Source: Galbibacter orientalis DSM 19592 (GTDB taxonomy: Bacteria; Bacteroidota; Bacteroidia; Flavobacteriales; Flavobacteriaceae). Taken from it: a stretch of DNA of 64,000 nucleotides. The notes beneath the pieces are model-generated. The model was given only the letters and a program-made list of their open reading frames with translations, made no database searches and had not been told where the DNA came from. The position numbers and the translations under genes were made by a program. Of this stretch, positions 1-64,000 are shown piece after piece. Each line of letters starts with the position of its first letter. The first letter of the stretch is position 1. The stretch is from positions 496,001 through 560,000 of the forward strand of contig NZ_JH651379.1 in the NCBI RefSeq assembly GCF_000260115.1. The letters run 5' to 3'.

Positions 1-1223
1 ATATCTGTTTTTTCCGAAAGCGAACCTTCGTCTACATAAAATATCAAATTAGCTTCATTTATTAACCATCCTTTTTCTTTAGCTTCTTGAAATACTGTTG
101 TTACATCAGACCCTCCAGCCAACATATCCAATTCTATATAACTCCCTGCTCCTCCATTAGGATATAATCTTGTAGCATTAGCATCGGTAAATTGATTTAA
201 AACTTCTGAAGGATACGAATCTTGAGTAAGATAATTAACTTTATTTCCACTCATCTGCAATTTATAGGTACCACTTTCTATAGTAGCTTCTCCATCTACC
301 GTTGCATCATAATCATATTGAATTTCAACATATGAAGCCTGAATATTAAGCAACATTGCTAAGTCGTTATTAGGCATTTCAGCAGAAATATACAATCCTC
401 TCAAAAAGTCTTTAAAGTTACTTTGACTTGTTAGAACAGTACTTCCTTCGTTGTCTAATATTTTTTCCTGAAAAAATTGATTGTCAAGTTTTACACGAAT
501 TCCCGGAGCAATTCTTTCTAATGGAATTATGGATTCATCCTCATCCGTCTCAGGATCGTCTTCTGCATCTGGATCTGGAATTACAACTTCTTCTTCATTT
601 ATTTGATATGTATCATCATACAAAATTGTAGTTGCAAAAGAAGCTCCGTCTTCATCTGAAAAATATTCTTGCGCATCTTGAAAATTACTATTTGGATCTA
701 AATCTCTCAAATATTTTGTAAACTCCTGTACTTTCAAATTAAACTCCGCAGCTCTATTTCCAAAAATAGAATCTACTCTATAAGGTTTAGGCTCGTTTTC
801 AGCCAACTCTGTAGTATCACTCAAAGCCGTACTAAAAAAAGGAATATTTAAATACACCGCCGTTACTCTTTCATTCTCTTGCTTATCTGCAGAAGAACTC
901 TCTATAGCCTGTGTGTTATTTCCAAAAGTAGGATTGCCACTTTGCAGCAACAATTGAGCTGCAAAAGAACTTTTACCTAATCCATAAACAGGATGTGCAT
1001 ATGCACCTAACTGATATCCCGAAAGTCCGTTAGTACGAACACTCTCTAATTTTTTATTATAAGCATAAACATCAAATGTTTTCTTGCTCGCCTGTATTTC
1101 CCCGTTGTCTATTAAATCTACACCTATAGTATTATACTCTCTTTCACAAGCTGTAAAAAAAATAACACTACCTATTACAAGCAGTGTTGGCAATACATTC
1201 CTTCCTTTAAAACTCATCTTCAT
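1..1223 (-). CDS. DUF4270 family lipoprotein, 3' end outside the window
   Basis: The minus-strand frame is open from an ATG at 1223 to the window edge, so at least 407 codons are present and the C-terminus is missing. The N-terminus has a basic start, a hydrophobic stretch and the lipobox FFTAC followed by EREYNTIG, which indicates a lipidated surface or periplasmic protein. The visible C-terminal part (NLIFYVDE) resembles the DUF4270 family, which in Flavobacteriia usually follows the short glycogen synthase gene. The 12-bp gap to that gene suggests co-transcription. A second in-frame ATG lies two codons downstream at 1217. The function of DUF4270 proteins is not established. Confidence 0.8.
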   Translation of the reverse strand, partial: MKMSFKGRNVLPTLLVIGSVIFFTACEREYNTIGVDLIDNGEIQASKKTFDVYAYNKKLESVRTNGLSGYQLGAYAHPVYGLGKSSFAAQLLLQSGNPTFGNNTQAIESSSADKQENERVTAVYLNIPFFSTALSDTTELAENEPKPYRVDSIFGNRAAEFNLKVQEFTKYLRDLDPNSNFQDAQEYFSDEDGASFATTILYDDTYQINEEEVVIPDPDAEDDPETDEDESIIPLERIAPGIRVKLDNQFFQEKILDNEGSTVLTSQSNFKDFLRGLYISAEMPNNDLAMLLNIQASYVEIQYDYDATVDGEATIESGTYKLQMSGNKVNYLTQDSYPSEVLNQFTDANATRLYPNGGAGSYIELDMLAGGSDVTTVFQEAKEKGWLINEANLIFYVDEGSLSEKTD

Positions 1224-1235
1224 TTGTACTCTGTA

Positions 1236-2045
1236 TTAACTTAAAACTTTAGTTTCGTAAAATTTATTGTAAGCCTCTTCAAACTCATAGATAGAAACAT
1301 GAGGTTGAACAGGAATTGAAAGTGAATCAATATGCTCTTTAAGATCGTCTGGAATTTCTTCTGAAGCAACAATAACTGCATCCGAATTATCTACAGCCAC
1401 CTTTAAAAGGTTGCTATATGTTGGATCTGCTAAAGGTGCTATTTTATCCTCCTCTATTCCGTCAAACTTCACTTTATTAATCATCTCTTTGTCTAACGTA
1501 CCATCAAAACCTTTGTTGTATACAGAAGTAACTATTTTACTTTCAGCAAAAAGTGGTTCGTCGGCATAATATTTCTTCAAATACAATGGTAATAAAGAAG
1601 CCATCCAACCATGAACATGGATAATATCTGGATTCCAATTAAGCTTTTTAACAGTTTCAACTACTCCTTTTGCAAAGAAAATTGCTCTTTCATCGTTGTC
1701 TGGAAACAAGTTTCCATCTTCATCTGTAAAGGTAGCTTTACGCTTAAAATACTCTTCGTTATCTATAAAATAAACTTGAATTCTTTCTTTAGGAATGGAT
1801 GCTACTTTTATAATAAGCGGCATATCCATATCATTCACTACAAGGTTCATTCCCGATAGGCGAATAACCTCGTGGAGTTGATGTCTTCGCTCATTAATGT
1901 TACCAAAACGAGGCATAAAGATTCGTATTTGTCCGCCTCTATCATTCACCATTCGTGGGCTTTCATAAGCCATTGAAGACACTTCATTTTCCGGTAAGTA
2001 AGGAACCATTTCTGAAGCGACAAATAATACTCTTTTGTCTGTCAT
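1236..2045 (-). CDS. short GT5-type glycogen/starch synthase-like protein
   Basis: This 269-residue protein matches the N-terminal starch-synthase catalytic domain (GT5): it starts MTDKRVLFVASEMVPY, has a RGGQIRIFMPRFG segment near residue 40 and the conserved DIIHVHGW motif in the middle. Full glycogen synthases are about 480 residues and carry a second Rossmann domain, which is absent here. The KTGGL ADP-glucose loop that normally follows the first strand is replaced by ENEVSSMAYES, so classical synthase activity is doubtful. Short forms like this are common in Flavobacteriia. I chose the ATG at 2045 rather than the upstream in-frame start at 2087, because a perfect -7 box at 2085-2092 covers the latter. 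It is followed 12 bp later by the DUF4270 gene. Confidence 0.75.
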   Translation of the reverse strand: MTDKRVLFVASEMVPYLPENEVSSMAYESPRMVNDRGGQIRIFMPRFGNINERRHQLHEVIRLSGMNLVVNDMDMPLIIKVASIPKERIQVYFIDNEEYFKRKATFTDEDGNLFPDNDERAIFFAKGVVETVKKLNWNPDIIHVHGWMASLLPLYLKKYYADEPLFAESKIVTSVYNKGFDGTLDKEMINKVKFDGIEEDKIAPLADPTYSNLLKVAVDNSDAVIVASEEIPDDLKEHIDSLSIPVQPHVSIYEFEEAYNKFYETKVLS

Positions 2046-2084
2046 AAAATCAATTTGTTTCTTTAGACTAAGGTTTAAAGGATG

Positions 2085-2092
2085 CAAAAATA
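2085..2092 (-). promoter_or_regulatory. Bacteroidota -7 promoter box for the glycogen synthase gene
   Basis: The minus strand reads TATTTTTG, a perfect match to the TAnnTTTG consensus. It would place the transcription start about 30 nt upstream of the ATG at 2045. No clear -33 TTTG box is visible at the usual distance. Confidence 0.5.
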
Positions 2093-2123
2093 CAAAAAAT
2101 ATGCCTAATTAGTTAATTTTATA

Positions 2124-2131
2124 TAGCTTTG
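2124..2131 (+). promoter_or_regulatory. Bacteroidota -7 promoter box for panC
   Basis: TAGCTTTG matches TAnnTTTG and lies 22 nt before the panC ATG. It forms a divergent promoter pair with the glycogen synthase promoter. No good -33 box is seen. Confidence 0.45.
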
Positions 2132-2153
2132 CACGCTATTAATTTTATACCAA

Positions 2154-3002
2154 ATGCAAATTTTCAATCAAAAAGAAGCATTAATTCAATTCCTAAAACA
2201 GGAAAAAACAGAGAATAAAACCCTTGGCTTGGTTCCTACTATGGGCGCTTTACACAAAGGACATCTTTCTCTAGTTGAAAAGGCGCTTATTAACAACGAT
2301 GTTGTTGTGGTTAGTATTTTTGTAAACCCTACGCAGTTTGACAATAAAACGGATCTTGAAAAATACCCCAAAACCTTTGACAGAGATTTAGAAACTTTAA
2401 AGTTACTTAACGAAAATATTATAATTTTTGCTCCTTCTGCTGAAGATATTTACGATAATAATGTTACTTCTGAAACTTTTGATTTTGACGGATTAGAGCA
2501 TCAAATGGAAGGTAAATACAGAAGCGGACATTTTGACGGTGTAGGAACTATTGTAAGAAAATTATTTACAATTGTCCAGCCAGATAATGCTTATTTTGGT
2601 GAAAAAGATTTCCAACAACTACAAATTATTAGAAAAATGGCAGCTAAAAATCAGCTTCCAGTAAATATAGTTGGTTGCCCTATAAGTAGAGAGGAAAACG
2701 GACTCGCAATGAGCTCCAGAAATGAACGCCTTCCTCAAGATATACGTAAAGAAGCTTCTTTTATTTATAAAACACTACTGCAAGCAAAAGATAAGTTTGG
2801 CACAGAAAGTGCAATAGATACAGTAAATTGGATTGAAAAGCAATTTAGTAAACACTCAGATTTTTCTTTGGAATATGCTGAAATTGCTGACGAAAAAACG
2901 TTAAAACCTGTTAAAACAAAAAAAGAAAACAAACGCTACAGGCTTTTTGTTGCTGTTTATGCAAATGATATAAGACTGATAGATAATGTTGCTCTAAATT
3001 AA
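2154..3002 (+). CDS. panC: pantothenate synthetase
   Basis: PanC condenses D-pantoate with beta-alanine, using ATP through a pantoyl-adenylate, to make pantothenate for coenzyme A. The 282-residue length is normal. The nucleotidyl-transferase signature is clear: LVPTMGALHKGHLSLV at about residues 27-42 (H34 and H37 form the HIGH-like motif), FVNPTQF, YFGEKDFQQL, and the KMSKS-equivalent LAMSSRNERL. It is the first gene of a tight panC-panD-UPF0104 cluster, with panD starting 12 bp after its stop. PanD supplies the beta-alanine that PanC uses. Confidence 0.98.
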   Translation: MQIFNQKEALIQFLKQEKTENKTLGLVPTMGALHKGHLSLVEKALINNDVVVVSIFVNPTQFDNKTDLEKYPKTFDRDLETLKLLNENIIIFAPSAEDIYDNNVTSETFDFDGLEHQMEGKYRSGHFDGVGTIVRKLFTIVQPDNAYFGEKDFQQLQIIRKMAAKNQLPVNIVGCPISREENGLAMSSRNERLPQDIRKEASFIYKTLLQAKDKFGTESAIDTVNWIEKQFSKHSDFSLEYAEIADEKTLKPVKTKKENKRYRLFVAVYANDIRLIDNVALN

Positions 3003-3014
3003 TACCTTTGTACC

Positions 3015-3365
3015 ATGCAAATTGAAGTAGTAAAGTCTAAGATTCACCGAGTTACGGTTACTGGAGCCGACCTAAATTACATTGGGAGTATTACCATTGA
3101 TGAAGCATTAATGGAAGCTTCTAATATTATTGAAGGGGAGAAAGTACAAATTGTAAACGTTAATAACGGCGAACGATTAGAAACATACGCCATTAAAGGC
3201 GCAAAAAATAGTGGAGAAATTACCTTAAACGGTCCTGCAGCTAGAAGAGTACAGCGAGGAGACATTATTATTATTATCTCCTACGGAATTATGGATTTTG
3301 AAGAAGCTAAAAACTTTAAGCCTTCCCTTATATTCCCAAATGAAAAAGATAATTCTCTTACCTAA
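3015..3365 (+). CDS. panD: aspartate 1-decarboxylase (pyruvoyl enzyme)
   Basis: PanD decarboxylates L-aspartate to beta-alanine for pantothenate synthesis. The precursor cleaves itself between Gly24 and Ser25 (in YIGSITID) to create the pyruvoyl cofactor. Both residues are present, as are the conserved N-terminal [10 protein letters not shown] and the NGPAAR motif. At 116 residues it has the usual length. A TACCTTTG box (3003-3010) lies only 4 nt before the ATG and may be chance. The next gene starts 2 bp after the stop, so translational coupling is likely. Confidence 0.97.
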
Positions 3366-3367
3366 AG

Positions 3368-4330
3368 GTGCGTAAAAAACTTATAAATATTTTAAAAAAA
3401 CTACTCCCACTTTTGTTGGGAGTTTTTTTAATTTGGTACTCTTACAATAACACCACTCCTACCGAGCGAGAGAACATCTTTAATGCCATTAAAAATGCCA
3501 ATTACTTTTGGGTAATAATCTCCGTAATTCTTGGCTTTTTAAGTCATTTTTCTAGAGCTTTACGCTGGAATTTACTCCTGCAACCCATAGGTTATCAACC
3601 TGCTTTATTAAATAATTTCATGGCTATTTTTGTTGGCTATTTAGCCAATTTGGGAATTCCAAGATCTGGAGAAGTGCTAAGAGCCACCACCCTTACCTCT
3701 TATGAGAAAGTCCCTTTTCAAAAAGGTTTCGGAACTATTATTGCAGAACGTGTAATAGACGTTATTATGCTCTTATCTATTGTTTTAATAACAGCCATTT
3801 TACAAACCGAAATTATAGCTGACTATTTTGCTGAAAAAAATATAAACTACACAAAGCTTATTATAGCTGGAGTTATTTTAATTGCTGTGGGAGTTATTTT
3901 TTTACTCTTGATAAGAAAGGCTAAAACTGGATTTTTCTTGAAAGTGAAGAATTTTGTTTTTGAACTGCTAGAAGGCGCTTTGAGTATTTTTAAAATGAAA
4001 AATAAATGGCTTTTTATTTTTCATACGCTTTGTATTTGGGTTCTTTATATAGCTATGTTTTGGGTAATAAAATTTAGTATTCCAGAAACAGCTTCCTTAC
4101 CATTAAATGCCATCTTAGCTTCATTTGTTGCTGGAGCTTTTGCCATGAGCGCCACCAATGGAGGTATTGGATTATACCCAATTGCTGTAAGTAAAATTCT
4201 ACTTATCTACGGAGTTTCTGAAGCTTCTGGAGATGCATTTGGATGGATTATGTGGACTTCCCAAACGTTGATGGTCGTTGTTTTTGGAGCTTTAGCGTTT
4301 CTTTCTCTTCCTATATACAATAGAAGATAG
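3368..4330 (+). CDS. UPF0104 / LPG-synthase-TM family flippase-like membrane protein
   Basis: This is a 320-residue integral membrane protein with about eight hydrophobic segments. It matches the UPF0104 family, related to the membrane half of lysylphosphatidylglycerol synthase: the conserved SRALRWNLLLQP, GIPRSGEVLRATTL and ATNGGIGLYPIAV segments are all visible. Its substrate is unknown. It starts with GTG directly after panD. The C-terminus ends ...SLPIYNRR and its last codons form copy 1 of a 26-bp direct repeat. The second copy, 900 bp downstream, would encode the ending ...SLPIYNRNK, which is probably the ancestral end of this protein. Confidence 0.88.
   Translation: MRKKLINILKKLLPLLLGVFLIWYSYNNTTPTERENIFNAIKNANYFWVIISVILGFLSHFSRALRWNLLLQPIGYQPALLNNFMAIFVGYLANLGIPRSGEVLRATTLTSYEKVPFQKGFGTIIAERVIDVIMLLSIVLITAILQTEIIADYFAEKNINYTKLIIAGVILIAVGVIFLLLIRKAKTGFFLKVKNFVFELLEGALSIFKMKNKWLFIFHTLCIWVLYIAMFWVIKFSIPETASLPLNAILASFVAGAFAMSATNGGIGLYPIAVSKILLIYGVSEASGDAFGWIMWTSQTLMVVVFGALAFLSLPIYNRR
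4300..4325 (+). repeat. 26-bp direct repeat, copy 1, at the 3' end of the UPF0104 gene
   Basis: The 26 bases covering the last codons of the UPF0104 gene are identical to 5200-5225, exactly 900 bp away. The sequence core is TCTTCCTATATACAATAGAA. The two copies bracket the opposite-strand crystallin-like lipoprotein gene. Confidence 0.95.
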
Positions 4331-4358
4331 CAGTAGAAGAATAAGCTCTACCGCTATC
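4326..4358. terminator. hairpin at the left edge of the crystallin cassette
   Basis: GATAGCAGTAGA (4326-4337) pairs with TCTACCGCTATC (4347-4358) with one mismatch. It begins at the base right after direct-repeat copy 1 and contains the UPF0104 stop codon. There is no long T-run, so it is either a weak bidirectional terminator or a cassette end structure. Confidence 0.5.
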
Positions 4359-4369
4359 ACTTTCAATCT

Positions 4370-5110
4370 TCATCTTTTTAATGCATAAATTTTAACTGAT
4401 GTAAATTCATCACTAGCATCTGTTCCGCAACCAAAAGGCCAAAATTGCCCACACATCTTAAATCTTTTCAATTCTCCAAATTGTCTAGTTCCATCCCAAC
4501 TATCTCTTCCAAATGCCTTCCCTCCATAATTTGGGTGCTGATAACCTACAAACTCTGCATTTCTAATTACTAATGAACTAATTCTATCATTCATATTAAC
4601 ACCATTATTAAAATTATAATTTCTTAAATCTGGCATAGCCTTAATTAAATCACCAGAATTAAAAATATACCCACTTGGAACACTAACCGTATAAACTCCT
4701 CCCATAAAATCATGATGCTCATACATCGAAACGGAAGACAATCCAGATATATAGCTTCGGCTACTTACCACTTTCTCTCGACTTTGATAAGTAGTATCAT
4801 TTCTATATTCATTCTCATTCTCATACAAGTAAATAATATTATCTTCGACAGATTCGTATATAAATAAATTTTCATTATCCTCATATATTCTGCTCAATCT
4901 ATCACTATCTTCTGTTTCAATTAATATTGCATTTTCCTCATCAGAAACATCAATCTTCAAAGTTAAAAATTCTCCATTAAAGCTATAAATCACTTCTTCT
5001 GTCATCCCTACTTCCGAATCTTGATTTAAATCGATTATTTCCTCTTCATAATTACATGAAGCAAGAAGTAAAAAGAAAAAAAATGCTGCAAAAAATAATA
5101 ATTTTTTCAT
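4370..5110 (-). CDS. lipoprotein with beta/gamma-crystallin-like domain
   Basis: The 246-residue product starts with MKKLLFFAAFFFFLLLASC, a signal peptide ending in a good lipobox (LASC). Residues from about 120 onward contain two Greek-key-like motifs: YEHHDFMGGVYTVSVP with a following RISSLVI, and YQHPNYGGKAFGRDSWDG. Together these are the pattern of beta/gamma-crystallins, some of which bind calcium in the D/N-x-x-S-S loop. The first part (about 20-110) is acidic and unrecognised. The gene is transcribed against its neighbours and lies alone in a segment flanked by a 26-bp duplication, so it was probably acquired by insertion between the UPF0104 and esterase genes. Its function is not known. 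Confidence 0.8.
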   Translation of the reverse strand: MKKLLFFAAFFFFLLLASCNYEEEIIDLNQDSEVGMTEEVIYSFNGEFLTLKIDVSDEENAILIETEDSDRLSRIYEDNENLFIYESVEDNIIYLYENENEYRNDTTYQSREKVVSSRSYISGLSSVSMYEHHDFMGGVYTVSVPSGYIFNSGDLIKAMPDLRNYNFNNGVNMNDRISSLVIRNAEFVGYQHPNYGGKAFGRDSWDGTRQFGELKRFKMCGQFWPFGCGTDASDEFTSVKIYALKR

Positions 5111-5199
5111 AATTGTAAGATTTTATAAATTTAAAATCAAATATAAGCTAAATAAATTAACATATAACCTCTATATAAATAAAAAGCATAATTAATGAA

Positions 5200-5225
5200 T
5201 CTTTCTCTTCCTATATACAATAGAA
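5200..5225 (+). repeat. 26-bp direct repeat, copy 2
   Basis: This is identical to 4300-4325. Read in the UPF0104 frame, this copy continues to AACAAATAA, giving a second, plausible original C-terminus (NRNK, stop). It is therefore the likely native 3' end of the UPF0104 gene, now cut off from its body. Confidence 0.95.
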
Positions 5226-5266
5226 ACAAATAATTTTTTATCTTTCAGCCACCAAATCTAATTACC

Positions 5267-6412
5267 ATGAAAAATACTACACTCACATGTATTGTACTGT
5301 TTTTGTGTGCTTTAATTTCTAACGCACAAACAACTTCCTCCACAATTGAATCCTTTAAACTTGCGGAAAAAAGAGACATCCAATTGTATGTTCCAGAGGA
5401 CTATTCCGCAGAAAAATCATATCCTTTAATTGTTGTTTTGGATGCCGATTATCTGTTTGATATAGTGGTAGCAAACTCAAAATTTTATGCTTATAAAGAC
5501 GAAATGCCAAAGAGTATTGTCGTTGGAATCAATCAAAGAGATACCCGTTATGAAGATTGTTTTTATAGTGATGAAAACGGTTTTCCTGATAAAAAAGGAA
5601 ACTCTTTCTTTGAATTTATCGGGATGGAACTCATCCCTATGATTGCTAAAAACTACAACTTAGCCAATTTTAAAGCCATAGTAGGACACGGAACTACAGC
5701 AAATTTTAGCAATTATTATTTATTTAAAAACAATATGCTCTTTAATGCATATATAGAATTGTCTCCAACATTTGCTCCTAGCATGGAAAGAAATACTCCT
5801 GAAAGACTAGGAGCCATAGAAGCTATGACCTTTTATTATTTAGCAACTAGCGAAAATGATGAAAAAGAAAATCAGCAAAGAATTAAAGTATTCAATAATA
5901 CCATGAAGGGCATTTCTAACGATAATGTACATTATTACTTTGATGAATTTGAAAACGCAAATCACTATGGAGTAGCTTCGTATGGAATTCCTAAGGCATT
6001 GGATAAAATATTCAAAGTATACAAACCAATTAGTATTGAAGAATACAAAAAAGAGGTCTTAGCTTATGAAGGACCAATAGTGGAATATTTAACAGAAAAG
6101 TATAATACCATTGAGACGCTATTCGGATTTAAAAAACAAGTTAGCCTTAACGACATGATGGCTATTTATGCTGGAACAAAGAAAAAGGAAGATTTAGAGT
6201 CTCTTAATGAGTTAAGTAAGATTGCAAAAAAAGAATATCCAGACACTATGCTTGGTTTCTTTTTTGAAGCTGAATATTTCGAACAAATGGGCGAGCCTAA
6301 AAAAGCAATGCGTACTTACGAAAAAGCTTTCGGAATGGAAGAAATAGATTTCTTAACCAAAGACCTTGCCCTAGAAAGAATTGATGCTTTAAAAGCAGAT
6401 TTCGGGTGGTAA
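5267..6412 (+). CDS. secreted esterase-like (EntD/IroE-type) protein lacking the nucleophilic serine
   Basis: This 381-residue protein has a cleavable signal peptide (ending ISNAQ) and the fold of the IroE/Fes-like putative esterases: YVPEDY, PLIVVLDADYLF, SIVVGI.Q and RYEDCFY are all visible. The nucleophile elbow reads VGHGTTANF, so position 142, normally the catalytic Ser of GHSxGG, is Gly. A late His (NANHYG) remains. Classical ester hydrolysis is therefore unlikely unless another residue takes over. The last 100 residues are helical and TPR-like (EYFEQMGEPKKAMRTYEKAF). In related genomes this type of gene commonly lies between UPF0104 and radA. Confidence 0.82.
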   Translation: MKNTTLTCIVLFLCALISNAQTTSSTIESFKLAEKRDIQLYVPEDYSAEKSYPLIVVLDADYLFDIVVANSKFYAYKDEMPKSIVVGINQRDTRYEDCFYSDENGFPDKKGNSFFEFIGMELIPMIAKNYNLANFKAIVGHGTTANFSNYYLFKNNMLFNAYIELSPTFAPSMERNTPERLGAIEAMTFYYLATSENDEKENQQRIKVFNNTMKGISNDNVHYYFDEFENANHYGVASYGIPKALDKIFKVYKPISIEEYKKEVLAYEGPIVEYLTEKYNTIETLFGFKKQVSLNDMMAIYAGTKKKEDLESLNELSKIAKKEYPDTMLGFFFEAEYFEQMGEPKKAMRTYEKAFGMEEIDFLTKDLALERIDALKADFGW

Positions 6413-6465
6413 ACTAAAAATAATTCCGAAGAGATAATTCTATTTACTTCTTCTAAAAAAATAAG

Positions 6466-6593
6466 AGTGACTGTCTAAAAAGCAATTTGTAATTATCAAA
6501 CTTGCCGAAGTTTTAAACATCTAACAACCAAAAGAATTCTTCAACAAGCATAGAATAACATTTAGAGTTTGGATACATTTTTAGACAGCCACT
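6466..6593. repeat. composite inverted repeat (REP-like)
   Basis: The ends AGTGACTGTCTAAAAA (6466-6481) and TTTTTAGACAGCCACT (6578-6593) pair with one mismatch. Inside them, ACTTGCCGAAG and CTTCAACAAGC form a second, weaker pair. Related inner arms occur at 11683-11751, 19011-19084 and 35835-35853. Confidence 0.75.
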
Positions 6594-6629
6594 TATAATA
6601 TTTGAATATTACTACATAAACCTGTCACA

Positions 6630-7124
6630 CTATACATTACCTCTCTCTCGTTCCCGAGCCCATTCAATATAATCTGTTTGAGATATTTTAGAGACTCCCA
6701 ATTGCCGCATCATCATAACCACTTGTCCGCGGTGATAACTTCCATGGTTAAAAACTGTCTGAACCATTTCTCTAGCTGGAATAGAGAATTGCTCTCCTTT
6801 ATGCTCAAATTTTATTTCATTTTCCAAATCTGCAGTTTCTACAAATTCTTTAAATTTTAAAGAAGTATCCTTCCATTTATTAAAAAGTACATTAGTATCC
6901 TCAGAGAAATTTACAACTTTATCTACAGACCATTCGCCATTTTGCATCCGAGACAACCAACCAGTTTCCGCATACCAAATGTGCAAAATAGTAGCACGAA
7001 TTGTTGGAAAGCTCCCAATAAACTCATGGTTTAAAATCTTATCTTCTTGAGATGCTAAATCGTTAATCAATCTATTATTTGCCCAAATATTATAATTAGC
7101 ATAATCTAGATAGCTTTTATTCAT
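6630..7124 (-). CDS. DinB family protein
   Basis: The 164-residue protein belongs to the DinB/YfiT-like four-helix-bundle superfamily, whose members usually bind a divalent metal through three histidines. Candidate ligands are in HIWYAE (about residue 48) and in the NHGSYHRGQVVMMMRQLG motif near residue 130, which is highly typical of the family. Some members are thiol transferases, but the substrate cannot be inferred here. It is monocistronic. A second, unrelated-looking DinB protein is encoded at 63021-63488. Confidence 0.88.
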   Translation of the reverse strand: MNKSYLDYANYNIWANNRLINDLASQEDKILNHEFIGSFPTIRATILHIWYAETGWLSRMQNGEWSVDKVVNFSEDTNVLFNKWKDTSLKFKEFVETADLENEIKFEHKGEQFSIPAREMVQTVFNHGSYHRGQVVMMMRQLGVSKISQTDYIEWARERERGNV

Positions 7125-7253
7125 CTAATTTATAGGTTTTTTATGTTCGATATCAAGATAATTATTTTTATAGTACTAGATTACCTTCATTATAAAAACA
7201 TTTTAATACGAAAGAATTCAAGTAGATAAATCTTCAAAATAATTCCACAAAAA

Positions 7254-7287
7254 AAACGTTCATCTAGATTATTCCAGATGAACGTTT
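7254..7287 (-). terminator. rho-independent terminator of the glycosyltransferase gene
   Basis: AAACGTTCATCT (7254-7265) pairs perfectly with AGATGAACGTTT (7276-7287) around a 10-nt loop. On the minus strand the stem is followed by a run of T, and it lies 38 bp after the glycosyltransferase stop codon. Confidence 0.85.
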
Positions 7288-7324
7288 CTCATTTAAATAT
7301 ATATGGACTATTAAGTATTTTTAA

Positions 7325-8761
7325 TTAAGAGGTTATTGCAACCACACGTTGCTCTTTTAATTGCTTTTTAGTTAAATCTCTGGTTAACCACCCACTTCTT
7401 CCAGCAGTTACAATTGCATATGGAGTAATCCAGAATAAAGTAAAAGCATAAAACACACTATATGGATATGCCCAAAAAGCTTCAGACAAACTGTGTTTTT
7501 TTGCATAAAAGAAAGCCTGCATACTTGAAAAAACCATGATACCTGCTAATGTTGAACTAAGAAACAATACTGGGTATGACACTACAAAATATAACATTAA
7601 TATTATTGCAGGGTATGCCAATACCATTTTTAACCATTGGTTCAATAATAATATTCTAGTTCCACCTTTAGCTCCTTTTCTAAAATCTCCAAAAGCAAAT
7701 CTACTCATTGCAATATTCTCTCGAACATTACTTCTTTCCCAACGAATAAACATTTTATATAAGTTTTTATAACGTTCTGGAATATTAGTATACACATATG
7801 CCTTACGTTGAAACAATACTTTATACCCTTGTTTCAATATCATGTTTGTCATAGCACGATCCTCTCCAATTTTAGAAACTTCCCCCATAAAAGTCTGGTT
7901 AATCCAATCGTGTAGACAATTAAATACAGCCTCTCTACGGTAGGCAGACAATGCTCCTGGCGTACATAAAACAGAACCTAAACTACTTTGTGCCGAACGA
8001 ATAAACTCAAAACTAAAGGCAAAACTTACATTCAACATCCTTGGAATAAGTGCTTTTTTACTATTTAACACACGAACATTTCCTGCAACTGCACCACAAT
8101 CTTGATTAACAACAAATGGGCTCGCCATAGTTCTCAAGGTATCTTTTAAAACTATAGAATCACTATCTACAGTTATAAAAACATCTCCTGTTCCCAATTT
8201 AAATCCACGGTATAATGCATGTCTTTTTCCTCTATTTTCTGGTTGCTGATAAATAGAAACACGATTTCCTAATTCATTTTGAGCCTTCTTCATCCACTCC
8301 CAAGTGTTATCTTGACTCCCATCGTCTATAGAAATAATTTGCAGTTTCTCTTCTGGATAATCACTAGCAACCAAACTTTTTAAAGTTTTGTAAACTAACT
8401 CTCCTTCATTATAAGCAGGAACAATTACCGTACAAAGTGGCAATTCTGAATCTGAAACTGGCTTAACAACTTTATATTTCAGATATAAAAATAAAATATA
8501 GGTTATAAAACTAAGCTTTATGGTAAGTAATGAAAAACCAATAATCATCAAAACAATCCCCCAAGTAGAACTCATTCTTTCTAGGTGAATTCTTTCAAAA
8601 TAGGGTGCTAGAATAAAGAATAAAGATACCGCACCAAGCATTAGTAAAAATGTACCTACTAAAATGAAAGATGATGATGAGTTTGAAATAAATCGTTCGA
8701 TACGATTTTTAGATTCCTGTATCGAGTCTTCGGTTGATTCTTTTAATATTGATTGTTCCAT
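7325..8761 (-). CDS. membrane family 2 glycosyltransferase (hyaluronan/poly-GlcNAc synthase type)
   Basis: This 478-residue processive-type GT2 enzyme has two N-terminal membrane segments (about 33-55 and 68-95), a cytosolic catalytic domain and about three C-terminal membrane segments. Visible active-site elements are VIVPAYNEG, IDDGSQDN (D146/D147), VDSDS (D199 and D201, the metal-binding DxD), KIGEDR (the GED base, 299-301) and RWERSN (R340-W341, equivalent to the QxxRW motif). Enzymes of this class polymerise and export a beta-linked polysaccharide, and the sugar cannot be read from the sequence. The gene stands alone. A double palindrome about 90-120 bp upstream suggests repressor control. 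Confidence 0.88.
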   Translation of the reverse strand: MEQSILKESTEDSIQESKNRIERFISNSSSSFILVGTFLLMLGAVSLFFILAPYFERIHLERMSSTWGIVLMIIGFSLLTIKLSFITYILFLYLKYKVVKPVSDSELPLCTVIVPAYNEGELVYKTLKSLVASDYPEEKLQIISIDDGSQDNTWEWMKKAQNELGNRVSIYQQPENRGKRHALYRGFKLGTGDVFITVDSDSIVLKDTLRTMASPFVVNQDCGAVAGNVRVLNSKKALIPRMLNVSFAFSFEFIRSAQSSLGSVLCTPGALSAYRREAVFNCLHDWINQTFMGEVSKIGEDRAMTNMILKQGYKVLFQRKAYVYTNIPERYKNLYKMFIRWERSNVRENIAMSRFAFGDFRKGAKGGTRILLLNQWLKMVLAYPAIILMLYFVVSYPVLFLSSTLAGIMVFSSMQAFFYAKKHSLSEAFWAYPYSVFYAFTLFWITPYAIVTAGRSGWLTRDLTKKQLKEQRVVAITS

Positions 8762-8848
8762 AGGGTATAATTTTGTTCCCTATACCATAACCAACATTGA
8801 TACCAATTTCAATTTCACTGAAAAACAGGCGCTTACGTAAAAATTGAT

Positions 8849-8885
8849 TATACATAAGTGTATAAAATTTATACACAAGTGTATA
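8849..8885. promoter_or_regulatory. tandem palindromic operator upstream of the glycosyltransferase gene
   Basis: Two 16-bp sites, TATACATAAGTGTATA (8849-8864, one mismatch) and TATACACAAGTGTATA (8870-8885, perfect 7-bp arms), are separated by 5 bp, so their centres are 21 bp or two helical turns apart. The middle also reads as GTGTATAAA-A-TTTATACAC. The arrangement suits a dimeric repressor, possibly of the GntR/YtrA or PadR type. The regulator is not in this window. Confidence 0.6.
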
Positions 8886-8984
8886 CTTGGGAGCAGTTTT
8901 TAATACATTTTTTCAGGTAAAACAAATAACACTTATAAGTCCTTACTAAACTCTTATACCTCATTTCCTAAAAAATACCATTAA

Positions 8985-9195
8985 TGTCCGAGTAAAAATG
9001 CAAGACCGCTTCGCTTTAAGAGAAAAGAAGAAAGACCAAATTTTAACTATCACAAAATAAGGAGTTTAAAGAAACAATATTACTAAACTCCTCTTTTTAT
9101 TCATTTTTATTAATAGTAAGGTGGCTATTTTGAAAATCTGTTTTAAACCTTGGTATAAGTGGAGTCCAATAAATTCCGTTAACTTTTATCGGACA
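8985..9195 (+). mobile_element. MITE-like element, copy 1, in the 8762-9255 gap
   Basis: This is a 211-bp non-coding element beginning TGTCCGA and ending TCGGACA, a perfect 7-bp terminal inverted repeat. It is clearly similar along its whole length to 16520-16734 and 59370-59579. It carries GCTTCGCT near the left end and an internal hairpin, GGAGTTTA/TAAACTCC (9061-9068 and 9084-9091), followed by T-rich DNA like a terminator. It lies just upstream of radA. The rest of the gap holds the glycosyltransferase operator and no gene. Confidence 0.8.
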
Positions 9196-9255
9196 ACAAT
9201 AAAAAAATACTAACCAAAAATCTTTGTACCTTTCAACTTTAAAATTTATAGTATA

Positions 9256-10617
9256 ATGGCAAAGGTCAAAACAACTTTTTTTTGTCAAAATTGTGGTACG
9301 CAATACGCAAAATGGCAAGGGCAATGTTCTTCTTGCAAAGAATGGAATACGCTAGTAGAAGAAGTTGTTCAAAAAGAAGAAAAGAAAGGATGGAAGCCTA
9401 CAGATACTTCCTCAAAAAGAACAGCTAAACCATTACGCATTCAAGAGATTGATGGTTCGCAGGAAATGCGAATGTCTTCTGGCGGATTAGAATTTGACCG
9501 TGTCCTTGGAGGTGGTATTGTTCCTGGTTCTGTAACTTTACTTGGAGGGGAACCTGGAATTGGAAAAAGCACCTTGCTCTTACAAATTGCATTGCATCTT
9601 CCTTTTAAAACATTATACGTTTCTGGAGAAGAGAGTCAGAAACAAATAAAAATGAGGGCAGAACGAATTTTCCCTGATAGCCAGCAGTGCTACATCCTCA
9701 CAGAAACAAAAACGCAAAATATTTTTAAGCAAATTGAAACTACAGAGCCCGATATTTTAATTATCGACTCAATTCAAACATTGCACACAGACTATATAGA
9801 ATCTTCAGCAGGAAGTATAAGTCAGATTCGCGAGTGTACTTCAGAACTTATAAAATTTGCTAAAGAAACCAATACTCCTGTTATTCTAATTGGACATATT
9901 ACCAAAGATGGACATATTGCTGGGCCAAAAATTCTCGAGCATATGGTAGACACTGTGCTCCAATTTGAAGGCGACAGAAATCATGTTTACAGAATTTTGC
10001 GAGCCTTAAAAAATCGTTTTGGATCTACAGCAGAACTTGGGATATACGAAATGCTTGGAAAAGGTTTACGAGAAGTTAGCAATCCATCAGAAATATTAAT
10101 TTCTAAAACTGAAGAAGAACTTAGCGGTACAGCAATTGCTGCTACGCTTGAAGGAATGCGACCATTAATGATTGAAGTTCAAGCATTGGTAAGTACCGCA
10201 GTTTATGGTACTCCGCAGCGCACCACCACAGGATATAATGTAAAGCGCCTTAATATGCTGCTAGCTGTTTTAGAAAAAAGAGCTGGTTTTAGACTTGGTG
10301 CCAAAGATGTTTTCTTAAATATTACTGGAGGAATTTCTATTGAAGAACCTGCTATCGACCTTGCAGTAGTAGCTGCAATATTATCTAGTAATGAAGATGT
10401 TGCCATAGAAAAAGATTTTTGTTTTGCTGCTGAAATTGGATTGGCAGGAGAAATAAGACCTGTTCAAAGAGTAGAACAACGCATCTTAGAAGCCGAGAAA
10501 CTAGGTTTTTCTACTATTTTTGTATCTAAACTAAATAAATTATCTATAAAAAATCCTCAAATAAATATTCGTCGCGTTTCAAAAATTGAAGATGTTGTTG
10601 CTTTTTTATTTGAATAA
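9256..10617 (+). CDS. radA: DNA repair protein RadA (Sms)
   Basis: RadA is a RecA-related ATPase that promotes branch migration during recombination and repair. At 453 residues it has the normal length. It shows the N-terminal C4 zinc finger (C10, C13, C24, C27), Walker A GGEPGIGKST at 97-106, Walker B LIIDS near 168-172, the RadA-specific KNRFG motif at 252-256, and a C-terminal Lon-protease-like domain (GISIEEPAIDLAVVAAILSS). The start follows a MITE-like element by about 60 bp, so its native promoter must lie in that short gap or inside the element. Confidence 0.98.
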   Translation: MAKVKTTFFCQNCGTQYAKWQGQCSSCKEWNTLVEEVVQKEEKKGWKPTDTSSKRTAKPLRIQEIDGSQEMRMSSGGLEFDRVLGGGIVPGSVTLLGGEPGIGKSTLLLQIALHLPFKTLYVSGEESQKQIKMRAERIFPDSQQCYILTETKTQNIFKQIETTEPDILIIDSIQTLHTDYIESSAGSISQIRECTSELIKFAKETNTPVILIGHITKDGHIAGPKILEHMVDTVLQFEGDRNHVYRILRALKNRFGSTAELGIYEMLGKGLREVSNPSEILISKTEEELSGTAIAATLEGMRPLMIEVQALVSTAVYGTPQRTTTGYNVKRLNMLLAVLEKRAGFRLGAKDVFLNITGGISIEEPAIDLAVVAAILSSNEDVAIEKDFCFAAEIGLAGEIRPVQRVEQRILEAEKLGFSTIFVSKLNKLSIKNPQINIRRVSKIEDVVAFLFE

Positions 10618-10623
10618 ATAAGC

Positions 10624-10670
10624 TAACTCAGGACGGGCTTTGGGGAATTACACCCTCTATAAGGGATTAA
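10624..10670 (+). repeat. fragment of the GGGATTAAA gene-end repeat family
   Basis: CACCCTCTATAAGGGATTAA and the preceding GGGGAATTA match the dispersed family seen at 26649-26710, 53819-53940, 58281-58308 and 63685-63710. This copy lies just after the radA stop, in the orientation opposite to radA. Confidence 0.65.
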
Positions 10671-10680
10671 AAATAAATGT

Positions 10681-10750
10681 ATAAAACCTCATTAAACCTT
10701 GATATAAGTGGAGTCCAATAAATTCCGTTAACCTTTATCAGACAACAATA
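10681..10750 (+). repeat. right-end fragment of the MITE-like element
   Basis: These 70 bp match the right third of the element: the shared GTGGAGTCCAATAAATTCCG and the ending ATCAGACAACAATA. The left two thirds are absent. The fragment sits about 50 bp upstream of the META lipoprotein gene, as the full copy does for radA. Confidence 0.75.
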
Positions 10751-10801
10751 CTTAATTATATAATAAACTTAAAATCTATTGTTTAACTTAAATTTATTCA
10801 T

Positions 10802-11590
10802 GTGAAAAAAATAATATTAATAGGAATCTCTTTACTTACACTTACAGCTTGTAATGACGCTAAAAAGAAAGAAGAAGCAAAAACAGCTGAAGAGAACACA
10901 GCAAAAGAAACTCCTATGAAAAAAGAAGAGGCTATCCCACAGGGAATAGATTTTATTGCTTCGGGAGAAAATCCTTCATGGAGTTTACTTATCGACTTTG
11001 ATAAATCTATGACGTTTACCTCTTTAGACAATCCTAAAAAAATAAGTACTCCAGTTCCAGAAGCTCGGATTCCACAAGATGTTAGCGCCGTTAATTATTC
11101 AGCAGAAACAGAAGCTGGACTATTACAAGTTACCATCTTTAAGGAATCTTGTGAAACAGAAAATGGCGAATCTTTTTCATATAAAGTGACAGTTAGCACA
11201 AAAACAGATGAAATGCAAGATTATAATGACTTTAAAGGCTGCGGGAAATATATAGGCGACTATCGTTTAAACGACATTTGGGCACTAGAAACTATGAATG
11301 GGAAACCTGTAGATAAGAGCATGAAGCGCCCAAATTTAGAGTTTAATTTACGTAGTGGAAAAGTATTTGGCTTTAGTGGTTGCAATAGAATTAATGGGAC
11401 TTTAGTAGTAGAAAAAGATTCCCTTGCAATTGGAGAGTTAATGAGTACAAAAATGGCTTGTCCAAACGCCGAATTAGAAACCAATTTTCTAGATGCTGTT
11501 AATAATAAAAAATTCAGCTTTACATACAAAAACCTTATCCTTACGCTTACTTCTGGAGAGAATAACCTTACTTTTAGAAAAGTAGATTAA
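10802..11590 (+). CDS. META-domain lipoprotein with COG3650-like N-terminal domain
   Basis: The 262-residue product begins with GTG and has a lipoprotein signal (SLLTLTAC then NDAKKKEE) and a charged linker. Residues about 45-145 contain GENPSWSLLID and a late GCGKYIGDY, the pattern of a small periplasmic COG3650-type domain. Residues about 150-262 form a META (DUF306, HslJ-like) domain: IWALETMNGKPV, the family hallmark FGFSGCNRINGTL, and MSTKMACPNAELETNFL. HslJ is linked to envelope stress and novobiocin resistance in E. coli. The role here is unknown. The out-of-frame ATG one base before the GTG ends immediately at TGA and is not a start. Confidence 0.85.
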   Translation: MKKIILIGISLLTLTACNDAKKKEEAKTAEENTAKETPMKKEEAIPQGIDFIASGENPSWSLLIDFDKSMTFTSLDNPKKISTPVPEARIPQDVSAVNYSAETEAGLLQVTIFKESCETENGESFSYKVTVSTKTDEMQDYNDFKGCGKYIGDYRLNDIWALETMNGKPVDKSMKRPNLEFNLRSGKVFGFSGCNRINGTLVVEKDSLAIGELMSTKMACPNAELETNFLDAVNNKKFSFTYKNLILTLTSGENNLTFRKVD

Positions 11591-11682
11591 TAACTAGTAG
11601 TGTCTGAACAAAGAAACAATACCGCTTAGCTGTAAAAAAACAGCGTAAAGACTAAATTGTAATTACCATAAAAACTTTATGT

Positions 11683-11751
11683 GTTACCCTGAACTTGTCG
11701 AAGAATTTTTTGAGTATTAATAAACAAGCTCCTTGACAAGTTCAGGATAAC
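11683..11751. repeat. REP-like long inverted repeat
   Basis: GTTACCCTGAACTTGTCGAAG (11683-11703) pairs with CCTTGACAAGTTCAGGATAAC (11731-11751), 21-nt arms with few mismatches. It lies between two convergent genes, so it may act as a bidirectional terminator. Confidence 0.8.
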
Positions 11752-11811
11752 AACTATAAATTACTTTTTAGACTACTCCTTAACACTTCTTCTATATTAC
11801 GTTTCCTTGTA

Positions 11812-12852
11812 TTATGGTGCTGGATTAGGAATCTCATTATGGATTTTATTTATTTCTGAAAGAATTTCTTCGTCTAAATCAACATTAATACTAGCTATAT
11901 TTTCTTCCAACTGCTCCATTTTAGTAGCTCCAATAATAGTACTCGTTACAAAGGGTTGTGCATTTATAAAGGCAAGCGCCAATGTTGCCAAAGACATATT
12001 GTACTTTTTAGCCAAATTATAATATTTCTGAGTAGCTATTAGAGAACGCTCTCCATTATACCTAGCCATCTCTGGAAATAGCGTTAATCGTGCGTCTTCA
12101 ATCCCTTTATTTTCAATATACTTATCGGTAAGTCTAGCAAACCCTAATGGAGAATACGGCAATAACCCTACATTTTCACGCATAGATATTTCTGCTAACC
12201 CTATTTCATAAGTTCTATTCAATAAATTATAAGGATTTTGAACGGTAGCAATACGAGGGAGTCCATTAAATTTATGCTCCTCCAAATAACGCATCACACT
12301 CCAAGGCACATCATTTGAGAGTCCGATATAGCGTATTTTTCCTTGTTTAATATATCTTTCTAAAATTTGAAGGATTTGCTGAATATTATCTTCCCATTGC
12401 TCATTTTCATCATGCACATAGTCTCGCTGCCCAAAACAATTTGTAGCTCGGTCAGGCCAATGTAATTGATACAAATCGATATAATCTGTTTGTAGTCTTT
12501 TTAAACTTGTATGGATAGCATCATCAAAAGCAGCCTCAGTAAAACCTTCCTCTCTAATAAAATGTTCATTAAACTCTGGAGGCCCAGCAATTTTAGAAGC
12601 TAAAAATATATTCTCTCGTTTTCCTGTTTTTTTAAACCAATTCCCAATAATGGTTTCTGTACTTCCTTGCGTTTCTTTTTCCTTCGGAATAGCATACAAT
12701 TCTGCTGTATCAAAAAAATTAACGCCCTTTTCTACCGCATAATCCATCTGTCTATGCCCTTCCTCTTCTGTATTTTGCTTCCCCCATGTCATGGTTCCTA
12801 AGCAAATTTTACTTACGTCAATAGCTGTATTTGGTAGTTTTTTATATTTCAT
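11812..12852 (-). CDS. aldo/keto reductase (Tas-like)
   Basis: This 346-residue NADPH-dependent TIM-barrel oxidoreductase of the AKR superfamily contains the start LPNTAIDVSKICLGTMTWG, the catalytic-region DTAELYAIP (D and Y of the tetrad), LASKIAGP (K), YIDLYQLHWPDR (H), and the cofactor region STIIGATKMEQLEENI. The QNTEEEGHRQMDYAVEKGVNFFDTAE stretch, including the short insertion before the Tyr, fits the Tas subfamily. The physiological substrate is not evident. It is convergent with the META lipoprotein gene and is probably monocistronic. Confidence 0.92.
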   Translation of the reverse strand: MKYKKLPNTAIDVSKICLGTMTWGKQNTEEEGHRQMDYAVEKGVNFFDTAELYAIPKEKETQGSTETIIGNWFKKTGKRENIFLASKIAGPPEFNEHFIREEGFTEAAFDDAIHTSLKRLQTDYIDLYQLHWPDRATNCFGQRDYVHDENEQWEDNIQQILQILERYIKQGKIRYIGLSNDVPWSVMRYLEEHKFNGLPRIATVQNPYNLLNRTYEIGLAEISMRENVGLLPYSPLGFARLTDKYIENKGIEDARLTLFPEMARYNGERSLIATQKYYNLAKKYNMSLATLALAFINAQPFVTSTIIGATKMEQLEENIASINVDLDEEILSEINKIHNEIPNPAP

Positions 12853-13080
12853 TTATTCAAATTTTCACAATTAATTGTTTTCTAATACTATAATTATGTT
12901 GGTTAGTACCAACCATTTCCTATCAAATGCCTATTATGGGCTTTGATATTGCAATTTTTTATAATAAAAGAAGATTCCCTAAAAAGGACTTTCTTACTTC
13001 CCTTTTTGAAATCTTATCAAAAATACAAAATCCAAAGTTTGGAATTATTGATGTATGTTATTTAAAAATAATTGAGTGAA

Positions 13081-13404
13081 GATTGCTTTGCTGAAAGAGC
13101 AAAGAAAAAAGAGCGCTTCGCTGGAAGAACAAAGAAAAAAGATCGCTTTGCTGGAAGAATAAAGAGAAAAGACTAAACTTAGCTATCATAAAAACATCTG
13201 TGTATTTGTGGCTAAAATCTATAAAACCAAAATATGGTTGCCAAAATATATCTTATTCTCGAGCACGAGCGTGGAAAGATTCAAGACTGCTTCGCTGAAA
13301 GAAAAAAGATTCAAGACCGCTTCGCTGAAAGAATAAAGAGAAAAGACTAAACATAGCTATCATGAAAATAGCTGTGTATTTGTGTATCTGTGGCTAAAAT
13401 TTAA
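13081..13404 (+). repeat. two arrays of 30-bp GCTTCGCT repeats with a shared tail, in the 12853-13902 gap
   Basis: Array 1 has three 30-bp units (13081-13170, core GCTTYGCTGRAAGA followed by AAAGA and A-runs) and a tail beginning GACTAAACTTAGCTATCATA. Array 2 has two units (13285-13344) and a nearly identical tail beginning GACTAAACATAGCTATCATG and containing TGTGTATTTGTG. The same GCTTCGCT motif occurs in the left part of the MITE-like element. The 12853-13902 gap also holds the GC-rich element and direct repeat described next, and I see no credible gene in it. Confidence 0.8.
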
Positions 13405-13444
13405 AGAAACCACTAAAAAAATTGCTCCTGCACCAAAAAAAATG

Positions 13445-13612
13445 CTTCCTGCAGGGTAAGTTACCCTTCCTCCGGGGTTTGTTACCCTTCCTTATGAGAT
13501 TGTGGTCCTTCCTGCAGGGCTTGTTACCCTTCCTGCGGGGGTTGTTACCCTTTCTGCAGGGGTTGGTATGCTTTCCCCGCACCTCTGCATTGCTTCACAG
13601 CGGTCGGGAAGC
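13445..13612 (+). repeat. GC-rich element of degenerate 21-bp units, copy A
   Basis: There are eight consecutive units of period 21, for example CTTCCTGCAGGGCTTGTTAC at 13508, ending in a tail CTTTCCCCGCA...CTTCACAGCGGTCGGGAAGC. Units 2 to 8 are colinear with the seven units of copy B at 28206-28351. GC content is far above the surrounding DNA. Open frames across it simply reflect the multiple-of-three period. Confidence 0.85.
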
Positions 13613-13680
13613 CTCTAAGCAATTCAATAAGCATACTGGCACATATCTTTTAGCCTTAATCAATTCCTTCGTTGCAGGCT

Positions 13681-13782
13681 CACGGGTATTTAAAAGAAAT
13701 AAATCTAACTCATTTCAATGCAAAATCTTTAGGCATACTCAAAACAGGCTCTAGGTAATTAAACCCGCTTTGAAGAGTTAAA
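13681..13782 (+). repeat. 102-bp direct repeat left of the MazEF module
   Basis: The 102 bp match 14532-14633 at roughly 80-85% by eye, with the exact blocks CTAACTCATTTCAATGCAAA and ACAGGCTCTAGGTAATTAAA. It is a diverged member of the GGGATTAAA gene-end family, but the two copies resemble each other more than the rest. Confidence 0.85.
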
Positions 13783-13902
13783 GAGGCTACTTTAATTACG
13801 CAAGCCTTTCCAAGTATATTTATGGCGTTGTTGGCATTAATACAGAACAAATTTTGATGTTTCAACAAAATGTACTTACCTTGTAATAACATTTAAGAAA
13901 TT

Positions 13903-14148
13903 ATGGAAATATCAATAATTAAAATCGGAAATTCAAAAGGACTCCGTTTGAGCAAGACCATCTTGGAGAAATATAACATAAAGGACAAAGTAGAACTCAT
14001 TCTCGAAAAGGAACAAATAATCTTGAAACCAATTGATTTACCGAGAAAAAATTGGGAAAAAGAATTTAAAAGAATGAGTGAAAACGGAGATGACAAGCTA
14101 CTTATGGACGATGTTTTCGAGGACGAAAATCTTGAGGAATGGATCTAA
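13903..14148 (+). CDS. MazE/AbrB-type antitoxin
   Basis: This 81-residue protein has an N-terminal SpoVT/AbrB swapped-hairpin DNA-binding domain: ISIIKIGNSKGLRLSKTILEKY is the typical MazE beginning, followed by KVELILEKEQIILKPI. The acidic C-terminus (DDKLLMDDVFEDENLEEW) is the usual disordered part that neutralises the toxin. Its stop codon overlaps the toxin gene start by 10 bp, the standard arrangement of a type II toxin-antitoxin operon. The module sits between 102-bp direct repeats, suggesting it arrived as a unit. Confidence 0.9.
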   Translation: MEISIIKIGNSKGLRLSKTILEKYNIKDKVELILEKEQIILKPIDLPRKNWEKEFKRMSENGDDKLLMDDVFEDENLEEWI

Positions 14149-14462
14149 AACAATACTCAATTGTTCTTGTCAATCTTGACCCTACCATTGGAAGCGAAAT
14201 TAAAAAGACTAGACCTTGTGTAATCATTTCACCAAATGAAATTAACAAGCATCTAAACACAATAGTTCTTGCTCCAATGACTACTAATTTAAAAAAATAT
14301 CCAACAAGAGTTTCGGTCAAACACAACGGGAAAAAAGGAATGATTGCAATTGACCAGATTCGGACAGTTGACAAAATCAGGATAATCCGAATTTTTGAAA
14401 ACCTAACCGAAGCAGAAATTGAAAATTGCAAAGAGGTTATAAAAGAAACCTTTGTTGACTAA
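14139..14462 (+). CDS. MazF/PemK-type endoribonuclease toxin
   Basis: The 107-residue protein matches the MazF family of sequence-specific mRNA interferases. Visible features are YSIVLVNLDPTIGSEIKKTRPCVIISP (beta1-beta2 with the conserved Arg-Pro-Cys), a TIVLAPMTTN strand with the conserved Thr, and KGMIAIDQIRTVDK, which carries the conserved D-Q-I-R. Length is normal and nothing appears truncated, so the toxin is probably functional. It is translated from a start inside the antitoxin gene, and expression of the pair is expected to be autoregulated by the MazE-MazF complex. Confidence 0.93.
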   Translation: MDLKQYSIVLVNLDPTIGSEIKKTRPCVIISPNEINKHLNTIVLAPMTTNLKKYPTRVSVKHNGKKGMIAIDQIRTVDKIRIIRIFENLTEAEIENCKEVIKETFVD

Positions 14463-14531
14463 AAAATAAGTACTAATACCAACAATGGCCCCTATAGTAA
14501 TTGCTTGTTCTCTACTAGCTAGGGGTAATCT

Positions 14532-14633
14532 CATGGGTATTAAAAGGAAACAAACCTAACTCATTTCAATGCAAAATCCTTACATAAAATCAGAACAGGC
14601 TCTAGGTAATTAAATTCGCTTTGAGGAATTAAA
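14532..14633 (+). repeat. 102-bp direct repeat right of the MazEF module
   Basis: This is the same length as 13681-13782 and starts 851 bp after it. Its last bases contain the stop codon of the OmpA-family gene (14629-14631 on the minus strand), so the repeat boundary coincides with the end of that gene. Confidence 0.85.
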
Positions 14634-15588
14634 TATCATTAAGTAATTTAGAAACCTCATCTAATTTTGGCGTTAAAATAACCTCTATTCTACGGTTTCT
14701 AGCTTTCCCTTCTGTAGTTTCGTTACTTGCAACAGGTAGGAATTCTCCACGTCCCGCCGCTGTTAAATTTGAAGGATCAATCTGCTTATTTTCTTCTAAA
14801 ATCTGCACTATAGAAGTAGCTCTTTTGGTAGATAAATCCCAATTATCCTTCAAAGCACCATTACCTCCATAAGGTACATTATCGGTATGTCCTTCAATAA
14901 GCACATTAATATCTGGGTTTTGCGCTAAAACTGTTCCTAATTGCTGTACAGCTTTGCGTCCGTTTGCATTTACTGCCCAGCTTCCGCTTTGAAACAATAA
15001 TTTATTCTCCATGGAAACATATACTTTTCCATCTCGTTGCTCCACCGTTAATCCTTTTCCTTCAAAATCTAATAATGCACGAGAAATAGCATCTTTTAAA
15101 TTCTTCATAGCGGCATCTTTTGCAGCAATCAACCCTTCCAATTCTGCTACTCTTTGAGAACGGGCTTCTAATTGTTGCTTCAGAGTTTCTAACCGAGCAT
15201 TTTCAGCAGCCAACGCCTTTTCCTTCTCTTCTAACTGCTTTAATAGCTCTCTGTTTTTTTCTGAATTTGCAGCAATAGCAGCACTACTATTTGTTTCTAA
15301 TGCCTTATACGATTCTTCTAAATTTGCAAGATTATTTTTTGCCGCTTCATAATCTTGCCTTAACTGATTGCGTTCTGCAACTGCATCATCATATTGCTTT
15401 TGAAGCTGGTCTAAATCGTTTTCTAAACGATTGTTAGCCGACTTTAATTCTTGATTTTCGGTTTCAAAATCGTCTTTCTGATCTTTTAACGCATTGTACT
15501 TACTTTGCAGATCGTTGTAAACTTTTGAGGACACACAAGAAGTAACAAGTCCTAAAAATAGAAATCCTATAAAAATCTTTTTTATCAT
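14629..15588 (-). CDS. OmpA-family lipoprotein with coiled coil
   Basis: This is a 319-residue outer-membrane lipoprotein. The signal peptide ends GLVTSC, and residues about 25-170 are a long heptad-rich coiled coil (LKDQKDDFETENQELKS and onward). The C-terminal 130 residues form an OmpA/MotB peptidoglycan-binding domain with LIEGHTDNVPYGG, WDLSTKRATSIVQILEE, AAGRGEFLPVASNET and NRRIEVILTPK. It probably tethers the outer membrane to the cell wall. The gene ends inside a direct repeat next to MazEF. It and xthA are on the same strand but 57 bp apart, so linkage is uncertain. Confidence 0.92.
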   Translation of the reverse strand: MIKKIFIGFLFLGLVTSCVSSKVYNDLQSKYNALKDQKDDFETENQELKSANNRLENDLDQLQKQYDDAVAERNQLRQDYEAAKNNLANLEESYKALETNSSAAIAANSEKNRELLKQLEEKEKALAAENARLETLKQQLEARSQRVAELEGLIAAKDAAMKNLKDAISRALLDFEGKGLTVEQRDGKVYVSMENKLLFQSGSWAVNANGRKAVQQLGTVLAQNPDINVLIEGHTDNVPYGGNGALKDNWDLSTKRATSIVQILEENKQIDPSNLTAAGRGEFLPVASNETTEGKARNRRIEVILTPKLDEVSKLLNDI

Positions 15589-15645
15589 TATATGCTTTTG
15601 AAAGTATTTATTTTAAACAATAGTATTCTCTTTCAATTGAAAAGC

Positions 15646-16410
15646 TCAATCCTCAATCTCCACTAAAATAGGACAATGGTCGCTATGCTTAGCTTCTGGT
15701 AATATAACGGCTCTTTTCAATTTTTCTTGTAATGGTTTGGCTACCATATTGTAATCTATTCGCCATCCTTTATTATTATTCCGTGCATTTGCTCGGTAAC
15801 TCCACCAACTGTAATTATCTGGTTCCTTATTAAAATGACGGAAACTATCTATAAAACCGCTATCTATAAAGTTTCCAATCCACTCACGCTCTACCGGAAG
15901 AAACCCAGAGACTTTAGCATTTCTAATAGGATCGTGGATATCTATAGCTTCATGACAAATATTATAATCTCCACAAACAACCAAGTTTGGAACTTCATTT
16001 TTCAAAGCATTAATATACGTTTGAAAATCGTCCATATACTTCAGCTTATGCTCCAAACGCTCAATATTGGTTCCAGATGGCAAATACAAACTCATTACTG
16101 AACATGTATCAAAATCGGCTCGAATATTCCTACCTTCAAAATCCATATAATCAATTCCTGTTCCGTAAGTAACGTTATTGGGTTGTGTTTTGGATAAAAT
16201 AGCCACCCCACTATATCCTTTTTTTTGTGCACTATACCAATAATGATAAGGATATCCTGCTTCTTCAAAAACCGATAAGTCAATTTGTTCTTTATTAGCT
16301 TTAATTTCCTGCAAACAAATTACATCTGGGTTTGCAGATTGCAACCACTCTAAAAAACCTTTTTTAATTGCTGCACGTATTCCGTTTACGTTATAAGAGA
16401 TAATTTTCAT
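15646..16410 (-). CDS. xthA: exodeoxyribonuclease III
   Basis: This is an EEP-superfamily AP endonuclease/3'-exonuclease of base-excision repair. At 254 residues it has a normal length, with all signature blocks: KIISYNVNGIRAA, DVICLQEIKA (metal-binding Glu), GYSGVAILSK, SLYLPSG, VVCGDYNICHEAIDI (catalytic Asp/Asn), WWSYRANARNNNKGWRIDY and the final SDHCPI (catalytic Asp-His pair). The start ATG begins the conserved MKIISYN. Confidence 0.97.
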   Translation of the reverse strand: MKIISYNVNGIRAAIKKGFLEWLQSANPDVICLQEIKANKEQIDLSVFEEAGYPYHYWYSAQKKGYSGVAILSKTQPNNVTYGTGIDYMDFEGRNIRADFDTCSVMSLYLPSGTNIERLEHKLKYMDDFQTYINALKNEVPNLVVCGDYNICHEAIDIHDPIRNAKVSGFLPVEREWIGNFIDSGFIDSFRHFNKEPDNYSWWSYRANARNNNKGWRIDYNMVAKPLQEKLKRAVILPEAKHSDHCPILVEIED

Positions 16411-16519
16411 TTGTATATTTTATTATTGTATAATAAAGTCATTTAAACTTTCCCCTTCATTTAAAAAAATAAATGACATTAATGATAAAAAAGCTAAAAT
16501 AAGGATATTTAATCATTAA

Positions 16520-16734
16520 TGTCCGAGTAAAAATACAAGACTGCTTCGCTGTAAAAGAAAAGAACAAAGACTAAATTTTAACTATTACAAAATGAGTAGT
16601 TTAAAGAAACATCATTACTAAACTCCTCTTTTTATTCATTTTTCTTAATAGCAAAGGTGGGGGCTATTTTAAAAACCTCTATTAACCCTTGATATATTTG
16701 GAATGCAATAAACGCTGTCTGCTTTTATCGGTCA
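16520..16734 (+). mobile_element. MITE-like element, copy 2, in the 16411-16852 gap
   Basis: This is a 215-bp homologue of 8985-9195. The left end TGTCCGAGTAA is identical and the right end TCGGTCA has one change from TCGGACA. The internal block ACTAAACTCCTCTTTTTATT is conserved. It lies 118 bp upstream of the TonB receptor start and in the same orientation relative to it as copy 1 is to radA. Nothing else is seen in this gap. Confidence 0.8.
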
Positions 16735-16852
16735 ACAAATAATATTTAATATAAACATAGAAGTAAGTACCGAAAAGTTTAAAGCATAATTTTCTTGATA
16801 GATTTTGATTCATCCAGTTTATTACAAAATTTCAAATCCATATTTTTACATC

Positions 16853-18910
16853 ATGAAAAAAACCACCCTACTTTTTCTGATTTTTATAAATATTATAATT
16901 GGTCAAGAAAAGAAAAACGATACTTTAACAGAAGTTATTTTAGAGTCCAAACGAGTTCAAAACAATTCGCTTATCCTCCCTATCGACGCAATTAGCAGTC
17001 AAGATATTGAACGGTATGCTCCAACAGAAATTACCACCGTTTTAAACGAAACACCAAGTGTTCATGTTTTTTCTGGTGCTCTAAATACAAACCGACTTAC
17101 CGTAAGAGGAATGGGTGCTAGAACTCCTTATGGAACCAATAAAATCCAAGCATACTTTAATGGAATTCCAATTACCAGTGGAGTAGGAGAAACATCTTTT
17201 AATATCTATGATCCTGAAAGTCTTGAACATATTAAAATTATAAAAGGTCCAAAAGCAACTATTTATGGTACTAACTTAGGAGGCGCTCTTTTATTCCAAA
17301 CAAAACTTCCTGAGAACCATAAAACTACTTTTTCAAACCGCTTTACAACTGGCTCATTCGGACTCTTAAAAAATAGTTTTCAGGCAGGTTATCGAGATGA
17401 TAAATTTTATCTAAATATCCTCTCTGACCATTTGGAAACCGATGGATATCGGGAAAATAGCAACTATAAAAGAAATAATATCCTTTTAGATATGGGGTAT
17501 AATTTTAACGACAATAACAGCTTAAAAATCTTAATTAATCAACTCGATTACAATGCGCAAATTGCCAGCTCTATCAATGCTACCGATTTTGAAGAAGACC
17601 CCAAAAGAGCTGCCAATAATTGGAAAGAAGCACAAGGCTATGAAGACAATAAATTAACCACCCTAGGACTTTCTTTTCAACACAATTTCTCTGCTAATTT
17701 TACAAATACAACTACTGTTTTTTATTCTTACTTGGATCATTATGAACCTCGTCCTTTTAATATTTTAGATGAATTTACAAACAGCTATGGTTTTAGAACT
17801 CTTTTCAACGGAAGCATAACTACACTCCCTTTTAAAAACAAATTTTCGGCTGGCGCTGAGTTGTATGCAGACACTTATAACTGGGCTACAATAGAAAACT
17901 TATACGAACAAAATAATAACCAAGGAAGCTTGGAAGGAAACGTTTTAAGCGACAACAAGGAATACAGAAATCGGCTAAATGCCTTCGGGACTTTTAGTAT
18001 GTATTTTAAAAAACTTGTGGTAGAAGTTGGGCTTAATTACAATACTACTGCTTATAATTTTAGAGATTATTATAATGAAGGAACTGCTAACAAAAATGCA
18101 AAACGAGACTTTGATGACATCTGGGCTCCTAGTTTAAATTTAAACTATCATTTCTCAGAGAATAATCAGCTATTTACCAATATAAGTTACGGCTTTTCCT
18201 TTCCTAACCTTGAAGAAACATTAACACCAGAAGGCGTTATAAACGAAGATATCGGACCTGAAACTGGAATTAATTATGAGATAGGAACAGAGAATTACTT
18301 TTTCAATAAAACCCTAAAATTCAAAGCTGCTTTTTATTATATGGATGTTAAGAATTTATTGGTTGCCAACCGTACAGGAGAAGATCAATATATAGGAAGA
18401 AATGCAGGTAAAACTTCTCACAAAGGCGTTGAATTCTCTTTAAACTATCTAACTAATCTCTCAAAAACAATTACGCTTCAGCCCTATATAAATGCAACTT
18501 TTAATCATCATAAATTTGAAGATTTTATAGATAACAGCAACGATTATTCAGGGAATGACCTTACAGGAGTTCCAAAAAATTTGATTAATGGTGGTTTTCA
18601 ATTAAAGCATATCAAGGGAATTTATTTTACTACTACCTACCAGCATGTTGGAGCTATGCCCATGAACGACGAAAACTCTTTATCTAGTGATGCTTATAAT
18701 TTAATCAATCTAAAAGGAGGTTATAAGGCTATACTTTCTGATAAATTTAGTGCAGAAATTAGTGGTGGAATAAACAATGTGTTTAACGAAAAATACGCTT
18801 CCTCAATTTTAATAAATGCTGTAGGATTTGGAAACGCAGCTCCAAGATATTATTACCCTGGATTACCCATTAATTATTACGGAAGTTTGAAGTTAACATA
18901 TCATCTATAA
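16853..18910 (+). CDS. TonB-dependent outer-membrane receptor (siderophore/FecA-like)
   Basis: This is a 685-residue receptor. I place the start at the ATG of MKKTTLLFLIFINIIIGQ, a proper signal peptide, instead of an in-frame ATG 16 codons upstream. The plug begins near residue 25 (LTEVILESKRVQ), with DAISSQDIERY, the hallmark RLTVRGMGARTPYGT, YFNGIPIT and IIKGPKATIYGTNLGGALLF. The 22-strand barrel ends with a typical ...YGSLKLTYHL. There is no carboxypeptidase-like N-terminal domain and no SusD partner, so a small ligand such as an iron chelate is more likely than a glycan. No adjacent transport genes are present. Confidence 0.9.
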   Translation: MKKTTLLFLIFINIIIGQEKKNDTLTEVILESKRVQNNSLILPIDAISSQDIERYAPTEITTVLNETPSVHVFSGALNTNRLTVRGMGARTPYGTNKIQAYFNGIPITSGVGETSFNIYDPESLEHIKIIKGPKATIYGTNLGGALLFQTKLPENHKTTFSNRFTTGSFGLLKNSFQAGYRDDKFYLNILSDHLETDGYRENSNYKRNNILLDMGYNFNDNNSLKILINQLDYNAQIASSINATDFEEDPKRAANNWKEAQGYEDNKLTTLGLSFQHNFSANFTNTTTVFYSYLDHYEPRPFNILDEFTNSYGFRTLFNGSITTLPFKNKFSAGAELYADTYNWATIENLYEQNNNQGSLEGNVLSDNKEYRNRLNAFGTFSMYFKKLVVEVGLNYNTTAYNFRDYYNEGTANKNAKRDFDDIWAPSLNLNYHFSENNQLFTNISYGFSFPNLEETLTPEGVINEDIGPETGINYEIGTENYFFNKTLKFKAAFYYMDVKNLLVANRTGEDQYIGRNAGKTSHKGVEFSLNYLTNLSKTITLQPYINATFNHHKFEDFIDNSNDYSGNDLTGVPKNLINGGFQLKHIKGIYFTTTYQHVGAMPMNDENSLSSDAYNLINLKGGYKAILSDKFSAEISGGINNVFNEKYASSILINAVGFGNAAPRYYYPGLPINYYGSLKLTYHL

Positions 18911-19010
18911 AAACAATTTGTAGCTATCAAACTGATTTCTGTGGCAAAACTAAAGGAGGTGAAATCATTCTCAAGAACAGCTCTACACACTCACTACTAC
19001 TTTAATTGAG

Positions 19011-19084
19011 AATGTCAAACTGAGCTTGTCGAAGCTTATATGTTCTTAGGTGCGAACTGTCTTCAACAAGCTCAGACTGACATT
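19011..19084. repeat. REP-like long inverted repeat
   Basis: AATGTCAAACTGAGCTTGTC plus GAAG (19011-19034) pairs with CTTCAACAAGCTCAGACTGA plus CATT (19061-19084). It lies between the convergent TonB receptor and glyS genes, so it can serve as a bidirectional terminator. It belongs to the CTTGTCGAAG family. Confidence 0.8.
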
Positions 19085-19123
19085 TGGAGTTAAATGTTAT
19101 AAAATAAATAGTCTATTTAAAAT

Positions 19124-20668
19124 TTATTTAGTCTTCAATAACCAATTTCTTATGTCTACTTCCTGAGCTACAATACCTCGAAGCTCTTCTATTTTAACAC
19201 GTTTTTGCTCCATGGTATCTCGGTGTCTAATAGTAACCGTGTTGTTTTCCAAAGTATCATGATCTACAGTAACACAAAATGGAGTTCCCGCAGCATCTTG
19301 ACGACGGTAGCGTCTTCCTACAGCATCCTTCTCATCATAAGTTACATTGAAATCCCATTTAAGATCTTCAAATATTTCTTTTGCAACTTCTGGCAATCCA
19401 TCCTTTTTAACCAATGGTAATATTGCCACTTTTGTAGGCGCCAATACCGATGGTAATTTTAAAACTGTTCTTGTAGATCCATTCTCCAATTCTTCTTCTA
19501 CCAAAGAGTTCGAGAATACTGCTAAAAACATTCTATCTAAACCAATAGAAGTTTCTAATACATAGGGTACATAACTTTTATTTTCTTCTGGATCGAAGTA
19601 TTGTAATTTTTTATTGCTGAATTTTTCATGCTGCGCCAAATCGAAATCTGTACGAGAATGAATTCCTTCCAATTCTTTAAATCCAAATGGAAATCTAAAC
19701 TCAATATCTGAAGCTGCATCTGCATAATGCGCTAATTTCTCATGGTCGTGGAAACGGTAGTTCTCTTCTCCCATTCCTAAAGACATATGCCATTTCAAAC
19801 GGGTTTCTTTCCAGTAATCATACCATTCTTTTTGTGTTCCTGGCTTGATAAAAAATTGCATCTCCATTTGTTCAAACTCACGCATACGGAAAATAAACTG
19901 ACGCGCCACTATTTCGTTACGGAAAGCCTTTCCTGTTTGCGCAATTCCAAAAGGAATCTTCATTCGTCCAGTTTTTTGAACGTTTAAGAAGTTTACAAAA
20001 ATTCCTTGTGCCGTTTCTGGTCGTAAGTATAAATCCATAGCCGACTCAGCAGAAGCCCCAAGTTTAGTCCCAAACATCAAGTTAAATTGTTTTACTTCTG
20101 TCCAATTCTTACTTCCAGTTTCTGGGTCTGCAATTCCAAGCTCTTCAATAAGTGCTTTTACATCTACTAAATCTTCTTTTTCTAAAGATTGTCCAAGGCG
20201 TTTTAAAATTGCTTGTGCCTCTTCATTATATTTTACTACCCGCGGATTGGTAGCCACAAATTGTTCCTTATCAAAAGAATCTCCAAAGCGTTTTTCAGCC
20301 TTTGCAATTTCCTTTTCAACTTTAGCTTCTATTTTGGCTACATAATCTTCCACCAAAACATCGGCGCGGTATCTTTTTTTGGAATCTTTATTATCTATTA
20401 ACGGGTCGTTAAAAGCATCTACGTGTCCAGACGCCTTCCATGTTGTAGGATGCATTAAAATAGAAGCATCTATTCCTACAATATTATCATGCATTTGCAC
20501 CATTGCTTTCCACCAGTACTCTCGAATATTTTTCTTGAGTTCTACCCCATTTTGTGCATAATCGTATACTGCACTTAATCCGTCATATATTTCACTTGAA
20601 GGAAAAATATACCCATACTCCTTAGCATGAGATATTACTTTCTTAAATTGATCGTCTTGATTTGCCAT
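19124..20668 (-). CDS. glyS: glycine--tRNA ligase, dimeric (eukaryote/archaea-like) type
   Basis: This 514-residue class II synthetase charges tRNA-Gly. It starts with the expected QFKKVISHAKEYGYIFPSSEIYDGLSAVYDY. Motif 2/3 segments such as YLRPETAQGIFVNF, AQTGKAFRNEI, FIFRMREFEQMEMQFFIKPG and ETSIGLDRMFLA are intact, and the anticodon-binding domain is at the end (VAILPLVKKDGLPEVAKEIF). This is the single-chain form used by Bacteroidota rather than the GlyQ/GlyS tetramer. Confidence 0.97.
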   Translation of the reverse strand: MANQDDQFKKVISHAKEYGYIFPSSEIYDGLSAVYDYAQNGVELKKNIREYWWKAMVQMHDNIVGIDASILMHPTTWKASGHVDAFNDPLIDNKDSKKRYRADVLVEDYVAKIEAKVEKEIAKAEKRFGDSFDKEQFVATNPRVVKYNEEAQAILKRLGQSLEKEDLVDVKALIEELGIADPETGSKNWTEVKQFNLMFGTKLGASAESAMDLYLRPETAQGIFVNFLNVQKTGRMKIPFGIAQTGKAFRNEIVARQFIFRMREFEQMEMQFFIKPGTQKEWYDYWKETRLKWHMSLGMGEENYRFHDHEKLAHYADAASDIEFRFPFGFKELEGIHSRTDFDLAQHEKFSNKKLQYFDPEENKSYVPYVLETSIGLDRMFLAVFSNSLVEEELENGSTRTVLKLPSVLAPTKVAILPLVKKDGLPEVAKEIFEDLKWDFNVTYDEKDAVGRRYRRQDAAGTPFCVTVDHDTLENNTVTIRHRDTMEQKRVKIEELRGIVAQEVDIRNWLLKTK

Positions 20669-20703
20669 GACGCAAAAATATACTTTTTAGGAGAATTAGA
20701 ATT

Positions 20704-21624
20704 TTATTTCAGCTTAAAAACTGTAGAAGCCAGTAAATTTTCTTTGTAAAACACATTCACTCGGTAATCGCCTTCCATTTCGAGGTCTTTAACAATGATA
20801 TAATCACAGATTCCCATAGGCTTATTTTCATAGTCTACAACAATCTTTTTACTGTATATAAGTTTCTTATTTTTATATGTAACTGCTGCTCTACTTCCTA
20901 GAATCTGATTTTTAGGATCTATAAACTGTACATAAAAAATTCTTTCGCCAGGTTGTAAAAGGGTTCCTGGTGCTATATTAAAACATGCCCGAAGTCGTTC
21001 TGCCCTATTCGCTCTGTTTGTCTCAATTACTTTTCCATTGCTTCTTGCTTTATAGGCAATTCCCACTAAAGCCGAAACCTTTAAAGCTGGATCTTTATCT
21101 ATTTGTTTGGAAAGCTCAATGTTTTCATTGATTAAAGAATCGGTAAATTGTGTTAAATTCTCGTTAGCACTTTTAAGTGCATTAGAATAACGCTCCAGTT
21201 CTATATATCGTAATTTGGTACTGTCTATTTCTTTTGAAAGCAAGAAATTTTGTTGCTTTATAGAGTCTGCAACTTGATGAAGGTATTTATTTTCTTTTCT
21301 TATTTCTGCTAATTCTCTTCTGTAGCGTCCCAAAATTTGGTAATCTACTTCCAATAACTTAATGGAGTCTTTTAGCATGGCTATCCGCCTCCTGCTATAA
21401 TCAATCTCTTTAATATGACTCTCATTTTCTTTAGCCAAGGTATTCAAATCATTTTCAATACTCTCTAAATCTTCCACTATCATTCCTTTTGCATTCTCTA
21501 AAAAGGAAACTTTCTCCTCACTTTCAACATAATTGAAATAAGAAAACCCTGTAAGTGCTGCAATACACAATAGTAAAACTCCTAATATTATTTTTTGTCC
21601 AAACTGCTTTTTTTGAGCACTCAT
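20704..21624 (-). CDS. single-pass membrane protein with long coiled coil, function unknown
   Basis: The product has 306 residues: a short basic N-terminus, one transmembrane segment at about 11-30 (IILGVLLLCIAALTGFSYF), a predicted coiled coil from about 35 to 180 with repeated leucines and charged residues, and a beta-rich C-terminal domain of about 120 residues (NRAERLRACFNIAPGTLLQ, FYVQFIDPKNQILG, GDYRVNVFYKENLLAS). The C-terminal part is probably periplasmic. I do not recognise the family by function. It is 35 bp upstream of glyS on the same strand and diverges from comF, whose -33 box overlaps its first codons. Confidence 0.75.
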   Translation of the reverse strand: MSAQKKQFGQKIILGVLLLCIAALTGFSYFNYVESEEKVSFLENAKGMIVEDLESIENDLNTLAKENESHIKEIDYSRRRIAMLKDSIKLLEVDYQILGRYRRELAEIRKENKYLHQVADSIKQQNFLLSKEIDSTKLRYIELERYSNALKSANENLTQFTDSLINENIELSKQIDKDPALKVSALVGIAYKARSNGKVIETNRANRAERLRACFNIAPGTLLQPGERIFYVQFIDPKNQILGSRAAVTYKNKKLIYSKKIVVDYENKPMGICDYIIVKDLEMEGDYRVNVFYKENLLASTVFKLK

Positions 21625-21641
21625 TTAAATTAGTTAGATTT
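21611..21641 (+). promoter_or_regulatory. comF promoter
   Basis: TTTG (21611-21614), a 19-bp spacer and TAGATTTG (21634-21641) match the full Bacteroidota -33/-7 consensus. Transcription would begin about 15 nt before the TTG start of comF. Confidence 0.6.
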
Positions 21642-21664
21642 GAATATAACTACAACTATCATAA

Positions 21665-22363
21665 TTGATTAAGGGCGTAAAGATACTAAATGATCTTCAA
21701 AATTTATTTTTTCCCAACACTTGTTTAGGGTGTTCCGAAATTATAGGCTTCAACGATGCTGTGCTTTGTGTTTCATGCCGACACCAATTACCACTTACTC
21801 AATTTATTAATGAGAACGATAATCTTACCGAAAAATTTTTATATGGTCGTATAAAAATTGAAAATGCCGCCTCATTTATACGATATTACAAAAAAGGTAT
21901 CAGTAAACAACTTATTCATCATCTAAAATATAAAGGACATCAAGAAATCGGAACGATGTTCGGGAAATGGGTAGGACATGAAATATTGGTTTCCAATAGA
22001 TTTAAAAATATTGATTATGTAATTCCTGTTCCGCTTCATAAAAAAAAATTAAAAGAGCGTGGATATAATCAAGTGAGCAACTTTGGAATTGAAATTGCCA
22101 ATTGTATAGATGCTATTTATTCAGAAGAAATTGTTAGTAATGTTAAATACTCAAAAACGCATACTTCAAAAAATAGAAATCAACGAGCATTGAGCATTGG
22201 GAATCAGTTTTTATATAACAAAAACATTCCTTTAAATAATAAACATATTTTAATTGTAGACGATGTTATTACTACTGGAGCTACATTAGAAAGTTGCGTA
22301 CGTGCTTTCCCTAAAGAATTAAATATAAAATTTAGTATTATCACTATTGCAATTACATCTTAA
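21665..22363 (+). CDS. comF: ComF family phosphoribosyltransferase-like protein
   Basis: This 232-residue protein has an N-terminal double zinc-ribbon-like motif (CLGCSE and CVSCRH) and a PRT-fold C-terminal half: VIPVPLHKKKLKERGYNQV, the KTHTSKNRNQRALSI linker, and the PRPP-binding loop LIVDDVITTGATLESC. In naturally competent bacteria ComF acts in uptake or processing of single-stranded DNA, and elsewhere it may have another role. The start is taken as TTG at 21665, because no in-frame ATG precedes the zinc motif and a consensus promoter sits just upstream. Confidence 0.92.
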   Translation: MIKGVKILNDLQNLFFPNTCLGCSEIIGFNDAVLCVSCRHQLPLTQFINENDNLTEKFLYGRIKIENAASFIRYYKKGISKQLIHHLKYKGHQEIGTMFGKWVGHEILVSNRFKNIDYVIPVPLHKKKLKERGYNQVSNFGIEIANCIDAIYSEEIVSNVKYSKTHTSKNRNQRALSIGNQFLYNKNIPLNNKHILIVDDVITTGATLESCVRAFPKELNIKFSIITIAITS

Positions 22364-22413
22364 TTTCAACGTTACTAAAAATAATCGTTAATTTGCAGCT
22401 TTAATTGGGCTTG

Positions 22414-24021
22414 ATGAAAACTAAGAATCTTTTAAGTTATATTCTATTTTTTACACTATTATTCAGTTTAATAAACTGCGCTAGAAGAGGTACCCCAGAA
22501 GGTGGTCCGAAGGATTTAGATCCTCCAAGAATAACTTCTTCTAGTCCAGAAAACTACACTACAAATTTTTCTGCTGAAAAAATCAGAATTAATTTTGATG
22601 AATATATCAAATTAAAAGACTTACAAAAGCAGCTTATTGTCTCGCCTCCATTAAAAAACACTCCATACATTTATCCGCAATCTGGCGCTAGTAAATACTT
22701 GGAAATTGAAATTCAAGACACCCTAACAGAAAACACCACCTATGTTTTTAACTTTGGACAAAGTGTGGTGGATAATAATGAAGCAAATCCATATTCATAC
22801 TTTAACTATGTATTTTCCACAGGCTCCTATATTGATTCTCTAGAGCTTGAAGGGTTTGTTATTGATGCGGTACAAAAAAAGCCAGATTCTTTTATTTCGG
22901 TAATGCTTTATGAAGTAGATTCTGCATATACCGACTCTGTAATTTACCAAAAACCACCAAATTATATTACCAATACGCTGGACAGTTCTACAAATTATAG
23001 ACTTACAAATCTAAAAGAAGGAACCTACAGACTTATTGCATTAAAAGACGAGGCTGGAAACTACAAATTTGACCCAAAAAAAGATAAAATAGGATATATT
23101 GACCATTTTATTGAAATTCCAAGCGATTCAATTTACGGACTCAACCTTTTTAAAGAGGTCCCAGAATTTAAAGCTGCAAGACCTTCTTTAATTGCAAAAA
23201 ATAAAATTTACTTTGGATATGAAGGAAATCCAAAAGGGATGGAAATAAAACTCTTATCCGATAAACCCGAAGATTATTCATACCGTACATTTCCAGATCT
23301 TGAAAAAGATACTCTTAACTACTTTTTCACACCTTTTGAAACCGATTCTTTAGTTTTTGAAGTACGAAACACCAAAACAATTGACACTTTTACCGTACGT
23401 ATAAAAGAAATGTATGCAGACACCCTTGTAGTGGCGCAATTAAATAAAGGGTTTAGTATAAACGATACTTTAAAAATTCATACCTCCACCCCAATGGAAA
23501 CCTACAATAAGGAGCTTATTAAGGTGTTAGATAAAGACTCTACCAATGTTGATTTTACTTCTATTTTAGATGAAAAAAATAATATTTTCAATCTAAAATG
23601 GGATTCAGATGTAGGTCAGAAATACAGAGTTACTATGCTGCCAGGTGCTATTACAGATTTTTATGGAGAGGTAAACGATACTTTAAATTATTCAGTTTCC
23701 ACAAAAGACCTAGCAGATTTAGGAAGTTTACGTGTGAATTTAAAAAATGTAGACCAATACCCTATTATTCTTCAACTAACAGACAATAGCGGGGTTGTTA
23801 AACAAGAAATGTTTATTGAAGAACAAAAAGCTTCTTATGAGTTTAGAAACATCGATCCAGCCACCTATCTAATTCGTGTAATTCACGATAGTAATGGGAA
23901 TGGAAGATGGGACACAGGAAACTACTTACAAAAAATTCAACCAGAACGAATTAGTTACTATCCAGAATCGGTAGAATTAAGAGCCAATTGGGAAATAGAG
24001 CAGACTTTTACTTTACAGTAA
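22414..24021 (+). CDS. Ig-like (Big_5) domain lipoprotein
   Basis: This is a 535-residue lipoprotein. I use the ATG at 22414 (MKTKNLLSYILFFTLLFSLINC), since the in-frame TTG at 22405 would only add three residues. The lipobox SLINC is followed by ARRGTPEGGPKDLDPPRITS and SPENYTTNFSAEKIRINFDEYIKL, the pattern of bacterial Ig-like Big_5 domains. Two later modules resemble carboxypeptidase-regulatory or SdrD-like folds, with YRLIALKDEAGNYKFDPKKDKIG and YLIRVIHDSNGNGRWDTGNY, which may bind calcium. It is a common flavobacterial surface lipoprotein of unknown role. Its 3' end overlaps the convergent amidase gene by 14 bp. Confidence 0.85.
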   Translation: MKTKNLLSYILFFTLLFSLINCARRGTPEGGPKDLDPPRITSSSPENYTTNFSAEKIRINFDEYIKLKDLQKQLIVSPPLKNTPYIYPQSGASKYLEIEIQDTLTENTTYVFNFGQSVVDNNEANPYSYFNYVFSTGSYIDSLELEGFVIDAVQKKPDSFISVMLYEVDSAYTDSVIYQKPPNYITNTLDSSTNYRLTNLKEGTYRLIALKDEAGNYKFDPKKDKIGYIDHFIEIPSDSIYGLNLFKEVPEFKAARPSLIAKNKIYFGYEGNPKGMEIKLLSDKPEDYSYRTFPDLEKDTLNYFFTPFETDSLVFEVRNTKTIDTFTVRIKEMYADTLVVAQLNKGFSINDTLKIHTSTPMETYNKELIKVLDKDSTNVDFTSILDEKNNIFNLKWDSDVGQKYRVTMLPGAITDFYGEVNDTLNYSVSTKDLADLGSLRVNLKNVDQYPIILQLTDNSGVVKQEMFIEEQKASYEFRNIDPATYLIRVIHDSNGNGRWDTGNYLQKIQPERISYYPESVELRANWEIEQTFTLQ

Positions 24022-24781
24022 ACTGATCTCTATCATTTAAAAATTTAAGTCCGTTTCGGTACGTATCAATTTCGTTTTTATGCAGGGTTGCATAGATAGT
24101 TTCGTCACTTTTTGTATGGATTAACTCCTCCCCAAGGGGGGTATACACTGCAGAGTGCCCTGTATATTCGTAGCCATTTCCATCCAATGCTATTCGGTTT
24201 ACCCCAATGCAATAACTCATGTTCTCAATAGCACGGGCTTGCAATAAAACATCCCAAGCTTTTATTCTCTTTTTAGGCCAATTTGCTACATATACAAGCA
24301 CATCATAATCTTCTACATTTCTTGCCCACACAGGAAAACGCAAATCGTAACATATTTGCGGACAAATCTTCCAGTCTTTATAATTTATAATTACCTTTTT
24401 TTCTCCAGAAGCATACACTTCATGCTCTCCAGCCAAGGTAAATGTATGTCGCTTATCATAATACTCAACACTTCCATTAGGCGTTACAAATACAAAACGA
24501 TTATAAAAATTACCGTTCTCTACAATAACTAGACTCCCTCCAATTGCCATATTTTTCTCTGATGCAAGATTTTTCAGCCATTCTATAGAATCTCCCTTCA
24601 TTGATTCTGCTACCAAACTTGCATTCATAGTAAATCCAGAAGTAAACATTTCAGGAAGAAATAGTACATCAGTTTCCTCATTTACAAGCTTAATTTTATC
24701 TTGAAGTAACGCTCTATTTGCTTCAGGATTCTCCCAAATCAACGTTGTTTGAAGAGCTGCTATGTTTAATATCTGTGCCAT
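24008..24781 (-). CDS. nitrilase-superfamily omega-amidase (YafV-like)
   Basis: The 257-residue enzyme has the complete nitrilase triad: E44 in FLPEMFTSGF, K110 in YYDKRHTFTLAGE and C144 in CPQICYDLRFPVWAR. The overall motif pattern, including YVANWPKKRIKAWDVLLQARAIENM and GHSAVYTPLGEEL, fits the YafV/Nit2 branch. That branch hydrolyses alpha-ketoglutaramate or alpha-ketosuccinamate released by glutamine transaminases, often linked to methionine salvage. The gene is convergent and overlapping with the preceding lipoprotein gene. Confidence 0.9.
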   Translation of the reverse strand: MAQILNIAALQTTLIWENPEANRALLQDKIKLVNEETDVLFLPEMFTSGFTMNASLVAESMKGDSIEWLKNLASEKNMAIGGSLVIVENGNFYNRFVFVTPNGSVEYYDKRHTFTLAGEHEVYASGEKKVIINYKDWKICPQICYDLRFPVWARNVEDYDVLVYVANWPKKRIKAWDVLLQARAIENMSYCIGVNRIALDGNGYEYTGHSAVYTPLGEELIHTKSDETIYATLHKNEIDTYRNGLKFLNDRDQFTVK

Positions 24782-24883
24782 GGTATAAAATTAAGGTATT
24801 ATGTTTATAATTGGAAAGGAAGTTCAGTGTAACTCAAATTAAACACCACTAAAAAGCACAGAGATTTGTAACAAACAGAAAGT

Positions 24884-25741
24884 TTATAGTTTTTTTATAT
24901 TGTATTCAAATTTCAAAACTCTCAAACCCCATAAGGTTAATGTCTGTTCAACAAAAATCCTTTCATTTTTTGGGCTAGCAACTAACTTGTCTTTAAATGC
25001 TTTAATAAATTTTGCCCATAAATACCCCTTTGAATCGTTTAACAAAAAATAAAAACCACTATCTCCAAATTTTTTTCCTGATGAATCTAGAATTAGTTCT
25101 CCATTCTTACCAACATGAGGACACAAAATAACAGTAGCATTTCCATTTGGCAATGGAAAAACAGCTTTTATACAAGTTTGCCCTGAAGGTATTTTACAAG
25201 TTTTATAAACGCCCGAATACACTACTTGGCCAGTTGCTTTGTATCTCCTTAGCCAAATTGTACGCTTAACTTTTCCTGTATTAGCATCTAGTAATTGTAT
25301 TATTTCACTTTCTAATGCTTTTGATTCCTTTATATTTCTAATTGGAATGTTTAATTGTTCTATTCGATTACTAAATAAAAGTTTTAACAATATTCCACAG
25401 ACCTTAAAGAAAGGATTCCACTTTACTTTTAATTCAAAATCATAATTGCTTGTATTTTCATAAAAATCAATTACATCCTTAGAAAGGAAATTTAAGTCGC
25501 CTTTAGATAAATTAAGTTGATTGATGGAGTCGATTAAACCTTTGCTTTTTTTGCCCTTATCAATTATCAATTGTTCTTTCTCTGCCAGTTGGTTAACAAA
25601 TTTCAAACCAATACCATTTGTATTGCCAAAAGAACCGATAAGCCATTCATTTTCTTCTTTATAGATTCTTCTACCAAAACAAATAACCCACTGCTGAGTA
25701 ATCCAATCTTGAAAATTTTGTTTTTTATGTGCTATTCCCAT
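24884..25741 (-). CDS. unknown protein paired with a CrtA-like gene
   Basis: This 285-residue protein belongs to no family I can name. It appears soluble, with a tryptophan-rich start (FQDWITQQWVICFGRR), a QLAEKEQLIIDKGKKSKGL segment, a basic FKVCGILLKLLFSNRIE helix, and a conserved-looking centre YSGVYKTCKIPSGQTCIKAV with two cysteines followed by VFPLPNGNATVILCPHVG. It begins 11 bp after the CrtA-like gene stops, so the two are very likely one operon. That suggests a shared pathway or complex. Confidence 0.7.
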   Translation of the reverse strand: MGIAHKKQNFQDWITQQWVICFGRRIYKEENEWLIGSFGNTNGIGLKFVNQLAEKEQLIIDKGKKSKGLIDSINQLNLSKGDLNFLSKDVIDFYENTSNYDFELKVKWNPFFKVCGILLKLLFSNRIEQLNIPIRNIKESKALESEIIQLLDANTGKVKRTIWLRRYKATGQVVYSGVYKTCKIPSGQTCIKAVFPLPNGNATVILCPHVGKNGELILDSSGKKFGDSGFYFLLNDSKGYLWAKFIKAFKDKLVASPKNERIFVEQTLTLWGLRVLKFEYNIKKL

Positions 25742-25752
25742 TTTGATTTATT

Positions 25753-26454
25753 TTAGAAACTGGGAATAAAATTCTTTTGACCTTTCCACGTACCAAATTC
25801 TCCAATTGGTCTAAATCTTAAAGTTGCAAACTCAAAATGAAAATTTTTTCGTTCTCTTTCTTTCATCGCTTTTATGTGCCTCTTGGGCTTAGGAACCTCA
25901 GCATGACCGTGAGCCATGTCGGTCATTTCTTTTTCAGTTTTCCAAATAGAAAATGTTGATACAATATTTGGAAAGCCATAAGATGCCAATGAAAGAGTTG
26001 TTCCTGAGTGGTCTCGAACCAATTTTTCTACTGGTCTTCCCCATTGAATAAATCTTGGAACTTCAAGAGGTTTCATTCTAGCAATAGTAACAGCAACTAC
26101 TGGAGAAATATTTTTTTCTAATTCTCCTTTATGTTCAGGTATTTTGAACTCTGTAAACTTGCCCCATTGTCTTATAAAAGCTAAACGTACGTACCAACCT
26201 TTCACTAGCCGTCTACCAAAATTGGTTTTTTCTAAATATTCATCTAAAGCAATTTCATTTTCCCATTGTGCAAATATTGCTACCTGCCCAATTAATATTC
26301 TGGATGGAGATAAAATTGGTGATCCCAAAGTCATTACAGTCATATTTTCCGAATGAATTAGTCCTTTAGTTTTCTTAGAAATTGGATTTGAGAACATTCC
26401 CTTTATCGCCATTAAAAAAGGCAATTCGATTAGATGATAAGAAAATATAGTCAT
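25753..26454 (-). CDS. CrtA-like (spheroidene monooxygenase-type) protein
   Basis: This is a 233-residue protein. The last third contains FSIWKTEKEMTDMAHGHAEV, AMKERERKNFHFEFATLRFR and EFGTWKG, which matches the way CrtA proteins end (a His-containing helix, then a W/F-rich ARFR...GTW motif). CrtA enzymes are haem-containing ferredoxin-like-fold oxygenases that add keto groups to carotenoids. No carotenoid gene is nearby, so the substrate may be different. The N-terminal AIFAQWENEIALDEYLEK also fits an alpha/beta-barrel monooxygenase half. It is the first gene of the pair with the unknown 285-residue protein. Confidence 0.68.
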   Translation of the reverse strand: MTIFSYHLIELPFLMAIKGMFSNPISKKTKGLIHSENMTVMTLGSPILSPSRILIGQVAIFAQWENEIALDEYLEKTNFGRRLVKGWYVRLAFIRQWGKFTEFKIPEHKGELEKNISPVVAVTIARMKPLEVPRFIQWGRPVEKLVRDHSGTTLSLASYGFPNIVSTFSIWKTEKEMTDMAHGHAEVPKPKRHIKAMKERERKNFHFEFATLRFRPIGEFGTWKGQKNFIPSF

Positions 26455-26648
26455 ATTTAATTTCTATAATAAAAAAGGTTTTTAGTCAAACTACAAAAAC
26501 AGCAGCCTACTCTTAAGCCAATCGTTAAGGTTAAAAGTAGTCGGATTTGAAGTATAAAACAAATTATGTCTATTATAGAGTGAGGATAAATTAAATCCTT
26601 TTAAAACAAATTTTTACTTAAAGAAAAGGTAAAGGTGTTTCTATTAAT

Positions 26649-26710
26649 TAACTACCTCGTGGCAAACTCAGGAAGCTTTGGGAATAAAACCCTCTATGAA
26701 GGATTTAAAA
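26649..26710 (+). repeat. GGGATTAAA gene-end repeat overlapping a gene 3' end
   Basis: AACTACCTCGTGGCAAACTC and AAAACCCTCTATGAAGGATT match the family at 53819-53940 and elsewhere. The stop codon and last residues (NPS) of the membrane-protein gene at 26694-27146 are encoded within it. Confidence 0.7.
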
Positions 26711-27146
26711 TTCCAATTACAATAGTATGAATCCGTAAGGCAATTCCTGTAAGTACTGGTACCACCACAATTCCAATAGTTAAATACAAAAAACAAGCGG
26801 CGGCTCTACTACTCCCTACAAATGCCTCTTGCTCTTTAAAATTAAACTGCCAATTTCCAGCAAATCCATAACCAATAAACAACCATAAAACGGCTAATGC
26901 TATAATGAAGTAGAGAATATTACGGTAATAAAAATGAAACTTCCTAACTGGATTATAAATACTCTTATTTCCGTAGAAAATTACGGTTGGTAAAAAAATA
27001 AGAATACTCCATGCCAACAAACTCCCTATTGGAACTTCCAATCCTAAAAAAGTACGACTTAAATTAAGTACTCCTGATAAAAAAAGGTAACATGAAACCA
27101 AAAGAAGTAGGAAATAAAATAGAAATAATTTGGTACGTTTGGTCAT
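26694..27146 (-). CDS. four-helix membrane protein, function unknown
   Basis: The 150-residue protein has four clear hydrophobic segments (about 9-30, 38-58, 75-95 and 118-143) and short loops, including the basic YGNKSIYNPVRKFHFYYRN between the second and third. I do not recognise a functional family. Its last three residues come from a dispersed repeat, so the original end may have differed. It is preceded by 71 bp and then by the GNAT toxin gene on the same strand. Confidence 0.65.
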   Translation of the reverse strand: MTKRTKLFLFYFLLLLVSCYLFLSGVLNLSRTFLGLEVPIGSLLAWSILIFLPTVIFYGNKSIYNPVRKFHFYYRNILYFIIALAVLWLFIGYGFAGNWQFNFKEQEAFVGSSRAAACFLYLTIGIVVVPVLTGIALRIHTIVIGILNPS

Positions 27147-27217
27147 TTTTTAATTTTAATAAAATTAGTGTTTAAGAAAACTACTTTTTGTATACCAAAT
27201 TTATCTGTCTTTGTATT

Positions 27218-27724
27218 TTATTCAAATAATTGGCTAATCGTTTTCATTGGTAAAAACATTTTTCCACTATCTGGAAGTTTTATAAAACCATACTTGTTAT
27301 AAAAATTTTCCGCATCTTGGTCAATTGGGTCAACAACCACAGCAAACGATGCAATAGTTTTAGATATTTCGTAACTTCTCTTTAAGGCATCTATTAATAG
27401 ATACTTCCCAATTCCTTGCCCTTGAAATCTATTGTCAATTGCTAGCCTTCCAAGTAAAGTTGCAGGGATTGAATTATAAGCCTTTGGTAGTTTATTCCGT
27501 ATTTGATTTGGAATAAAATCTGAAGAAACGCTAGTATTTGACAACGTATAATAACCTTTAATTAGATTGGTTTCTATTTCGTTAATTACAAAACAAACAG
27601 AAAGCTTTCTTTTAACATCTTGATTTGCTTGTTTTTGAATGTAAGTGTCTAACATTTCCTTTCCACAAGAAAACTCAGATTTTTTATGTTTAGAATTTAA
27701 AGGTTCTGATAATTGACTCATCAA
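27218..27724 (-). CDS. GNAT acetyltransferase toxin (TacT-like)
   Basis: The 168-residue GNAT protein starts SEPLNSKHKKSEFSCGKEMLDTYIQKQANQD, the typical beginning of TacT/AtaT-like toxins, and has the acetyl-CoA-binding motif LGRLAIDNRFQGQGIGKYLLIDALKRS and the ending FYNKYGFIKLPDSGKMFLPMKTI. Such toxins acetylate the amino group of aminoacyl-tRNAs and block translation. It overlaps the antitoxin gene by 4 bp (ATGA), which indicates coupling. The conserved late Tyr (FYNKYGF) used as a catalytic residue is present. Confidence 0.92.
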   Translation of the reverse strand: MMSQLSEPLNSKHKKSEFSCGKEMLDTYIQKQANQDVKRKLSVCFVINEIETNLIKGYYTLSNTSVSSDFIPNQIRNKLPKAYNSIPATLLGRLAIDNRFQGQGIGKYLLIDALKRSYEISKTIASFAVVVDPIDQDAENFYNKYGFIKLPDSGKMFLPMKTISQLFE

Positions 27725-28011
27725 GTGAAAAGAGCTTTAAATTCATCCGCAGCTTTAGAAAGATCTTTGTTTGGTGTTTTAGGATTTAATACAGCTTCAA
27801 AAAACAGTTCACTATCTTTTTGAGAAGCAACTACCCGTTCTCTTTCCGATATTATCTCTTTAGCCTTTTCTTGAACTGCTATAACTACAAAATCAGTTAA
27901 ATTTCTATAACCTCCTAATCTAGCTGCTCTCTCAAAAAATAATTTTTGTTCTTTAGGAAGACGAGTATCAAATCTTGCGTTTTTAGTATTTTTTTTTTCT
28001 GTTGCCATCAC
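27721..28011 (-). CDS. DUF1778 antitoxin (TacA-like)
   Basis: This is a 96-residue ribbon-helix-helix protein. KNARFDTRLPKEQKLFFERAARLGGYRNLTDFVVIAVQEKAKEII is the DUF1778 core, in which the RFDTRLP strand contacts DNA. The C-terminal 35 residues (FFEAVLNPKTPNKDLSKAADEFKALF) wrap the toxin. It is first in the operon, and two identical-architecture palindromes upstream are the expected sites for autorepression by the TacA-TacT complex. Confidence 0.93.
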   Translation of the reverse strand: MMATEKKNTKNARFDTRLPKEQKLFFERAARLGGYRNLTDFVVIAVQEKAKEIISERERVVASQKDSELFFEAVLNPKTPNKDLSKAADEFKALFT

Positions 28012-28027
28012 ATTCTTTTATACAAAT

Positions 28028-28078
28028 GTACGTTCATTTTACGTACTTCACAAAATACAGTACGTAAATTAAACGTAC
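28028..28078. promoter_or_regulatory. paired operators of the TacAT-type operon
   Basis: GTACGT-7-ACGTAC occurs twice, at 28028-28046 and 28060-28078, with a 7-bp AT-rich spacer in each. The centres are 32 bp apart, about three helical turns. The first copy starts 17 bp upstream of the antitoxin ATG (28011). This suits cooperative binding by ribbon-helix-helix dimers. Confidence 0.8.
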
Positions 28079-28205
28079 ATATACAACCTATTTCTTTTTG
28101 GTTGCGTTAGGATAAGCATAATATTTATATGTATAGAAAATAAACGTAAAACCTCCAAAACCTAAATCCTTCATTTAGAAAAATCGTTCCTCCGTAAAAA
28201 AAGAA

Positions 28206-28351
28206 GCTCCTACCGGGGTAGTTACCGTTCCCGAGGAGCTTTTGTGGTCTCCTGCACACATTGTCACCCTTCCCGCAGGGATAATTAGCCTTCCTGCACC
28301 CTCGGGGAGCTTTCCCCGCAGCCCTGCAATGCTTCCCAGCAGTCGGGAAGC
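28206..28351 (+). repeat. GC-rich element of degenerate 21-bp units, copy B, in the 28012-28377 gap
   Basis: Seven 21-bp units are colinear with units 2-8 of copy A (13466-13612). The tail is well conserved, with TTTCCCCGCAGCCCTGCAAT followed by GCTTCCC-AGCAGTC-GGGAAGC, a perfect 7-bp hairpin, and an upstream hairpin CGGGGA-GCTT-TCCCCG. It lies 26 bp after the stop of the 236-residue orphan gene. The gap otherwise holds only the TacAT operators. Confidence 0.85.
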
Positions 28352-28377
28352 ATATTAGGTAGTGCAGGAAATACTAA

Positions 28378-29088
28378 TTAGGCTCTCATTCTCTTCTTAT
28401 AATTACTTATATAGCCCTTTCTTCTGGTAGGCTTATTTCTAAACACATACCTCCCCGTTTCTCTAACCTCTGCAACTGCATTGTATAAATGCGTATATGC
28501 TTGGTCTCTAACTAACTTTTCTGCACTATTATCTGTCCTAGTTTCATTAGCTCTAGCAAGTAAATCTGCCATAGTAGCTGCGGTAGTTTCGGCGGTAGTT
28601 AACTGTTCCATATCAAACATAATTTTCTCTAATTCCTGAGGGTTTTTATTCCCTAAAGAAGCTAGATCACTTAAATCCTGAATCATATCTGCATGTCCAA
28701 AGCCCGCGCTAATCTCTTGGGTACGACTTAATAGGTCTTCTCGTTCTCTAAAAGCAAACCGAAAAGCATTTAACAACTCTTCTCTTAAGGCATAAGCGTC
28801 TGGCGACCGTAAGTCCCATTCCTTGCGTGCTTCCTCTCTTCCATAGCGCTCGCTTACCCAAAGAGATTGTGCATGTCTAAGTGCTCCTGCTCGAACTGGT
28901 AAATCTTCCATATAAATTATCCAATTCAAGCCCACAGCTTCCAACGCTCTTTTATCTTCTTGCGCCCAAACATATAAGTCCTCCGCCTCTTGCAAATAAC
29001 TATCTACTGGCATGTTTATTCTCTTTACCTCTTCCAATGGTATGCTTTTTAATAAACTAAACTTAGTTTCATAATTCTCTTTGCTCAT
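28378..29088 (-). CDS. helical protein of unknown function beside the GC-rich 21-bp repeat
   Basis: The 236-residue product appears entirely alpha-helical and rich in charged residues and Ala, for example LREELLNAFRFAFREREDLLSR and SDLASLGNKNPQELEKIMFD. It ends in a basic tail (TRRKGYISNYKKRMRA) suited to nucleic-acid contact. There is no signal peptide or membrane segment. I do not recognise a family. Codon use is richer in G and C than that of the neighbouring genes. The GC-rich 21-bp repeat begins 26 bp downstream and in inverse orientation, so the two may form one element. Confidence 0.65.
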   Translation of the reverse strand: MSKENYETKFSLLKSIPLEEVKRINMPVDSYLQEAEDLYVWAQEDKRALEAVGLNWIIYMEDLPVRAGALRHAQSLWVSERYGREEARKEWDLRSPDAYALREELLNAFRFAFREREDLLSRTQEISAGFGHADMIQDLSDLASLGNKNPQELEKIMFDMEQLTTAETTAATMADLLARANETRTDNSAEKLVRDQAYTHLYNAVAEVRETGRYVFRNKPTRRKGYISNYKKRMRA

Positions 29089-29141
29089 AATTTACTATTT
29101 ACAGGGTTACTATTTTTCTTCATTAATTTTGAAATCCTATT

Positions 29142-31823
29142 TTATCGGGTTTTGGGGTTAAAATCTTGAGGTGCTGTTTTAGGTTCATTTATAGTTCCAT
29201 CGGCTCCAGTATCATTATAAATGGTCCATTCGGAAAATGTATAGTCCGTATTATTTTTAACAACTGCAGTATTTCGTACAGCACGCCCATCTTCAAATTC
29301 GTGATTGGTGCCCGAGCCATCCTCTCCAGAAACACCAAATACATCTACCACCTTCCCATTTCCATCTACCAGATGCATAGTATCATCTCCATTAGAATCT
29401 GCTGCGCCGCCAGTACCCCCTTCTAAATCTGGCGAAAAACCATAAACCACTTCAAAAGAGAGCGCATCTGCCGCAATTACAAAAGCACTTAAGGGCGCCA
29501 TAGTATATCCTGTTAAATCAATAACACTTCTTGCGGTAAATTCGGTATTAGAATTTGTATACCTACGTAAGCTCCAGCCCGACAAACTAACAGGCTCACT
29601 ACCTGCATTAAAAAGTTCTATAAATCGCATATTTGCGGTAGTGTTGCTATTATCTGGGTCGGCTATTTCTGAAATTAAAATACTAGTACTCGTGTTTTTT
29701 AACGAACAATCTTCGTAACTATCTGTAAACTGAAAATCCATTGCATCTCTAACATATAAATTGTTGCCAAAGGGAATTCCTACTACATTTCCACGACCTT
29801 TTACCACCGAGACATTGGAAAAAGTAGCTGTATTTGAAATGGAAATAATAAATTGATCCTCACAGTTAGTCAATTCATTTTCTCCTCCGTAGGTTGAATT
29901 AAGATCTTTAAACTGAAAATTATTTATTTGTACTAATTTATTTTGATAGTTCCCCGTTAAAAACGCCTCTAAGCCTATTATTTCTGGCTGAATTGTATTT
30001 CCATCAACACTACTTAAAATATGTTCCGAAGTAATATTTGTTAGCAAGAATCCATTTTTATCCTTTTTTATACGCAAACCTCGTAAAGCAATTTCTATTT
30101 TAGAATTTACCTTTAATTGATGCGGAGCATCAAACTCCAATTCAATTCCAACATCTCCACTTTGCATTATCGCCTTAGTTTCTTCAAGGTTTAATGTTGA
30201 ATAATTGGAGGTAATTATCCCTCTAATTTTTATGTTCTCTACTATCTCTTCGGAAGTCTCTCCAAACCCCATTAATAAAGTTTCCAGACTAATTTCGGTA
30301 GCGTTTTGTAATACATTACACCTTTCGGTATTCATTTGTGAAACATCTTCTAGATTTCGGATGCGTAATTGATACTTTCCGTCATATTGTAAAATACCAA
30401 TAATGATTCCATTTTCTTGAGGTAGAAGTGAATCTCCATTTTTAAATCTTCTAGAAGTAGAAACAAAGATTTCATTTGCAAAACAATCGGTTACTGCGCT
30501 TTTAGTGTCCTTATTACTAACTACAAAAGTTGACTCTTCTATAAATTGCACCGAAGTAATAGCCACCAAGCTCCCAAGGTCTTTTTCTGAAATAGCATTG
30601 ATTTCAATAGCTTTTGGAGTTATATGCTGCGCCTCTTCTCCTAGATAAAAAAAGCGATAAAAATCTTCCTCTTGAATGCCAGAAAACGCATCGTCCTTCA
30701 AAACCCCTAAAACAAATTCTCCATCTACCTTATGAAGTGTTATTCCATTAACCGCAATAGTTATTTCATGATTCAATTGAAAAGTTTCAAAAAGAGCTAT
30801 TTCCTCAATTTTAATATTAATTCCACCCGACTCATCTTGTACATATATTTCCTTATAAAAATTCCCAGAACTATCATTAGCAGTAATTACAACCTTAATA
30901 ACCAAAGGCACTTTTAATGTTATTGAGGTTTCTTTATACATTTCTTTAATGGATTGGATAGTGGTATTTGCTACAGGAGTTTCACAATAATATTCAATAC
31001 CTCCACAGCGCACATTATTCATTTTAACATCCTCTAAATCTCTAACGGTAAGGATATAATTGTTTTGATTTCTTGTTAAAACCCCTGTAATAGTTCCATT
31101 TCCAAGAGGCAATAATGCGGCTTGAAAATCTGCAAATCCGCTATTCTCCATAAATACTTCATTGCCTTCGCAATCTTTTAAAATATGCGTTTTAGCTTTT
31201 TGAGGTTCAGCATAGGTACTGCATAAACTAGCAGGAGTTAGCTCTACATTTTGCAAGGTTACCAAGATATTTACCATGGTAGAATCTAATTCTGAAATTA
31301 AATATTTCTTTGGAGTAATTACCGAAACAGCATCACAGGGAACTAAAATATGCTCGTTAATTTTTGTAGCTGGCAACCTCCCTACAGATAAATTTCCGAA
31401 AGCCGAAAAGGTTCCACCCAGTTTAAATGTCCCTTTATTGTTATCTAAATAGAGTCCTTTTAAATTGAGGTATATTTTTTGCCCCATAGGATAAAACAAA
31501 TATAAATCCCGTAGATCCAGTTCTAACTGAAAACCTTGCGTTGGATTGCTTGGATGGTTTTGAAAATGTATACTTCCGAAGAAATTTCCAGTCAAATCTG
31601 AAGAGTTTATATATCCTTCAATAATAAGTTCCTCTTGAATTTGTAAAACTTCTCCCTTATAAAGCACTTTTACTGCTTCAAAAGTGGTATTAACGGTAGG
31701 CATTTCTCCTATGCAACTATCTTTTGGAGGCGTGTACTCATCATCCGCTACACACGCAAAAATCAGCATCAAAGTAATGCTAATAAAAGAACTAAAAGCT
31801 ATTATTCTCTTTAGATTTTGCAT
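29142..31823 (-). CDS. lipoprotein with three DUF5689 repeats and a C-terminal lamin-tail domain
   Basis: The 893-residue product has a lipobox (LMLIFAC). Three homologous blocks each start with a short motif of the type TTFEAVKVLYKG, TTIQSIKEMYK or EISLETLLMGFG, continue with an OB-like IIEGYINSSDLTGNFF or VVITANDSSGNFYKEI, and end with ILTVRDLEDV or LRIRNLEDV. They are DUF5689 domains (about 40-270, 275-500, 505-700). Residues about 710-860 form an LTD domain (ILISEIADPDNSNTTANMRFIELFNAG, GWSLRRYT). It lies 1 bp from the receptor pseudogene, the usual receptor/lipoprotein pairing, and is probably surface exposed. Confidence 0.85.
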   Translation of the reverse strand: MQNLKRIIAFSSFISITLMLIFACVADDEYTPPKDSCIGEMPTVNTTFEAVKVLYKGEVLQIQEELIIEGYINSSDLTGNFFGSIHFQNHPSNPTQGFQLELDLRDLYLFYPMGQKIYLNLKGLYLDNNKGTFKLGGTFSAFGNLSVGRLPATKINEHILVPCDAVSVITPKKYLISELDSTMVNILVTLQNVELTPASLCSTYAEPQKAKTHILKDCEGNEVFMENSGFADFQAALLPLGNGTITGVLTRNQNNYILTVRDLEDVKMNNVRCGGIEYYCETPVANTTIQSIKEMYKETSITLKVPLVIKVVITANDSSGNFYKEIYVQDESGGINIKIEEIALFETFQLNHEITIAVNGITLHKVDGEFVLGVLKDDAFSGIQEEDFYRFFYLGEEAQHITPKAIEINAISEKDLGSLVAITSVQFIEESTFVVSNKDTKSAVTDCFANEIFVSTSRRFKNGDSLLPQENGIIIGILQYDGKYQLRIRNLEDVSQMNTERCNVLQNATEISLETLLMGFGETSEEIVENIKIRGIITSNYSTLNLEETKAIMQSGDVGIELEFDAPHQLKVNSKIEIALRGLRIKKDKNGFLLTNITSEHILSSVDGNTIQPEIIGLEAFLTGNYQNKLVQINNFQFKDLNSTYGGENELTNCEDQFIISISNTATFSNVSVVKGRGNVVGIPFGNNLYVRDAMDFQFTDSYEDCSLKNTSTSILISEIADPDNSNTTANMRFIELFNAGSEPVSLSGWSLRRYTNSNTEFTARSVIDLTGYTMAPLSAFVIAADALSFEVVYGFSPDLEGGTGGAADSNGDDTMHLVDGNGKVVDVFGVSGEDGSGTNHEFEDGRAVRNTAVVKNNTDYTFSEWTIYNDTGADGTINEPKTAPQDFNPKTR

Positions 31824-31824
31824 C

Positions 31825-34561
31825 TTAAAAACTTATTGCAAGGTTTACAAAATAGGTTCTTCCGTAGCCGTACCAATGCTTATTCCCAAACTGCGGAGCA
31901 CCGCGCTGCACATCTATAAATGCTTGTCCGAAATTTGCATTTCTACTCTGCTCATATCCGCCGCTTTTATAAGTAACATCAAAAACATTGTTAATACTGG
32001 CAAACAGACTTACATATCTCTTGTAAATACGCCACGATTTTCCTCCATTAAGATTTAATAAGTAAATAGCGGGTAATCGTTCTTGAGTTAAAAGCATAGC
32101 CACTTGCTCTTCAGAAGCATTTGGAAAAGTACCTCCCTCTGGATTTTACAAGAAACTTTCGGTTCTTTTAATTGCTGAAATATCTATATAATTATCTGCC
32201 AAATAATTGCCAGTTATTCCTACCCACCAATATTTACTGCTCCTATAATCTACCCCGATTGAATATGCTTTTTGCGGTCCAACAGCTAGTTTATAATCTT
32301 TAATATTAGTTTTTCCTAAATCTAAAGTCCCTATCAAATTAATTAAATCATCCTCGGCGCCAACCGTATCAAAATTGATACTTACCTCTGCATTTTTGGA
32401 ATAGCTATAATCTCCATAGGATGCCACCGCAGAAAGTTTAATTTCTGAAGTAGCTTGGTAGGCAAACCCGAGTTCTCCACCATAATGTAATTTTTCAATA
32501 TTGGTAACTACCTCCTGTACAAAATCGCTCCCAACCCCAGCATCTACATAGAAATAATTAATATCAGTGGCATTTTTAAATTCAGTATAATAGCCTGTTA
32601 GTCGCATTGTAATTTCTGGCAAGTTTAAATGATAAGAGAAAGATGCCGAAGTGCTAATTTCCGACTGTAAGCTATCCACCACTTTATTATTCTCTCTTGA
32701 ATTAATAAAGCTATTTTGAAGAGTTGGAGCGCTCGTTATATATGCTCCCATCCCATTAATTGAATGTCGGTTATTTAATTTGAATGTAAATCCAGCTTTA
32801 ACTCCATAATTAGAAAAAGACAACGCTTCACTTTTCCCTTCTGAAGTTAACGGAAACCGCTCATTTAAAAACAACCCTTCTCTTTGATAGGAGGTATTTG
32901 AGGTTTTACCTGAAATAAAAAAGGCAAGTTTTTCAAACTGAAAATTCCCTTGCAAAAAAGCTTCATATTGACTGGAAACAATGTTATAGTTATACCCTAT
33001 TCTATCGCCTTCAGTTTTATTTAAAGTACCATTTGCATCATTTTTAGTATTAGAAAACGGATCAATATCTTCATGAAATTGCGCGCCCAATAAATCTGCT
33101 AACAACCCGTAGTTTTCAGAATTTGAACTTAAATACCTAAAAACCTGTATCTAGTTTAAAAAACTCATTGAATGTATAATTTGCATTTATATTTACGGAT
33201 ATCAAGTTTTCTTCCGTAGCATCATTATATAATACATAAGAGCTTTTCCCATTATTTGTTTCTGAAAGATTTGCACTATATAAACTATTCCAATGTATTT
33301 GAGGATCATTTATAAAACCTTCTTTTGCTAAGTTGGCATTCTCAAAATTAGCCCCCGAAGGATTATTAATATAAAAGCTTGGCAAATAGCGGTAATAATC
33401 TGGATTAGGACTCGGCGCATTGTAATACCCTAAGCGACTACTAGTTAAGATCCCGAATTGATAAGCAGCACCCAACTTAACGCTTAATTTATCGCCTAAA
33501 TATTCATAATTAAACATAAAAATAGGCTCTTCAATTTCTCGTATTCTAGAATTTCTACGCTCCCCCTCTTGAGTTCCCCAATAGGGGTTGTATTTCCGAC
33601 CTACTAATTCAAAAACCTCATTTGTTACAGCAGAAGACTTCCCTCTTCTATTGGGGGTATAAAACCCTGTGAAGTATAGCGTGTGCTGTGCATTAGGCTG
33701 ATATCCTATAGCGCCAAAAACTGAATATGCGTCGTATAGCGTCCCATCAATATAACCTTCTTTTGCTAAGCGTCTAGATGCAGATATGGAATAAGACAAT
33801 CCGCTATTTTGCACCCCAGAATTGTAAGTTACCATTAATCTATCTGTATAGGATTTATTAGAAGCCGAAGCCGAAACACGTATACCAGACCGCATAAAAG
33901 CTGGATTTGTATTTATATAAGTAGCACCTAAAATCCCCCCGAAATTATTAGGATTAGCTTCCATTCCATAAAAATATTCTTGATTGCGGAGCACATCGTT
34001 AATGCCTCCAAAATTACTCCACTGTGGGCGTCCATTAAAAACACGGTTCATACGGATTCCGTTAATAAAAACATCTCCATATTTAGAATCGTAGCCTTTT
34101 ACCTTAAAGAAAGACTGACTAAAATCGAATGCCGCTCTGGTTAAGAAAATATCTCTAGTAGCTTGAAGCATTCCTCCTGAAAAATCTGTTTCTATATCAT
34201 CTGCAAAATCATTTTCTGCTAAGGAAATACTGTTTTCCTGCTGTAGTTCTTGCACATCTACTTCCAAAAAAACACTCCTAAAATTAACCGTTTGATCTGC
34301 TGTGATTGAAAAAGGAAGACGTTTAACTAAATAACCTTCTTTAGTAATTTTTAATACATACGTTCCTGCTAAAATATTTTCTAAGCTGAAGTAACCATCT
34401 GCCAAAGATTGTGTTTTATGAAATGAATCTTCTATTTCTATTGATGCTCCGTTTACAGGGAGATTAGTGCGAGCGTCAAAGAGAGAACCCTCCACCTTAT
34501 TTTCTTGAGAAACTAGCGTCTCAAATAGCAAACATATAAGTATAAAAACTCCAGATCTCAT
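31825..34561 (-). pseudogene. TonB-dependent receptor with carboxypeptidase-like domain, disrupted
   Basis: Read through, this is a receptor of about 912 residues. A signal peptide (ending LVSQ) is followed by a CarboxypepD-reg domain (GSLFDARTNLPVNGASIEI), a plug (FKVKGYDSKYGDVFINGIRM, then FGGINDVLRNQEYFYGMEAN) and a barrel ending WYGYGRTYFVNLAISF. Two lesions break it. An extra T in the run at 33139-33143 shifts the frame after KLDTGF, and the text continues as RYLSSNSENYGLLADLLG one frame over. A TAA at 32146-32148 then interrupts ESFL and NPEGG in the same frame. It was the partner of the DUF5689 lipoprotein. Confidence 0.85.
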
Positions 34562-34709
34562 TGGTTAGGATTTACTTATTTCAAAGAAGACTAAAAACAC
34601 CAACCTCTATGCGTATAATACTATATAACATAAGGGCTTAATAAATTAGTAGTTGACCAATATACAAACAAATAAAGTATATTTACTACAGTGAAATAGA
34701 AAATAAAAC

Positions 34710-35759
34710 ATGAAGCTATTGATTGTATTAATATGTATTAGCGTATGTTCAATAATACATAGTCAAGAAAACAATTATAATATTGAATCTATAGTGTTTT
34801 ATAATGTAGAAAATTTGTACGACACTTTAAACGACACGCTAACTTTTGATGATGACAGAACCCCAGACGGAAAATACCAATGGAATCTAGATAAATATAC
34901 GCTTAAAATAGCGCAAATTGCCAAGACATTAAAAGCTTTAAATAACGACACCTATATTGCTACTCCAACAATTATTGGTCTTGCTGAAATAGAAAACATC
35001 AAGGTTTTAACCGATTTAAAAAACCACGAAGACTTGTTAGCTAGCAATTATGGAATTATCCATGAAGACTCCCCAGATGAACGTGGAATTGATGTGGCAT
35101 TACTTTATAAAAAGGATAGCTTTATACCGAATACGATACATAGCAGGCGACTCATAATTTATAATGAAAAAGGTTTTAGAGATTACACTAGAGACCAACT
35201 TGTAGTTGATGGCTACCTACATGGAACATATTTTTGTTTTATAGTAAACCATTGGCCATCTAGAAGTGGAGGAGCACAAAGAAGCAAACCTTTTAGAGAA
35301 GCCGCCGCTAGGCTAAATAAGCAAATTATAGATTCGGTTTCTAGAAAACATCCAGAAATAAAAATTATTAGTATGGGCGATTTTAACGATAATCCAACTG
35401 ATAATTCATTTAAAAATATCCTAAGAACAAAAGGGAATAAAGTAATTCAAGACGAACCATATCTCTACAATCCAATGGAAAAGATCTACAAAAAAGGAAT
35501 TGGTTCTTTAGCGTATCAAGATAAGTGGAGTTTGTTTGATCAGATTTATTTTACCTCGAATTTATTAGAAGATAATAATGGGTATCGATTTTGGAAAGCA
35601 GGGGTCTATGCGCCTAACTATTTAAAAACAAAAACTGGAAAATACAAAGGATATCCATTGAGAAGCTATGCTTCTGGCGTTTACTACGCCGGATATTCTG
35701 ACCATTTTCCAGTTTATATCTATTTGGTAAGAAAGTTAACTATTAATAAAAGTGAATAG
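34710..35759 (+). CDS. secreted endonuclease/exonuclease/phosphatase family protein
   Basis: The 349-residue protein has a cleavable signal peptide (ISVCSIIHSQ) and an EEP catalytic domain: SIVFYNVENLYDT, IIGLAEIENIKVL (metal-binding Glu), RGIDVALLYKK, FIVNHWPSRSGG, IISMGDFNDNPTD (Asp/Asn) and GYSDHFPVYIYL (Asp-His). A Ca/Mg-dependent nuclease or phosphodiesterase acting outside the cell is likely. It diverges from the receptor pseudogene. In related bacteria such nucleases often accompany DUF5689 lipoproteins and their receptor, which suggests nucleic-acid or phosphate scavenging. Confidence 0.88.
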   Translation: MKLLIVLICISVCSIIHSQENNYNIESIVFYNVENLYDTLNDTLTFDDDRTPDGKYQWNLDKYTLKIAQIAKTLKALNNDTYIATPTIIGLAEIENIKVLTDLKNHEDLLASNYGIIHEDSPDERGIDVALLYKKDSFIPNTIHSRRLIIYNEKGFRDYTRDQLVVDGYLHGTYFCFIVNHWPSRSGGAQRSKPFREAAARLNKQIIDSVSRKHPEIKIISMGDFNDNPTDNSFKNILRTKGNKVIQDEPYLYNPMEKIYKKGIGSLAYQDKWSLFDQIYFTSNLLEDNNGYRFWKAGVYAPNYLKTKTGKYKGYPLRSYASGVYYAGYSDHFPVYIYLVRKLTINKSE

Positions 35760-35834
35760 CTAGTGTGTTAATGTGTTGTTATGTACTTTTTAGTGTTTCG
35801 TTTATTAGGAGCCTGTTTAGGATCTTAAAGACAA

Positions 35835-35853
35835 CCCTTCGACAAGCTCAGGG
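35835..35853. repeat. short REP arm of the CTTGTCGAAG family
   Basis: CCCTTCGACAAGCTCAGGG is one arm of the family seen at 11683-11751 and 19011-19084. No good partner arm is visible, so it looks like a remnant. Confidence 0.55.
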
Positions 35854-35944
35854 CTACAGTCAATACTAAATTATTATAACACAGTACTAGTTAAACTTAT
35901 GTAACTCTTAATTTCCAACCTTTAATTGCTTAGGAACAGCGTTC

Positions 35945-36379
35945 TTAATCGAACCAAAGCATATAAGGGATTCTAAGTAAAATAAGGAAAAGTCCGATTC
36001 CGTAGAATAAAGCAATTTTTCCAAATTTTCTTTTAGAAGTAGTTTCTTTTTTATGTTTACTCCAACCAATAGTAATTAAAGCAATAGCAATAATGTTAGT
36101 AAAAGGATGCTCTACAAGCACTAATCTTAGGAGACTATCACTCATAACGCCCCCTGTTTGCCATGAAGCAAATCTAGGAGAAACGAAATAAAGCACGAGT
36201 CCTATTAGAAGTTGAATATGCGAAAATATTAGTGCAAAAAGACTAACTCTAAGATCCTTAGCCATGCTAAAATCTTTATTTTTAAAATAACCTACCATAG
36301 CATTTAGAACTGCTATAACAAGTACTAAAAGGGTGAAATATGCCCAATATGAGTGTAAAACATTAACTGTTGAATACAT
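35945..36379 (-). CDS. cytochrome-b-like four-helix membrane protein
   Basis: The 144-residue protein has four transmembrane helices (about 9-30, 45-66, 90-106 and 122-140). Histidines occur in or near the membrane at H9 (VLHSYWAYF), H54 (FSHIQLLIG) and in VEHPFTNIIAIAL, and these could ligate haem. Flavobacterial homologues are usually annotated as cytochrome b. The role is unproven. A perfect -7 box (36404-36411) lies 24 bp before the start. Confidence 0.65.
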   Translation of the reverse strand: MYSTVNVLHSYWAYFTLLVLVIAVLNAMVGYFKNKDFSMAKDLRVSLFALIFSHIQLLIGLVLYFVSPRFASWQTGGVMSDSLLRLVLVEHPFTNIIAIALITIGWSKHKKETTSKRKFGKIALFYGIGLFLILLRIPYMLWFD

Positions 36380-36403
36380 GAATGAGATTGTTTAGTTTGT
36401 ATT

Positions 36404-36411
36404 CAAAAATA
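36404..36411 (-). promoter_or_regulatory. Bacteroidota -7 box for the cytochrome-b-like gene
   Basis: The minus strand reads TATTTTTG, matching TAnnTTTG, with a transcription start predicted close to 36398. No clear -33 TTTG box is seen. Confidence 0.45.
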
Positions 36412-36449
36412 CACATTATAGCTGATAAATTTCCAGAAAAGGCATAAAA

Positions 36450-36472
36450 AAACCCCGCAAATTGCGGGGTTT
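36450..36472 (-). terminator. rho-independent terminator of the SusC-like receptor gene
   Basis: AAACCCCGCAA and TTGCGGGGTTT form an 11-bp perfect inverted repeat (the inner pairs open to form the loop), with T-runs on both strands. It sits 22 bp after the receptor stop codon. Confidence 0.9.
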
Positions 36473-36493
36473 AATTTTTATAATAAGATCTTA

Positions 36494-39289
36494 TTAGAAG
36501 TTGTATCTAACTGTCATATTCCAAGCTCTTCCCCATCCAAAGAAAACTCTATTGCTAGTACTAATCCCTCTATAAGTTGCATCTCCATCTTGCGCAAAAT
36601 TATTAGTTTCAGATTCTGATATATATGTAGTATCGAATACATTATTCACATTTAACCTAAGATTGATCGCTTTATCTTTCTCTCTACCAACAATTAATTT
36701 ATATGATAAACCTGCATCAAATAAATTATAATCTGGTAATTCAAGAGCACCTTGATTATCTGGAGTACCAAACTGATTAACAAAATTTCCACTATCTCCT
36801 GCAAAATCAGCATATAACTTATCAGCTCTATCCCAACTTGCATCGAATCTTAATCCTTCTATTGGCATAATACCAATCCCTAATCGTGACGTAAATTGAG
36901 CAGCATCTCCAACCTTTACACCATCAAGATATAAAGTATAATTTCCGATTAAATTTTGACCAGAATCAAAAACAGAAGCATCTACATTTCCATTATATTC
37001 CCAATTTCCAATTGATAGCATTCCATATACATCAAAATACCTATGAAAAGGACGGTAATTTGCAACAAATTCAACTCCCGAATGTACTTGTTCCAATCCT
37101 TTAAAATTAGCAGATCCATTAATATCACCTTCAACTGTTACACTTTCCGAAAGGAATCTATCTTTCCATGAAGTTCTATAAACATTAACATCTGCTGTAA
37201 ATTCTGAAGATCTAAATCCATATCCTAGTTCTAATCCAATAATTTTTTCATTTGTCAAATCTTCATTTACTAAATTAACATAATTCAAGAAAACTGCATC
37301 AAACAATGGTTGTTTAGAATAAAATCCTGCATTAGCAAAAACATTATGCTTTTCATTAATATTATAATTAATACCACCTTTAATATTACCTCCTAATTGA
37401 TTAATCCACTCCGTTTCTTGTTCTGGGTCAGAATCTAAATAGTTGAATGGATCTTCTCTTTTAAATCCTTGGTTAGAAATAGCTCCTTGAACAAAGGCTG
37501 ACAATTTATCACTTGTATATTCTAACTGACCAAATCCACCAATCCAATTTACATATCCTAAATTATAATAATCAATTTTAGTTTCATCGTCTACATCTTT
37601 AAACACATTCCAAGTATTCCCAACTTTTGGAGAATAAGTGTTTGTTGAGAAACTATAAGGATTATTTATATCATCATTATCTACATATGCATCGGCACCT
37701 AATAAATCTACTAACCTTCTATAGTGATATCCCTTATAAGTCCTTAAATCAGCTCCTACATCCCAACTCCAATTATCATTAATTTCATTATTAAAGTTAA
37801 TTATACCACCATACCAATTGTGGGAATTCACAGAAGATCTTTGTGTTATACCATTAGAAGATCCGAAAATATGCCCTCCTTCATCAACAAATGGTGAAGG
37901 ATAGCTATTACCATTTACAAATTGTCCTTGATATTGAGAATTTCCATCTCCAACAAATCCAGTTCTAGGAGCTCCAAAATCTGGAACATCAGCTCCGCCA
38001 TTCCATGCTATAATATCATCAACTCTAATTAAACCTTTTTCATCTTTAAATTTTGATGAGTATGATTGATCTCCATTTATACGTCCAATAGACCCAATTG
38101 AACCTCCACGTCCAAATGATGCATATAAAACAGTAGATAAAGTTGAGTTATCAGAAATATTCCAATCCCAGTTCAGAGAAGCTACAGGTTTATGGTAGAA
38201 ATTACCTCCAAATGTAAACTCTTTACCGTTTCTATATCCGTAATCGCTATTATATCTTCTATCTGGATCTCCATTTTCACCATACTTGATATAATCATTC
38301 AATGTAGGCGCAAAACTTCTTTGATTATGTTGTTGTGGAGCCCCAGTTAATGTGAATTGTAGATCATGTTTATCGTTTGGTTTGAATCCAAAAGCTAAGA
38401 AATAATTATATCCTTCAAATTCAGTTCCATCAACATAACCATCACCAGCAGTTCTGCTCATTAATACAGACATTGAGAATCCACTATCCATAACACCTGT
38501 ATTATAGGAAGCTAGAGTTTTTAAATAATTATCATTTCCTACACTAGTTGAAACTGAACCTCCTTCTTCTTTGTCAGATGATTTAGTTATAACATTTATA
38601 GTTCCACCCACTGAAGAAACAGCAAGTTTAGAAGAACCTAATCCTCTTTGTACTTGCATTGCTGAAGTAACATCACTTAAACCAGCCCAGTTACTCCAAT
38701 ATACAGATCCATTTTCCATATCATTAACAGGAACACCATTGATCATTACTGCTGAATTGTTAGTATCAAATCCACGAATATTAATTCTAGAATCTCCATA
38801 TCCACCACCTTGTTTTGTTACATAAATAGATGGAGTTGATCTTAAGATTTCAGGAAACTCTTGAGAACCTAATTTTTCTTGAATTTCTGATGCTCTTATT
38901 GTAGAGACCGCTACAGGTGTTTCCCTGTCTTTAGCTACATCAATAACTCCTGTTACAACAACGCCTTCTAATTCTTCAGCGTCTGGTTGTAATGTAATTG
39001 TTCCGATATTAGCAGAACCATTACTTAAAGTAAAAGGAACTTGTTTTGCAACAAATCCAATGTAAGAAACTGTTACAGTTCCAGAATTTTCAGAAACATT
39101 TAATGTAAAGTTACCGTCAAAATCGGTTGAAGTTCCAGAAGTAGAACCTTTCACCATAACATTTGCACCTGGCAGCGAACCACCTTGGCTTCCATCTACT
39201 ACAGTTCCGCTAATTGTTCCTTGCGAAAAAGCTGTTGTAGTAATTAAAGCAATTACTGCTGTTAAAATCCAATTGTAAATTGTCTTCAT
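36494..39289 (-). CDS. TonB-dependent receptor with carboxypeptidase-like domain (SusC-like)
   Basis: The 931-residue receptor is intact. After the signal peptide (TTTAFSQ) comes a CarboxypepD-reg domain (GTISGTVVDGSQGGSLPGANVMV, GNFTLNVSE), then the plug (EGVVVTGVIDVAK, RINIRGFDTNNSAVMINGVP, MQVQRGLGSSKLAVSSVGGTIN) and a large barrel ending NMTVRYNF. No SusD lipoprotein follows, so it is an orphan or Oar-like receptor, and its ligand cannot be deduced. It is probably monocistronic, with a strong terminator after it. Confidence 0.92.
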   Translation of the reverse strand: MKTIYNWILTAVIALITTTAFSQGTISGTVVDGSQGGSLPGANVMVKGSTSGTSTDFDGNFTLNVSENSGTVTVSYIGFVAKQVPFTLSNGSANIGTITLQPDAEELEGVVVTGVIDVAKDRETPVAVSTIRASEIQEKLGSQEFPEILRSTPSIYVTKQGGGYGDSRINIRGFDTNNSAVMINGVPVNDMENGSVYWSNWAGLSDVTSAMQVQRGLGSSKLAVSSVGGTINVITKSSDKEEGGSVSTSVGNDNYLKTLASYNTGVMDSGFSMSVLMSRTAGDGYVDGTEFEGYNYFLAFGFKPNDKHDLQFTLTGAPQQHNQRSFAPTLNDYIKYGENGDPDRRYNSDYGYRNGKEFTFGGNFYHKPVASLNWDWNISDNSTLSTVLYASFGRGGSIGSIGRINGDQSYSSKFKDEKGLIRVDDIIAWNGGADVPDFGAPRTGFVGDGNSQYQGQFVNGNSYPSPFVDEGGHIFGSSNGITQRSSVNSHNWYGGIINFNNEINDNWSWDVGADLRTYKGYHYRRLVDLLGADAYVDNDDINNPYSFSTNTYSPKVGNTWNVFKDVDDETKIDYYNLGYVNWIGGFGQLEYTSDKLSAFVQGAISNQGFKREDPFNYLDSDPEQETEWINQLGGNIKGGINYNINEKHNVFANAGFYSKQPLFDAVFLNYVNLVNEDLTNEKIIGLELGYGFRSSEFTADVNVYRTSWKDRFLSESVTVEGDINGSANFKGLEQVHSGVEFVANYRPFHRYFDVYGMLSIGNWEYNGNVDASVFDSGQNLIGNYTLYLDGVKVGDAAQFTSRLGIGIMPIEGLRFDASWDRADKLYADFAGDSGNFVNQFGTPDNQGALELPDYNLFDAGLSYKLIVGREKDKAINLRLNVNNVFDTTYISESETNNFAQDGDATYRGISTSNRVFFGWGRAWNMTVRYNF

Positions 39290-39390
39290 TTGTTGTTTGA
39301 TTTAATTTAACGCTGCAAAAATCCTATATTAAATAGATTCCTACATTAAGGCAATGTTAAATAATTTAACACTAAGACAAAAGTAAACAA

Positions 39391-39435
39391 AAAACGTAAC
39401 ATATTAATCTTGTTAAGATTACAATGCTACGTTTT
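39391..39435 (-). terminator. terminator of the pgi operon
   Basis: AAAACGTAACAT (39391-39402) pairs with ATGCTACGTTTT (39424-39435) with one mismatch. On the minus strand the stem is followed by a T-run. It lies 20 bp after the pgi stop. Confidence 0.75.
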
Positions 39436-39454
39436 GAGATTTTAACAAAAAATG

Positions 39455-41095
39455 TTAATTGTTTTTATAAAATCGTAAAAGATTTAACGTTGAACTATCG
39501 TGATTACTAATCTTTTCAGATTTAATATCGGTAAGTATCGTTGATGCCAGTTGTTTCCCTAACTCAACACCCCATTGATCAAAGCTAAAAATGTTCCAGA
39601 TTACTCCTTGAACAAAGATTTTATGCTCGTACATTGCAATAATTTCTCCTAAAGCTTGAGGTGTTAATTTATCAATAAGAATTGAATTTGTAGGTTTATT
39701 CCCTTCAAATACTTTAAAAGGAAGTAGTTTTTTACTTTCTTTTTCTGAAAGGTTTTTTGCTTTTAATTCCTCGTTTACTTCTACTTCAGTTTTACCATTT
39801 AACAAGGCTTCTGTTTGAGCAAAATAATTGGCCATTAATTTATCATGATGGTCTTTATCTCCATGAAGCGACTCTATAAACCCGATGAAATCGGCTGGAA
39901 TTAACTTTGTTCCTTGATGTATTAATTGAAAAAAGGCATGTTGAGAATTTGTTCCAGGCTCTCCCCAAATAATAGTTCCAGTTTGGTAATCTACAGGGCT
40001 TCCTGCACGATCCACGCTTTTTCCATTACTCTCCATTGTTCCTTGTTGAAGATAAGCAGACAACCTGTGAAGGTATTGAGAATACGGAATTAAAGCTTCG
40101 CTTTCCGCTCCATAAAAATTATTATACCAAACACTTAAAAGCGCTAATATAACAGGAATATTTTTTTCAAAAGGAGTTTCTCTAAAATGGTCATCCATTG
40201 CTTGTGCACCTCCTAATAGCTTGTCGAAATTATCAAATCCAACTGCTAAGGCAATAGACAACCCAACAGCGCTCCATAAAGAAAAACGTCCACCCACCCA
40301 GTCTTTCATAGGAAAAACATTGTCTGGGTCAATTCCAAATTCGTCTATTTTTTCAAGGTTTGTTGAAACTGCAACAAAATGTGCAGCTACATCTTTTTGG
40401 GTAGCCGATTCTAAAAACCACTTTTTAATAGTGGTGGCATTACTTAATGTTTCTTGAGTTGTAAAGGTTTTAGAAACTATAACAAACAATGTTGTTTCTG
40501 GATTTAGTTTCTTTATGGTTTCATGCACATGATCCCCATCTACATTACTTACAAAATGAACATTTAAATGATTTTTATAATACTGAAGAGCTTCGGTAAC
40601 CATTGCTGGCCCTAGATCTGAACCTCCAATACCTATATTTACAACATCGGTAAAAGCTTTACCTGTATGTCCTTTTTTCTCTCCTGAAATAATTTTTTCA
40701 GTAAATGTTTTTATTTTTTCTTTTACCTGATAAACTTCAGGAACTACATTTTCTCCATCAACAAAAATCTCTTCATTTGCCTTAGCTCTTAACGCTGTAT
40801 GAAGCACCGCTCTTCCTTCGGTTTCATTAATAAGATCGCCTGTAAAACATTTCTCAATAGCTTCTTTTAGTTTTACTTCGTTTGCTAATTCCAAAAGTAA
40901 ACTTATAGTAGTTTCATCAATTCTATTTTTAGAATAATCTACATAAAAATCATTCCACTGAATTGTATATTTTTCTGCTCTTTTAGGATCTTGAGTAAAA
41001 AGATTTTTTACTGAGGTGTTATGAAAGGCTTTATAATGTTCTTCTAGTTTTTCCCAAGCTTTTGTTTTAGTTGGGTTTACGGTCGCTAATGGCAT
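39455..41095 (-). CDS. pgi: glucose-6-phosphate isomerase
   Basis: Pgi interconverts glucose-6-phosphate and fructose-6-phosphate. The 546-residue length is normal and the signatures are complete: [73 protein letters not shown], and the C-terminal [15 protein letters not shown]. Its start overlaps the end of the M23 peptidase gene by 29 bp, so the two are likely co-transcribed with the upstream dioxygenase and DUF3108 genes. Confidence 0.98.
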
Positions 41096-42389
41096 TTTTT
41101 TGATTTAATTCAGTTATATATTCTTCTTCATTGGTAGTCTTATCAGACGGAAATGGCATCCCATCAAGCTGTGCTTTTATTGGCTCAATATGGGCTAAAT
41201 ATTTTACTTTAAGAGAATCTCCAATAGGCTCTGCTTTTGGTAAATCTTGTTTAAATGGATCTACTTGTCTTCCATTTTTCCAAAAACGATAACAAACGTG
41301 TGGTCCACTGGTATTTCCAGTCATACCAACCCAACCAATAATATCTCCTTGTTTAACATAATCTCCAACTCTTACTTTTCTTTTCTTCATGTGTAAGTAT
41401 TGAGTGGTATACGTTCCGTTATGTTTTACTTTTACATAATTTCCATTTCCTCCTCTTCGGGTGGACTCAACTACAGTTCCATTTGCCGTAGAAAGAATTG
41501 GAGTTCCTACTGGCGCAGCAAAATCTGTTCCTTTATGAGGTCTAATTTTATTTCCGTAGTATGCAATTCTTCTGTTTAAATTATAACGAGACGATATTCT
41601 ACTAAACTGAACTGGAGCTTTTAAAAATGCTCTCCGTAAATTTTTAGCAGTTTCATCAAAATAATCTACAATATGCTTTGTAGAATCTGTTTCAAAACGG
41701 AAAGAATAAATAGGCTCTCCTTTATGCTCAAAATACGCTGCTTGAATTTTATCAATTCCTGCATAAATTGAGTCGTCTATATATTTTTCAGTAAAAATAA
41801 CTTTAAACCTATCCCCTTTTTGGATTCTAAAGAAATCTATTGTCCAAGCATAAACATCGGACATTTTATAGGCCACAATAGGACTTAAGCCTTGATCTTG
41901 AAGTGTTTGATACAAAGATCCATTAATAACTCCAGAAGCTTCACGCTCCACAAGTTTAACTTCTTTTTTACCTTTTTTAACTTTTGCAGAATCTGCAAAA
42001 TCTACCACCACATAATCAATACTATTTGGTTGATAGATAAAACATTTTGGCGTTTGCAGAGAATCCTCTTTGTCACAAAGTAAGGTATAAGGTTTTCCTA
42101 CTTGTAAACTTGCTATATTAAACGAATCTTTAACTCCTTCAACAATATTGTATATTTCTGGATATCCAATATTATTTCTTTGTAGAATTTCTCCAAAGCT
42201 ATCACCAGCTTTTATAGTATCTCTAACTACTAAATAGTGGTTGAGATTATAACCAAATTCCTTTAACTCAATAGGTTTAAGCTCTTCTGTTTCAACAGCG
42301 CTTACTTCCTCTACTTCTTTCTTTTCATTTTTGCACGATACTAAGGCTATCATTGCCATTAGTAAAAATGCTGCTACATTCTTTGGCAT
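41067..42389 (-). CDS. M23 family peptidoglycan endopeptidase, lipoprotein
   Basis: The 440-residue protein has a lipobox (IALVSC) and an acidic linker. A LysM-like or OapA-like middle region follows ([23 protein letters not shown]). The C-terminal LytM/M23 zinc-metallopeptidase domain has [22 protein letters not shown] (first His and Asp ligands), [19 protein letters not shown] and [12 protein letters not shown] (last His ligand). It probably cleaves peptide cross-links during cell-wall growth. The bifunctional-looking arrangement resembles MepM/YebA. Confidence 0.92.
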
Positions 42390-42395
42390 TTAGTT

Positions 42396-43358
42396 TTAAT
42401 GTGTTTGAGGGTTAAACATATGCTCCACCCACTGTTTTCCCCAGTCGGCTTTTTCAGAATCGCTCCAAAGTTCAGGAAAAAAGATGATTTTCTGAAAACT
42501 TGGAGGTAAATATTCTTTCCAATTGGTGCCTCCAGTAGCATCAATGGTATGATCTTTTTTACTTAAATGTTTGTATGCTGCACCCATGTGCATTAGGTTC
42601 CAATTTATATTTGCATTTACATCAAGCTCTCTCATTGCCTTGATTAACAATGAGTTATTTTTAACTTCTTCTGGCAAATGTAAGTATTTTTCATATACGG
42701 TGGTCCCTTTTACTTCATTTGCTATACGCATGAATCTAGGCGTATAACGATATTCAAACTGTTTTAGTGTGAGCGTCTTCTCATTTGTTTTGGTATCTAC
42801 CGCTCCTTTTTTCCAATAAATATTTTCATATAAATCTTCTAAAGTGCTTTTTTCTGAAAACTGTTCCTCAACACTACAATGTAATAAATTATTTAATGGC
42901 GTTGAATAAATTTCTATCATTCTAAATTGTGCAGACTGAAAACCACTTGCAGGCAGAAGTGCCATTCGGTATTTTAAAAACTGAGAACGATCCATTCCAT
43001 TAATCATTACATTAAAAGAATTGATTAATATTTTATAGTAATTATTAATCCTTTCAATTTTGGTAATTAAAAAATCTGCTTCTTGAAGCTTATGATCTAT
43101 AATTTGTTTTTGCTCATGAATAATAAGCTTAAAATACAATTCCGTAATTTGATGATACATAATAAATATCTCTTCATCTGGGAAATGCGTTCTTGGGATT
43201 TGCAAACTCAAAAGTGTATCCAAATGAATATAATCCCAGTAAGTAAGATACTTTTCGTAAAGAAGGCCATCTAAATAAGAACTTAGATCTTGACCAGAAT
43301 TTTTATACTTTTCTTCTAATGATGCTATTTGCGCCTCAATTTCGGGTTTCACTGCCAT
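42396..43358 (-). CDS. kynA: tryptophan 2,3-dioxygenase family protein
   Basis: This haem enzyme opens the indole ring of tryptophan to N-formylkynurenine. The 320-residue protein contains YWDYIHLDTLLSLQIPRTHFPDEEIFIMYHQITELYFKLIIHE, with the substrate-contacting His/Tyr region, SGFQSAQFRMIEI and DATGGTNWKEYLPP (the TGG loop). The axial-His region is less clear than in E. coli-like enzymes, and the family in Bacteroidota is diverged. Other kynurenine genes are not in the window. Its ATG overlaps the stop of the DUF3108 gene. Confidence 0.85.
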   Translation of the reverse strand: MAVKPEIEAQIASLEEKYKNSGQDLSSYLDGLLYEKYLTYWDYIHLDTLLSLQIPRTHFPDEEIFIMYHQITELYFKLIIHEQKQIIDHKLQEADFLITKIERINNYYKILINSFNVMINGMDRSQFLKYRMALLPASGFQSAQFRMIEIYSTPLNNLLHCSVEEQFSEKSTLEDLYENIYWKKGAVDTKTNEKTLTLKQFEYRYTPRFMRIANEVKGTTVYEKYLHLPEEVKNNSLLIKAMRELDVNANINWNLMHMGAAYKHLSKKDHTIDATGGTNWKEYLPPSFQKIIFFPELWSDSEKADWGKQWVEHMFNPQTH

Positions 43359-44146
43359 TAATCCATTTGAATTTTAAACTGATGCTTTAATCCTTTAAAG
43401 GCCTCTAAATCGGCTTTTATTGATCCTACAAGAATATCTGCTTTTACTCTTATGGGCATTTTATTTTCATCGTCAGACACCCAAAGTGTCAAACTTTCTT
43501 CTTCTTTAAATATACGACCCGACTGTACGTAAGGGCGGAATTTTAAGCACCTTACTTTACCAAACTTGGTATTAAGGGTTTGTTTTCCTAAATACTTGAG
43601 TTTAAACTTAAACAATCCATCATCATCAAAAAGCATATCCGAAACAAACTCCTCTCCTTCTTTTACAGTTTTTCTATCAACGCGGTCTCTTAGGAAATAA
43701 AATGCAGAAATAAGATCTTGCACTCCCTTATTTATTTGAAATATTTCTTCAGTATCGTGCTTATGATCTTTTAAGACAGCCTTATTTTTATTATAATCAA
43801 AATTAATTTCTAGGTCTTTGGTATGACCTCCTTCGTTAATTTTTCTAATAAATTTATAGGGTTGCCCTGAGTTTTTATCAAAATAACTTTCGTAATTATC
43901 GTCTACTTTAAAAAATAAATCTGCTAAACCTGTAGTTTGACCTTTCCCAATTACATGAAATACTTCTTTTCCGTTAAGGTTTTCATTTTTAAGCTGAAGG
44001 GTTGCATAACTAGCGTTAAAAATTCCATAATGGATTCTAAACTTAAACCACTCTCCCGCTTGGTATGCATTCTCTTCTATAACTTTATTTTGGTTTACAA
44101 ATGCTGAGGACCAAAATACTAGTATAGCTAAAATAATCTTCTTCAT
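43358..44146 (-). CDS. DUF3108 domain protein, periplasmic
   Basis: The 262-residue protein has a signal peptide (LVFWSSAFVNQ) and the DUF3108 fold: YQAGEWFKFRIHYGIFNASYATLQL, GKGQTTGLADLFFKVDDNYESYFD, and KCLKF-like VRCLKFRPYVQSGRIFKEEESLTLWVSDDENKMPIRV. The role is unknown. DUF3108 proteins are beta-rich and often accompany cell-envelope genes. It heads a minus-strand run of four genes with overlaps or short gaps (DUF3108, TDO, M23, pgi). Confidence 0.85.
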   Translation of the reverse strand: MKKIILAILVFWSSAFVNQNKVIEENAYQAGEWFKFRIHYGIFNASYATLQLKNENLNGKEVFHVIGKGQTTGLADLFFKVDDNYESYFDKNSGQPYKFIRKINEGGHTKDLEINFDYNKNKAVLKDHKHDTEEIFQINKGVQDLISAFYFLRDRVDRKTVKEGEEFVSDMLFDDDGLFKFKLKYLGKQTLNTKFGKVRCLKFRPYVQSGRIFKEEESLTLWVSDDENKMPIRVKADILVGSIKADLEAFKGLKHQFKIQMD

Positions 44147-44421
44147 AATCAGCGTATTAATAAACTCGTATTAAACCTTGATAACTATTGATAATTAATT
44201 GTAATTCAATAAATTTAAAAGAGTTCTGTGTAAAAATAATAAAATCAATTACATTATAATTCTTATATAGCTATAATTAACAATTATTATTCCAAAAGTA
44301 GAAAAAGGTATAAATAAACTTCTCTAACCATAGCGCTGCTATGCTTCTTTAAAAATACTTGATTAAAGAATAAAAGCACTCTTTTTTACTCAACCAAAAA
44401 AAGTCAAAATGAATTGAACGC

Positions 44422-44450
44422 AAAAAACTCGACCGAAGCCGAGTTTTTTT
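44422..44450. terminator. bidirectional rho-independent terminator in the 44147-44641 gap
   Basis: AAAAAACTCG (44422-44431) pairs with CGAGTTTTTT (44440-44449), with T-runs on both sides. On the minus strand it can end hppD transcription about 190 bp downstream of the stop codon. The gap also holds a possible 30-codon ORF (44476-44568) and otherwise AT-rich DNA. Confidence 0.8.
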
Positions 44451-44475
44451 CATTAACCAACCAAAACTTTAAATT

Positions 44476-44568
44476 ATGAAAACTTTACTTAAAGTTTGCA
44501 AAGGGCACCACCCCTTTTGCGAGCGCAAAGTTAATACAAAACACATGTTATGCAAGCATAATAAATAA
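44476..44568 (+). CDS. possible small Cys/His-rich peptide gene
   Basis: An ATG-initiated frame of 30 codons reads MKTLLKVCKGHHPF then CERKVNTKHMLCKHNK. It contains three Cys and four His, the CKGHHPFC and CKH groups being reminiscent of a metal-binding peptide. It lies between the hppD stop and a strong terminator and is antisense to the hppD 3' region. The DNA also forms GCAAAGGG/CCCTTTTGC pairing, so it could instead be an RNA structure. There is no promoter evidence, and it may be chance. Confidence 0.25.
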   Translation: MKTLLKVCKGHHPFCERKVNTKHMLCKHNK

Positions 44569-44641
44569 GTTTAACTTTTTTAACATTAAGTAATCAATTT
44601 GTTGAGTTTTAAATTATTAATTTAACAGAAAAAGATGTATT

Positions 44642-45781
44642 TTATAGCGTTCCTCGCATTTCTTGCTCCCGTTCTATAGCCTCAAACAAGGCTTTAAAGT
44701 TGCCTTTCCCAAATGATTTTGCCCCTTTTCTCTGGATTATTTCAAAAAACATTGTCGGTCTATCCAAAATTGGTTTTGTAAACAATTGCAATAAATACCC
44801 CTCATCATCTCTATCTATTAAAATCCCTAATTCTTTAAGCGGCTCTAAGTCTTCATCTATTTTTCCAACTCGTTCCAAAACTGTATCATAATAGGTTTCC
44901 GGAACTTTTAAAAACTCTACTCCCCGCAATTTTAATTGCTTTACCGTTTCAATAATATTATCTGTAGCTAAAGCAATGTGCTGAACTCCTGCTCCGTTAT
45001 AAAACTCTATATACTCTTCTATCTGAGATTTTTTCTTTCCTTCAGCTGGTTCATTTATTGGAAATTTAATTCGTCCATTTCCATTGCTCATCACTTTACT
45101 CATTAATGCCGTATAATCTGTAGAGATATCTTTATCATCAAAGGAAACCAACTGGGCAAAACCCATAACCTTAGCGTAGAACTCACACCATTTTCTCATT
45201 TCATTCCAACCAACATTCCCCACCATATGGTCTATGTATTTTAACCCAACTGTCTCAGGTTTGTAGCTTGGATTCCACGCTTTGTACCCTGGCATAAAAG
45301 ATCCAGAATAATTGGTGCGCTCTACAAAAACATGAACAGTTTCTCCATAGGTATGAATTCCAGAAAGTACAACTTCCCCGTTTTCATCTTCTATAGTTTT
45401 TGGTTCCATATAACTTTTTGCTCCACGCTTTATAGTCTCTTCATAACTCTTAGTAGCATTGTCTACCCAGAGTGCTACTACTTTTACACCGTCGCCATGT
45501 TTTTCTATATGCCTGTTTACCTCTCCGCCTTCCTGCAAAGGAGAAGTTAATACAATGCGTATTTTATCTTGTTGAAGCACATAGGAAACACTATCTTTTC
45601 TTCCAGTTTCTAATCCAGCGTACGCTATGGGTTGAAAACCCCAAGCCGATTGATAGTAATGCGCTGCCTGCTTGGCATTTCCCACATATAATTCTACATA
45701 ATCTGTTCCTAAAAGCGGTAAGAAGTCTTCTGCATTTTCAACTTCTTTATTTAATTTTAATGATGTTGTATCTTGTGACAT
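44642..45781 (-). CDS. hppD: 4-hydroxyphenylpyruvate dioxygenase
   Basis: HppD converts 4-hydroxyphenylpyruvate to homogentisate in tyrosine breakdown. The 379-residue, two-domain VOC-fold protein has the iron ligands in the expected contexts: IDHMVGNVGWNEM (His), GAGVQHIALATDNI (His) and PTMFFEIIQRKG (Glu). The C-terminal FGKGNFKALFEAIEREQ is typical. hmgA lies 179 bp upstream on the same strand, so the two may form a catabolic unit even though a gap separates them. Confidence 0.96.
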   Translation of the reverse strand: MSQDTTSLKLNKEVENAEDFLPLLGTDYVELYVGNAKQAAHYYQSAWGFQPIAYAGLETGRKDSVSYVLQQDKIRIVLTSPLQEGGEVNRHIEKHGDGVKVVALWVDNATKSYEETIKRGAKSYMEPKTIEDENGEVVLSGIHTYGETVHVFVERTNYSGSFMPGYKAWNPSYKPETVGLKYIDHMVGNVGWNEMRKWCEFYAKVMGFAQLVSFDDKDISTDYTALMSKVMSNGNGRIKFPINEPAEGKKKSQIEEYIEFYNGAGVQHIALATDNIIETVKQLKLRGVEFLKVPETYYDTVLERVGKIDEDLEPLKELGILIDRDDEGYLLQLFTKPILDRPTMFFEIIQRKGAKSFGKGNFKALFEAIEREQEMRGTL

Positions 45782-45960
45782 AATTTTTTCAATTTGATGA
45801 TTTTTAATCCCTCAAAGTTCACTCTGAGGTAATTGATTTCTGAAAGCCTTCCTATAAAGAATATATATTTAGTGATGATAAAGTTATCATCCTAGCTCTT
45901 CACCACATTGCTCTCAAGTGAGCTGATATATCTACTCTAAAATTCATCATACTACAAAAA

Positions 45961-47121
45961 TCAATGTTCTAACCACGATTTATAATAAGAGTCATCAGCT
46001 ATTTCTAATGCTTCTTTTGTAAGCTGAAGTGGTCTAAAAGTATCTACCATAACAGCCAATTCGTCGGTTTTTGTTTTCCCAATACTACGCTCTACAGCTC
46101 CAGGATGTGGTCCGTGAGGGATTCCTGCTGGGTGCAACGAAATATACCCTTGATCGATATCGTTTCTACTCATAAAATCGCCATCTACATAATATAAAAC
46201 CTCATCAGAATCTATATTACTATGATTGTATGGCGCTGGAATACTTTCTGGATGATAATCATACAAACGAGGCACAAAACTACAAACCACAAAAGCATCT
46301 GTTTCAAAAGTTTGATGGACTGGTGGCGGCTGATGGATACGCCCAGTAATTGGCTCAAAATCATGAATACTTAATGCATACGGATAGTTAAACCCATCAT
46401 AACCAACCACATCAAATGGATGTGAAGCATATATCATATCAAAAATTTCGTCTTGTTTTTTTATTTTTATCAAGAAATCTCCTTTTTCATCATTTGTTTC
46501 CAATTCGTAGGGTCTCCGAATATCTCTTTCACAGAAAGGAGCATGTTCCAATAATTGCCCAAACCAATTTCGGTATCTTTTTGGTGTATATATAGGTCTT
46601 CTAGATTCTACAATAAAAAGTCTGTTTTCTTCTGTATCAAAATCTATTTTATAAATTATTCCTCTAGGAATAACTAAATAATCCCCATAAGAAAAGTCTA
46701 AATTCCCTAGATGGGTTCTTAATTTACCACTTCCTTTATGAATAAAGATTAACTCATCTGCATCTGCATTTTTATAAAAATAATTCTCTATAGATTTTTT
46801 AGGTGATGCCAGTTGAATTGTACAATCTGAATTTGTTAAAATTGACTTTCTACTTTTTAAAAAGTCATCTTCAGACTTAATTTTAAATCCGTGTAATTTA
46901 TATGATTGAATATTATTAGAAATTGCAACCTTTGGAGCTACATCTATTTTTTTATTTACCTCTTTTACCTGTGTTGGTCTATGGCAATGGTATGAGTTGG
47001 TAGACATCCCATCAAATCCAATGGTTCCGAATAATTGTTCATAATATAAGCTCCCATCACTCTTTTTAAATATAGTGTGTCTTTTATGAGGTATCTTTCC
47101 TAGTTTATGATAAAAAGGCAT
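45961..47121 (-). CDS. hmgA: homogentisate 1,2-dioxygenase
   Basis: HmgA cleaves the homogentisate ring to maleylacetoacetate, directly after HppD. The 386-residue protein is shorter than the roughly 440-residue proteobacterial and human enzymes, as is usual in Bacteroidota. Visible features are HKGSGKLRTHLGNLDFSYGDYLVIPRGIIYKI (the cupin half), VVGYDGFNYPYALSI and the iron-binding SLHPAGIPHGPHPGAVE. The next enzymes (maleylacetoacetate isomerase, fumarylacetoacetase) are not in the window. Confidence 0.95.
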   Translation of the reverse strand: MPFYHKLGKIPHKRHTIFKKSDGSLYYEQLFGTIGFDGMSTNSYHCHRPTQVKEVNKKIDVAPKVAISNNIQSYKLHGFKIKSEDDFLKSRKSILTNSDCTIQLASPKKSIENYFYKNADADELIFIHKGSGKLRTHLGNLDFSYGDYLVIPRGIIYKIDFDTEENRLFIVESRRPIYTPKRYRNWFGQLLEHAPFCERDIRRPYELETNDEKGDFLIKIKKQDEIFDMIYASHPFDVVGYDGFNYPYALSIHDFEPITGRIHQPPPVHQTFETDAFVVCSFVPRLYDYHPESIPAPYNHSNIDSDEVLYYVDGDFMSRNDIDQGYISLHPAGIPHGPHPGAVERSIGKTKTDELAVMVDTFRPLQLTKEALEIADDSYYKSWLEH

Positions 47122-47184
47122 AGCGAAAACGTTTGAATTCTACAAATATCGGAATAATATACGGAGATTTACATTAAGAAATTC

Positions 47185-49416
47185 TTAAAACCAAAAACCA
47201 ATACTAATTGTAAACAAGGTATCATCTGTTTCTGGAGACCAATTAACTTTAGCTTGTAATGGCCCTATAAAAGACTCGTAGCCATACCCCACACTATAAC
47301 CTGTATAAGTTGGCAAAGTAAACCATTCTCCTCTTTCAAAAATATTATCTCCAGCATTTGCTACATTGGCAGTAAAGTTTAAATGATTTTGTTTTACAAA
47401 TTCCCAATCAACATTAAAGGTAGCTTTAACAAAGCTATCTCCCCCAAAACTTAAATAATCATACCCTAAAAAAGGGGTTATGTTCTTTATAAAATCATTA
47501 CCCCATCCTCCAAGAATAAAATCAAAGGAGTTTACTTCTGTATCTCCAAATTTAAATCCTCCTTCAGCAAAAAAATCAAACGAAAGATTTTTATAAATTG
47601 GTGTTGCAAATCCCATTTTAGCTTTAGCTACTGAAAACTCACTAAAATCATTAGAAATATTAGTAGACAATAAATATAAATGAAAATCGCCGTCAAAGTA
47701 AAACCCTTTTGAGGGGAAGTATTTATTGTCTAATGAATCAAATTTTAAAAACCCATAGGTACTAAAATAATTATCATTTTCAAGAACAATTTCATCTCCT
47801 TCATCATCTGCAATCGTTTCGGTTTCAATTTTTAGAAACTTATGCTCAAGTCCAACCCCAAAAGTAAACTCTTCTTTCCAGACCGTTTGCATATATACCT
47901 GATTGGTAATATCCGACAGTTTAACGTCTAGTTTATTAACTTCTGGTAGCGGCGGATCTCCAGCTTTCTCTTCTACAAAATCAAAACTTACATTCCTATC
48001 AAATGAATTATAGCGCGATTTTAAACCAAAACTCCAATAAAATCCTTTATCCACATAGTATTCTAAATTATAACGGATATTATCTCCCACAATAAAATCT
48101 ACATACATATTATCGTCATCAAAGAAGAGATGTTTTTTGGTAATATTTAGCAATGCAGCGGTTTTATATAATCCATCATAATGTACTCCTAACTTCAAAA
48201 ACATGTCTGTATGCCTTTCTACTATAGGAACTGTAAGTTGATACCCCTCTTTATTCGGTCTTAACTCATAGCGCACACTATTAAAGTTATTGGTTGCAGC
48301 TAGATTACTCATCCCTTGATTTATTTTATCAAAAGTTGTGTATTCCTCTGTTGTATATCTTAATTTTCCTTTTAGATAAGCACGTGTAAATTTATCATTC
48401 CCTTCAAAAGACAATCTATCAATTAAAAAGCTATCAACAATTTTTCCAGGATAACGCATTACAGGTTTTTTAATCTGAAGTTGCGCAATACTATCCAATG
48501 TTCCCTTTTTTTCTTCCGCAGCTACATACCCACTTTCTATAATTTCTTTTCCTTTACCAAAGGACAAAACACTGTAAGGCTTTATATTAGGCTTTATATG
48601 AAGGTCCGTTTTTTTTAACTTCTCCTTCATTGCATTAATAGTATTGTAATAATTTATCTGCACCAAAACATCGGTAGCAGAACTCAGTTCGTCTCGAGTA
48701 GCTAACGAATCTTGAACATCTACCCCAATAATTATATCGGCTCCCATCTCTTTAACCTCATCAACTGGATAGTTATTTATAACTCCCCCATCTACCAACA
48801 CCCTATCATCATTAAATACAGGCTCAAAAAAAGAAGGAATTGCTGCACTTGCAGCCAAGGCTCTTGGCAGGTATCCTTTATCTAATTTTATTGGATCGCC
48901 TGTTTCTACATCTGTTGCCATACAGAAAAAGGGAATAGAGAGGTCGTTAAAATCTTCTACATCATTTACATTAAATAACAGTTGAGATAGTAGGTTGTAT
49001 AAATTTTGCCCTTTGGACAAAGAAGTAGGAAACGATAATCTAAACTTATTAAACGGCAAGGCAACCGCATATTTTTCATAACTATTTTTCTCATAAAAAG
49101 ACATAGCAGAACGAGGAATTCTATCTTGCAGTAAAACGTCAAAATCGGTTTCTTGAAAAATAGAATCCAATTGTTTTGGAGAATATCCAGCCGCATAAAG
49201 CGCCCCAACAATAGCCCCCATACTTGTTCCTCCAATATAATCTACTCTAACTCCTGCCTCTTCTATTGCCTTTATAGCGCCAATATGCGCTAAGCCTTTT
49301 GCGCCCCCTCCGCTTAAAACCAATCCTACTTTTGCATCTTTTTTGGTTTCATTTTGAGAAAAACCCAAGAATGAGAAAAGAAAAACTATTAAAAACAACC
49401 TATTCCTTATAAACAT
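47185..49416 (-). CDS. patatin-like phospholipase fused to an Omp85-type barrel
   Basis: The 743-residue protein has a signal peptide (FSFLGFSQ), a patatin domain with oxyanion loop GGGAKG (36-41), nucleophile elbow GTSMG (Ser65), and the dyad Asp in VLVDGGVINNYPV. A POTRA-like segment follows (SFEGNDKFTRAYLKGKLRYT), and the last ~350 residues form an Omp85/BamA-type 16-strand barrel ending FTISIGFWF. The layout is that of type Vd autotransporters (PlpD-like), which deliver the lipase to the cell surface. It is followed by 8 bp after the uvrC stop, so the two are probably linked. Confidence 0.9.
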   Translation of the reverse strand: MFIRNRLFLIVFLFSFLGFSQNETKKDAKVGLVLSGGGAKGLAHIGAIKAIEEAGVRVDYIGGTSMGAIVGALYAAGYSPKQLDSIFQETDFDVLLQDRIPRSAMSFYEKNSYEKYAVALPFNKFRLSFPTSLSKGQNLYNLLSQLLFNVNDVEDFNDLSIPFFCMATDVETGDPIKLDKGYLPRALAASAAIPSFFEPVFNDDRVLVDGGVINNYPVDEVKEMGADIIIGVDVQDSLATRDELSSATDVLVQINYYNTINAMKEKLKKTDLHIKPNIKPYSVLSFGKGKEIIESGYVAAEEKKGTLDSIAQLQIKKPVMRYPGKIVDSFLIDRLSFEGNDKFTRAYLKGKLRYTTEEYTTFDKINQGMSNLAATNNFNSVRYELRPNKEGYQLTVPIVERHTDMFLKLGVHYDGLYKTAALLNITKKHLFFDDDNMYVDFIVGDNIRYNLEYYVDKGFYWSFGLKSRYNSFDRNVSFDFVEEKAGDPPLPEVNKLDVKLSDITNQVYMQTVWKEEFTFGVGLEHKFLKIETETIADDEGDEIVLENDNYFSTYGFLKFDSLDNKYFPSKGFYFDGDFHLYLLSTNISNDFSEFSVAKAKMGFATPIYKNLSFDFFAEGGFKFGDTEVNSFDFILGGWGNDFIKNITPFLGYDYLSFGGDSFVKATFNVDWEFVKQNHLNFTANVANAGDNIFERGEWFTLPTYTGYSVGYGYESFIGPLQAKVNWSPETDDTLFTISIGFWF

Positions 49417-49424
49417 ACCCCTAA

Positions 49425-51215
49425 TTATTTATGAAAAGCTTGATAAATTTTTTGAGCTTTCGATTTCCCTACTACCTCTGTAATTTGCTCCAATGGAGCT
49501 TCTTTAATTCTTTTAACCGATTTAAATTTTTTCAATAAATCGTTTGCCGTTTTTTCTCCTATCCCTTCAATATTTTCTAATTCCGAATTAATAGCGGCTT
49601 TACTTCTTTTATTTCTATGAAATGTAATTCCAAACCTATGCGCTTCGTTTCGCAAATACTGAATAATCTTTAACGTTTCCGATTTTTTATCTAAATACAT
49701 CGGAATCGAATCTCCAGGATAATAGATTTCTTCTAAACGTTTTGCTATTCCAATAATTGCAATTTTGCCTCGTAAGCCTAAAACATCTAAACTTTTTAAT
49801 GCTGAAGAAAGCTGCCCCTTCCCTCCATCTATTACTATTAATTGCGGCAAAGACTCCTCTTCTTCCAACAATCTTTTATAACGTCTAAAAACAACTTCTT
49901 CCATAGACGCAAAATCGTCTGGCCCTGTTACTGTTTTTATATTATAATGGCGATAATCTTTTTTACTTGGTTTCCCATCTTTAAAAACTACACATGCTGC
50001 CACTGGATTTGTTCCTTGAATGTTTGAGTTGTCAAAACACTCTATATGGCGTGGTTCTTCCGACAGACGTAAATCTTTCTTCATTTGTCCCATAATACGC
50101 TTTACATGCCTATCAGGGTCAATAATTTTTATTTGCTTGAACCTTTCTTGTCGGTAATACTTAGCGTTCCTTTCGGAAAGTTCTAAAATTCTCTTTTTAT
50201 CTCCTAATTTAGGAATCGTAACTTTAATTTTGTCGGCTACTTTTATCGGAAAGGGCACATAGATTTCATTAGATAAAGAATTAAACCGTGTTCGAAGTTC
50301 TGTTACCGCCAATTCCAATAACTCTTCATCTGTTTCTTCTAATTTTTTCTTAATTTCTATAGTATGCGCTCTAATAATTGCACCGTATGAAAGTTGTAAA
50401 AAGTTAACATAGCCAAAGCTCTCATCACTTACAATAGAAAATACATCAACATTACTAATTTTTGGATTTACAATTGTTGATTTTGCTTGGTAATTTTCTA
50501 AAACTTCAATTTTTTCTTTTATCTGTTGCGCCTCTTCAAACTTCATCTCCTGAGCAAGTTTATTCATCTGCTCTTTAAATTGCACTAAAGAATCTTTAAA
50601 ATTTCCTTTAAGAAGCTCTCTAATTTCTTTTATTTGCTGGTTATAGGCTTCCAAACTCTGGTACTCCTCACACGGCCCTTTACAATTACCTAAATGATAT
50701 TCTAAACACACCTTATACTTACCTGCCTCAATTTTATCTTTAGACAAATCGTAATTACAAGTCCGTATAGCGTACAAACCTTTAATTAAATCTAACAGCG
50801 TTCTAACTGTTCTTATATTAGTATATGGTCCAAAATATTCTGAACCATCTTTTATTAAGTTTCTAGTTGAAAAAACTCTAGGAAAACGTTCATTTTTAAT
50901 ACAAATCCATGGGTATGTCTTATCGTCTTTTAATAAAACATTGTAACGAGGCTGGTATTTTTTTATAAGATTATTCTCTAATAAAAGCGCATCCGTTTCT
51001 GTAGAAACAACTATGTGTTTTATGGTATGAATTTTCTTAACAAGGACTCTTGTTTTTCCGTTTTCGTGATTTTTATGAAAATAGGAAGAAACTCTTTTCT
51101 TTAAGTTTATTGCCTTCCCTACATATATAATCCTCCCATCTTTATTGTAAAATTGGTATACTCCAGGGCTAGCTGGTAAAGTTTGTAATTGAATATCTAT
51201 GGGGGTTTCACTCAT
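49425..51215 (-). CDS. uvrC: excinuclease ABC subunit C
   Basis: UvrC makes both incisions in nucleotide-excision repair. The 596-residue protein has the N-terminal GIY-YIG nuclease (LPASPGVYQFYNKDGRIIYVGKA), a UVR motif (LAQEMKFEEAQQIKEKIEVLE), a RNase-H-like nuclease domain (ECFDNSNIQGTNPVAACVVF, VIDGGKGQLSSA) and a C-terminal HhH domain (LENIEGIGEKTANDLLKKFKSV). I use the ATG at 51215, because the alternative start at 51239 lies inside a perfect -7 box at 51237-51244. Confidence 0.96.
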   Translation of the reverse strand: MSETPIDIQLQTLPASPGVYQFYNKDGRIIYVGKAINLKKRVSSYFHKNHENGKTRVLVKKIHTIKHIVVSTETDALLLENNLIKKYQPRYNVLLKDDKTYPWICIKNERFPRVFSTRNLIKDGSEYFGPYTNIRTVRTLLDLIKGLYAIRTCNYDLSKDKIEAGKYKVCLEYHLGNCKGPCEEYQSLEAYNQQIKEIRELLKGNFKDSLVQFKEQMNKLAQEMKFEEAQQIKEKIEVLENYQAKSTIVNPKISNVDVFSIVSDESFGYVNFLQLSYGAIIRAHTIEIKKKLEETDEELLELAVTELRTRFNSLSNEIYVPFPIKVADKIKVTIPKLGDKKRILELSERNAKYYRQERFKQIKIIDPDRHVKRIMGQMKKDLRLSEEPRHIECFDNSNIQGTNPVAACVVFKDGKPSKKDYRHYNIKTVTGPDDFASMEEVVFRRYKRLLEEEESLPQLIVIDGGKGQLSSALKSLDVLGLRGKIAIIGIAKRLEEIYYPGDSIPMYLDKKSETLKIIQYLRNEAHRFGITFHRNKRSKAAINSELENIEGIGEKTANDLLKKFKSVKRIKEAPLEQITEVVGKSKAQKIYQAFHK

Positions 51216-51236
51216 GGAATTGCTGCAATTTCTTTT

Positions 51237-51244
51237 CAAAGATA
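51237..51244 (-). promoter_or_regulatory. Bacteroidota -7 box for uvrC
   Basis: TATCTTTG on the minus strand matches TAnnTTTG exactly and would give a 5' UTR of about 15 nt. It decides in favour of the ATG at 51215. Confidence 0.5.
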
Positions 51245-51436
51245 ATTTAAACTAAAATAATAAAATCTTCAAGGATATTTTCTTTTAAAATGAAAGAAAA
51301 GTATGATAAGACTTAGTTTAAAAGAGTCATTTAAGTTAAATTTGGAGAACTGGTATTTTTTAATAGTATGAAATATTAAAAAAAACCTATATTTATCGGC
51401 TATTACATTATAAATAATACCCCTAAGAATACTCAA

Positions 51437-51844
51437 ATGAACCACAAAATAGACTTAGCCTGCATAATAGATGACGACAAACTCTATGTGAAAATGCTAT
51501 CTCGGTTACTAGACATCAAGAAGCTTTGCAAAGAATTTTTGGTTTTTGAAAACGGAAGTGAAGCATACGCTTATTTTAAAGGTGTTTTTGACCAACCTGA
51601 AAAAGAACGGATTCCACAGGTAATCTTACTCGACCTAAATATGCCTGTTATGGATGGTTGGCAGTTTTTAGATGAATTTGTAAAGATTAAATGCGAATTA
51701 GAACACCCTATTACACTTTATGTTGTAAGCTCTTCCATAAACCCTGAAGACATAGAACGCGCTAAAAAGTTTGAAGAAGTATCAGATTATTGGGTAAAAC
51801 CAATTTCTCTTGGTGAACTCGAAGAGATGTTTGAAAAAGTATAA
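51437..51844 (+). CDS. single-domain response regulator
   Basis: The 135-residue protein consists only of a CheY-like receiver domain. Key residues are present: acidic pocket D12-D14 (IIDDDK), phospho-acceptor D66 (VILLDLNMPVMDGW), switch Ser in VVSSS, and the conserved Lys in YWVKPISL. No output domain exists, so it probably acts by protein contact or relays phosphate. No kinase is near. The next gene follows after 4 bp. Confidence 0.93.
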   Translation: MNHKIDLACIIDDDKLYVKMLSRLLDIKKLCKEFLVFENGSEAYAYFKGVFDQPEKERIPQVILLDLNMPVMDGWQFLDEFVKIKCELEHPITLYVVSSSINPEDIERAKKFEEVSDYWVKPISLGELEEMFEKV

Positions 51845-51848
51845 TCCG

Positions 51849-52412
51849 ATGAATAAAAATGAGCTTCGCATAGCGTATAAAAAAAAGCGTGCTACGTTCA
51901 CACAAGATTTTATTGAAGATGCTAGTATTGCCATTGCCAATCAACTTTTAAAACTTGACATCTGGCAAAAAACCTACTACCATATTTTCTTAAGTATTGA
52001 ATCTCAAAAAGAGGTTGATACATCTTTCATATTAAGTATTCTTCAAGGAAAAGACAAAGAAATTATTATTTCTAAAAGTAATTTTAAAGACGGTACGTTA
52101 ACCAACTTCTTACTTACAGATAATACTACCATCAAAATAAATAAATATGGTATTCCAGAACCTGAAGATGGTATTGAAGTTCCAAATAAAAAAATTGAAG
52201 TTGTTTTTATTCCACTTTTAGCTTTTGATAAAAAAGGAAATCGTGTAGGGTATGGAAAAGGCTTTTATGACCAATTTTTAAGCTCTTGCAACAAAGATGT
52301 AATAAAAATAGGACTCTCATTTTTCCCTCCTGAGGAAGGTATTGTCAATACCAGAAAAGAAGATATTGCTCTTGATTACTGTGTTACTCCCGAGAAGATT
52401 TATCTTTTTTGA
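51849..52412 (+). CDS. 5-formyltetrahydrofolate cyclo-ligase
   Basis: This enzyme converts 5-formyl-THF to 5,10-methenyl-THF with ATP. I use the ATG at 51849 (MNKNELRIAYKKKRATFT), giving 187 residues, the usual size. An upstream in-frame start at 51810 would lie inside the regulator gene. The family motif VVFIPLLAFDKKGNRVGYGKGFYDQFLSS is complete. It follows the response regulator by 4 bp and converges with lspA with a 13-bp overlap. Confidence 0.94.
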   Translation: MNKNELRIAYKKKRATFTQDFIEDASIAIANQLLKLDIWQKTYYHIFLSIESQKEVDTSFILSILQGKDKEIIISKSNFKDGTLTNFLLTDNTTIKINKYGIPEPEDGIEVPNKKIEVVFIPLLAFDKKGNRVGYGKGFYDQFLSSCNKDVIKIGLSFFPPEEGIVNTRKEDIALDYCVTPEKIYLF

Positions 52413-53041
52413 GCTTTTATTCCTGCCTTTTCTGGAAAAGCTTTCTTATTAAATACTAAAAGTACCCCAACACCAATACTTATTGCAGAATCTGCTATAT
52501 TAAAAACAGGTTCAAAGAAACGAAAATTACTCCCTCCCCAAATTGGAAACCATTCTGGAAGCACTGTATCTATAATCGGGAAATGGAGCATATCTACAAC
52601 CTTTCCGTGGAATAAAGTACCATATGGCTGCTCTGCAAATAACGTAGCTACTTGTCCGTAACTATCATTAAAGATTATTCCGTAAAAAACAGAATCAATT
52701 ATATTTCCTAAAGCGCCTGCAAATATTAATGAAATAGCTATGATTAAAGTTGGAGTAGCTTTCTTTTTAACGTTATCATACAACCAATAACCTATTCCAC
52801 AGATGGCAAATAACCTAAAAACTGTTAAGAATAACTTTCCTGCTTCATCAGAAACTCCAGGAATAATATCACTTATTTTTGTTCCCCAAGCTGCTCCTTC
52901 ATTTTCAATAAAAAGAATTTTAAACCAGCTAAAAACTTCTACGTATTCTCCTAAAACAAAGTTTGTTTTTATATATATTTTTGATATTTGGTCTATCACT
53001 AAAACCAAAATGATAATAAATGACGCTTTTTTTAATGACAT
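52400..53041 (-). CDS. lspA: lipoprotein signal peptidase II
   Basis: LspA removes signal peptides from prolipoproteins, which are numerous in this genome. The 213-residue protein has four transmembrane helices and both catalytic aspartates, in GNIIDSVFYGII and FNIADSAISIGV. The start IIILVLVIDQISKIYIKTNF is typical. It is longer than the E. coli enzyme (164) because of an insert between the catalytic motifs, common in Bacteroidota. A 210-residue gene separates it from the dksA-like and ileS genes, with which it is usually clustered. Confidence 0.96.
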   Translation of the reverse strand: MSLKKASFIIILVLVIDQISKIYIKTNFVLGEYVEVFSWFKILFIENEGAAWGTKISDIIPGVSDEAGKLFLTVFRLFAICGIGYWLYDNVKKKATPTLIIAISLIFAGALGNIIDSVFYGIIFNDSYGQVATLFAEQPYGTLFHGKVVDMLHFPIIDTVLPEWFPIWGGSNFRFFEPVFNIADSAISIGVGVLLVFNKKAFPEKAGIKAQKR

Positions 53042-53118
53042 GCTTTTATAGGTAATTGCCTTTTATTAGATGGAGGCATTATTTTTCAATGGCGGTAAAA
53101 ATAAGGATATTATTCTAT

Positions 53119-53751
53119 TTAATTAATGTAAATGTTTCCGTTAAGCGAATTTAACTCAAACTTAGTATTTCCCTTTTTAAACTTCTCCTTATAAACTTTA
53201 CCATATTTTGAAATTGCTTCAAAGCTCCCTTTGGAATTTTCTACTACAATATTACCATTTCGGGTTCTGGCTTGAATAAGATTTCCAAAAGTATTTTTCA
53301 TGTAAACCATTTCATTCCCAGTAGAAATCTGAAGATTATCATATTTCCCTTCTACATATACCTGCGTATAATCTCCTACAATTCGAACTTGCTTATACGC
53401 GGGAACTAAAACTTCTAAAGCCACTGCAACTACTTTATGAGCGCTAAGTTTATCGTTGGGTTTATCAAACAAAGGTCTGTTTTCAACTCCAATATAAAGT
53501 GTGGTTCCGTCTTCTTTTATAGTGTTTATAAATTCGTTTTGATATTCTCCATCCATAACTGTTGTAATCAAAACATTATTAGAAGCGTGTGTTTTGATGG
53601 ATACTTTATACACATTTTGTGCATCAATATCAATCAAAGTAACCCCTTTAGCATACACGCTTTTTTCCACAGCTTTTTGAGCAAAACAACATGTAGATAC
53701 TAAAAGAAAAAAATAAAAAATAGCATTTCTAGCCATCATATACTTTAACAA
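53119..53751 (-). CDS. secreted beta-rich protein of the GIN/DUF2807-like type
   Basis: The 210-residue protein has a signal peptide (LLVSTCCFAQ) and a repetitive beta-strand pattern that ends NSLNGNIYIN. Segments such as VAVALEVLVPAYKQVRIVGDYTQVYVEGKYDNLQISTGN and ARTRNGNIVVENSKGSFEAISKYG resemble a right-handed beta-helix like DUF2807/DUF4097 proteins. A surface or periplasmic role is likely, but the function is unknown. It interrupts the usual dksA-lspA adjacency. Confidence 0.65.
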   Translation of the reverse strand: MLKYMMARNAIFYFFLLVSTCCFAQKAVEKSVYAKGVTLIDIDAQNVYKVSIKTHASNNVLITTVMDGEYQNEFINTIKEDGTTLYIGVENRPLFDKPNDKLSAHKVVAVALEVLVPAYKQVRIVGDYTQVYVEGKYDNLQISTGNEMVYMKNTFGNLIQARTRNGNIVVENSKGSFEAISKYGKVYKEKFKKGNTKFELNSLNGNIYIN

Positions 53752-53818
53752 TAAAACTTCACCTTATTCTGAAGACAAATCCTACGGATTAACTCTAAAC
53801 AGGTTTTAAGGAAAATCA

Positions 53819-53940
53819 ACTACCTCGAGGCAAGTCTACGAAGTATTCAAAGGAAAATAATTTAACCCATTTCGACGTAGAGCCCTTCGGTAAACTCAGC
53901 ACAGGTTCTGGGGAATAAGCCCTAAATGAGGGATTAAAAC
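53819..53940 (+). repeat. GGGATTAAA gene-end repeat, the longest copy
   Basis: The 122-bp copy includes CTACCTCGAGGCAAG-like bases at the left, TTTAACCCATTTCGACGTAG in the middle and GGGGAATAAGCCCTAAATGA then GGGATTAAA at the right. Related fragments occur at 10624, 26649, 58281 and 63685, and diverged copies flank MazEF. It follows the end of the dksA-like gene. Confidence 0.75.
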
Positions 53941-53941
53941 A

Positions 53942-53968
53942 AAAAACGCCCTTAAAAAGAGCGTTTTT
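53942..53968 (-). terminator. terminator of the ileS-dksA operon
   Basis: AAAAACGC and GCGTTTTT, with an inner CTT/AAG pair, form a hairpin 21 bp after the dksA-like stop codon. T-runs are present on both sides. Confidence 0.85.
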
Positions 53969-53989
53969 ATTATAAAAATAATATGATAA

Positions 53990-54373
53990 TTACGATTGCA
54001 TATTTTTTGCTTCAATACTTAATGTAGCATGAGGAACTAATTTTAAACGCTCCTTGTTTATAAGCTTTCCTGTAACTCTACATATTCCGTATGTTTTGTT
54101 CTCTATACGTACTAATGCATTTTTTAAATCGCGAATAAACTTTTCCTGACGTAAAGCAAGCTGTGTATTTGCCTCTCTACTCATGGTTTCAGAACCCTCT
54201 TCAAAAGCTTTAAATGTAGGCGAAGTATCATCTGTACCATTATTCCCATCATTTTTATAAGAACTTTTTAGTAGCTCTAAATCCTGATAAGCCTTCTGCA
54301 TTTTACCTTCTATCAATGTTCTAAACTCTGCTAAATCTTTGTCTGAGTACCTTACTTTTATATCTGTCTCCAT
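53990..54373 (-). CDS. TraR/DksA-family regulator
   Basis: The 127-residue protein has a long N-terminal coiled coil (DLAEFRTLIEGKMQKAYQDLELL) and the DksA C-terminal motif YGICRVTGKLINKERLKLVPHATLSIEAK. Only one of the four zinc-finger cysteines remains (ICRVTGK), as in other Bacteroidota homologues, so it probably folds without zinc. It starts 4 bp after ileS, with which it is co-transcribed. In other bacteria DksA adjusts RNA polymerase during the stringent response. Confidence 0.88.
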   Translation of the reverse strand: METDIKVRYSDKDLAEFRTLIEGKMQKAYQDLELLKSSYKNDGNNGTDDTSPTFKAFEEGSETMSREANTQLALRQEKFIRDLKNALVRIENKTYGICRVTGKLINKERLKLVPHATLSIEAKNMQS

Positions 54374-54377
54374 AGTA

Positions 54378-57300
54378 CTAGTGTTTTTGAATGATTAATC
54401 TGGTGTTCACTTCATCAAATGCAATTTCTGTACCATTATCTAGATTCTCTTCGAAATTAAGCTGTGCAGTTAACGTTTCTGCTTTAATATATTCAATATT
54501 ATTTTCAACAGCTTTTTCAATAAATCCATCTTTTTGCAACCTTACATCGATTTTGTCTGTTACATCAAAACCGGAATCTTTACGTAAATTCTGAATTCTA
54601 TTTACTAATTCTCGAGCCACGCCTTCATTACGTAAATCATCTGTAATAGTTACATCTAACGCTACTGTGATTGCACCTGAACTTGCTACTAACCACCCTT
54701 CTATGTCTTGTGATGAAATCTCAACTTCATCGATTCCTAAAGTAATGTTTTTTCCATTAATTTCCATAAGGATTTCCCCATTACGTTCAATTTCTTGAAT
54801 ATGAGATTGTTCAAACTTATCTACTTCATTGACAATCAACTTCATATCCTTTCCAAAACGAGGTCCTAAAACCTTGAAATTTGGCTTTATTTGCTTAACT
54901 AACAGCCCTGAAGCATCATCTATTAACTCAATTTCTTTTACGTTTACTTCAGATTTTATCAACTCCTCAACTCCTTTAATCTCATCTCTTTGAGCTTCGT
55001 CAAGTATAGGAATCATAACCCTTTGCAGCGGTTGACGTACTTTTATCATTTCCTTTTTTCGGAGTGAAAGCACTAAAGATGAGATTGTTTGCGCTTTCTC
55101 CATCTTACGTTCCAATAACTTATCAACAAAGTTTTCTACAAATTGAGGGAATTCTGCCAAGTGTACACTTTCATAATTCTCTTTATTTGTAGTACTTACC
55201 AGGTCTTTATACAACTGATCCATATAAAATGGAGCTATTGGCGCCCCTAACTTAGCTACTGTTTCCAAGCAAGTATAAAGCGTTTGGTATGCAGAAATCT
55301 TATCTTTTTCATACTCTCCTTTCCAAAAACGCCTTCTACATAAACGCACATACCAGTTACTTAAATTCTCTTGAACAAATTCTGAAACAGCTCTAGCTGC
55401 ACGAGTTGGTTCATATTCAGCATACGCTTCATCTACTTTCTGGATCAAAGTGTTTAATTCTGAAAGTATCCAACGGTCTATTTCCGGACGTTCATTTAAA
55501 GGAATATCATCTTCTGCATACGTAAAACCATCAATATTTGCATATAAACTAAAAAAAGAATAGGTGTTGTACAGCGTTCCGAAGAATTTTCTACGAACCT
55601 CAGCAATTCCTTCTAAATCAAATTTTAAGTTATCCCAAGGGTTCGCGTTAGAAATCATATACCAACGTGTAGCATCTGGACCGTACTCATCCAACGTTTT
55701 AAATGGATCTACTGCATTTCCTAATCGCTTAGACATTTTCTGTCCGTTTTTATCCAATACCAAGCCGTTCGATACTACGTTTTTATATGCAACTGAGTCA
55801 AACACCATGGTACCGATTGCATGCAAAGTATAAAACCAACCTCGGGTTTGATCTACCCCTTCAGCAATATAGTCTGCGGGGAAAAAGCCTCCCCCTAGCC
55901 CCCTCCCAAGGAGGGGGGACTTTAATTCTTTAGCTATTTTTGAAAGAACAGTATCTATATCTCCAATAACTTCTTCATTAGCAAACCTAATAACTTTATA
56001 ACCTAAATCTTCTAAAATCTCAGTTCTAAGAGCATCTGCTTGTTGAATTTCGGGTTGCGAATGATACCCTCCATCTACCTCAACAATTAGTCGTTGAGAA
56101 AGACAAACAAAATCAACTATAAACTCATCTATTATATGTTCTCTTCTGAACTTAAAACCTTCTAATTTTTTTGTTCTTAAAGATTCCCACAAGATTTTTT
56201 CAGCATCTGTTGAATGTTTTTTGCCTTCTTCTTTTAATTGCTTTAATAATTTATAGGAAGAATTTCTTGCTGTTTCATATTTAGGAGAAACTTTCTCTCC
56301 CCCTTGGGGGGAGTTGGAGGGGGCTTCAAACGGATAATGCCACTGTGCATAAGGCATCGACCCAGAATCAAACCAAACATCTATTAAATCTGCTTCACGT
56401 TTCATTGGTTTTCCAGATGGAGCTACCAATGTAATTTTGTCCACTACATTTTTATGAAGATCTACTTTGTTGTAGTTATCTTCACTCATATTACCTACTT
56501 CAAAATCAGCAAAAATATCAGCTTCTAAAACTCCTGCTTCTACGGCTTTTGCCATTTCAGCTTTTAGTTCTTCTATAGAACCAATTACCACCTCTTCTTT
56601 TCCATCTTCGGTACGCCATATTGGTAATGGAATTCCCCAGAAACGAGAACGCGATAAATTCCAGTCGTTTGCATTTTGCAACCAATTTCCAAAACGACCT
56701 TCTCCAGTTGCTTTTGGCTTCCAATTGATCGTTTTATTTAATTCGTACATTCTATCCTTAACTTCGGTTACTTTAATAAACCAAGAATCTAATGGATAAT
56801 ACAATACAGGTTTATCTGTTCTCCAACAGTGTGGGTAACTATGGACGTATTTTTCAACCTTAAAGGCTTTATTTTCTTCTTTTAGCTTGATTGCTATTTC
56901 TACATCTACCGATTTTTCTGGAGCTTCTCCATCCGCATAATATTCATTCTTTACATACTTTCCTCCAATTTCAGGAAGTTCAGCTCTAAAACGGCCTTGC
57001 AAATCTACCAATGGAACAGGGTTATCGTTCTCATCTAACACCAACATAGGTGGAATTTCTGGAGTTGCTTCTTTGGCAACCTTAGCATCATCCGCCCCAA
57101 AAGTAGGCGCTGTATGTACAATACCTGTACCGTCTTCTGTGGTTACAAAATCTCCCGAAATTACTCTAAAAGCATTTTCTGGATTTTGATATGGCAATGC
57201 ATATGTTAGCAACTGCTCATATTCAGCTCCAACCATAGCCGCTCCTTTTCCTTCTGCAATTACTTGAAATGGTATTTTCTTTGCTGCTGAAGTATAATTA

Positions 57301-58187
57301 GTAAAATCTTCTTCTGAAGTAGCCTCAAAATACTTCCCTGAAAATTGTTTTTTCAATAATGGTTTTGCCACTACTACATTGATAGGCTCAAAGGTATATT
57401 GATTAAATGTTTTTACTAAAACATAATCAATTTTAGGTCCAACTGTTAATGCGGTATTAGACGGAAGTGTCCACGGAGTGGTTGTCCAAGCTAAAAAATG
57501 AACTGTTCCAAAACCTTTTAAAAACTCAGGCAAGGTTTCTTCCTTCGCTTTAAATTGCGCCACAATGGTAGTATCGGTAACATCTTGATAGGCTCCTGGC
57601 TGATTAATTTCATGCGAACTCAATCCAGTTCCTGCCTTTGGAGAATATGGCTGAATAGTATACCCTTTATACATCAAATCTTTAGTATAGATTTGCTTGA
57701 GCAACCACCAAACACTCTCCATATATTTTGGCTTATAGGTAATATATGGATCTTCCATATCTACCCAATACCCTATTTTACGGGTCATGTCGTTCCAAAT
57801 GTCTGTGTAACGCATCACCGCTTTTTTACAAGCTTCGTTATATTCTTCTACCGATATTTTAGTACCGATATCTTCTTTGGTAATTCCTAGTTCTTTTTCA
57901 ACACCAAGCTCTACAGGAAGACCATGCGTGTCCCACCCTGCTTTTCTTTTTACCTGAAAACCTTTTTGAGTTTTATAGCGACAAAAAATATCTTTGATTG
58001 CACGTGCCATTACATGATGAATCCCTGGCAATCCGTTAGCAGAAGGAGGTCCTTCATAAAACACAAATGGTTCCTTCCCTTCTCTGCTAGTGATGCTTTT
58101 TTCAAAAATAGCCTGCTCTTCCCAAAACTTTAAAACTTCTTCTGCAGTTTTAGGCAAATCCAATCCTTTATATTCTGTAAACTTCAT
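54378..58187 (-). CDS. ileS: isoleucine--tRNA ligase carrying an in-frame DUF559 insertion
   Basis: The 1269-residue protein is about 140 longer than usual. The catalytic core is intact: YEGPPSANGLPGIHH (the HIGH region, 55-58), editing domain LAWTTTPWTLPSNTAL, LIDVWFDSGSMPYAQWHYPFE (to residue 621), then after the insert FPADYIAEGVDQTRGWF (from 769) and KMSKR (817-821), followed by the anticodon domain. Residues 622-767 form a DUF559 domain that replaces the short loop normally linking HYPFE to FPADY. Everything on both sides reads in one frame, so the full protein is presumably made and must still charge tRNA-Ile unless the genome has another copy. dksA-like follows by 4 bp. Confidence 0.97.
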   Translation of the reverse strand: MKFTEYKGLDLPKTAEEVLKFWEEQAIFEKSITSREGKEPFVFYEGPPSANGLPGIHHVMARAIKDIFCRYKTQKGFQVKRKAGWDTHGLPVELGVEKELGITKEDIGTKISVEEYNEACKKAVMRYTDIWNDMTRKIGYWVDMEDPYITYKPKYMESVWWLLKQIYTKDLMYKGYTIQPYSPKAGTGLSSHEINQPGAYQDVTDTTIVAQFKAKEETLPEFLKGFGTVHFLAWTTTPWTLPSNTALTVGPKIDYVLVKTFNQYTFEPINVVVAKPLLKKQFSGKYFEATSEEDFTNYTSAAKKIPFQVIAEGKGAAMVGAEYEQLLTYALPYQNPENAFRVISGDFVTTEDGTGIVHTAPTFGADDAKVAKEATPEIPPMLVLDENDNPVPLVDLQGRFRAELPEIGGKYVKNEYYADGEAPEKSVDVEIAIKLKEENKAFKVEKYVHSYPHCWRTDKPVLYYPLDSWFIKVTEVKDRMYELNKTINWKPKATGEGRFGNWLQNANDWNLSRSRFWGIPLPIWRTEDGKEEVVIGSIEELKAEMAKAVEAGVLEADIFADFEVGNMSEDNYNKVDLHKNVVDKITLVAPSGKPMKREADLIDVWFDSGSMPYAQWHYPFEAPSNSPQGGEKVSPKYETARNSSYKLLKQLKEEGKKHSTDAEKILWESLRTKKLEGFKFRREHIIDEFIVDFVCLSQRLIVEVDGGYHSQPEIQQADALRTEILEDLGYKVIRFANEEVIGDIDTVLSKIAKELKSPLLGRGLGGGFFPADYIAEGVDQTRGWFYTLHAIGTMVFDSVAYKNVVSNGLVLDKNGQKMSKRLGNAVDPFKTLDEYGPDATRWYMISNANPWDNLKFDLEGIAEVRRKFFGTLYNTYSFFSLYANIDGFTYAEDDIPLNERPEIDRWILSELNTLIQKVDEAYAEYEPTRAARAVSEFVQENLSNWYVRLCRRRFWKGEYEKDKISAYQTLYTCLETVAKLGAPIAPFYMDQLYKDLVSTTNKENYESVHLAEFPQFVENFVDKLLERKMEKAQTISSLVLSLRKKEMIKVRQPLQRVMIPILDEAQRDEIKGVEELIKSEVNVKEIELIDDASGLLVKQIKPNFKVLGPRFGKDMKLIVNEVDKFEQSHIQEIERNGEILMEINGKNITLGIDEVEISSQDIEGWLVASSGAITVALDVTITDDLRNEGVARELVNRIQNLRKDSGFDVTDKIDVRLQKDGFIEKAVENNIEYIKAETLTAQLNFEENLDNGTEIAFDEVNTRLIIQKH
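55887..56324 (-). mobile_element. DUF559 nuclease-like domain element inserted in ileS
   Basis: The 438-bp (146-codon) segment encodes a complete DUF559 (Vsr-fold) domain: STDAEKILWESLR (E663), GFKFRREHII (R681-R682), FIVDFVC (D692), LIVEVDGGYH (E703, D705, H709) and VIRFANEEV. It has no Met codon in frame, so it cannot be made alone. The ends are GC-rich and imperfectly inverted: coding-strand GCCCCCTCCAACTCCCCCCA at the 5' end against CCTCCCAAG-type sequence on the opposite strand at the 3' end, each containing its own hairpin (CTCCCCC/GGGGGAG and CCCCCTCC/GGAGGGGG). This has the look of a mobile protein-coding insertion. Confidence 0.9.
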
Positions 58188-58280
58188 TTATATATAATCA
58201 GTTATCCTTTGTATTAATTCCATAGCCTATAACCAAACTATAGGCAGAGATGATAAATATACTTCAATAAAAAACGTCTT

Positions 58281-58308
58281 GTAATAAAACCCTCTTTGAG
58301 GGATTAAA
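58281..58308 (+). repeat. GGGATTAAA fragment in the 58188-58511 gap
   Basis: TAATAAAACCCTCTTTGAGG then GATTAAAG is a short right-end fragment of the gene-end family. The rest of this 324-bp gap between recO and ileS is AT-rich DNA in which I see no gene. Confidence 0.6.
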
Positions 58309-58511
58309 GTTGGCAAAATTACTAAATTCCAACGAATTGACACACCTTAACACTACTAAAAGCAACACCTTGATTGATAAGTAACTTGAAAATAATAGTT
58401 TTAGAACTTAAACATAACTTTTATAAGAATAATCTCCACATTTATTTTATTAACAAAAACAAACTAAGTAGCTAATTTCCATTGTTTTTGTAATACCTCT
58501 AAAATGATAAG

Positions 58512-59228
58512 TTAACTAAATACTTGCTGAAGGATTTCTAGTGAGCGAGGCTTTTTAAAATCTGACAAATGAAGCTGATAATAGCGAATTAAATTATTTA
58601 ATAATACCGCACGAACACCTCTTCCCATCTTGATTATTTTAGCAGCATCAAAATCGGCTTTCAAAAATTGTTTAAAAGCTACCAATGTAGTCCCTTCAAT
58701 TACTTCATTATAAAGAGAAGGAACAAATTCTCCTTCGGATAAATCAAAATACGGGGCTTCTATATGAGTATCATCAGGATAAAAACCTAAAAAAGTAGTA
58801 AGCTGAATTAAGAATGAAATATGAAAATTAGCAATATCTTCATGAGTATCCAACCAAATAAAAGCCTCTTCTATAAAAGAATACAAAGCTTTATTTTCCT
58901 CCTCTTCCTGCATAGAAATTACTAACATTTCGGAAAGGAATAAGGAAATAGAACTTTTTAAAACGTCTGTTTGAAGGGTTTTGTAAGAATAGCTTAACTT
59001 AACGTCTCGCAAGCTTTCTAAAGTTCCTTTATCTCTATGATTGGCTACAACCTCCAACTGAGTTAGCGGCTGAAAATATCCTTTTTTTAGCTTCCCTTTT
59101 TTAGAAGCCAAAACTCCTTTAAGCATATACGATTTTAAGCCATCGCTTTCCGTAAAAAGCTTAACAATTAAACTCGTATCTCCATATTTTAAAGCAGAAA
59201 GCACAATAGCTTTGGTAGTAACAATCAT
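58512..59228 (-). CDS. recO: DNA repair protein RecO
   Basis: RecO helps RecR load RecA on single-stranded DNA in the RecFOR pathway. The 238-residue protein has the N-terminal OB-fold beginning MIVTTKAIVLSALKYGDTSLIVKLFTE and continuing KGVLASKKGKLKKGYFQPLT, and a helical C-terminal domain. The zinc-finger cysteines of some RecO proteins are missing, as is common in Bacteroidota. A perfect -7 box (59233-59240) ends only 4 bp before the ATG, so the mRNA may have almost no leader. Confidence 0.92.
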   Translation of the reverse strand: MIVTTKAIVLSALKYGDTSLIVKLFTESDGLKSYMLKGVLASKKGKLKKGYFQPLTQLEVVANHRDKGTLESLRDVKLSYSYKTLQTDVLKSSISLFLSEMLVISMQEEEENKALYSFIEEAFIWLDTHEDIANFHISFLIQLTTFLGFYPDDTHIEAPYFDLSEGEFVPSLYNEVIEGTTLVAFKQFLKADFDAAKIIKMGRGVRAVLLNNLIRYYQLHLSDFKKPRSLEILQQVFS

Positions 59229-59232
59229 AAAA

Positions 59233-59240
59233 CAAAGATA
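59233..59240 (-). promoter_or_regulatory. Bacteroidota -7 box immediately upstream of recO
   Basis: The minus strand reads TATCTTTG, a perfect TAnnTTTG match. The predicted transcription start falls within about two bases of the recO ATG. Confidence 0.45.
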
Positions 59241-59297
59241 GCGAAGAATCTATTCTGAAAAACTACTAAAATAAGTTCATAAACTATCAATCATAAA

Positions 59298-59330
59298 AAA
59301 CACCCTTCAGTATAAAACCAAAGGGTGTTT
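59298..59330 (-). terminator. terminator downstream of gdhA, separated from it by a MITE
   Basis: AAACACCCTT (59298-59307) and AAGGGTGTTT (59321-59330) form a perfect 10-bp stem, followed on the minus strand by T-rich DNA. The MITE-like copy 3 lies between it and the gdhA stop. The 59229-59594 gap contains only these items and the recO promoter. Confidence 0.75.
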
Positions 59331-59369
59331 AAAATAAAATTGTTTAAATTATATATAAGAATACATTAA

Positions 59370-59579
59370 TGTCCGAGTAAAAATACAGAACCGCTTCGCT
59401 GTAAGAGAAAAGAACAAAGACTAAATTTTAACTGTTACAAAATGAGTAATTTAAAGAAATAACATTACTAAACTCCTCTTTTTATTCATTTTTCTTAATA
59501 GCAAGGGAGCTATTTTAAAAACCCCTATTAACCCTTAATATAAGTAGAGTCCAATAAAAGTCGTAACCTTTATTAGACA
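59370..59579 (+). mobile_element. MITE-like element, copy 3
   Basis: This is a 210-bp homologue of 8985-9195 and 16520-16734. The left end TGTCCGAGTAA is intact and the right end has decayed to TTAGACA. It keeps ACCGCTTCGCTGTAAGAG near the left and ACTAAACTCCTCTTTTTATT inside. It lies between the gdhA stop codon and the likely gdhA terminator. Confidence 0.8.
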
Positions 59580-59594
59580 ACAATAATAAGAATA

Positions 59595-60947
59595 TTAAAC
59601 TACTCCTTGTGCTAAAACAGCATCGGCAACTTTTACGAAACCAGCAATATTAGCGCCTCTTACATAATTTATATATCCATCTGGATCCTTTCCATGCTCA
59701 ATACAAGAATTATGAATACTTTTCATAATACCTTTTAATTTCTCGTCCACCTCTTCTCTAGTCCAGCTATAACGCAATGAATTTTGCGCCATCTCTAACC
59801 CTGAAGTAGCAACTCCACCAGCATTAGATGCTTTTCCTGGAGCAAACAATATTTTAGAATTATGAAAAACCATTACAGCACCTGGAGTACATGGCATATT
59901 TGCCCCTTCACTCACACAAATACATCCATTTTTAACCAATGCTTCTGCATTTTCTTTATCTAATTCATTTTGTGTAGCACACGGCATTGCAATATCACAA
60001 GGTATATGCCATGGCGTTTTCCCTGCATAATATTCTGCATTTGGATATTTATCTAGATATTCAGAAATTCTACCACGCTTCGTGTTTTTAATTTCCATAA
60101 CATACGCTAGCTTCTCCTCATCTATCCCATCTTTATCATAAATAGTTCCTCCAGAATCGGATAGCGTTACCACTTTTGCTCCTAATTGCGTAGCTTTTTC
60201 TGTAGCGTATTGCGCCACGTTACCAGAACCAGAAACCGTAATAATCTTTCCTTCAAGACTATCTCCTTTAAGCTCTAACATATTTTGAGCAAAATATACG
60301 TTTCCGTACCCTGTTGCCTCCGGACGAATAAGGGAACCTCCCCATGAAAGTCCTTTTCCAGTTAAAACTCCAGTAAATTCATTTCTAATTTTACGGTACA
60401 TCCCAAACAAGAAACCTATTTCTCTAGCTCCAACTCCTATGTCTCCAGCTGGCACATCGGTATTTGGACCAATATGTCTAAAAAGTTCTGACATAAAACT
60501 ATGGCAAAAACGCATAATTTCGTTATCCGATTTCCCTTTTGGATCAAAATCCGATCCTCCTTTTCCACCGCCCATTGGCAATGTGGTTAAGCTGTTCTTA
60601 AAGACCTGCTCAAAAGCTAAGAATTTTAAAATACTTAAATTTACTGTTGGGTGAAAACGAAGACCACCTTTGTATGGACCGATAACAGAACTCATCTGAA
60701 TTCTGTACCCTCTATTAACTTGGATTTCTCCATTGTCGTCTACCCACGGCACTCTAAACATAATTGCTCTTTCTGGCTCTACCATTCTTAACAATATGTT
60801 TTTACCATTGTAAATTTCGTGTTCGGCTATGTAAGGAAGTACTGTTTCTGCTACTTCTCTTACTGCCTGAAGAAATTCTGGCTCATGTGCATTACGGACT
60901 TTCACTTCGTCCATAAATGCTTCTATTTTTTCGTCCATTGCGTTCAT
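59595..60947 (-). CDS. gdhA: NADP-specific glutamate dehydrogenase
   Basis: GdhA makes glutamate from 2-oxoglutarate and ammonium. The 450-residue length is that of the hexameric NADP enzyme. Visible features are the YKGGLRFHPTVNLSILKFLAFEQVFKN block, LPMGGGKGGSDFDPKGKSD (catalytic Lys), VPAGDIGVGAREIGFLFG and the Rossmann motif VSGSGNVAQYATEK. A second ATG three codons in would also serve as start. A good -33/-7 promoter is 38 bp upstream. Its terminator is separated from the stop by a MITE-like copy. Confidence 0.97.
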   Translation of the reverse strand: MNAMDEKIEAFMDEVKVRNAHEPEFLQAVREVAETVLPYIAEHEIYNGKNILLRMVEPERAIMFRVPWVDDNGEIQVNRGYRIQMSSVIGPYKGGLRFHPTVNLSILKFLAFEQVFKNSLTTLPMGGGKGGSDFDPKGKSDNEIMRFCHSFMSELFRHIGPNTDVPAGDIGVGAREIGFLFGMYRKIRNEFTGVLTGKGLSWGGSLIRPEATGYGNVYFAQNMLELKGDSLEGKIITVSGSGNVAQYATEKATQLGAKVVTLSDSGGTIYDKDGIDEEKLAYVMEIKNTKRGRISEYLDKYPNAEYYAGKTPWHIPCDIAMPCATQNELDKENAEALVKNGCICVSEGANMPCTPGAVMVFHNSKILFAPGKASNAGGVATSGLEMAQNSLRYSWTREEVDEKLKGIMKSIHNSCIEHGKDPDGYINYVRGANIAGFVKVADAVLAQGVV

Positions 60948-60984
60948 AAAAAATGGATTAATTAAGTATTTAATAATTTCGAGG

Positions 60985-61012
60985 CAAAATTATACTTTTT
61001 ATTGAAAATCAA
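60985..61012 (-). promoter_or_regulatory. gdhA promoter
   Basis: On the minus strand TTGA (61012-61009) is followed after 16 bp by TAATTTTG (60992-60985). Transcription would begin about 30 nt before the gdhA ATG. Confidence 0.5.
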
Positions 61013-61052
61013 TGCCTCTTTTTTGTAAAATCAATAATTTCAAACGTTTTCG

Positions 61053-62207
61053 CTACCCTATTGCTTGATCCAAATCTTCTATCAAGTCGTTTTTATCCTC
61101 AATTCCAACACTTAAACGAATAAGCGCATCTACAACGCCTGTTTTTTCGCGTTCTTCTTTTGGAATAGAAGCATGTGTCATACTTGCTGGATGCCCAGCT
61201 AAAGACTCAACACCTCCGAGTGATTCTGCCAGCGTAAATACTTTTAAATTCTCAACAATCTTAATTGCCTCTTTATAATCATTCCCTTTTGTTACAAAAG
61301 AAATCATTCCTCCAAAACCATTCATTTGCTCTTTTGCAATTGCATGGTTAGGATGCCATTCAAACCCTGGCCAATATACCTTTTCAATTTTAGGATGCTT
61401 TGCCAAGAAATTTGCTACTGCTTCTCCATTTTCACAATGGCGTTGCATACGCACATGCAAGGTTTTTATTCCTCTCAGCACCAAAAAACTATCCATTGGC
61501 CCTGCAACTGCTCCACTTGCATTTTGTATAAAGTATAATTTATTGGCTAGCTCTTTGTCTTTTACCACCAAGGCCCCCATTACCACATCGCTATGTCCCC
61601 CTAAATATTTAGTTGCAGAATGCATTACTAAATCGGCTCCCAAATCTAAAGGTTGCTGTAAATAAGGTGTAGCAAATGTATTATCCACCCCCAACAAAAC
61701 CTTGTGTTTTTTTGCTATTTCAGCAACCGCTTTAATAGCTATAATATTCATCATTGGGTTGGTAGGCGTTTCTACCCAAATAAGCTTGGTATTTTTATTA
61801 ATATGTGCTTCAATAGTAGAAGCGTTCTCCATATTAACAAAATGAAATTTAATCCCAAACCCTTCAAATATTTTACTAAACAACCTATAACTCCCTCCGT
61901 ATAAATCGTTAGTAGAAACCACCTCATCTCCAGGCTTTAAAAGTTTCATAACAGCATCTATAGCGGCTAAGCCACTAGCAAATGCCAATCCGTAATTTCC
62001 ATTCTCAATACTTGCCAAACTGTTTTCCAAAGCCGTACGTGTAGGGTTTGCACTACGAGAATACTCATAACCCTTATGTCCGCCAGGGGTACTTTGTGCA
62101 TATGTTGATGTTTGGTAAATTGGTGGCATAACAGAACCGTATGCTTTATCGGGCTCTTGCCCTCCGTGGATTGCTTTAGAATTAAAGCGTAAATTATCTT
62201 TACTCAT
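61053..62207 (-). CDS. trans-sulfuration enzyme (cystathionine gamma-synthase/lyase family)
   Basis: The 384-residue PLP-dependent enzyme of the Cys/Met metabolism family has STYAQSTPGGHKGYEYSRSANPTRTALE, the PLP Lys in HSATKYLGGHSDVVMGALV, ETPTNPMMNIIAIKAVAEIA and LAESLGGVESLAGHPASMTHASIP. Synthase and lyase activities cannot be told apart from sequence alone. I use the ATG at 62207 rather than the upstream TTG at 62228, which lies in the -7 box. It diverges from the DUF3298 lipoprotein gene. Confidence 0.93.
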   Translation of the reverse strand: MSKDNLRFNSKAIHGGQEPDKAYGSVMPPIYQTSTYAQSTPGGHKGYEYSRSANPTRTALENSLASIENGNYGLAFASGLAAIDAVMKLLKPGDEVVSTNDLYGGSYRLFSKIFEGFGIKFHFVNMENASTIEAHINKNTKLIWVETPTNPMMNIIAIKAVAEIAKKHKVLLGVDNTFATPYLQQPLDLGADLVMHSATKYLGGHSDVVMGALVVKDKELANKLYFIQNASGAVAGPMDSFLVLRGIKTLHVRMQRHCENGEAVANFLAKHPKIEKVYWPGFEWHPNHAIAKEQMNGFGGMISFVTKGNDYKEAIKIVENLKVFTLAESLGGVESLAGHPASMTHASIPKEEREKTGVVDALIRLSVGIEDKNDLIEDLDQAIG

Positions 62208-62225
62208 AAGTTGAAGATTGTCTAA

Positions 62226-62257
62226 CAAAAATATCGTTTACTTTTGGGGATTGCAAA
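62226..62257 (-). promoter_or_regulatory. promoter of the trans-sulfuration gene
   Basis: On the minus strand TTTG (62257-62254), 20 bp and TATTTTTG (62233-62226) fit the Bacteroidota consensus. The predicted start is near 62220, about 12 nt before the ATG. Confidence 0.6.
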
Positions 62258-62273
62258 GAACAGCGTACCTTTA
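62243..62273 (+). promoter_or_regulatory. promoter of the DUF3298 lipoprotein gene
   Basis: TTTG (62243-62246), a 19-bp spacer and TACCTTTA (62266-62273, one mismatch) lie 23 bp before the ATG. It overlaps the divergent trans-sulfuration promoter. Confidence 0.55.
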
Positions 62274-62296
62274 TCCTTTATTTAACAGCAATTTTT

Positions 62297-63055
62297 ATGA
62301 AGCGATTTTTTGCAATTGGAATTATTCTATCTGCAGTATTTTTTACAGCCTGTGAAAAGAAAGAAACTCTAAGTTTTGTTAATCAAAATATGGTCAACAA
62401 CACATGTACTAATTGTCCGAAAGTAACTATTGACCTTCCGCAAGCGCAACCCGAAAACGAAATCACTAGCAAGATTAATCAAGATATTAATAAGTTTGTT
62501 ATTAACATCCTTAACTATTCCGAGGAAAAAACCACCGATTCTTTGGATGCTGCAATTGAAATATTCCGAAGTGATTACAAAAAACTAAAAGAACGATTTC
62601 CTGAAGATATTATTCCATGGGAAGCTACTATTAATGGAACTATCTCATTTCAGAATACCCTCTTTACTTCTATCAAAATTGAAAGCTACATCTTTACAGG
62701 AGGAGCTCATGGATACGGAAGTATTACTTTTTTAAATTACGATACAAAAACAGGAAAAGCGTTAACTGCTGAAGACTTATTTACAGACAAAGGGGCTTTT
62801 GTAGATTATGCTGAAAAACTATTTAGAGAAGAAGAAAAAATAAAACCCGATGCTAATATAAATAGCACCGGATTTATGTTTGAAAATGACAATTTCCATC
62901 TTCCAAATAGTATTGGTTTTGATGAAAAAGGCATTGTATTAATTTACAATCCTTACGAAATATCTGCTTATGCTGACGGACTTACAAAAATTGAAATTCC
63001 TTTGGAAAAAGCAACCCAATTTATGAAGCCTGAATGGCTCTCAGAAGCGCATTAA
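62297..63055 (+). CDS. DUF3298/DUF4163 lipoprotein
   Basis: The 252-residue lipoprotein has the lipobox AVFFTAC. It belongs to the DUF4163-DUF3298 group (PdaC/RsiV-like): residues about 35-125 form the first domain, and TGGAHGYGSITFLNYDTKTGKALTAEDLFTDKGAF is the highly typical start of DUF3298, ending with IGFDEKGIVLIYNPYEISAYADGLTKIEIPL. Some relatives bind lysozyme or peptidoglycan-like ligands. The role here is unknown. Its end overlaps the convergent DinB gene by 35 bp. Confidence 0.88.
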   Translation: MKRFFAIGIILSAVFFTACEKKETLSFVNQNMVNNTCTNCPKVTIDLPQAQPENEITSKINQDINKFVINILNYSEEKTTDSLDAAIEIFRSDYKKLKERFPEDIIPWEATINGTISFQNTLFTSIKIESYIFTGGAHGYGSITFLNYDTKTGKALTAEDLFTDKGAFVDYAEKLFREEEKIKPDANINSTGFMFENDNFHLPNSIGFDEKGIVLIYNPYEISAYADGLTKIEIPLEKATQFMKPEWLSEAH

Positions 63056-63488
63056 CAAAACCTGTATGCAAACCTTCGTGGTAATTATTAAAAGCAATAG
63101 CATCTTCAATACTATTTATATTTATTCCAACACTATTGGTAAAACTAATATACGAAGTTGACTTTTTATAATCTTCTTTAACCCTATCTACATTTAACAT
63201 TAACTCTTCTTTGTATTTATTAAAATCTTCCAAAGAGACTGGTTTATTAGGATTTGGCGCAGTTCCTTTTCTATAATTATCTACAAGCTCATCATCCACA
63301 TACATGGCTTGCCCTGCCAATTTATAACATAAAAGTTGTTGCGTAACCACCAAATGGATAACATTCCATGCAATATTATTATTAAATCCTTCTGGAATTC
63401 TATTAATTTGTTCTTCTGAAAGACCTTCGGTAGCTTTTAACAAGCTTTTTCTACTTTTTTCTAATATCTCAAATTGATATGCCAACAT
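63021..63488 (-). CDS. DinB family protein
   Basis: The 155-residue four-helix-bundle protein matches the DinB superfamily: SEEQINRIPEGFNNNIAWNVIHLVVTQQLLCYKLAG (with a metal-ligand-like His after a conserved N-x-A-W) and AFNNYHEGLHTGFVNALLRAI. Two late His residues (YHEGLH) complete a typical three-His metal site. The substrate is unknown. It is distinct from the protein encoded at 6630-7124. Confidence 0.87.
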   Translation of the reverse strand: MLAYQFEILEKSRKSLLKATEGLSEEQINRIPEGFNNNIAWNVIHLVVTQQLLCYKLAGQAMYVDDELVDNYRKGTAPNPNKPVSLEDFNKYKEELMLNVDRVKEDYKKSTSYISFTNSVGININSIEDAIAFNNYHEGLHTGFVNALLRAIQAS

Positions 63489-63684
63489 ACTATTTATTTT
63501 TTTGCTAAATGAAGTTTAAAACACTAGGTATTAACCCTCCATAAAGCATATTATTTACAAAGCATAAAATTAAGAAAACTAGGCTCAATTCCCTTGAAAA
63601 AACTCAGTTAAAACATTCAAAGAGGACCTTGTTATAATTCCACAAAAAAGAAGGAGTAACTAAACTAATAGCTTTAAATTTGCA

Positions 63685-63710
63685 TTTTAACCTCTCATAG
63701 AGGGATTAAT
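63685..63710 (+). repeat. GGGATTAAT fragment in the 63489-63818 gap
   Basis: TTTTAACCTCTCATAGAGGG followed by ATTAAT is a short right-end fragment of the gene-end family. I see no gene in the 330-bp gap. Its last 25 bases form a leader similar to that of the META lipoprotein gene. Confidence 0.55.
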
Positions 63711-63818
63711 TATAGTCAAAATAATCGCCTCCACAGAAGGAAGGAATGAGATTTATGATTTTGCGATTTTTATCTATTATCAATTTTATTACCAAATGTT
63801 TAACCTAAATTTATTCGT

Positions 63819-64000
63819 ATGAAAAAAATCTATCATCTTAGCACTTGCGATACTTGTAAAAGAATTATTCAAGAAATAAATTTTCCTGATAATTTTACTT
63901 TCCAAGACATTAAAACAGAGGCTATTACTGAAAGTCAGCTAGAAGAGATGAAAGCTCTTTCTGGTTCTTATGAATCCTTATTTAGCAAAAGAGCTCGCCT
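63819..64000 (+). CDS. ArsC-family (arsenate reductase-like) protein, 5' part only
   Basis: The frame MKKIYHLSTCDTCKRIIQEI continues to the window edge (60 codons). It has the CxxC motif (C10, C13) and the FQDIKTEAITESQLEEMK segment of the ArsC/Spx/YffB thioredoxin-like family. These proteins include arsenate reductases and Spx-like regulators. The window ends before the residues that would distinguish them. Confidence 0.8.
   Translation, partial: MKKIYHLSTCDTCKRIIQEINFPDNFTFQDIKTEAITESQLEEMKALSGSYESLFSKRAR

Follow-up and report, generated by a model that had tools for sequence, protein, structure and literature searches.

A DUF559 nuclease domain bounded by inverted hairpin ends lies in frame within the isoleucyl-tRNA synthetase of Galbibacter orientalis and is likely a homing-like mobile element

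The window considered here (the whole stretch of 64,000 nucleotides analysed from Galbibacter orientalis DSM 19592) harbors an isoleucyl-tRNA synthetase (IleRS) gene on the minus strand (54378..58187), encoding 1269 amino acids in a frame that is open straight through an inserted element. The host part N-terminal to the insert (56325..58187, minus strand, residues 1-621) ends with the letters ...QWHYPFE, the element as translated covers 146 codons (55887..56324, minus strand, residues 622-767) without a single Met codon, and the host part C-terminal to it (54378..55886, minus strand) starts with FFPADYIAEGVDQTRGWFYTL... and carries the KMSKR motif, the anticodon-binding domain and DUF5915. Junction peptides of this filled gene read HYPFEAPSNSPQGG... 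on the left and ...GLGGGFFPADYI on the right, and the in-frame position is directly shown. At E 1e-100 no second IleRS match is present in the G. orientalis genome, the single match being the filled gene. An assembly artefact was rejected, given that a second genome of the genus (G006) is filled at the same IleRS site.

The left element end (5′ in the coding sense; 56297..56324, minus strand) reads GCCCCCTCCAACTCCCCCCAAGGGGGAG, an outer C-run plus a hairpin, and is translated as APSNSPQGGE. The right end (3′ in the coding sense; 55889..55921, minus strand) is inverted relative to the left one and translated as SPLLGRGLGGG; its reverse complement is GCCTCCCCCTAGCCCCCTCCCAAGGAGGGGGGA, and a small hairpin is found at each end. 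The arms of the two ends form an 18-nt pair with 78% complementarity. An end pattern that matches the left end of the insert had no occurrence in 100 shuffles of the window and is found at four further places in the genome, all outside ORFs of at least 80 aa, with a control pattern returning no matches. At two intergenic loci of the same genome (L009 and L010), which is without a Y1 transposase match, repeats around GCTGGTGCGCGATTGTATCGCGTTCCAC and GCCGCACGAATCCTTTCGTGCGG adjoin CCCC-type hairpins. Separately, the right end (55886-55920, minus strand) gave a weak Rfam match to the whalefall-1 RNA (18.8 bits, threshold 37, E 0.043), and it is conceivable that members of this RNA family are hairpin ends of the DUF559-element kind.

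Between the ends lies a DUF559 / Vsr-like PD-(D/E)XK nuclease domain (55923..56228, minus strand). The Pfam scan assigned residues 654-755 to DUF559 (PF04480; E 9e-35), with class I synthetase stretches before and after, at 119.2 bits against a curated Pfam cut-off of 20.6 and PD-(D/E)XK-like residues intact; it is the single DUF559 match genome-wide. Residues E663, D692, E703, D705 and H709 correspond to insert positions 42, 71, 82, 84 and 88, from which positions 71, 82 and 84 are invariant and 42 and 88 at least 90% conserved in an alignment of 33 inserts. Foldseek, starting from the predicted domain (mean pLDDT 77.7), found as its closest structure 3hrl, a Neisseria endonuclease-like protein (E 1.6e-7), followed by the I-Bth0305I catalytic domain 3r3p (8.4e-5), mitoribosomal proteins (3e-3) and E. 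coli Vsr (0.066), and a sequence-profile search reaches the same two solved structures, 3hrl and 3r3p (the latter with E 2.7e-6). The insert domain, as modelled, satisfies the criterion of an EDxHD/Vsr catalytic fold. A larger model that included the insert (IleRS residues 400-900, 9 sequences) reached a mean pLDDT of only 37 and was not used. Two claims of the sequence-only reading that preceded this analysis therefore held: a 146-codon in-frame block in IleRS with a full set of DUF559 residues and no Met, and GC-rich inverted ends that are themselves translated.

Considering the seven genomes of the genus, two are filled (G. orientalis and G006) and five are DUF559-free, with 84-95% identity on both sides of the site. 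The empty loop HYPFE-NKEKIDDKEA-YPADYI compares with HYPFE-[insert]-FPADYI in the filled gene, about 10 codons being replaced, without any target duplication apparent on inspection by eye. One of the five DUF559-free genes (G004, locus L131) reads HYPFENKEKIDQGGGFFPADYI, with QGGGFFPADYI at its right. This is in all likelihood a scar in which the native left loop is joined to what looks like the right end of the element, and it suggests that the element was once present, with loss or recombination afterwards. Empty, filled and scarred alleles are shown by the sequences themselves.

Out of 299 family genomes, 294 had an IleRS match and, among the match rows inspected, only G. orientalis and G253 presented one unbroken full-length match; G166 and G199 had a single weaker match. 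An ancient family-wide IleRS domain was thus rejected, filled alleles being rare among family genomes. The insert was found at the IleRS loop in 11 distinct genomes, one of which is Marinilabilia, a member of another order. In a host IleRS tree of 10 filled and 31 empty genes, the latter being the top-scoring relatives of the window (IleRS insert L053, without the motif, was left out), filled genes are scattered among empty ones. Approximately unbiased (AU) tests on 10 inserts (again without L053) indicate that insert data reject the host topology (p 0.017) and host data reject the insert topology (p 2e-7), a result that is modest in one direction. Parsimony on the same tree requires 8 filled/empty changes for a shuffled mean of 9.1, with 204 of 1000 shuffles at or below the observed count, which rests on tips that were not randomly sampled. 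Host and insert identities correlate for IleRS (Spearman 0.40), therefore part of the inheritance is vertical.

These comparisons bear on several expectations of the sequence-only reading. A clean empty site with a possible target duplication was not found: the loop is replaced and no duplication is seen by eye. Contrary to the earlier notion, an essential gene does not tie the cell to the insert permanently, because a scarred allele exists. Three outcomes had been named as refutations, namely the same insertion in most Flavobacteriia IleRS, a frameshift or splice that takes it out of the protein and a lack of similar ends elsewhere in the genome. So far as they could be checked, none came true: filled IleRS genes are uncommon across the family, the reading frame has no interruption and similar ends occur at the four further places given above.

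Hosts are not limited to IleRS. Among 397 genomes of the family, 188 have DUF559 and many of the listed matches lie within open frames of 346 to 1287 aa, which corrects the earlier assumption that DUF559 is usually a small free-standing protein: in Bacteroidota it is often embedded. Inserts were found in LeuRS (at least two sites), MetH (three sites), RecG, UvrD-like helicases (two loci), a methylmalonyl-CoA mutase fusion, a Peptidase_M14/MpaA-like protein and an M23 peptidase, as well as in HsdR, HsdM, Eco57I-like, Type ISP, MmeI-like and N6_N4 methylase proteins. Others lie at the N- or C-terminus, or close to it, in HisD, HemD, HemF, a His_biosynth protein, a GATase_5 protein and an N-formylglutamate amidohydrolase. 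Including IleRS, 20 host gene families could be named, and the presence in many unrelated hosts is shown; the L222 and L223 frames had no match besides nuclease families. These hosts come from 20 loci plus 100 fetched regions (L051 was dropped as a duplicate of L123), the regions nearly all picked for open frames longer than 200 aa, therefore host counts are not frequencies. In a phylum sample, the insert profile matches 151 of 395 genomes at E 1e-20. A phage origin was rejected, with a match in 2 of 50,697 phage records at 35% identity.

Two further loci are worth describing. In G005 (L012/L124), a free-standing DUF559 gene has, by eye, similar repeat units of ~85 bp with inverted ends on both sides. 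In a plasmid of Synechocystis sp. B12 (L234), a hairpin-ended DUF559 gene separates two annotated coding pieces, of which the second is annotated as BREX PglX, and it could represent an insertion in a methylase gene.

The MetH gene presents two inserts in each of three genomes (G220, G903 and G910). In G220 (L068), the copies give an ungapped alignment of 418 bp with 82.5% identity, bounded by AGCCCCCC and GGGGGGCT, and they are sisters in the domain tree with a support of 0.904, a placement expected if one copy arose from the other. Two sharp-ended copies in a single gene are thereby shown. No close MetH relatives of G220 were found within its genus besides G220 itself. Both remaining genomes are Flavobacterium (L258 in G903, L259 in G910) and have MetH inserts at the a- and b-sites; their copies are 72-76% alike with shorter, gapped alignments, and the b-copies group together (support 0.658) and not with their own a-copies.

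In other genomes the MetH b-site is occupied by a 30-nt hairpin scar (L074), by an in-frame mini-element (L069) or by an empty loop. The mini-insertions at the b-site of L069 and L106 are in frame and without DUF559, and that of L106, SASLSTRHAKLDSAS, resembles a different repeat peptide. The loop at this site thus looks like a hot spot where translated palindromic repeats settle.

Within Flavobacterium, a MetH match was found in 224 of 239 genomes and at least 22 of the 224 are filled. The 30 MetH loci returned include 22 with the domain, and readable junctions were available for 29 (21 filled, 8 empty), the domain of L264 being at a contig edge. MetH is filled in G708; eight empty genes are 96-99% identical in its flanks and its nearest filled relatives are more distant. 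By the criterion applied to homing elements, in which one site is repeatedly occupied and close relatives hold empty alleles, both the IleRS site and the Flavobacterium MetH site qualify. On the right, the insert directly adjoins GK(I/V)L or its GR variant in 19 of the 21 filled loci (exceptions are L253 and L256), and the left junction lies at several positions. We may speculate that a fixed right and a variable left junction would suit a process starting at one end. Insertion in MetH replaces 8-12 host residues, again with no sign of a target duplication on reading by eye.

A tree of 89 domains groups inserts largely by target site: all 10 RecG inserts form one clade, as do 10 out of 11 from IleRS, both from HisD and 18 of 25 from LeuRS, which has further lineages in addition. 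The exception in IleRS is L053, outside the IleRS clade. The nine MetH a-site inserts fall in a clade of 10 that includes copy b of G220, and L092, the other b-site insert, branches immediately outside it. Four pairs of IleRS inserts had dN/dS values of 0.079, 0.105, 0.195 and 0.067, and copies a and b of G220 MetH had 0.054, with the caveat that synonymous change approaches saturation in several pairs. Wherever it could be computed, dN/dS of the host flanks was 0.010-0.040, a stronger constraint than that on the inserts. The insert is under purifying selection, a signal that could partly reflect an essential host gene.

Element ends are similar across most inserts in unrelated hosts and open in the host frame, so that a common end anatomy is shown. 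Hairpins with at least 4 GC pairs were found at 90 of 111 left ends, 90 of 111 right ends and both ends of 77 of 111 inserts, compared to 20 of 221 control windows. The left/right inverted-repeat score had a median of 10.5 versus 7.5 in controls and was above every control in just 47 of 110 inserts. Covariation between the two ends of the same element, expressed as the permutations reaching the observed value, is clear for MetH (0/5000) and LeuRS (5/5000), moderate for IleRS (118/5000) and absent for RecG (4871/5000).

At the genome level, the end motif was detected in 124 of the 188 DUF559-bearing genomes and in 31 of the 209 that lack the domain (odds ratio 11, 397 genomes), and at least five copies are found in 57 of 188 and 6 of 209, respectively; genomes with weak DUF559 matches were analysed both included and excluded. 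The ends are thus shown to be associated with DUF559. An association with DUF559 holds for the control pattern too (odds ratio 2.6, p 7e-4), therefore composition or genome size contributes. These tests ignore relatedness, and DUF559 elements add their own ends to the count, which the five-copy threshold removes in part. Considering a set of 249 genomes in which Y1 transposases (RAYT) were searched for as well, the end motif follows DUF559 with an odds ratio of 10.9, being 14.6 with RAYT and 10.3 without it. The association of the motif with RAYT had odds ratios of 0.76 and 1.08 within the two DUF559 classes, and RAYT alone versus ends had 1.8 (p 0.08). The make-up of this set was itself inferred.

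Hairpins of this sort were also seen elsewhere. G148, which is without a DUF559 match, has single 28-bp hairpin ends inside long open frames (L236, L237 and L238), several of them in a near-identical context. Flanks of six plasmid loci from other phyla, inspected by eye and without a statistic, have clear similar hairpin repeats in L230 and L234 (cyanobacterial) and L235 (Photobacterium), the remaining three being less clear.

Taken as a whole, we consider it likely, with a probability of roughly 0.78, that the insert is a hairpin-ended, homing-like mobile element persisting as a translated domain, without intron or intein. Its cutting activity, the role of DUF559 as the driver of mobility and the presence of the domain in the mature protein are inferred. 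This reading is supported because empty and filled alleles are found in one genus, along with scars, 20 host families, three double MetH genes and no intein or intron in Pfam and Rfam scans. The proposal made before any comparison, of a mobile element entering coding genes in frame, tolerated there and homing-like without splicing, is to this extent supported, with mobility resting on comparison only. Evidence against it includes the non-clean insertion without a target duplication, the inverted-repeat score that is above every control in just 47 of 110 inserts, the lack of end covariation in RecG, the lineage splits of L053 and LeuRS and the G903 and G910 copies that are not sisters.

In the scenario we propose, the element has ~0.42-0.44 kb, inverted GC-rich hairpin ends and coding capacity for one DUF559 (Vsr/EDxHD-like) nuclease domain. 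It sits in conserved genes, with the host frame open through both ends, and would be made as an extra domain of the enzyme in a variable loop. The putative nuclease would cut or nick element-free alleles at the cognate loop, and repair from a filled allele would copy the element in (homing), mainly during DNA exchange between strains; rarely, the whole end-to-end unit might land at a new site. Survivors would be only those landings that are in frame and in tolerant loops, and partial loss would result in hairpin scars. Short end-only relatives are located between genes. A bolder version, on which we would not venture beyond an even bet, holds that a large class of hairpin-ended elements, spread across phyla and comprising full as well as end-only forms, owes its mobilisation to DUF559 nucleases and persists as translated, unspliced domains of indispensable proteins, a homing system that hides in the host protein fold.

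Other explanations account for part of these observations. The insert could be a passenger, with a RAYT/Y1 or insertion sequence (IS) transposase moving the hairpin ends in a MITE-like manner and DUF559 as mere cargo. In its favor, the ends resemble REP/MITE palindromes, end-only repeats are found between genes, and genomes with RAYT tend to have DUF559 as well (odds ratio 3.2). However, G. orientalis has no Y1 (TnpA_REP) transposase match at E 1e-10 and the ends are tied to DUF559 with or without RAYT, and not to RAYT itself. RAYT-driven repeats were rejected on these grounds, that is, no Y1 match in this genome and no RAYT association once DUF559 is accounted for; other IS transposases were outside the test, and we regard the passenger model in general as unlikely. 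Even less probable is domain accretion, in which a nuclease was recruited for the benefit of the host and then inherited or lost. Purifying selection on inserts would agree with it, and HsdR, HsdM, Eco57I-like, Type ISP and RecG proteins could plausibly use a nuclease. On the other hand, IleRS, LeuRS, MetH, HisD and HemD are also hosts and, by inference, have no evident use for one, the distribution is patchy within the genus and in Flavobacterium MetH (at least 22/224), translated hairpin ends accompany the domain in unrelated hosts, and the insert is present twice in each of three MetH genes.

A degenerate intron or intein, whose segment would be removed from RNA or protein, is all but excluded. 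EDxHD nucleases have been reported from introns and a DUF559-containing gene has been discussed among intein-containing genes (PMC3943268, PMC9403480), but the Pfam scan returned no splicing (Hint) domain and Rfam no family above threshold. Specifically, no group I or group II intron RNA matched at the gathering score, the best hit (18.8 vs 37 bits) being to a different family. The DUF559 match leaves only ~44 codons of the insert uncovered, and in the window the reading frame crosses both ends without interruption. Other embedded inserts are also read through, but these were mostly chosen for long open frames.

The hairpin-ended homing-like reading finds partial parallels in known systems. 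I-Bth0305I, an EDxHD homing endonuclease, shares the catalytic fold, mostly site-specific clades and a patchy distribution. It is a mobile intron protein according to its PDB name, long and composed of several domains, and forms a dimer on its target of nearly 60 bp (PMC3943268), whereas the present insert is a single domain with hairpin ends, translated in a host enzyme, for which no splicing element was found. A DUF559-containing gene of Thermosynechococcus was assigned to the EDxHD homing family and discussed under intein-containing genes (PMC9403480); in contrast to that intein context, no intein domain is found in the present insert. Rickettsia palindromic elements (RPE) are palindromic and many of them are in frame within unrelated metabolic genes (PMC10969869). 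They have ~150 bp with a conserved peptide and no enzyme is named in the relevant passage (PMC10969869), while the elements described here specify a complete nuclease domain flanked by inverted hairpin ends. In the sense of open frames, and by analogy in logic, they fulfil the RPE-like criterion of a palindrome-bearing sequence translated in frame in unrelated genes.

REP/RAYT systems and MITEs are short GC-rich hairpin repeats between genes that have an autonomous partner. The present ends differ in that they track DUF559 and not a Y1 transposase, and the element enters coding sequence in frame. Classical IS or DDE transposons leave a target site duplication; here none is seen by eye and the loop is replaced. 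Free-standing DUF559 proteins such as VsrA of Caulobacter and NGO0050 (3hrl) belong to the same domain family, VsrA being a stand-alone protein proposed for mismatch repair (PMC12907096). No description of in-frame nuclease insertions or DUF559-linked palindromes was found in the literature searched, which was limited to titles and abstract openings, with subscription papers mostly outside.

If this reading is true, many uncharacterised DUF559 genes would gain a function, the mobility of hairpin-ended elements, and a set of GC-rich repeats in Bacteroidota genomes would be explained. It would also show that a selfish nuclease can inhabit genes like that of IleRS with no splicing at all, provided that a loop tolerates it. 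The acceptance of whole foreign domains in protein loops would become testable, with natural in-frame insertion sites on offer in IleRS, LeuRS, RecG and MetH.
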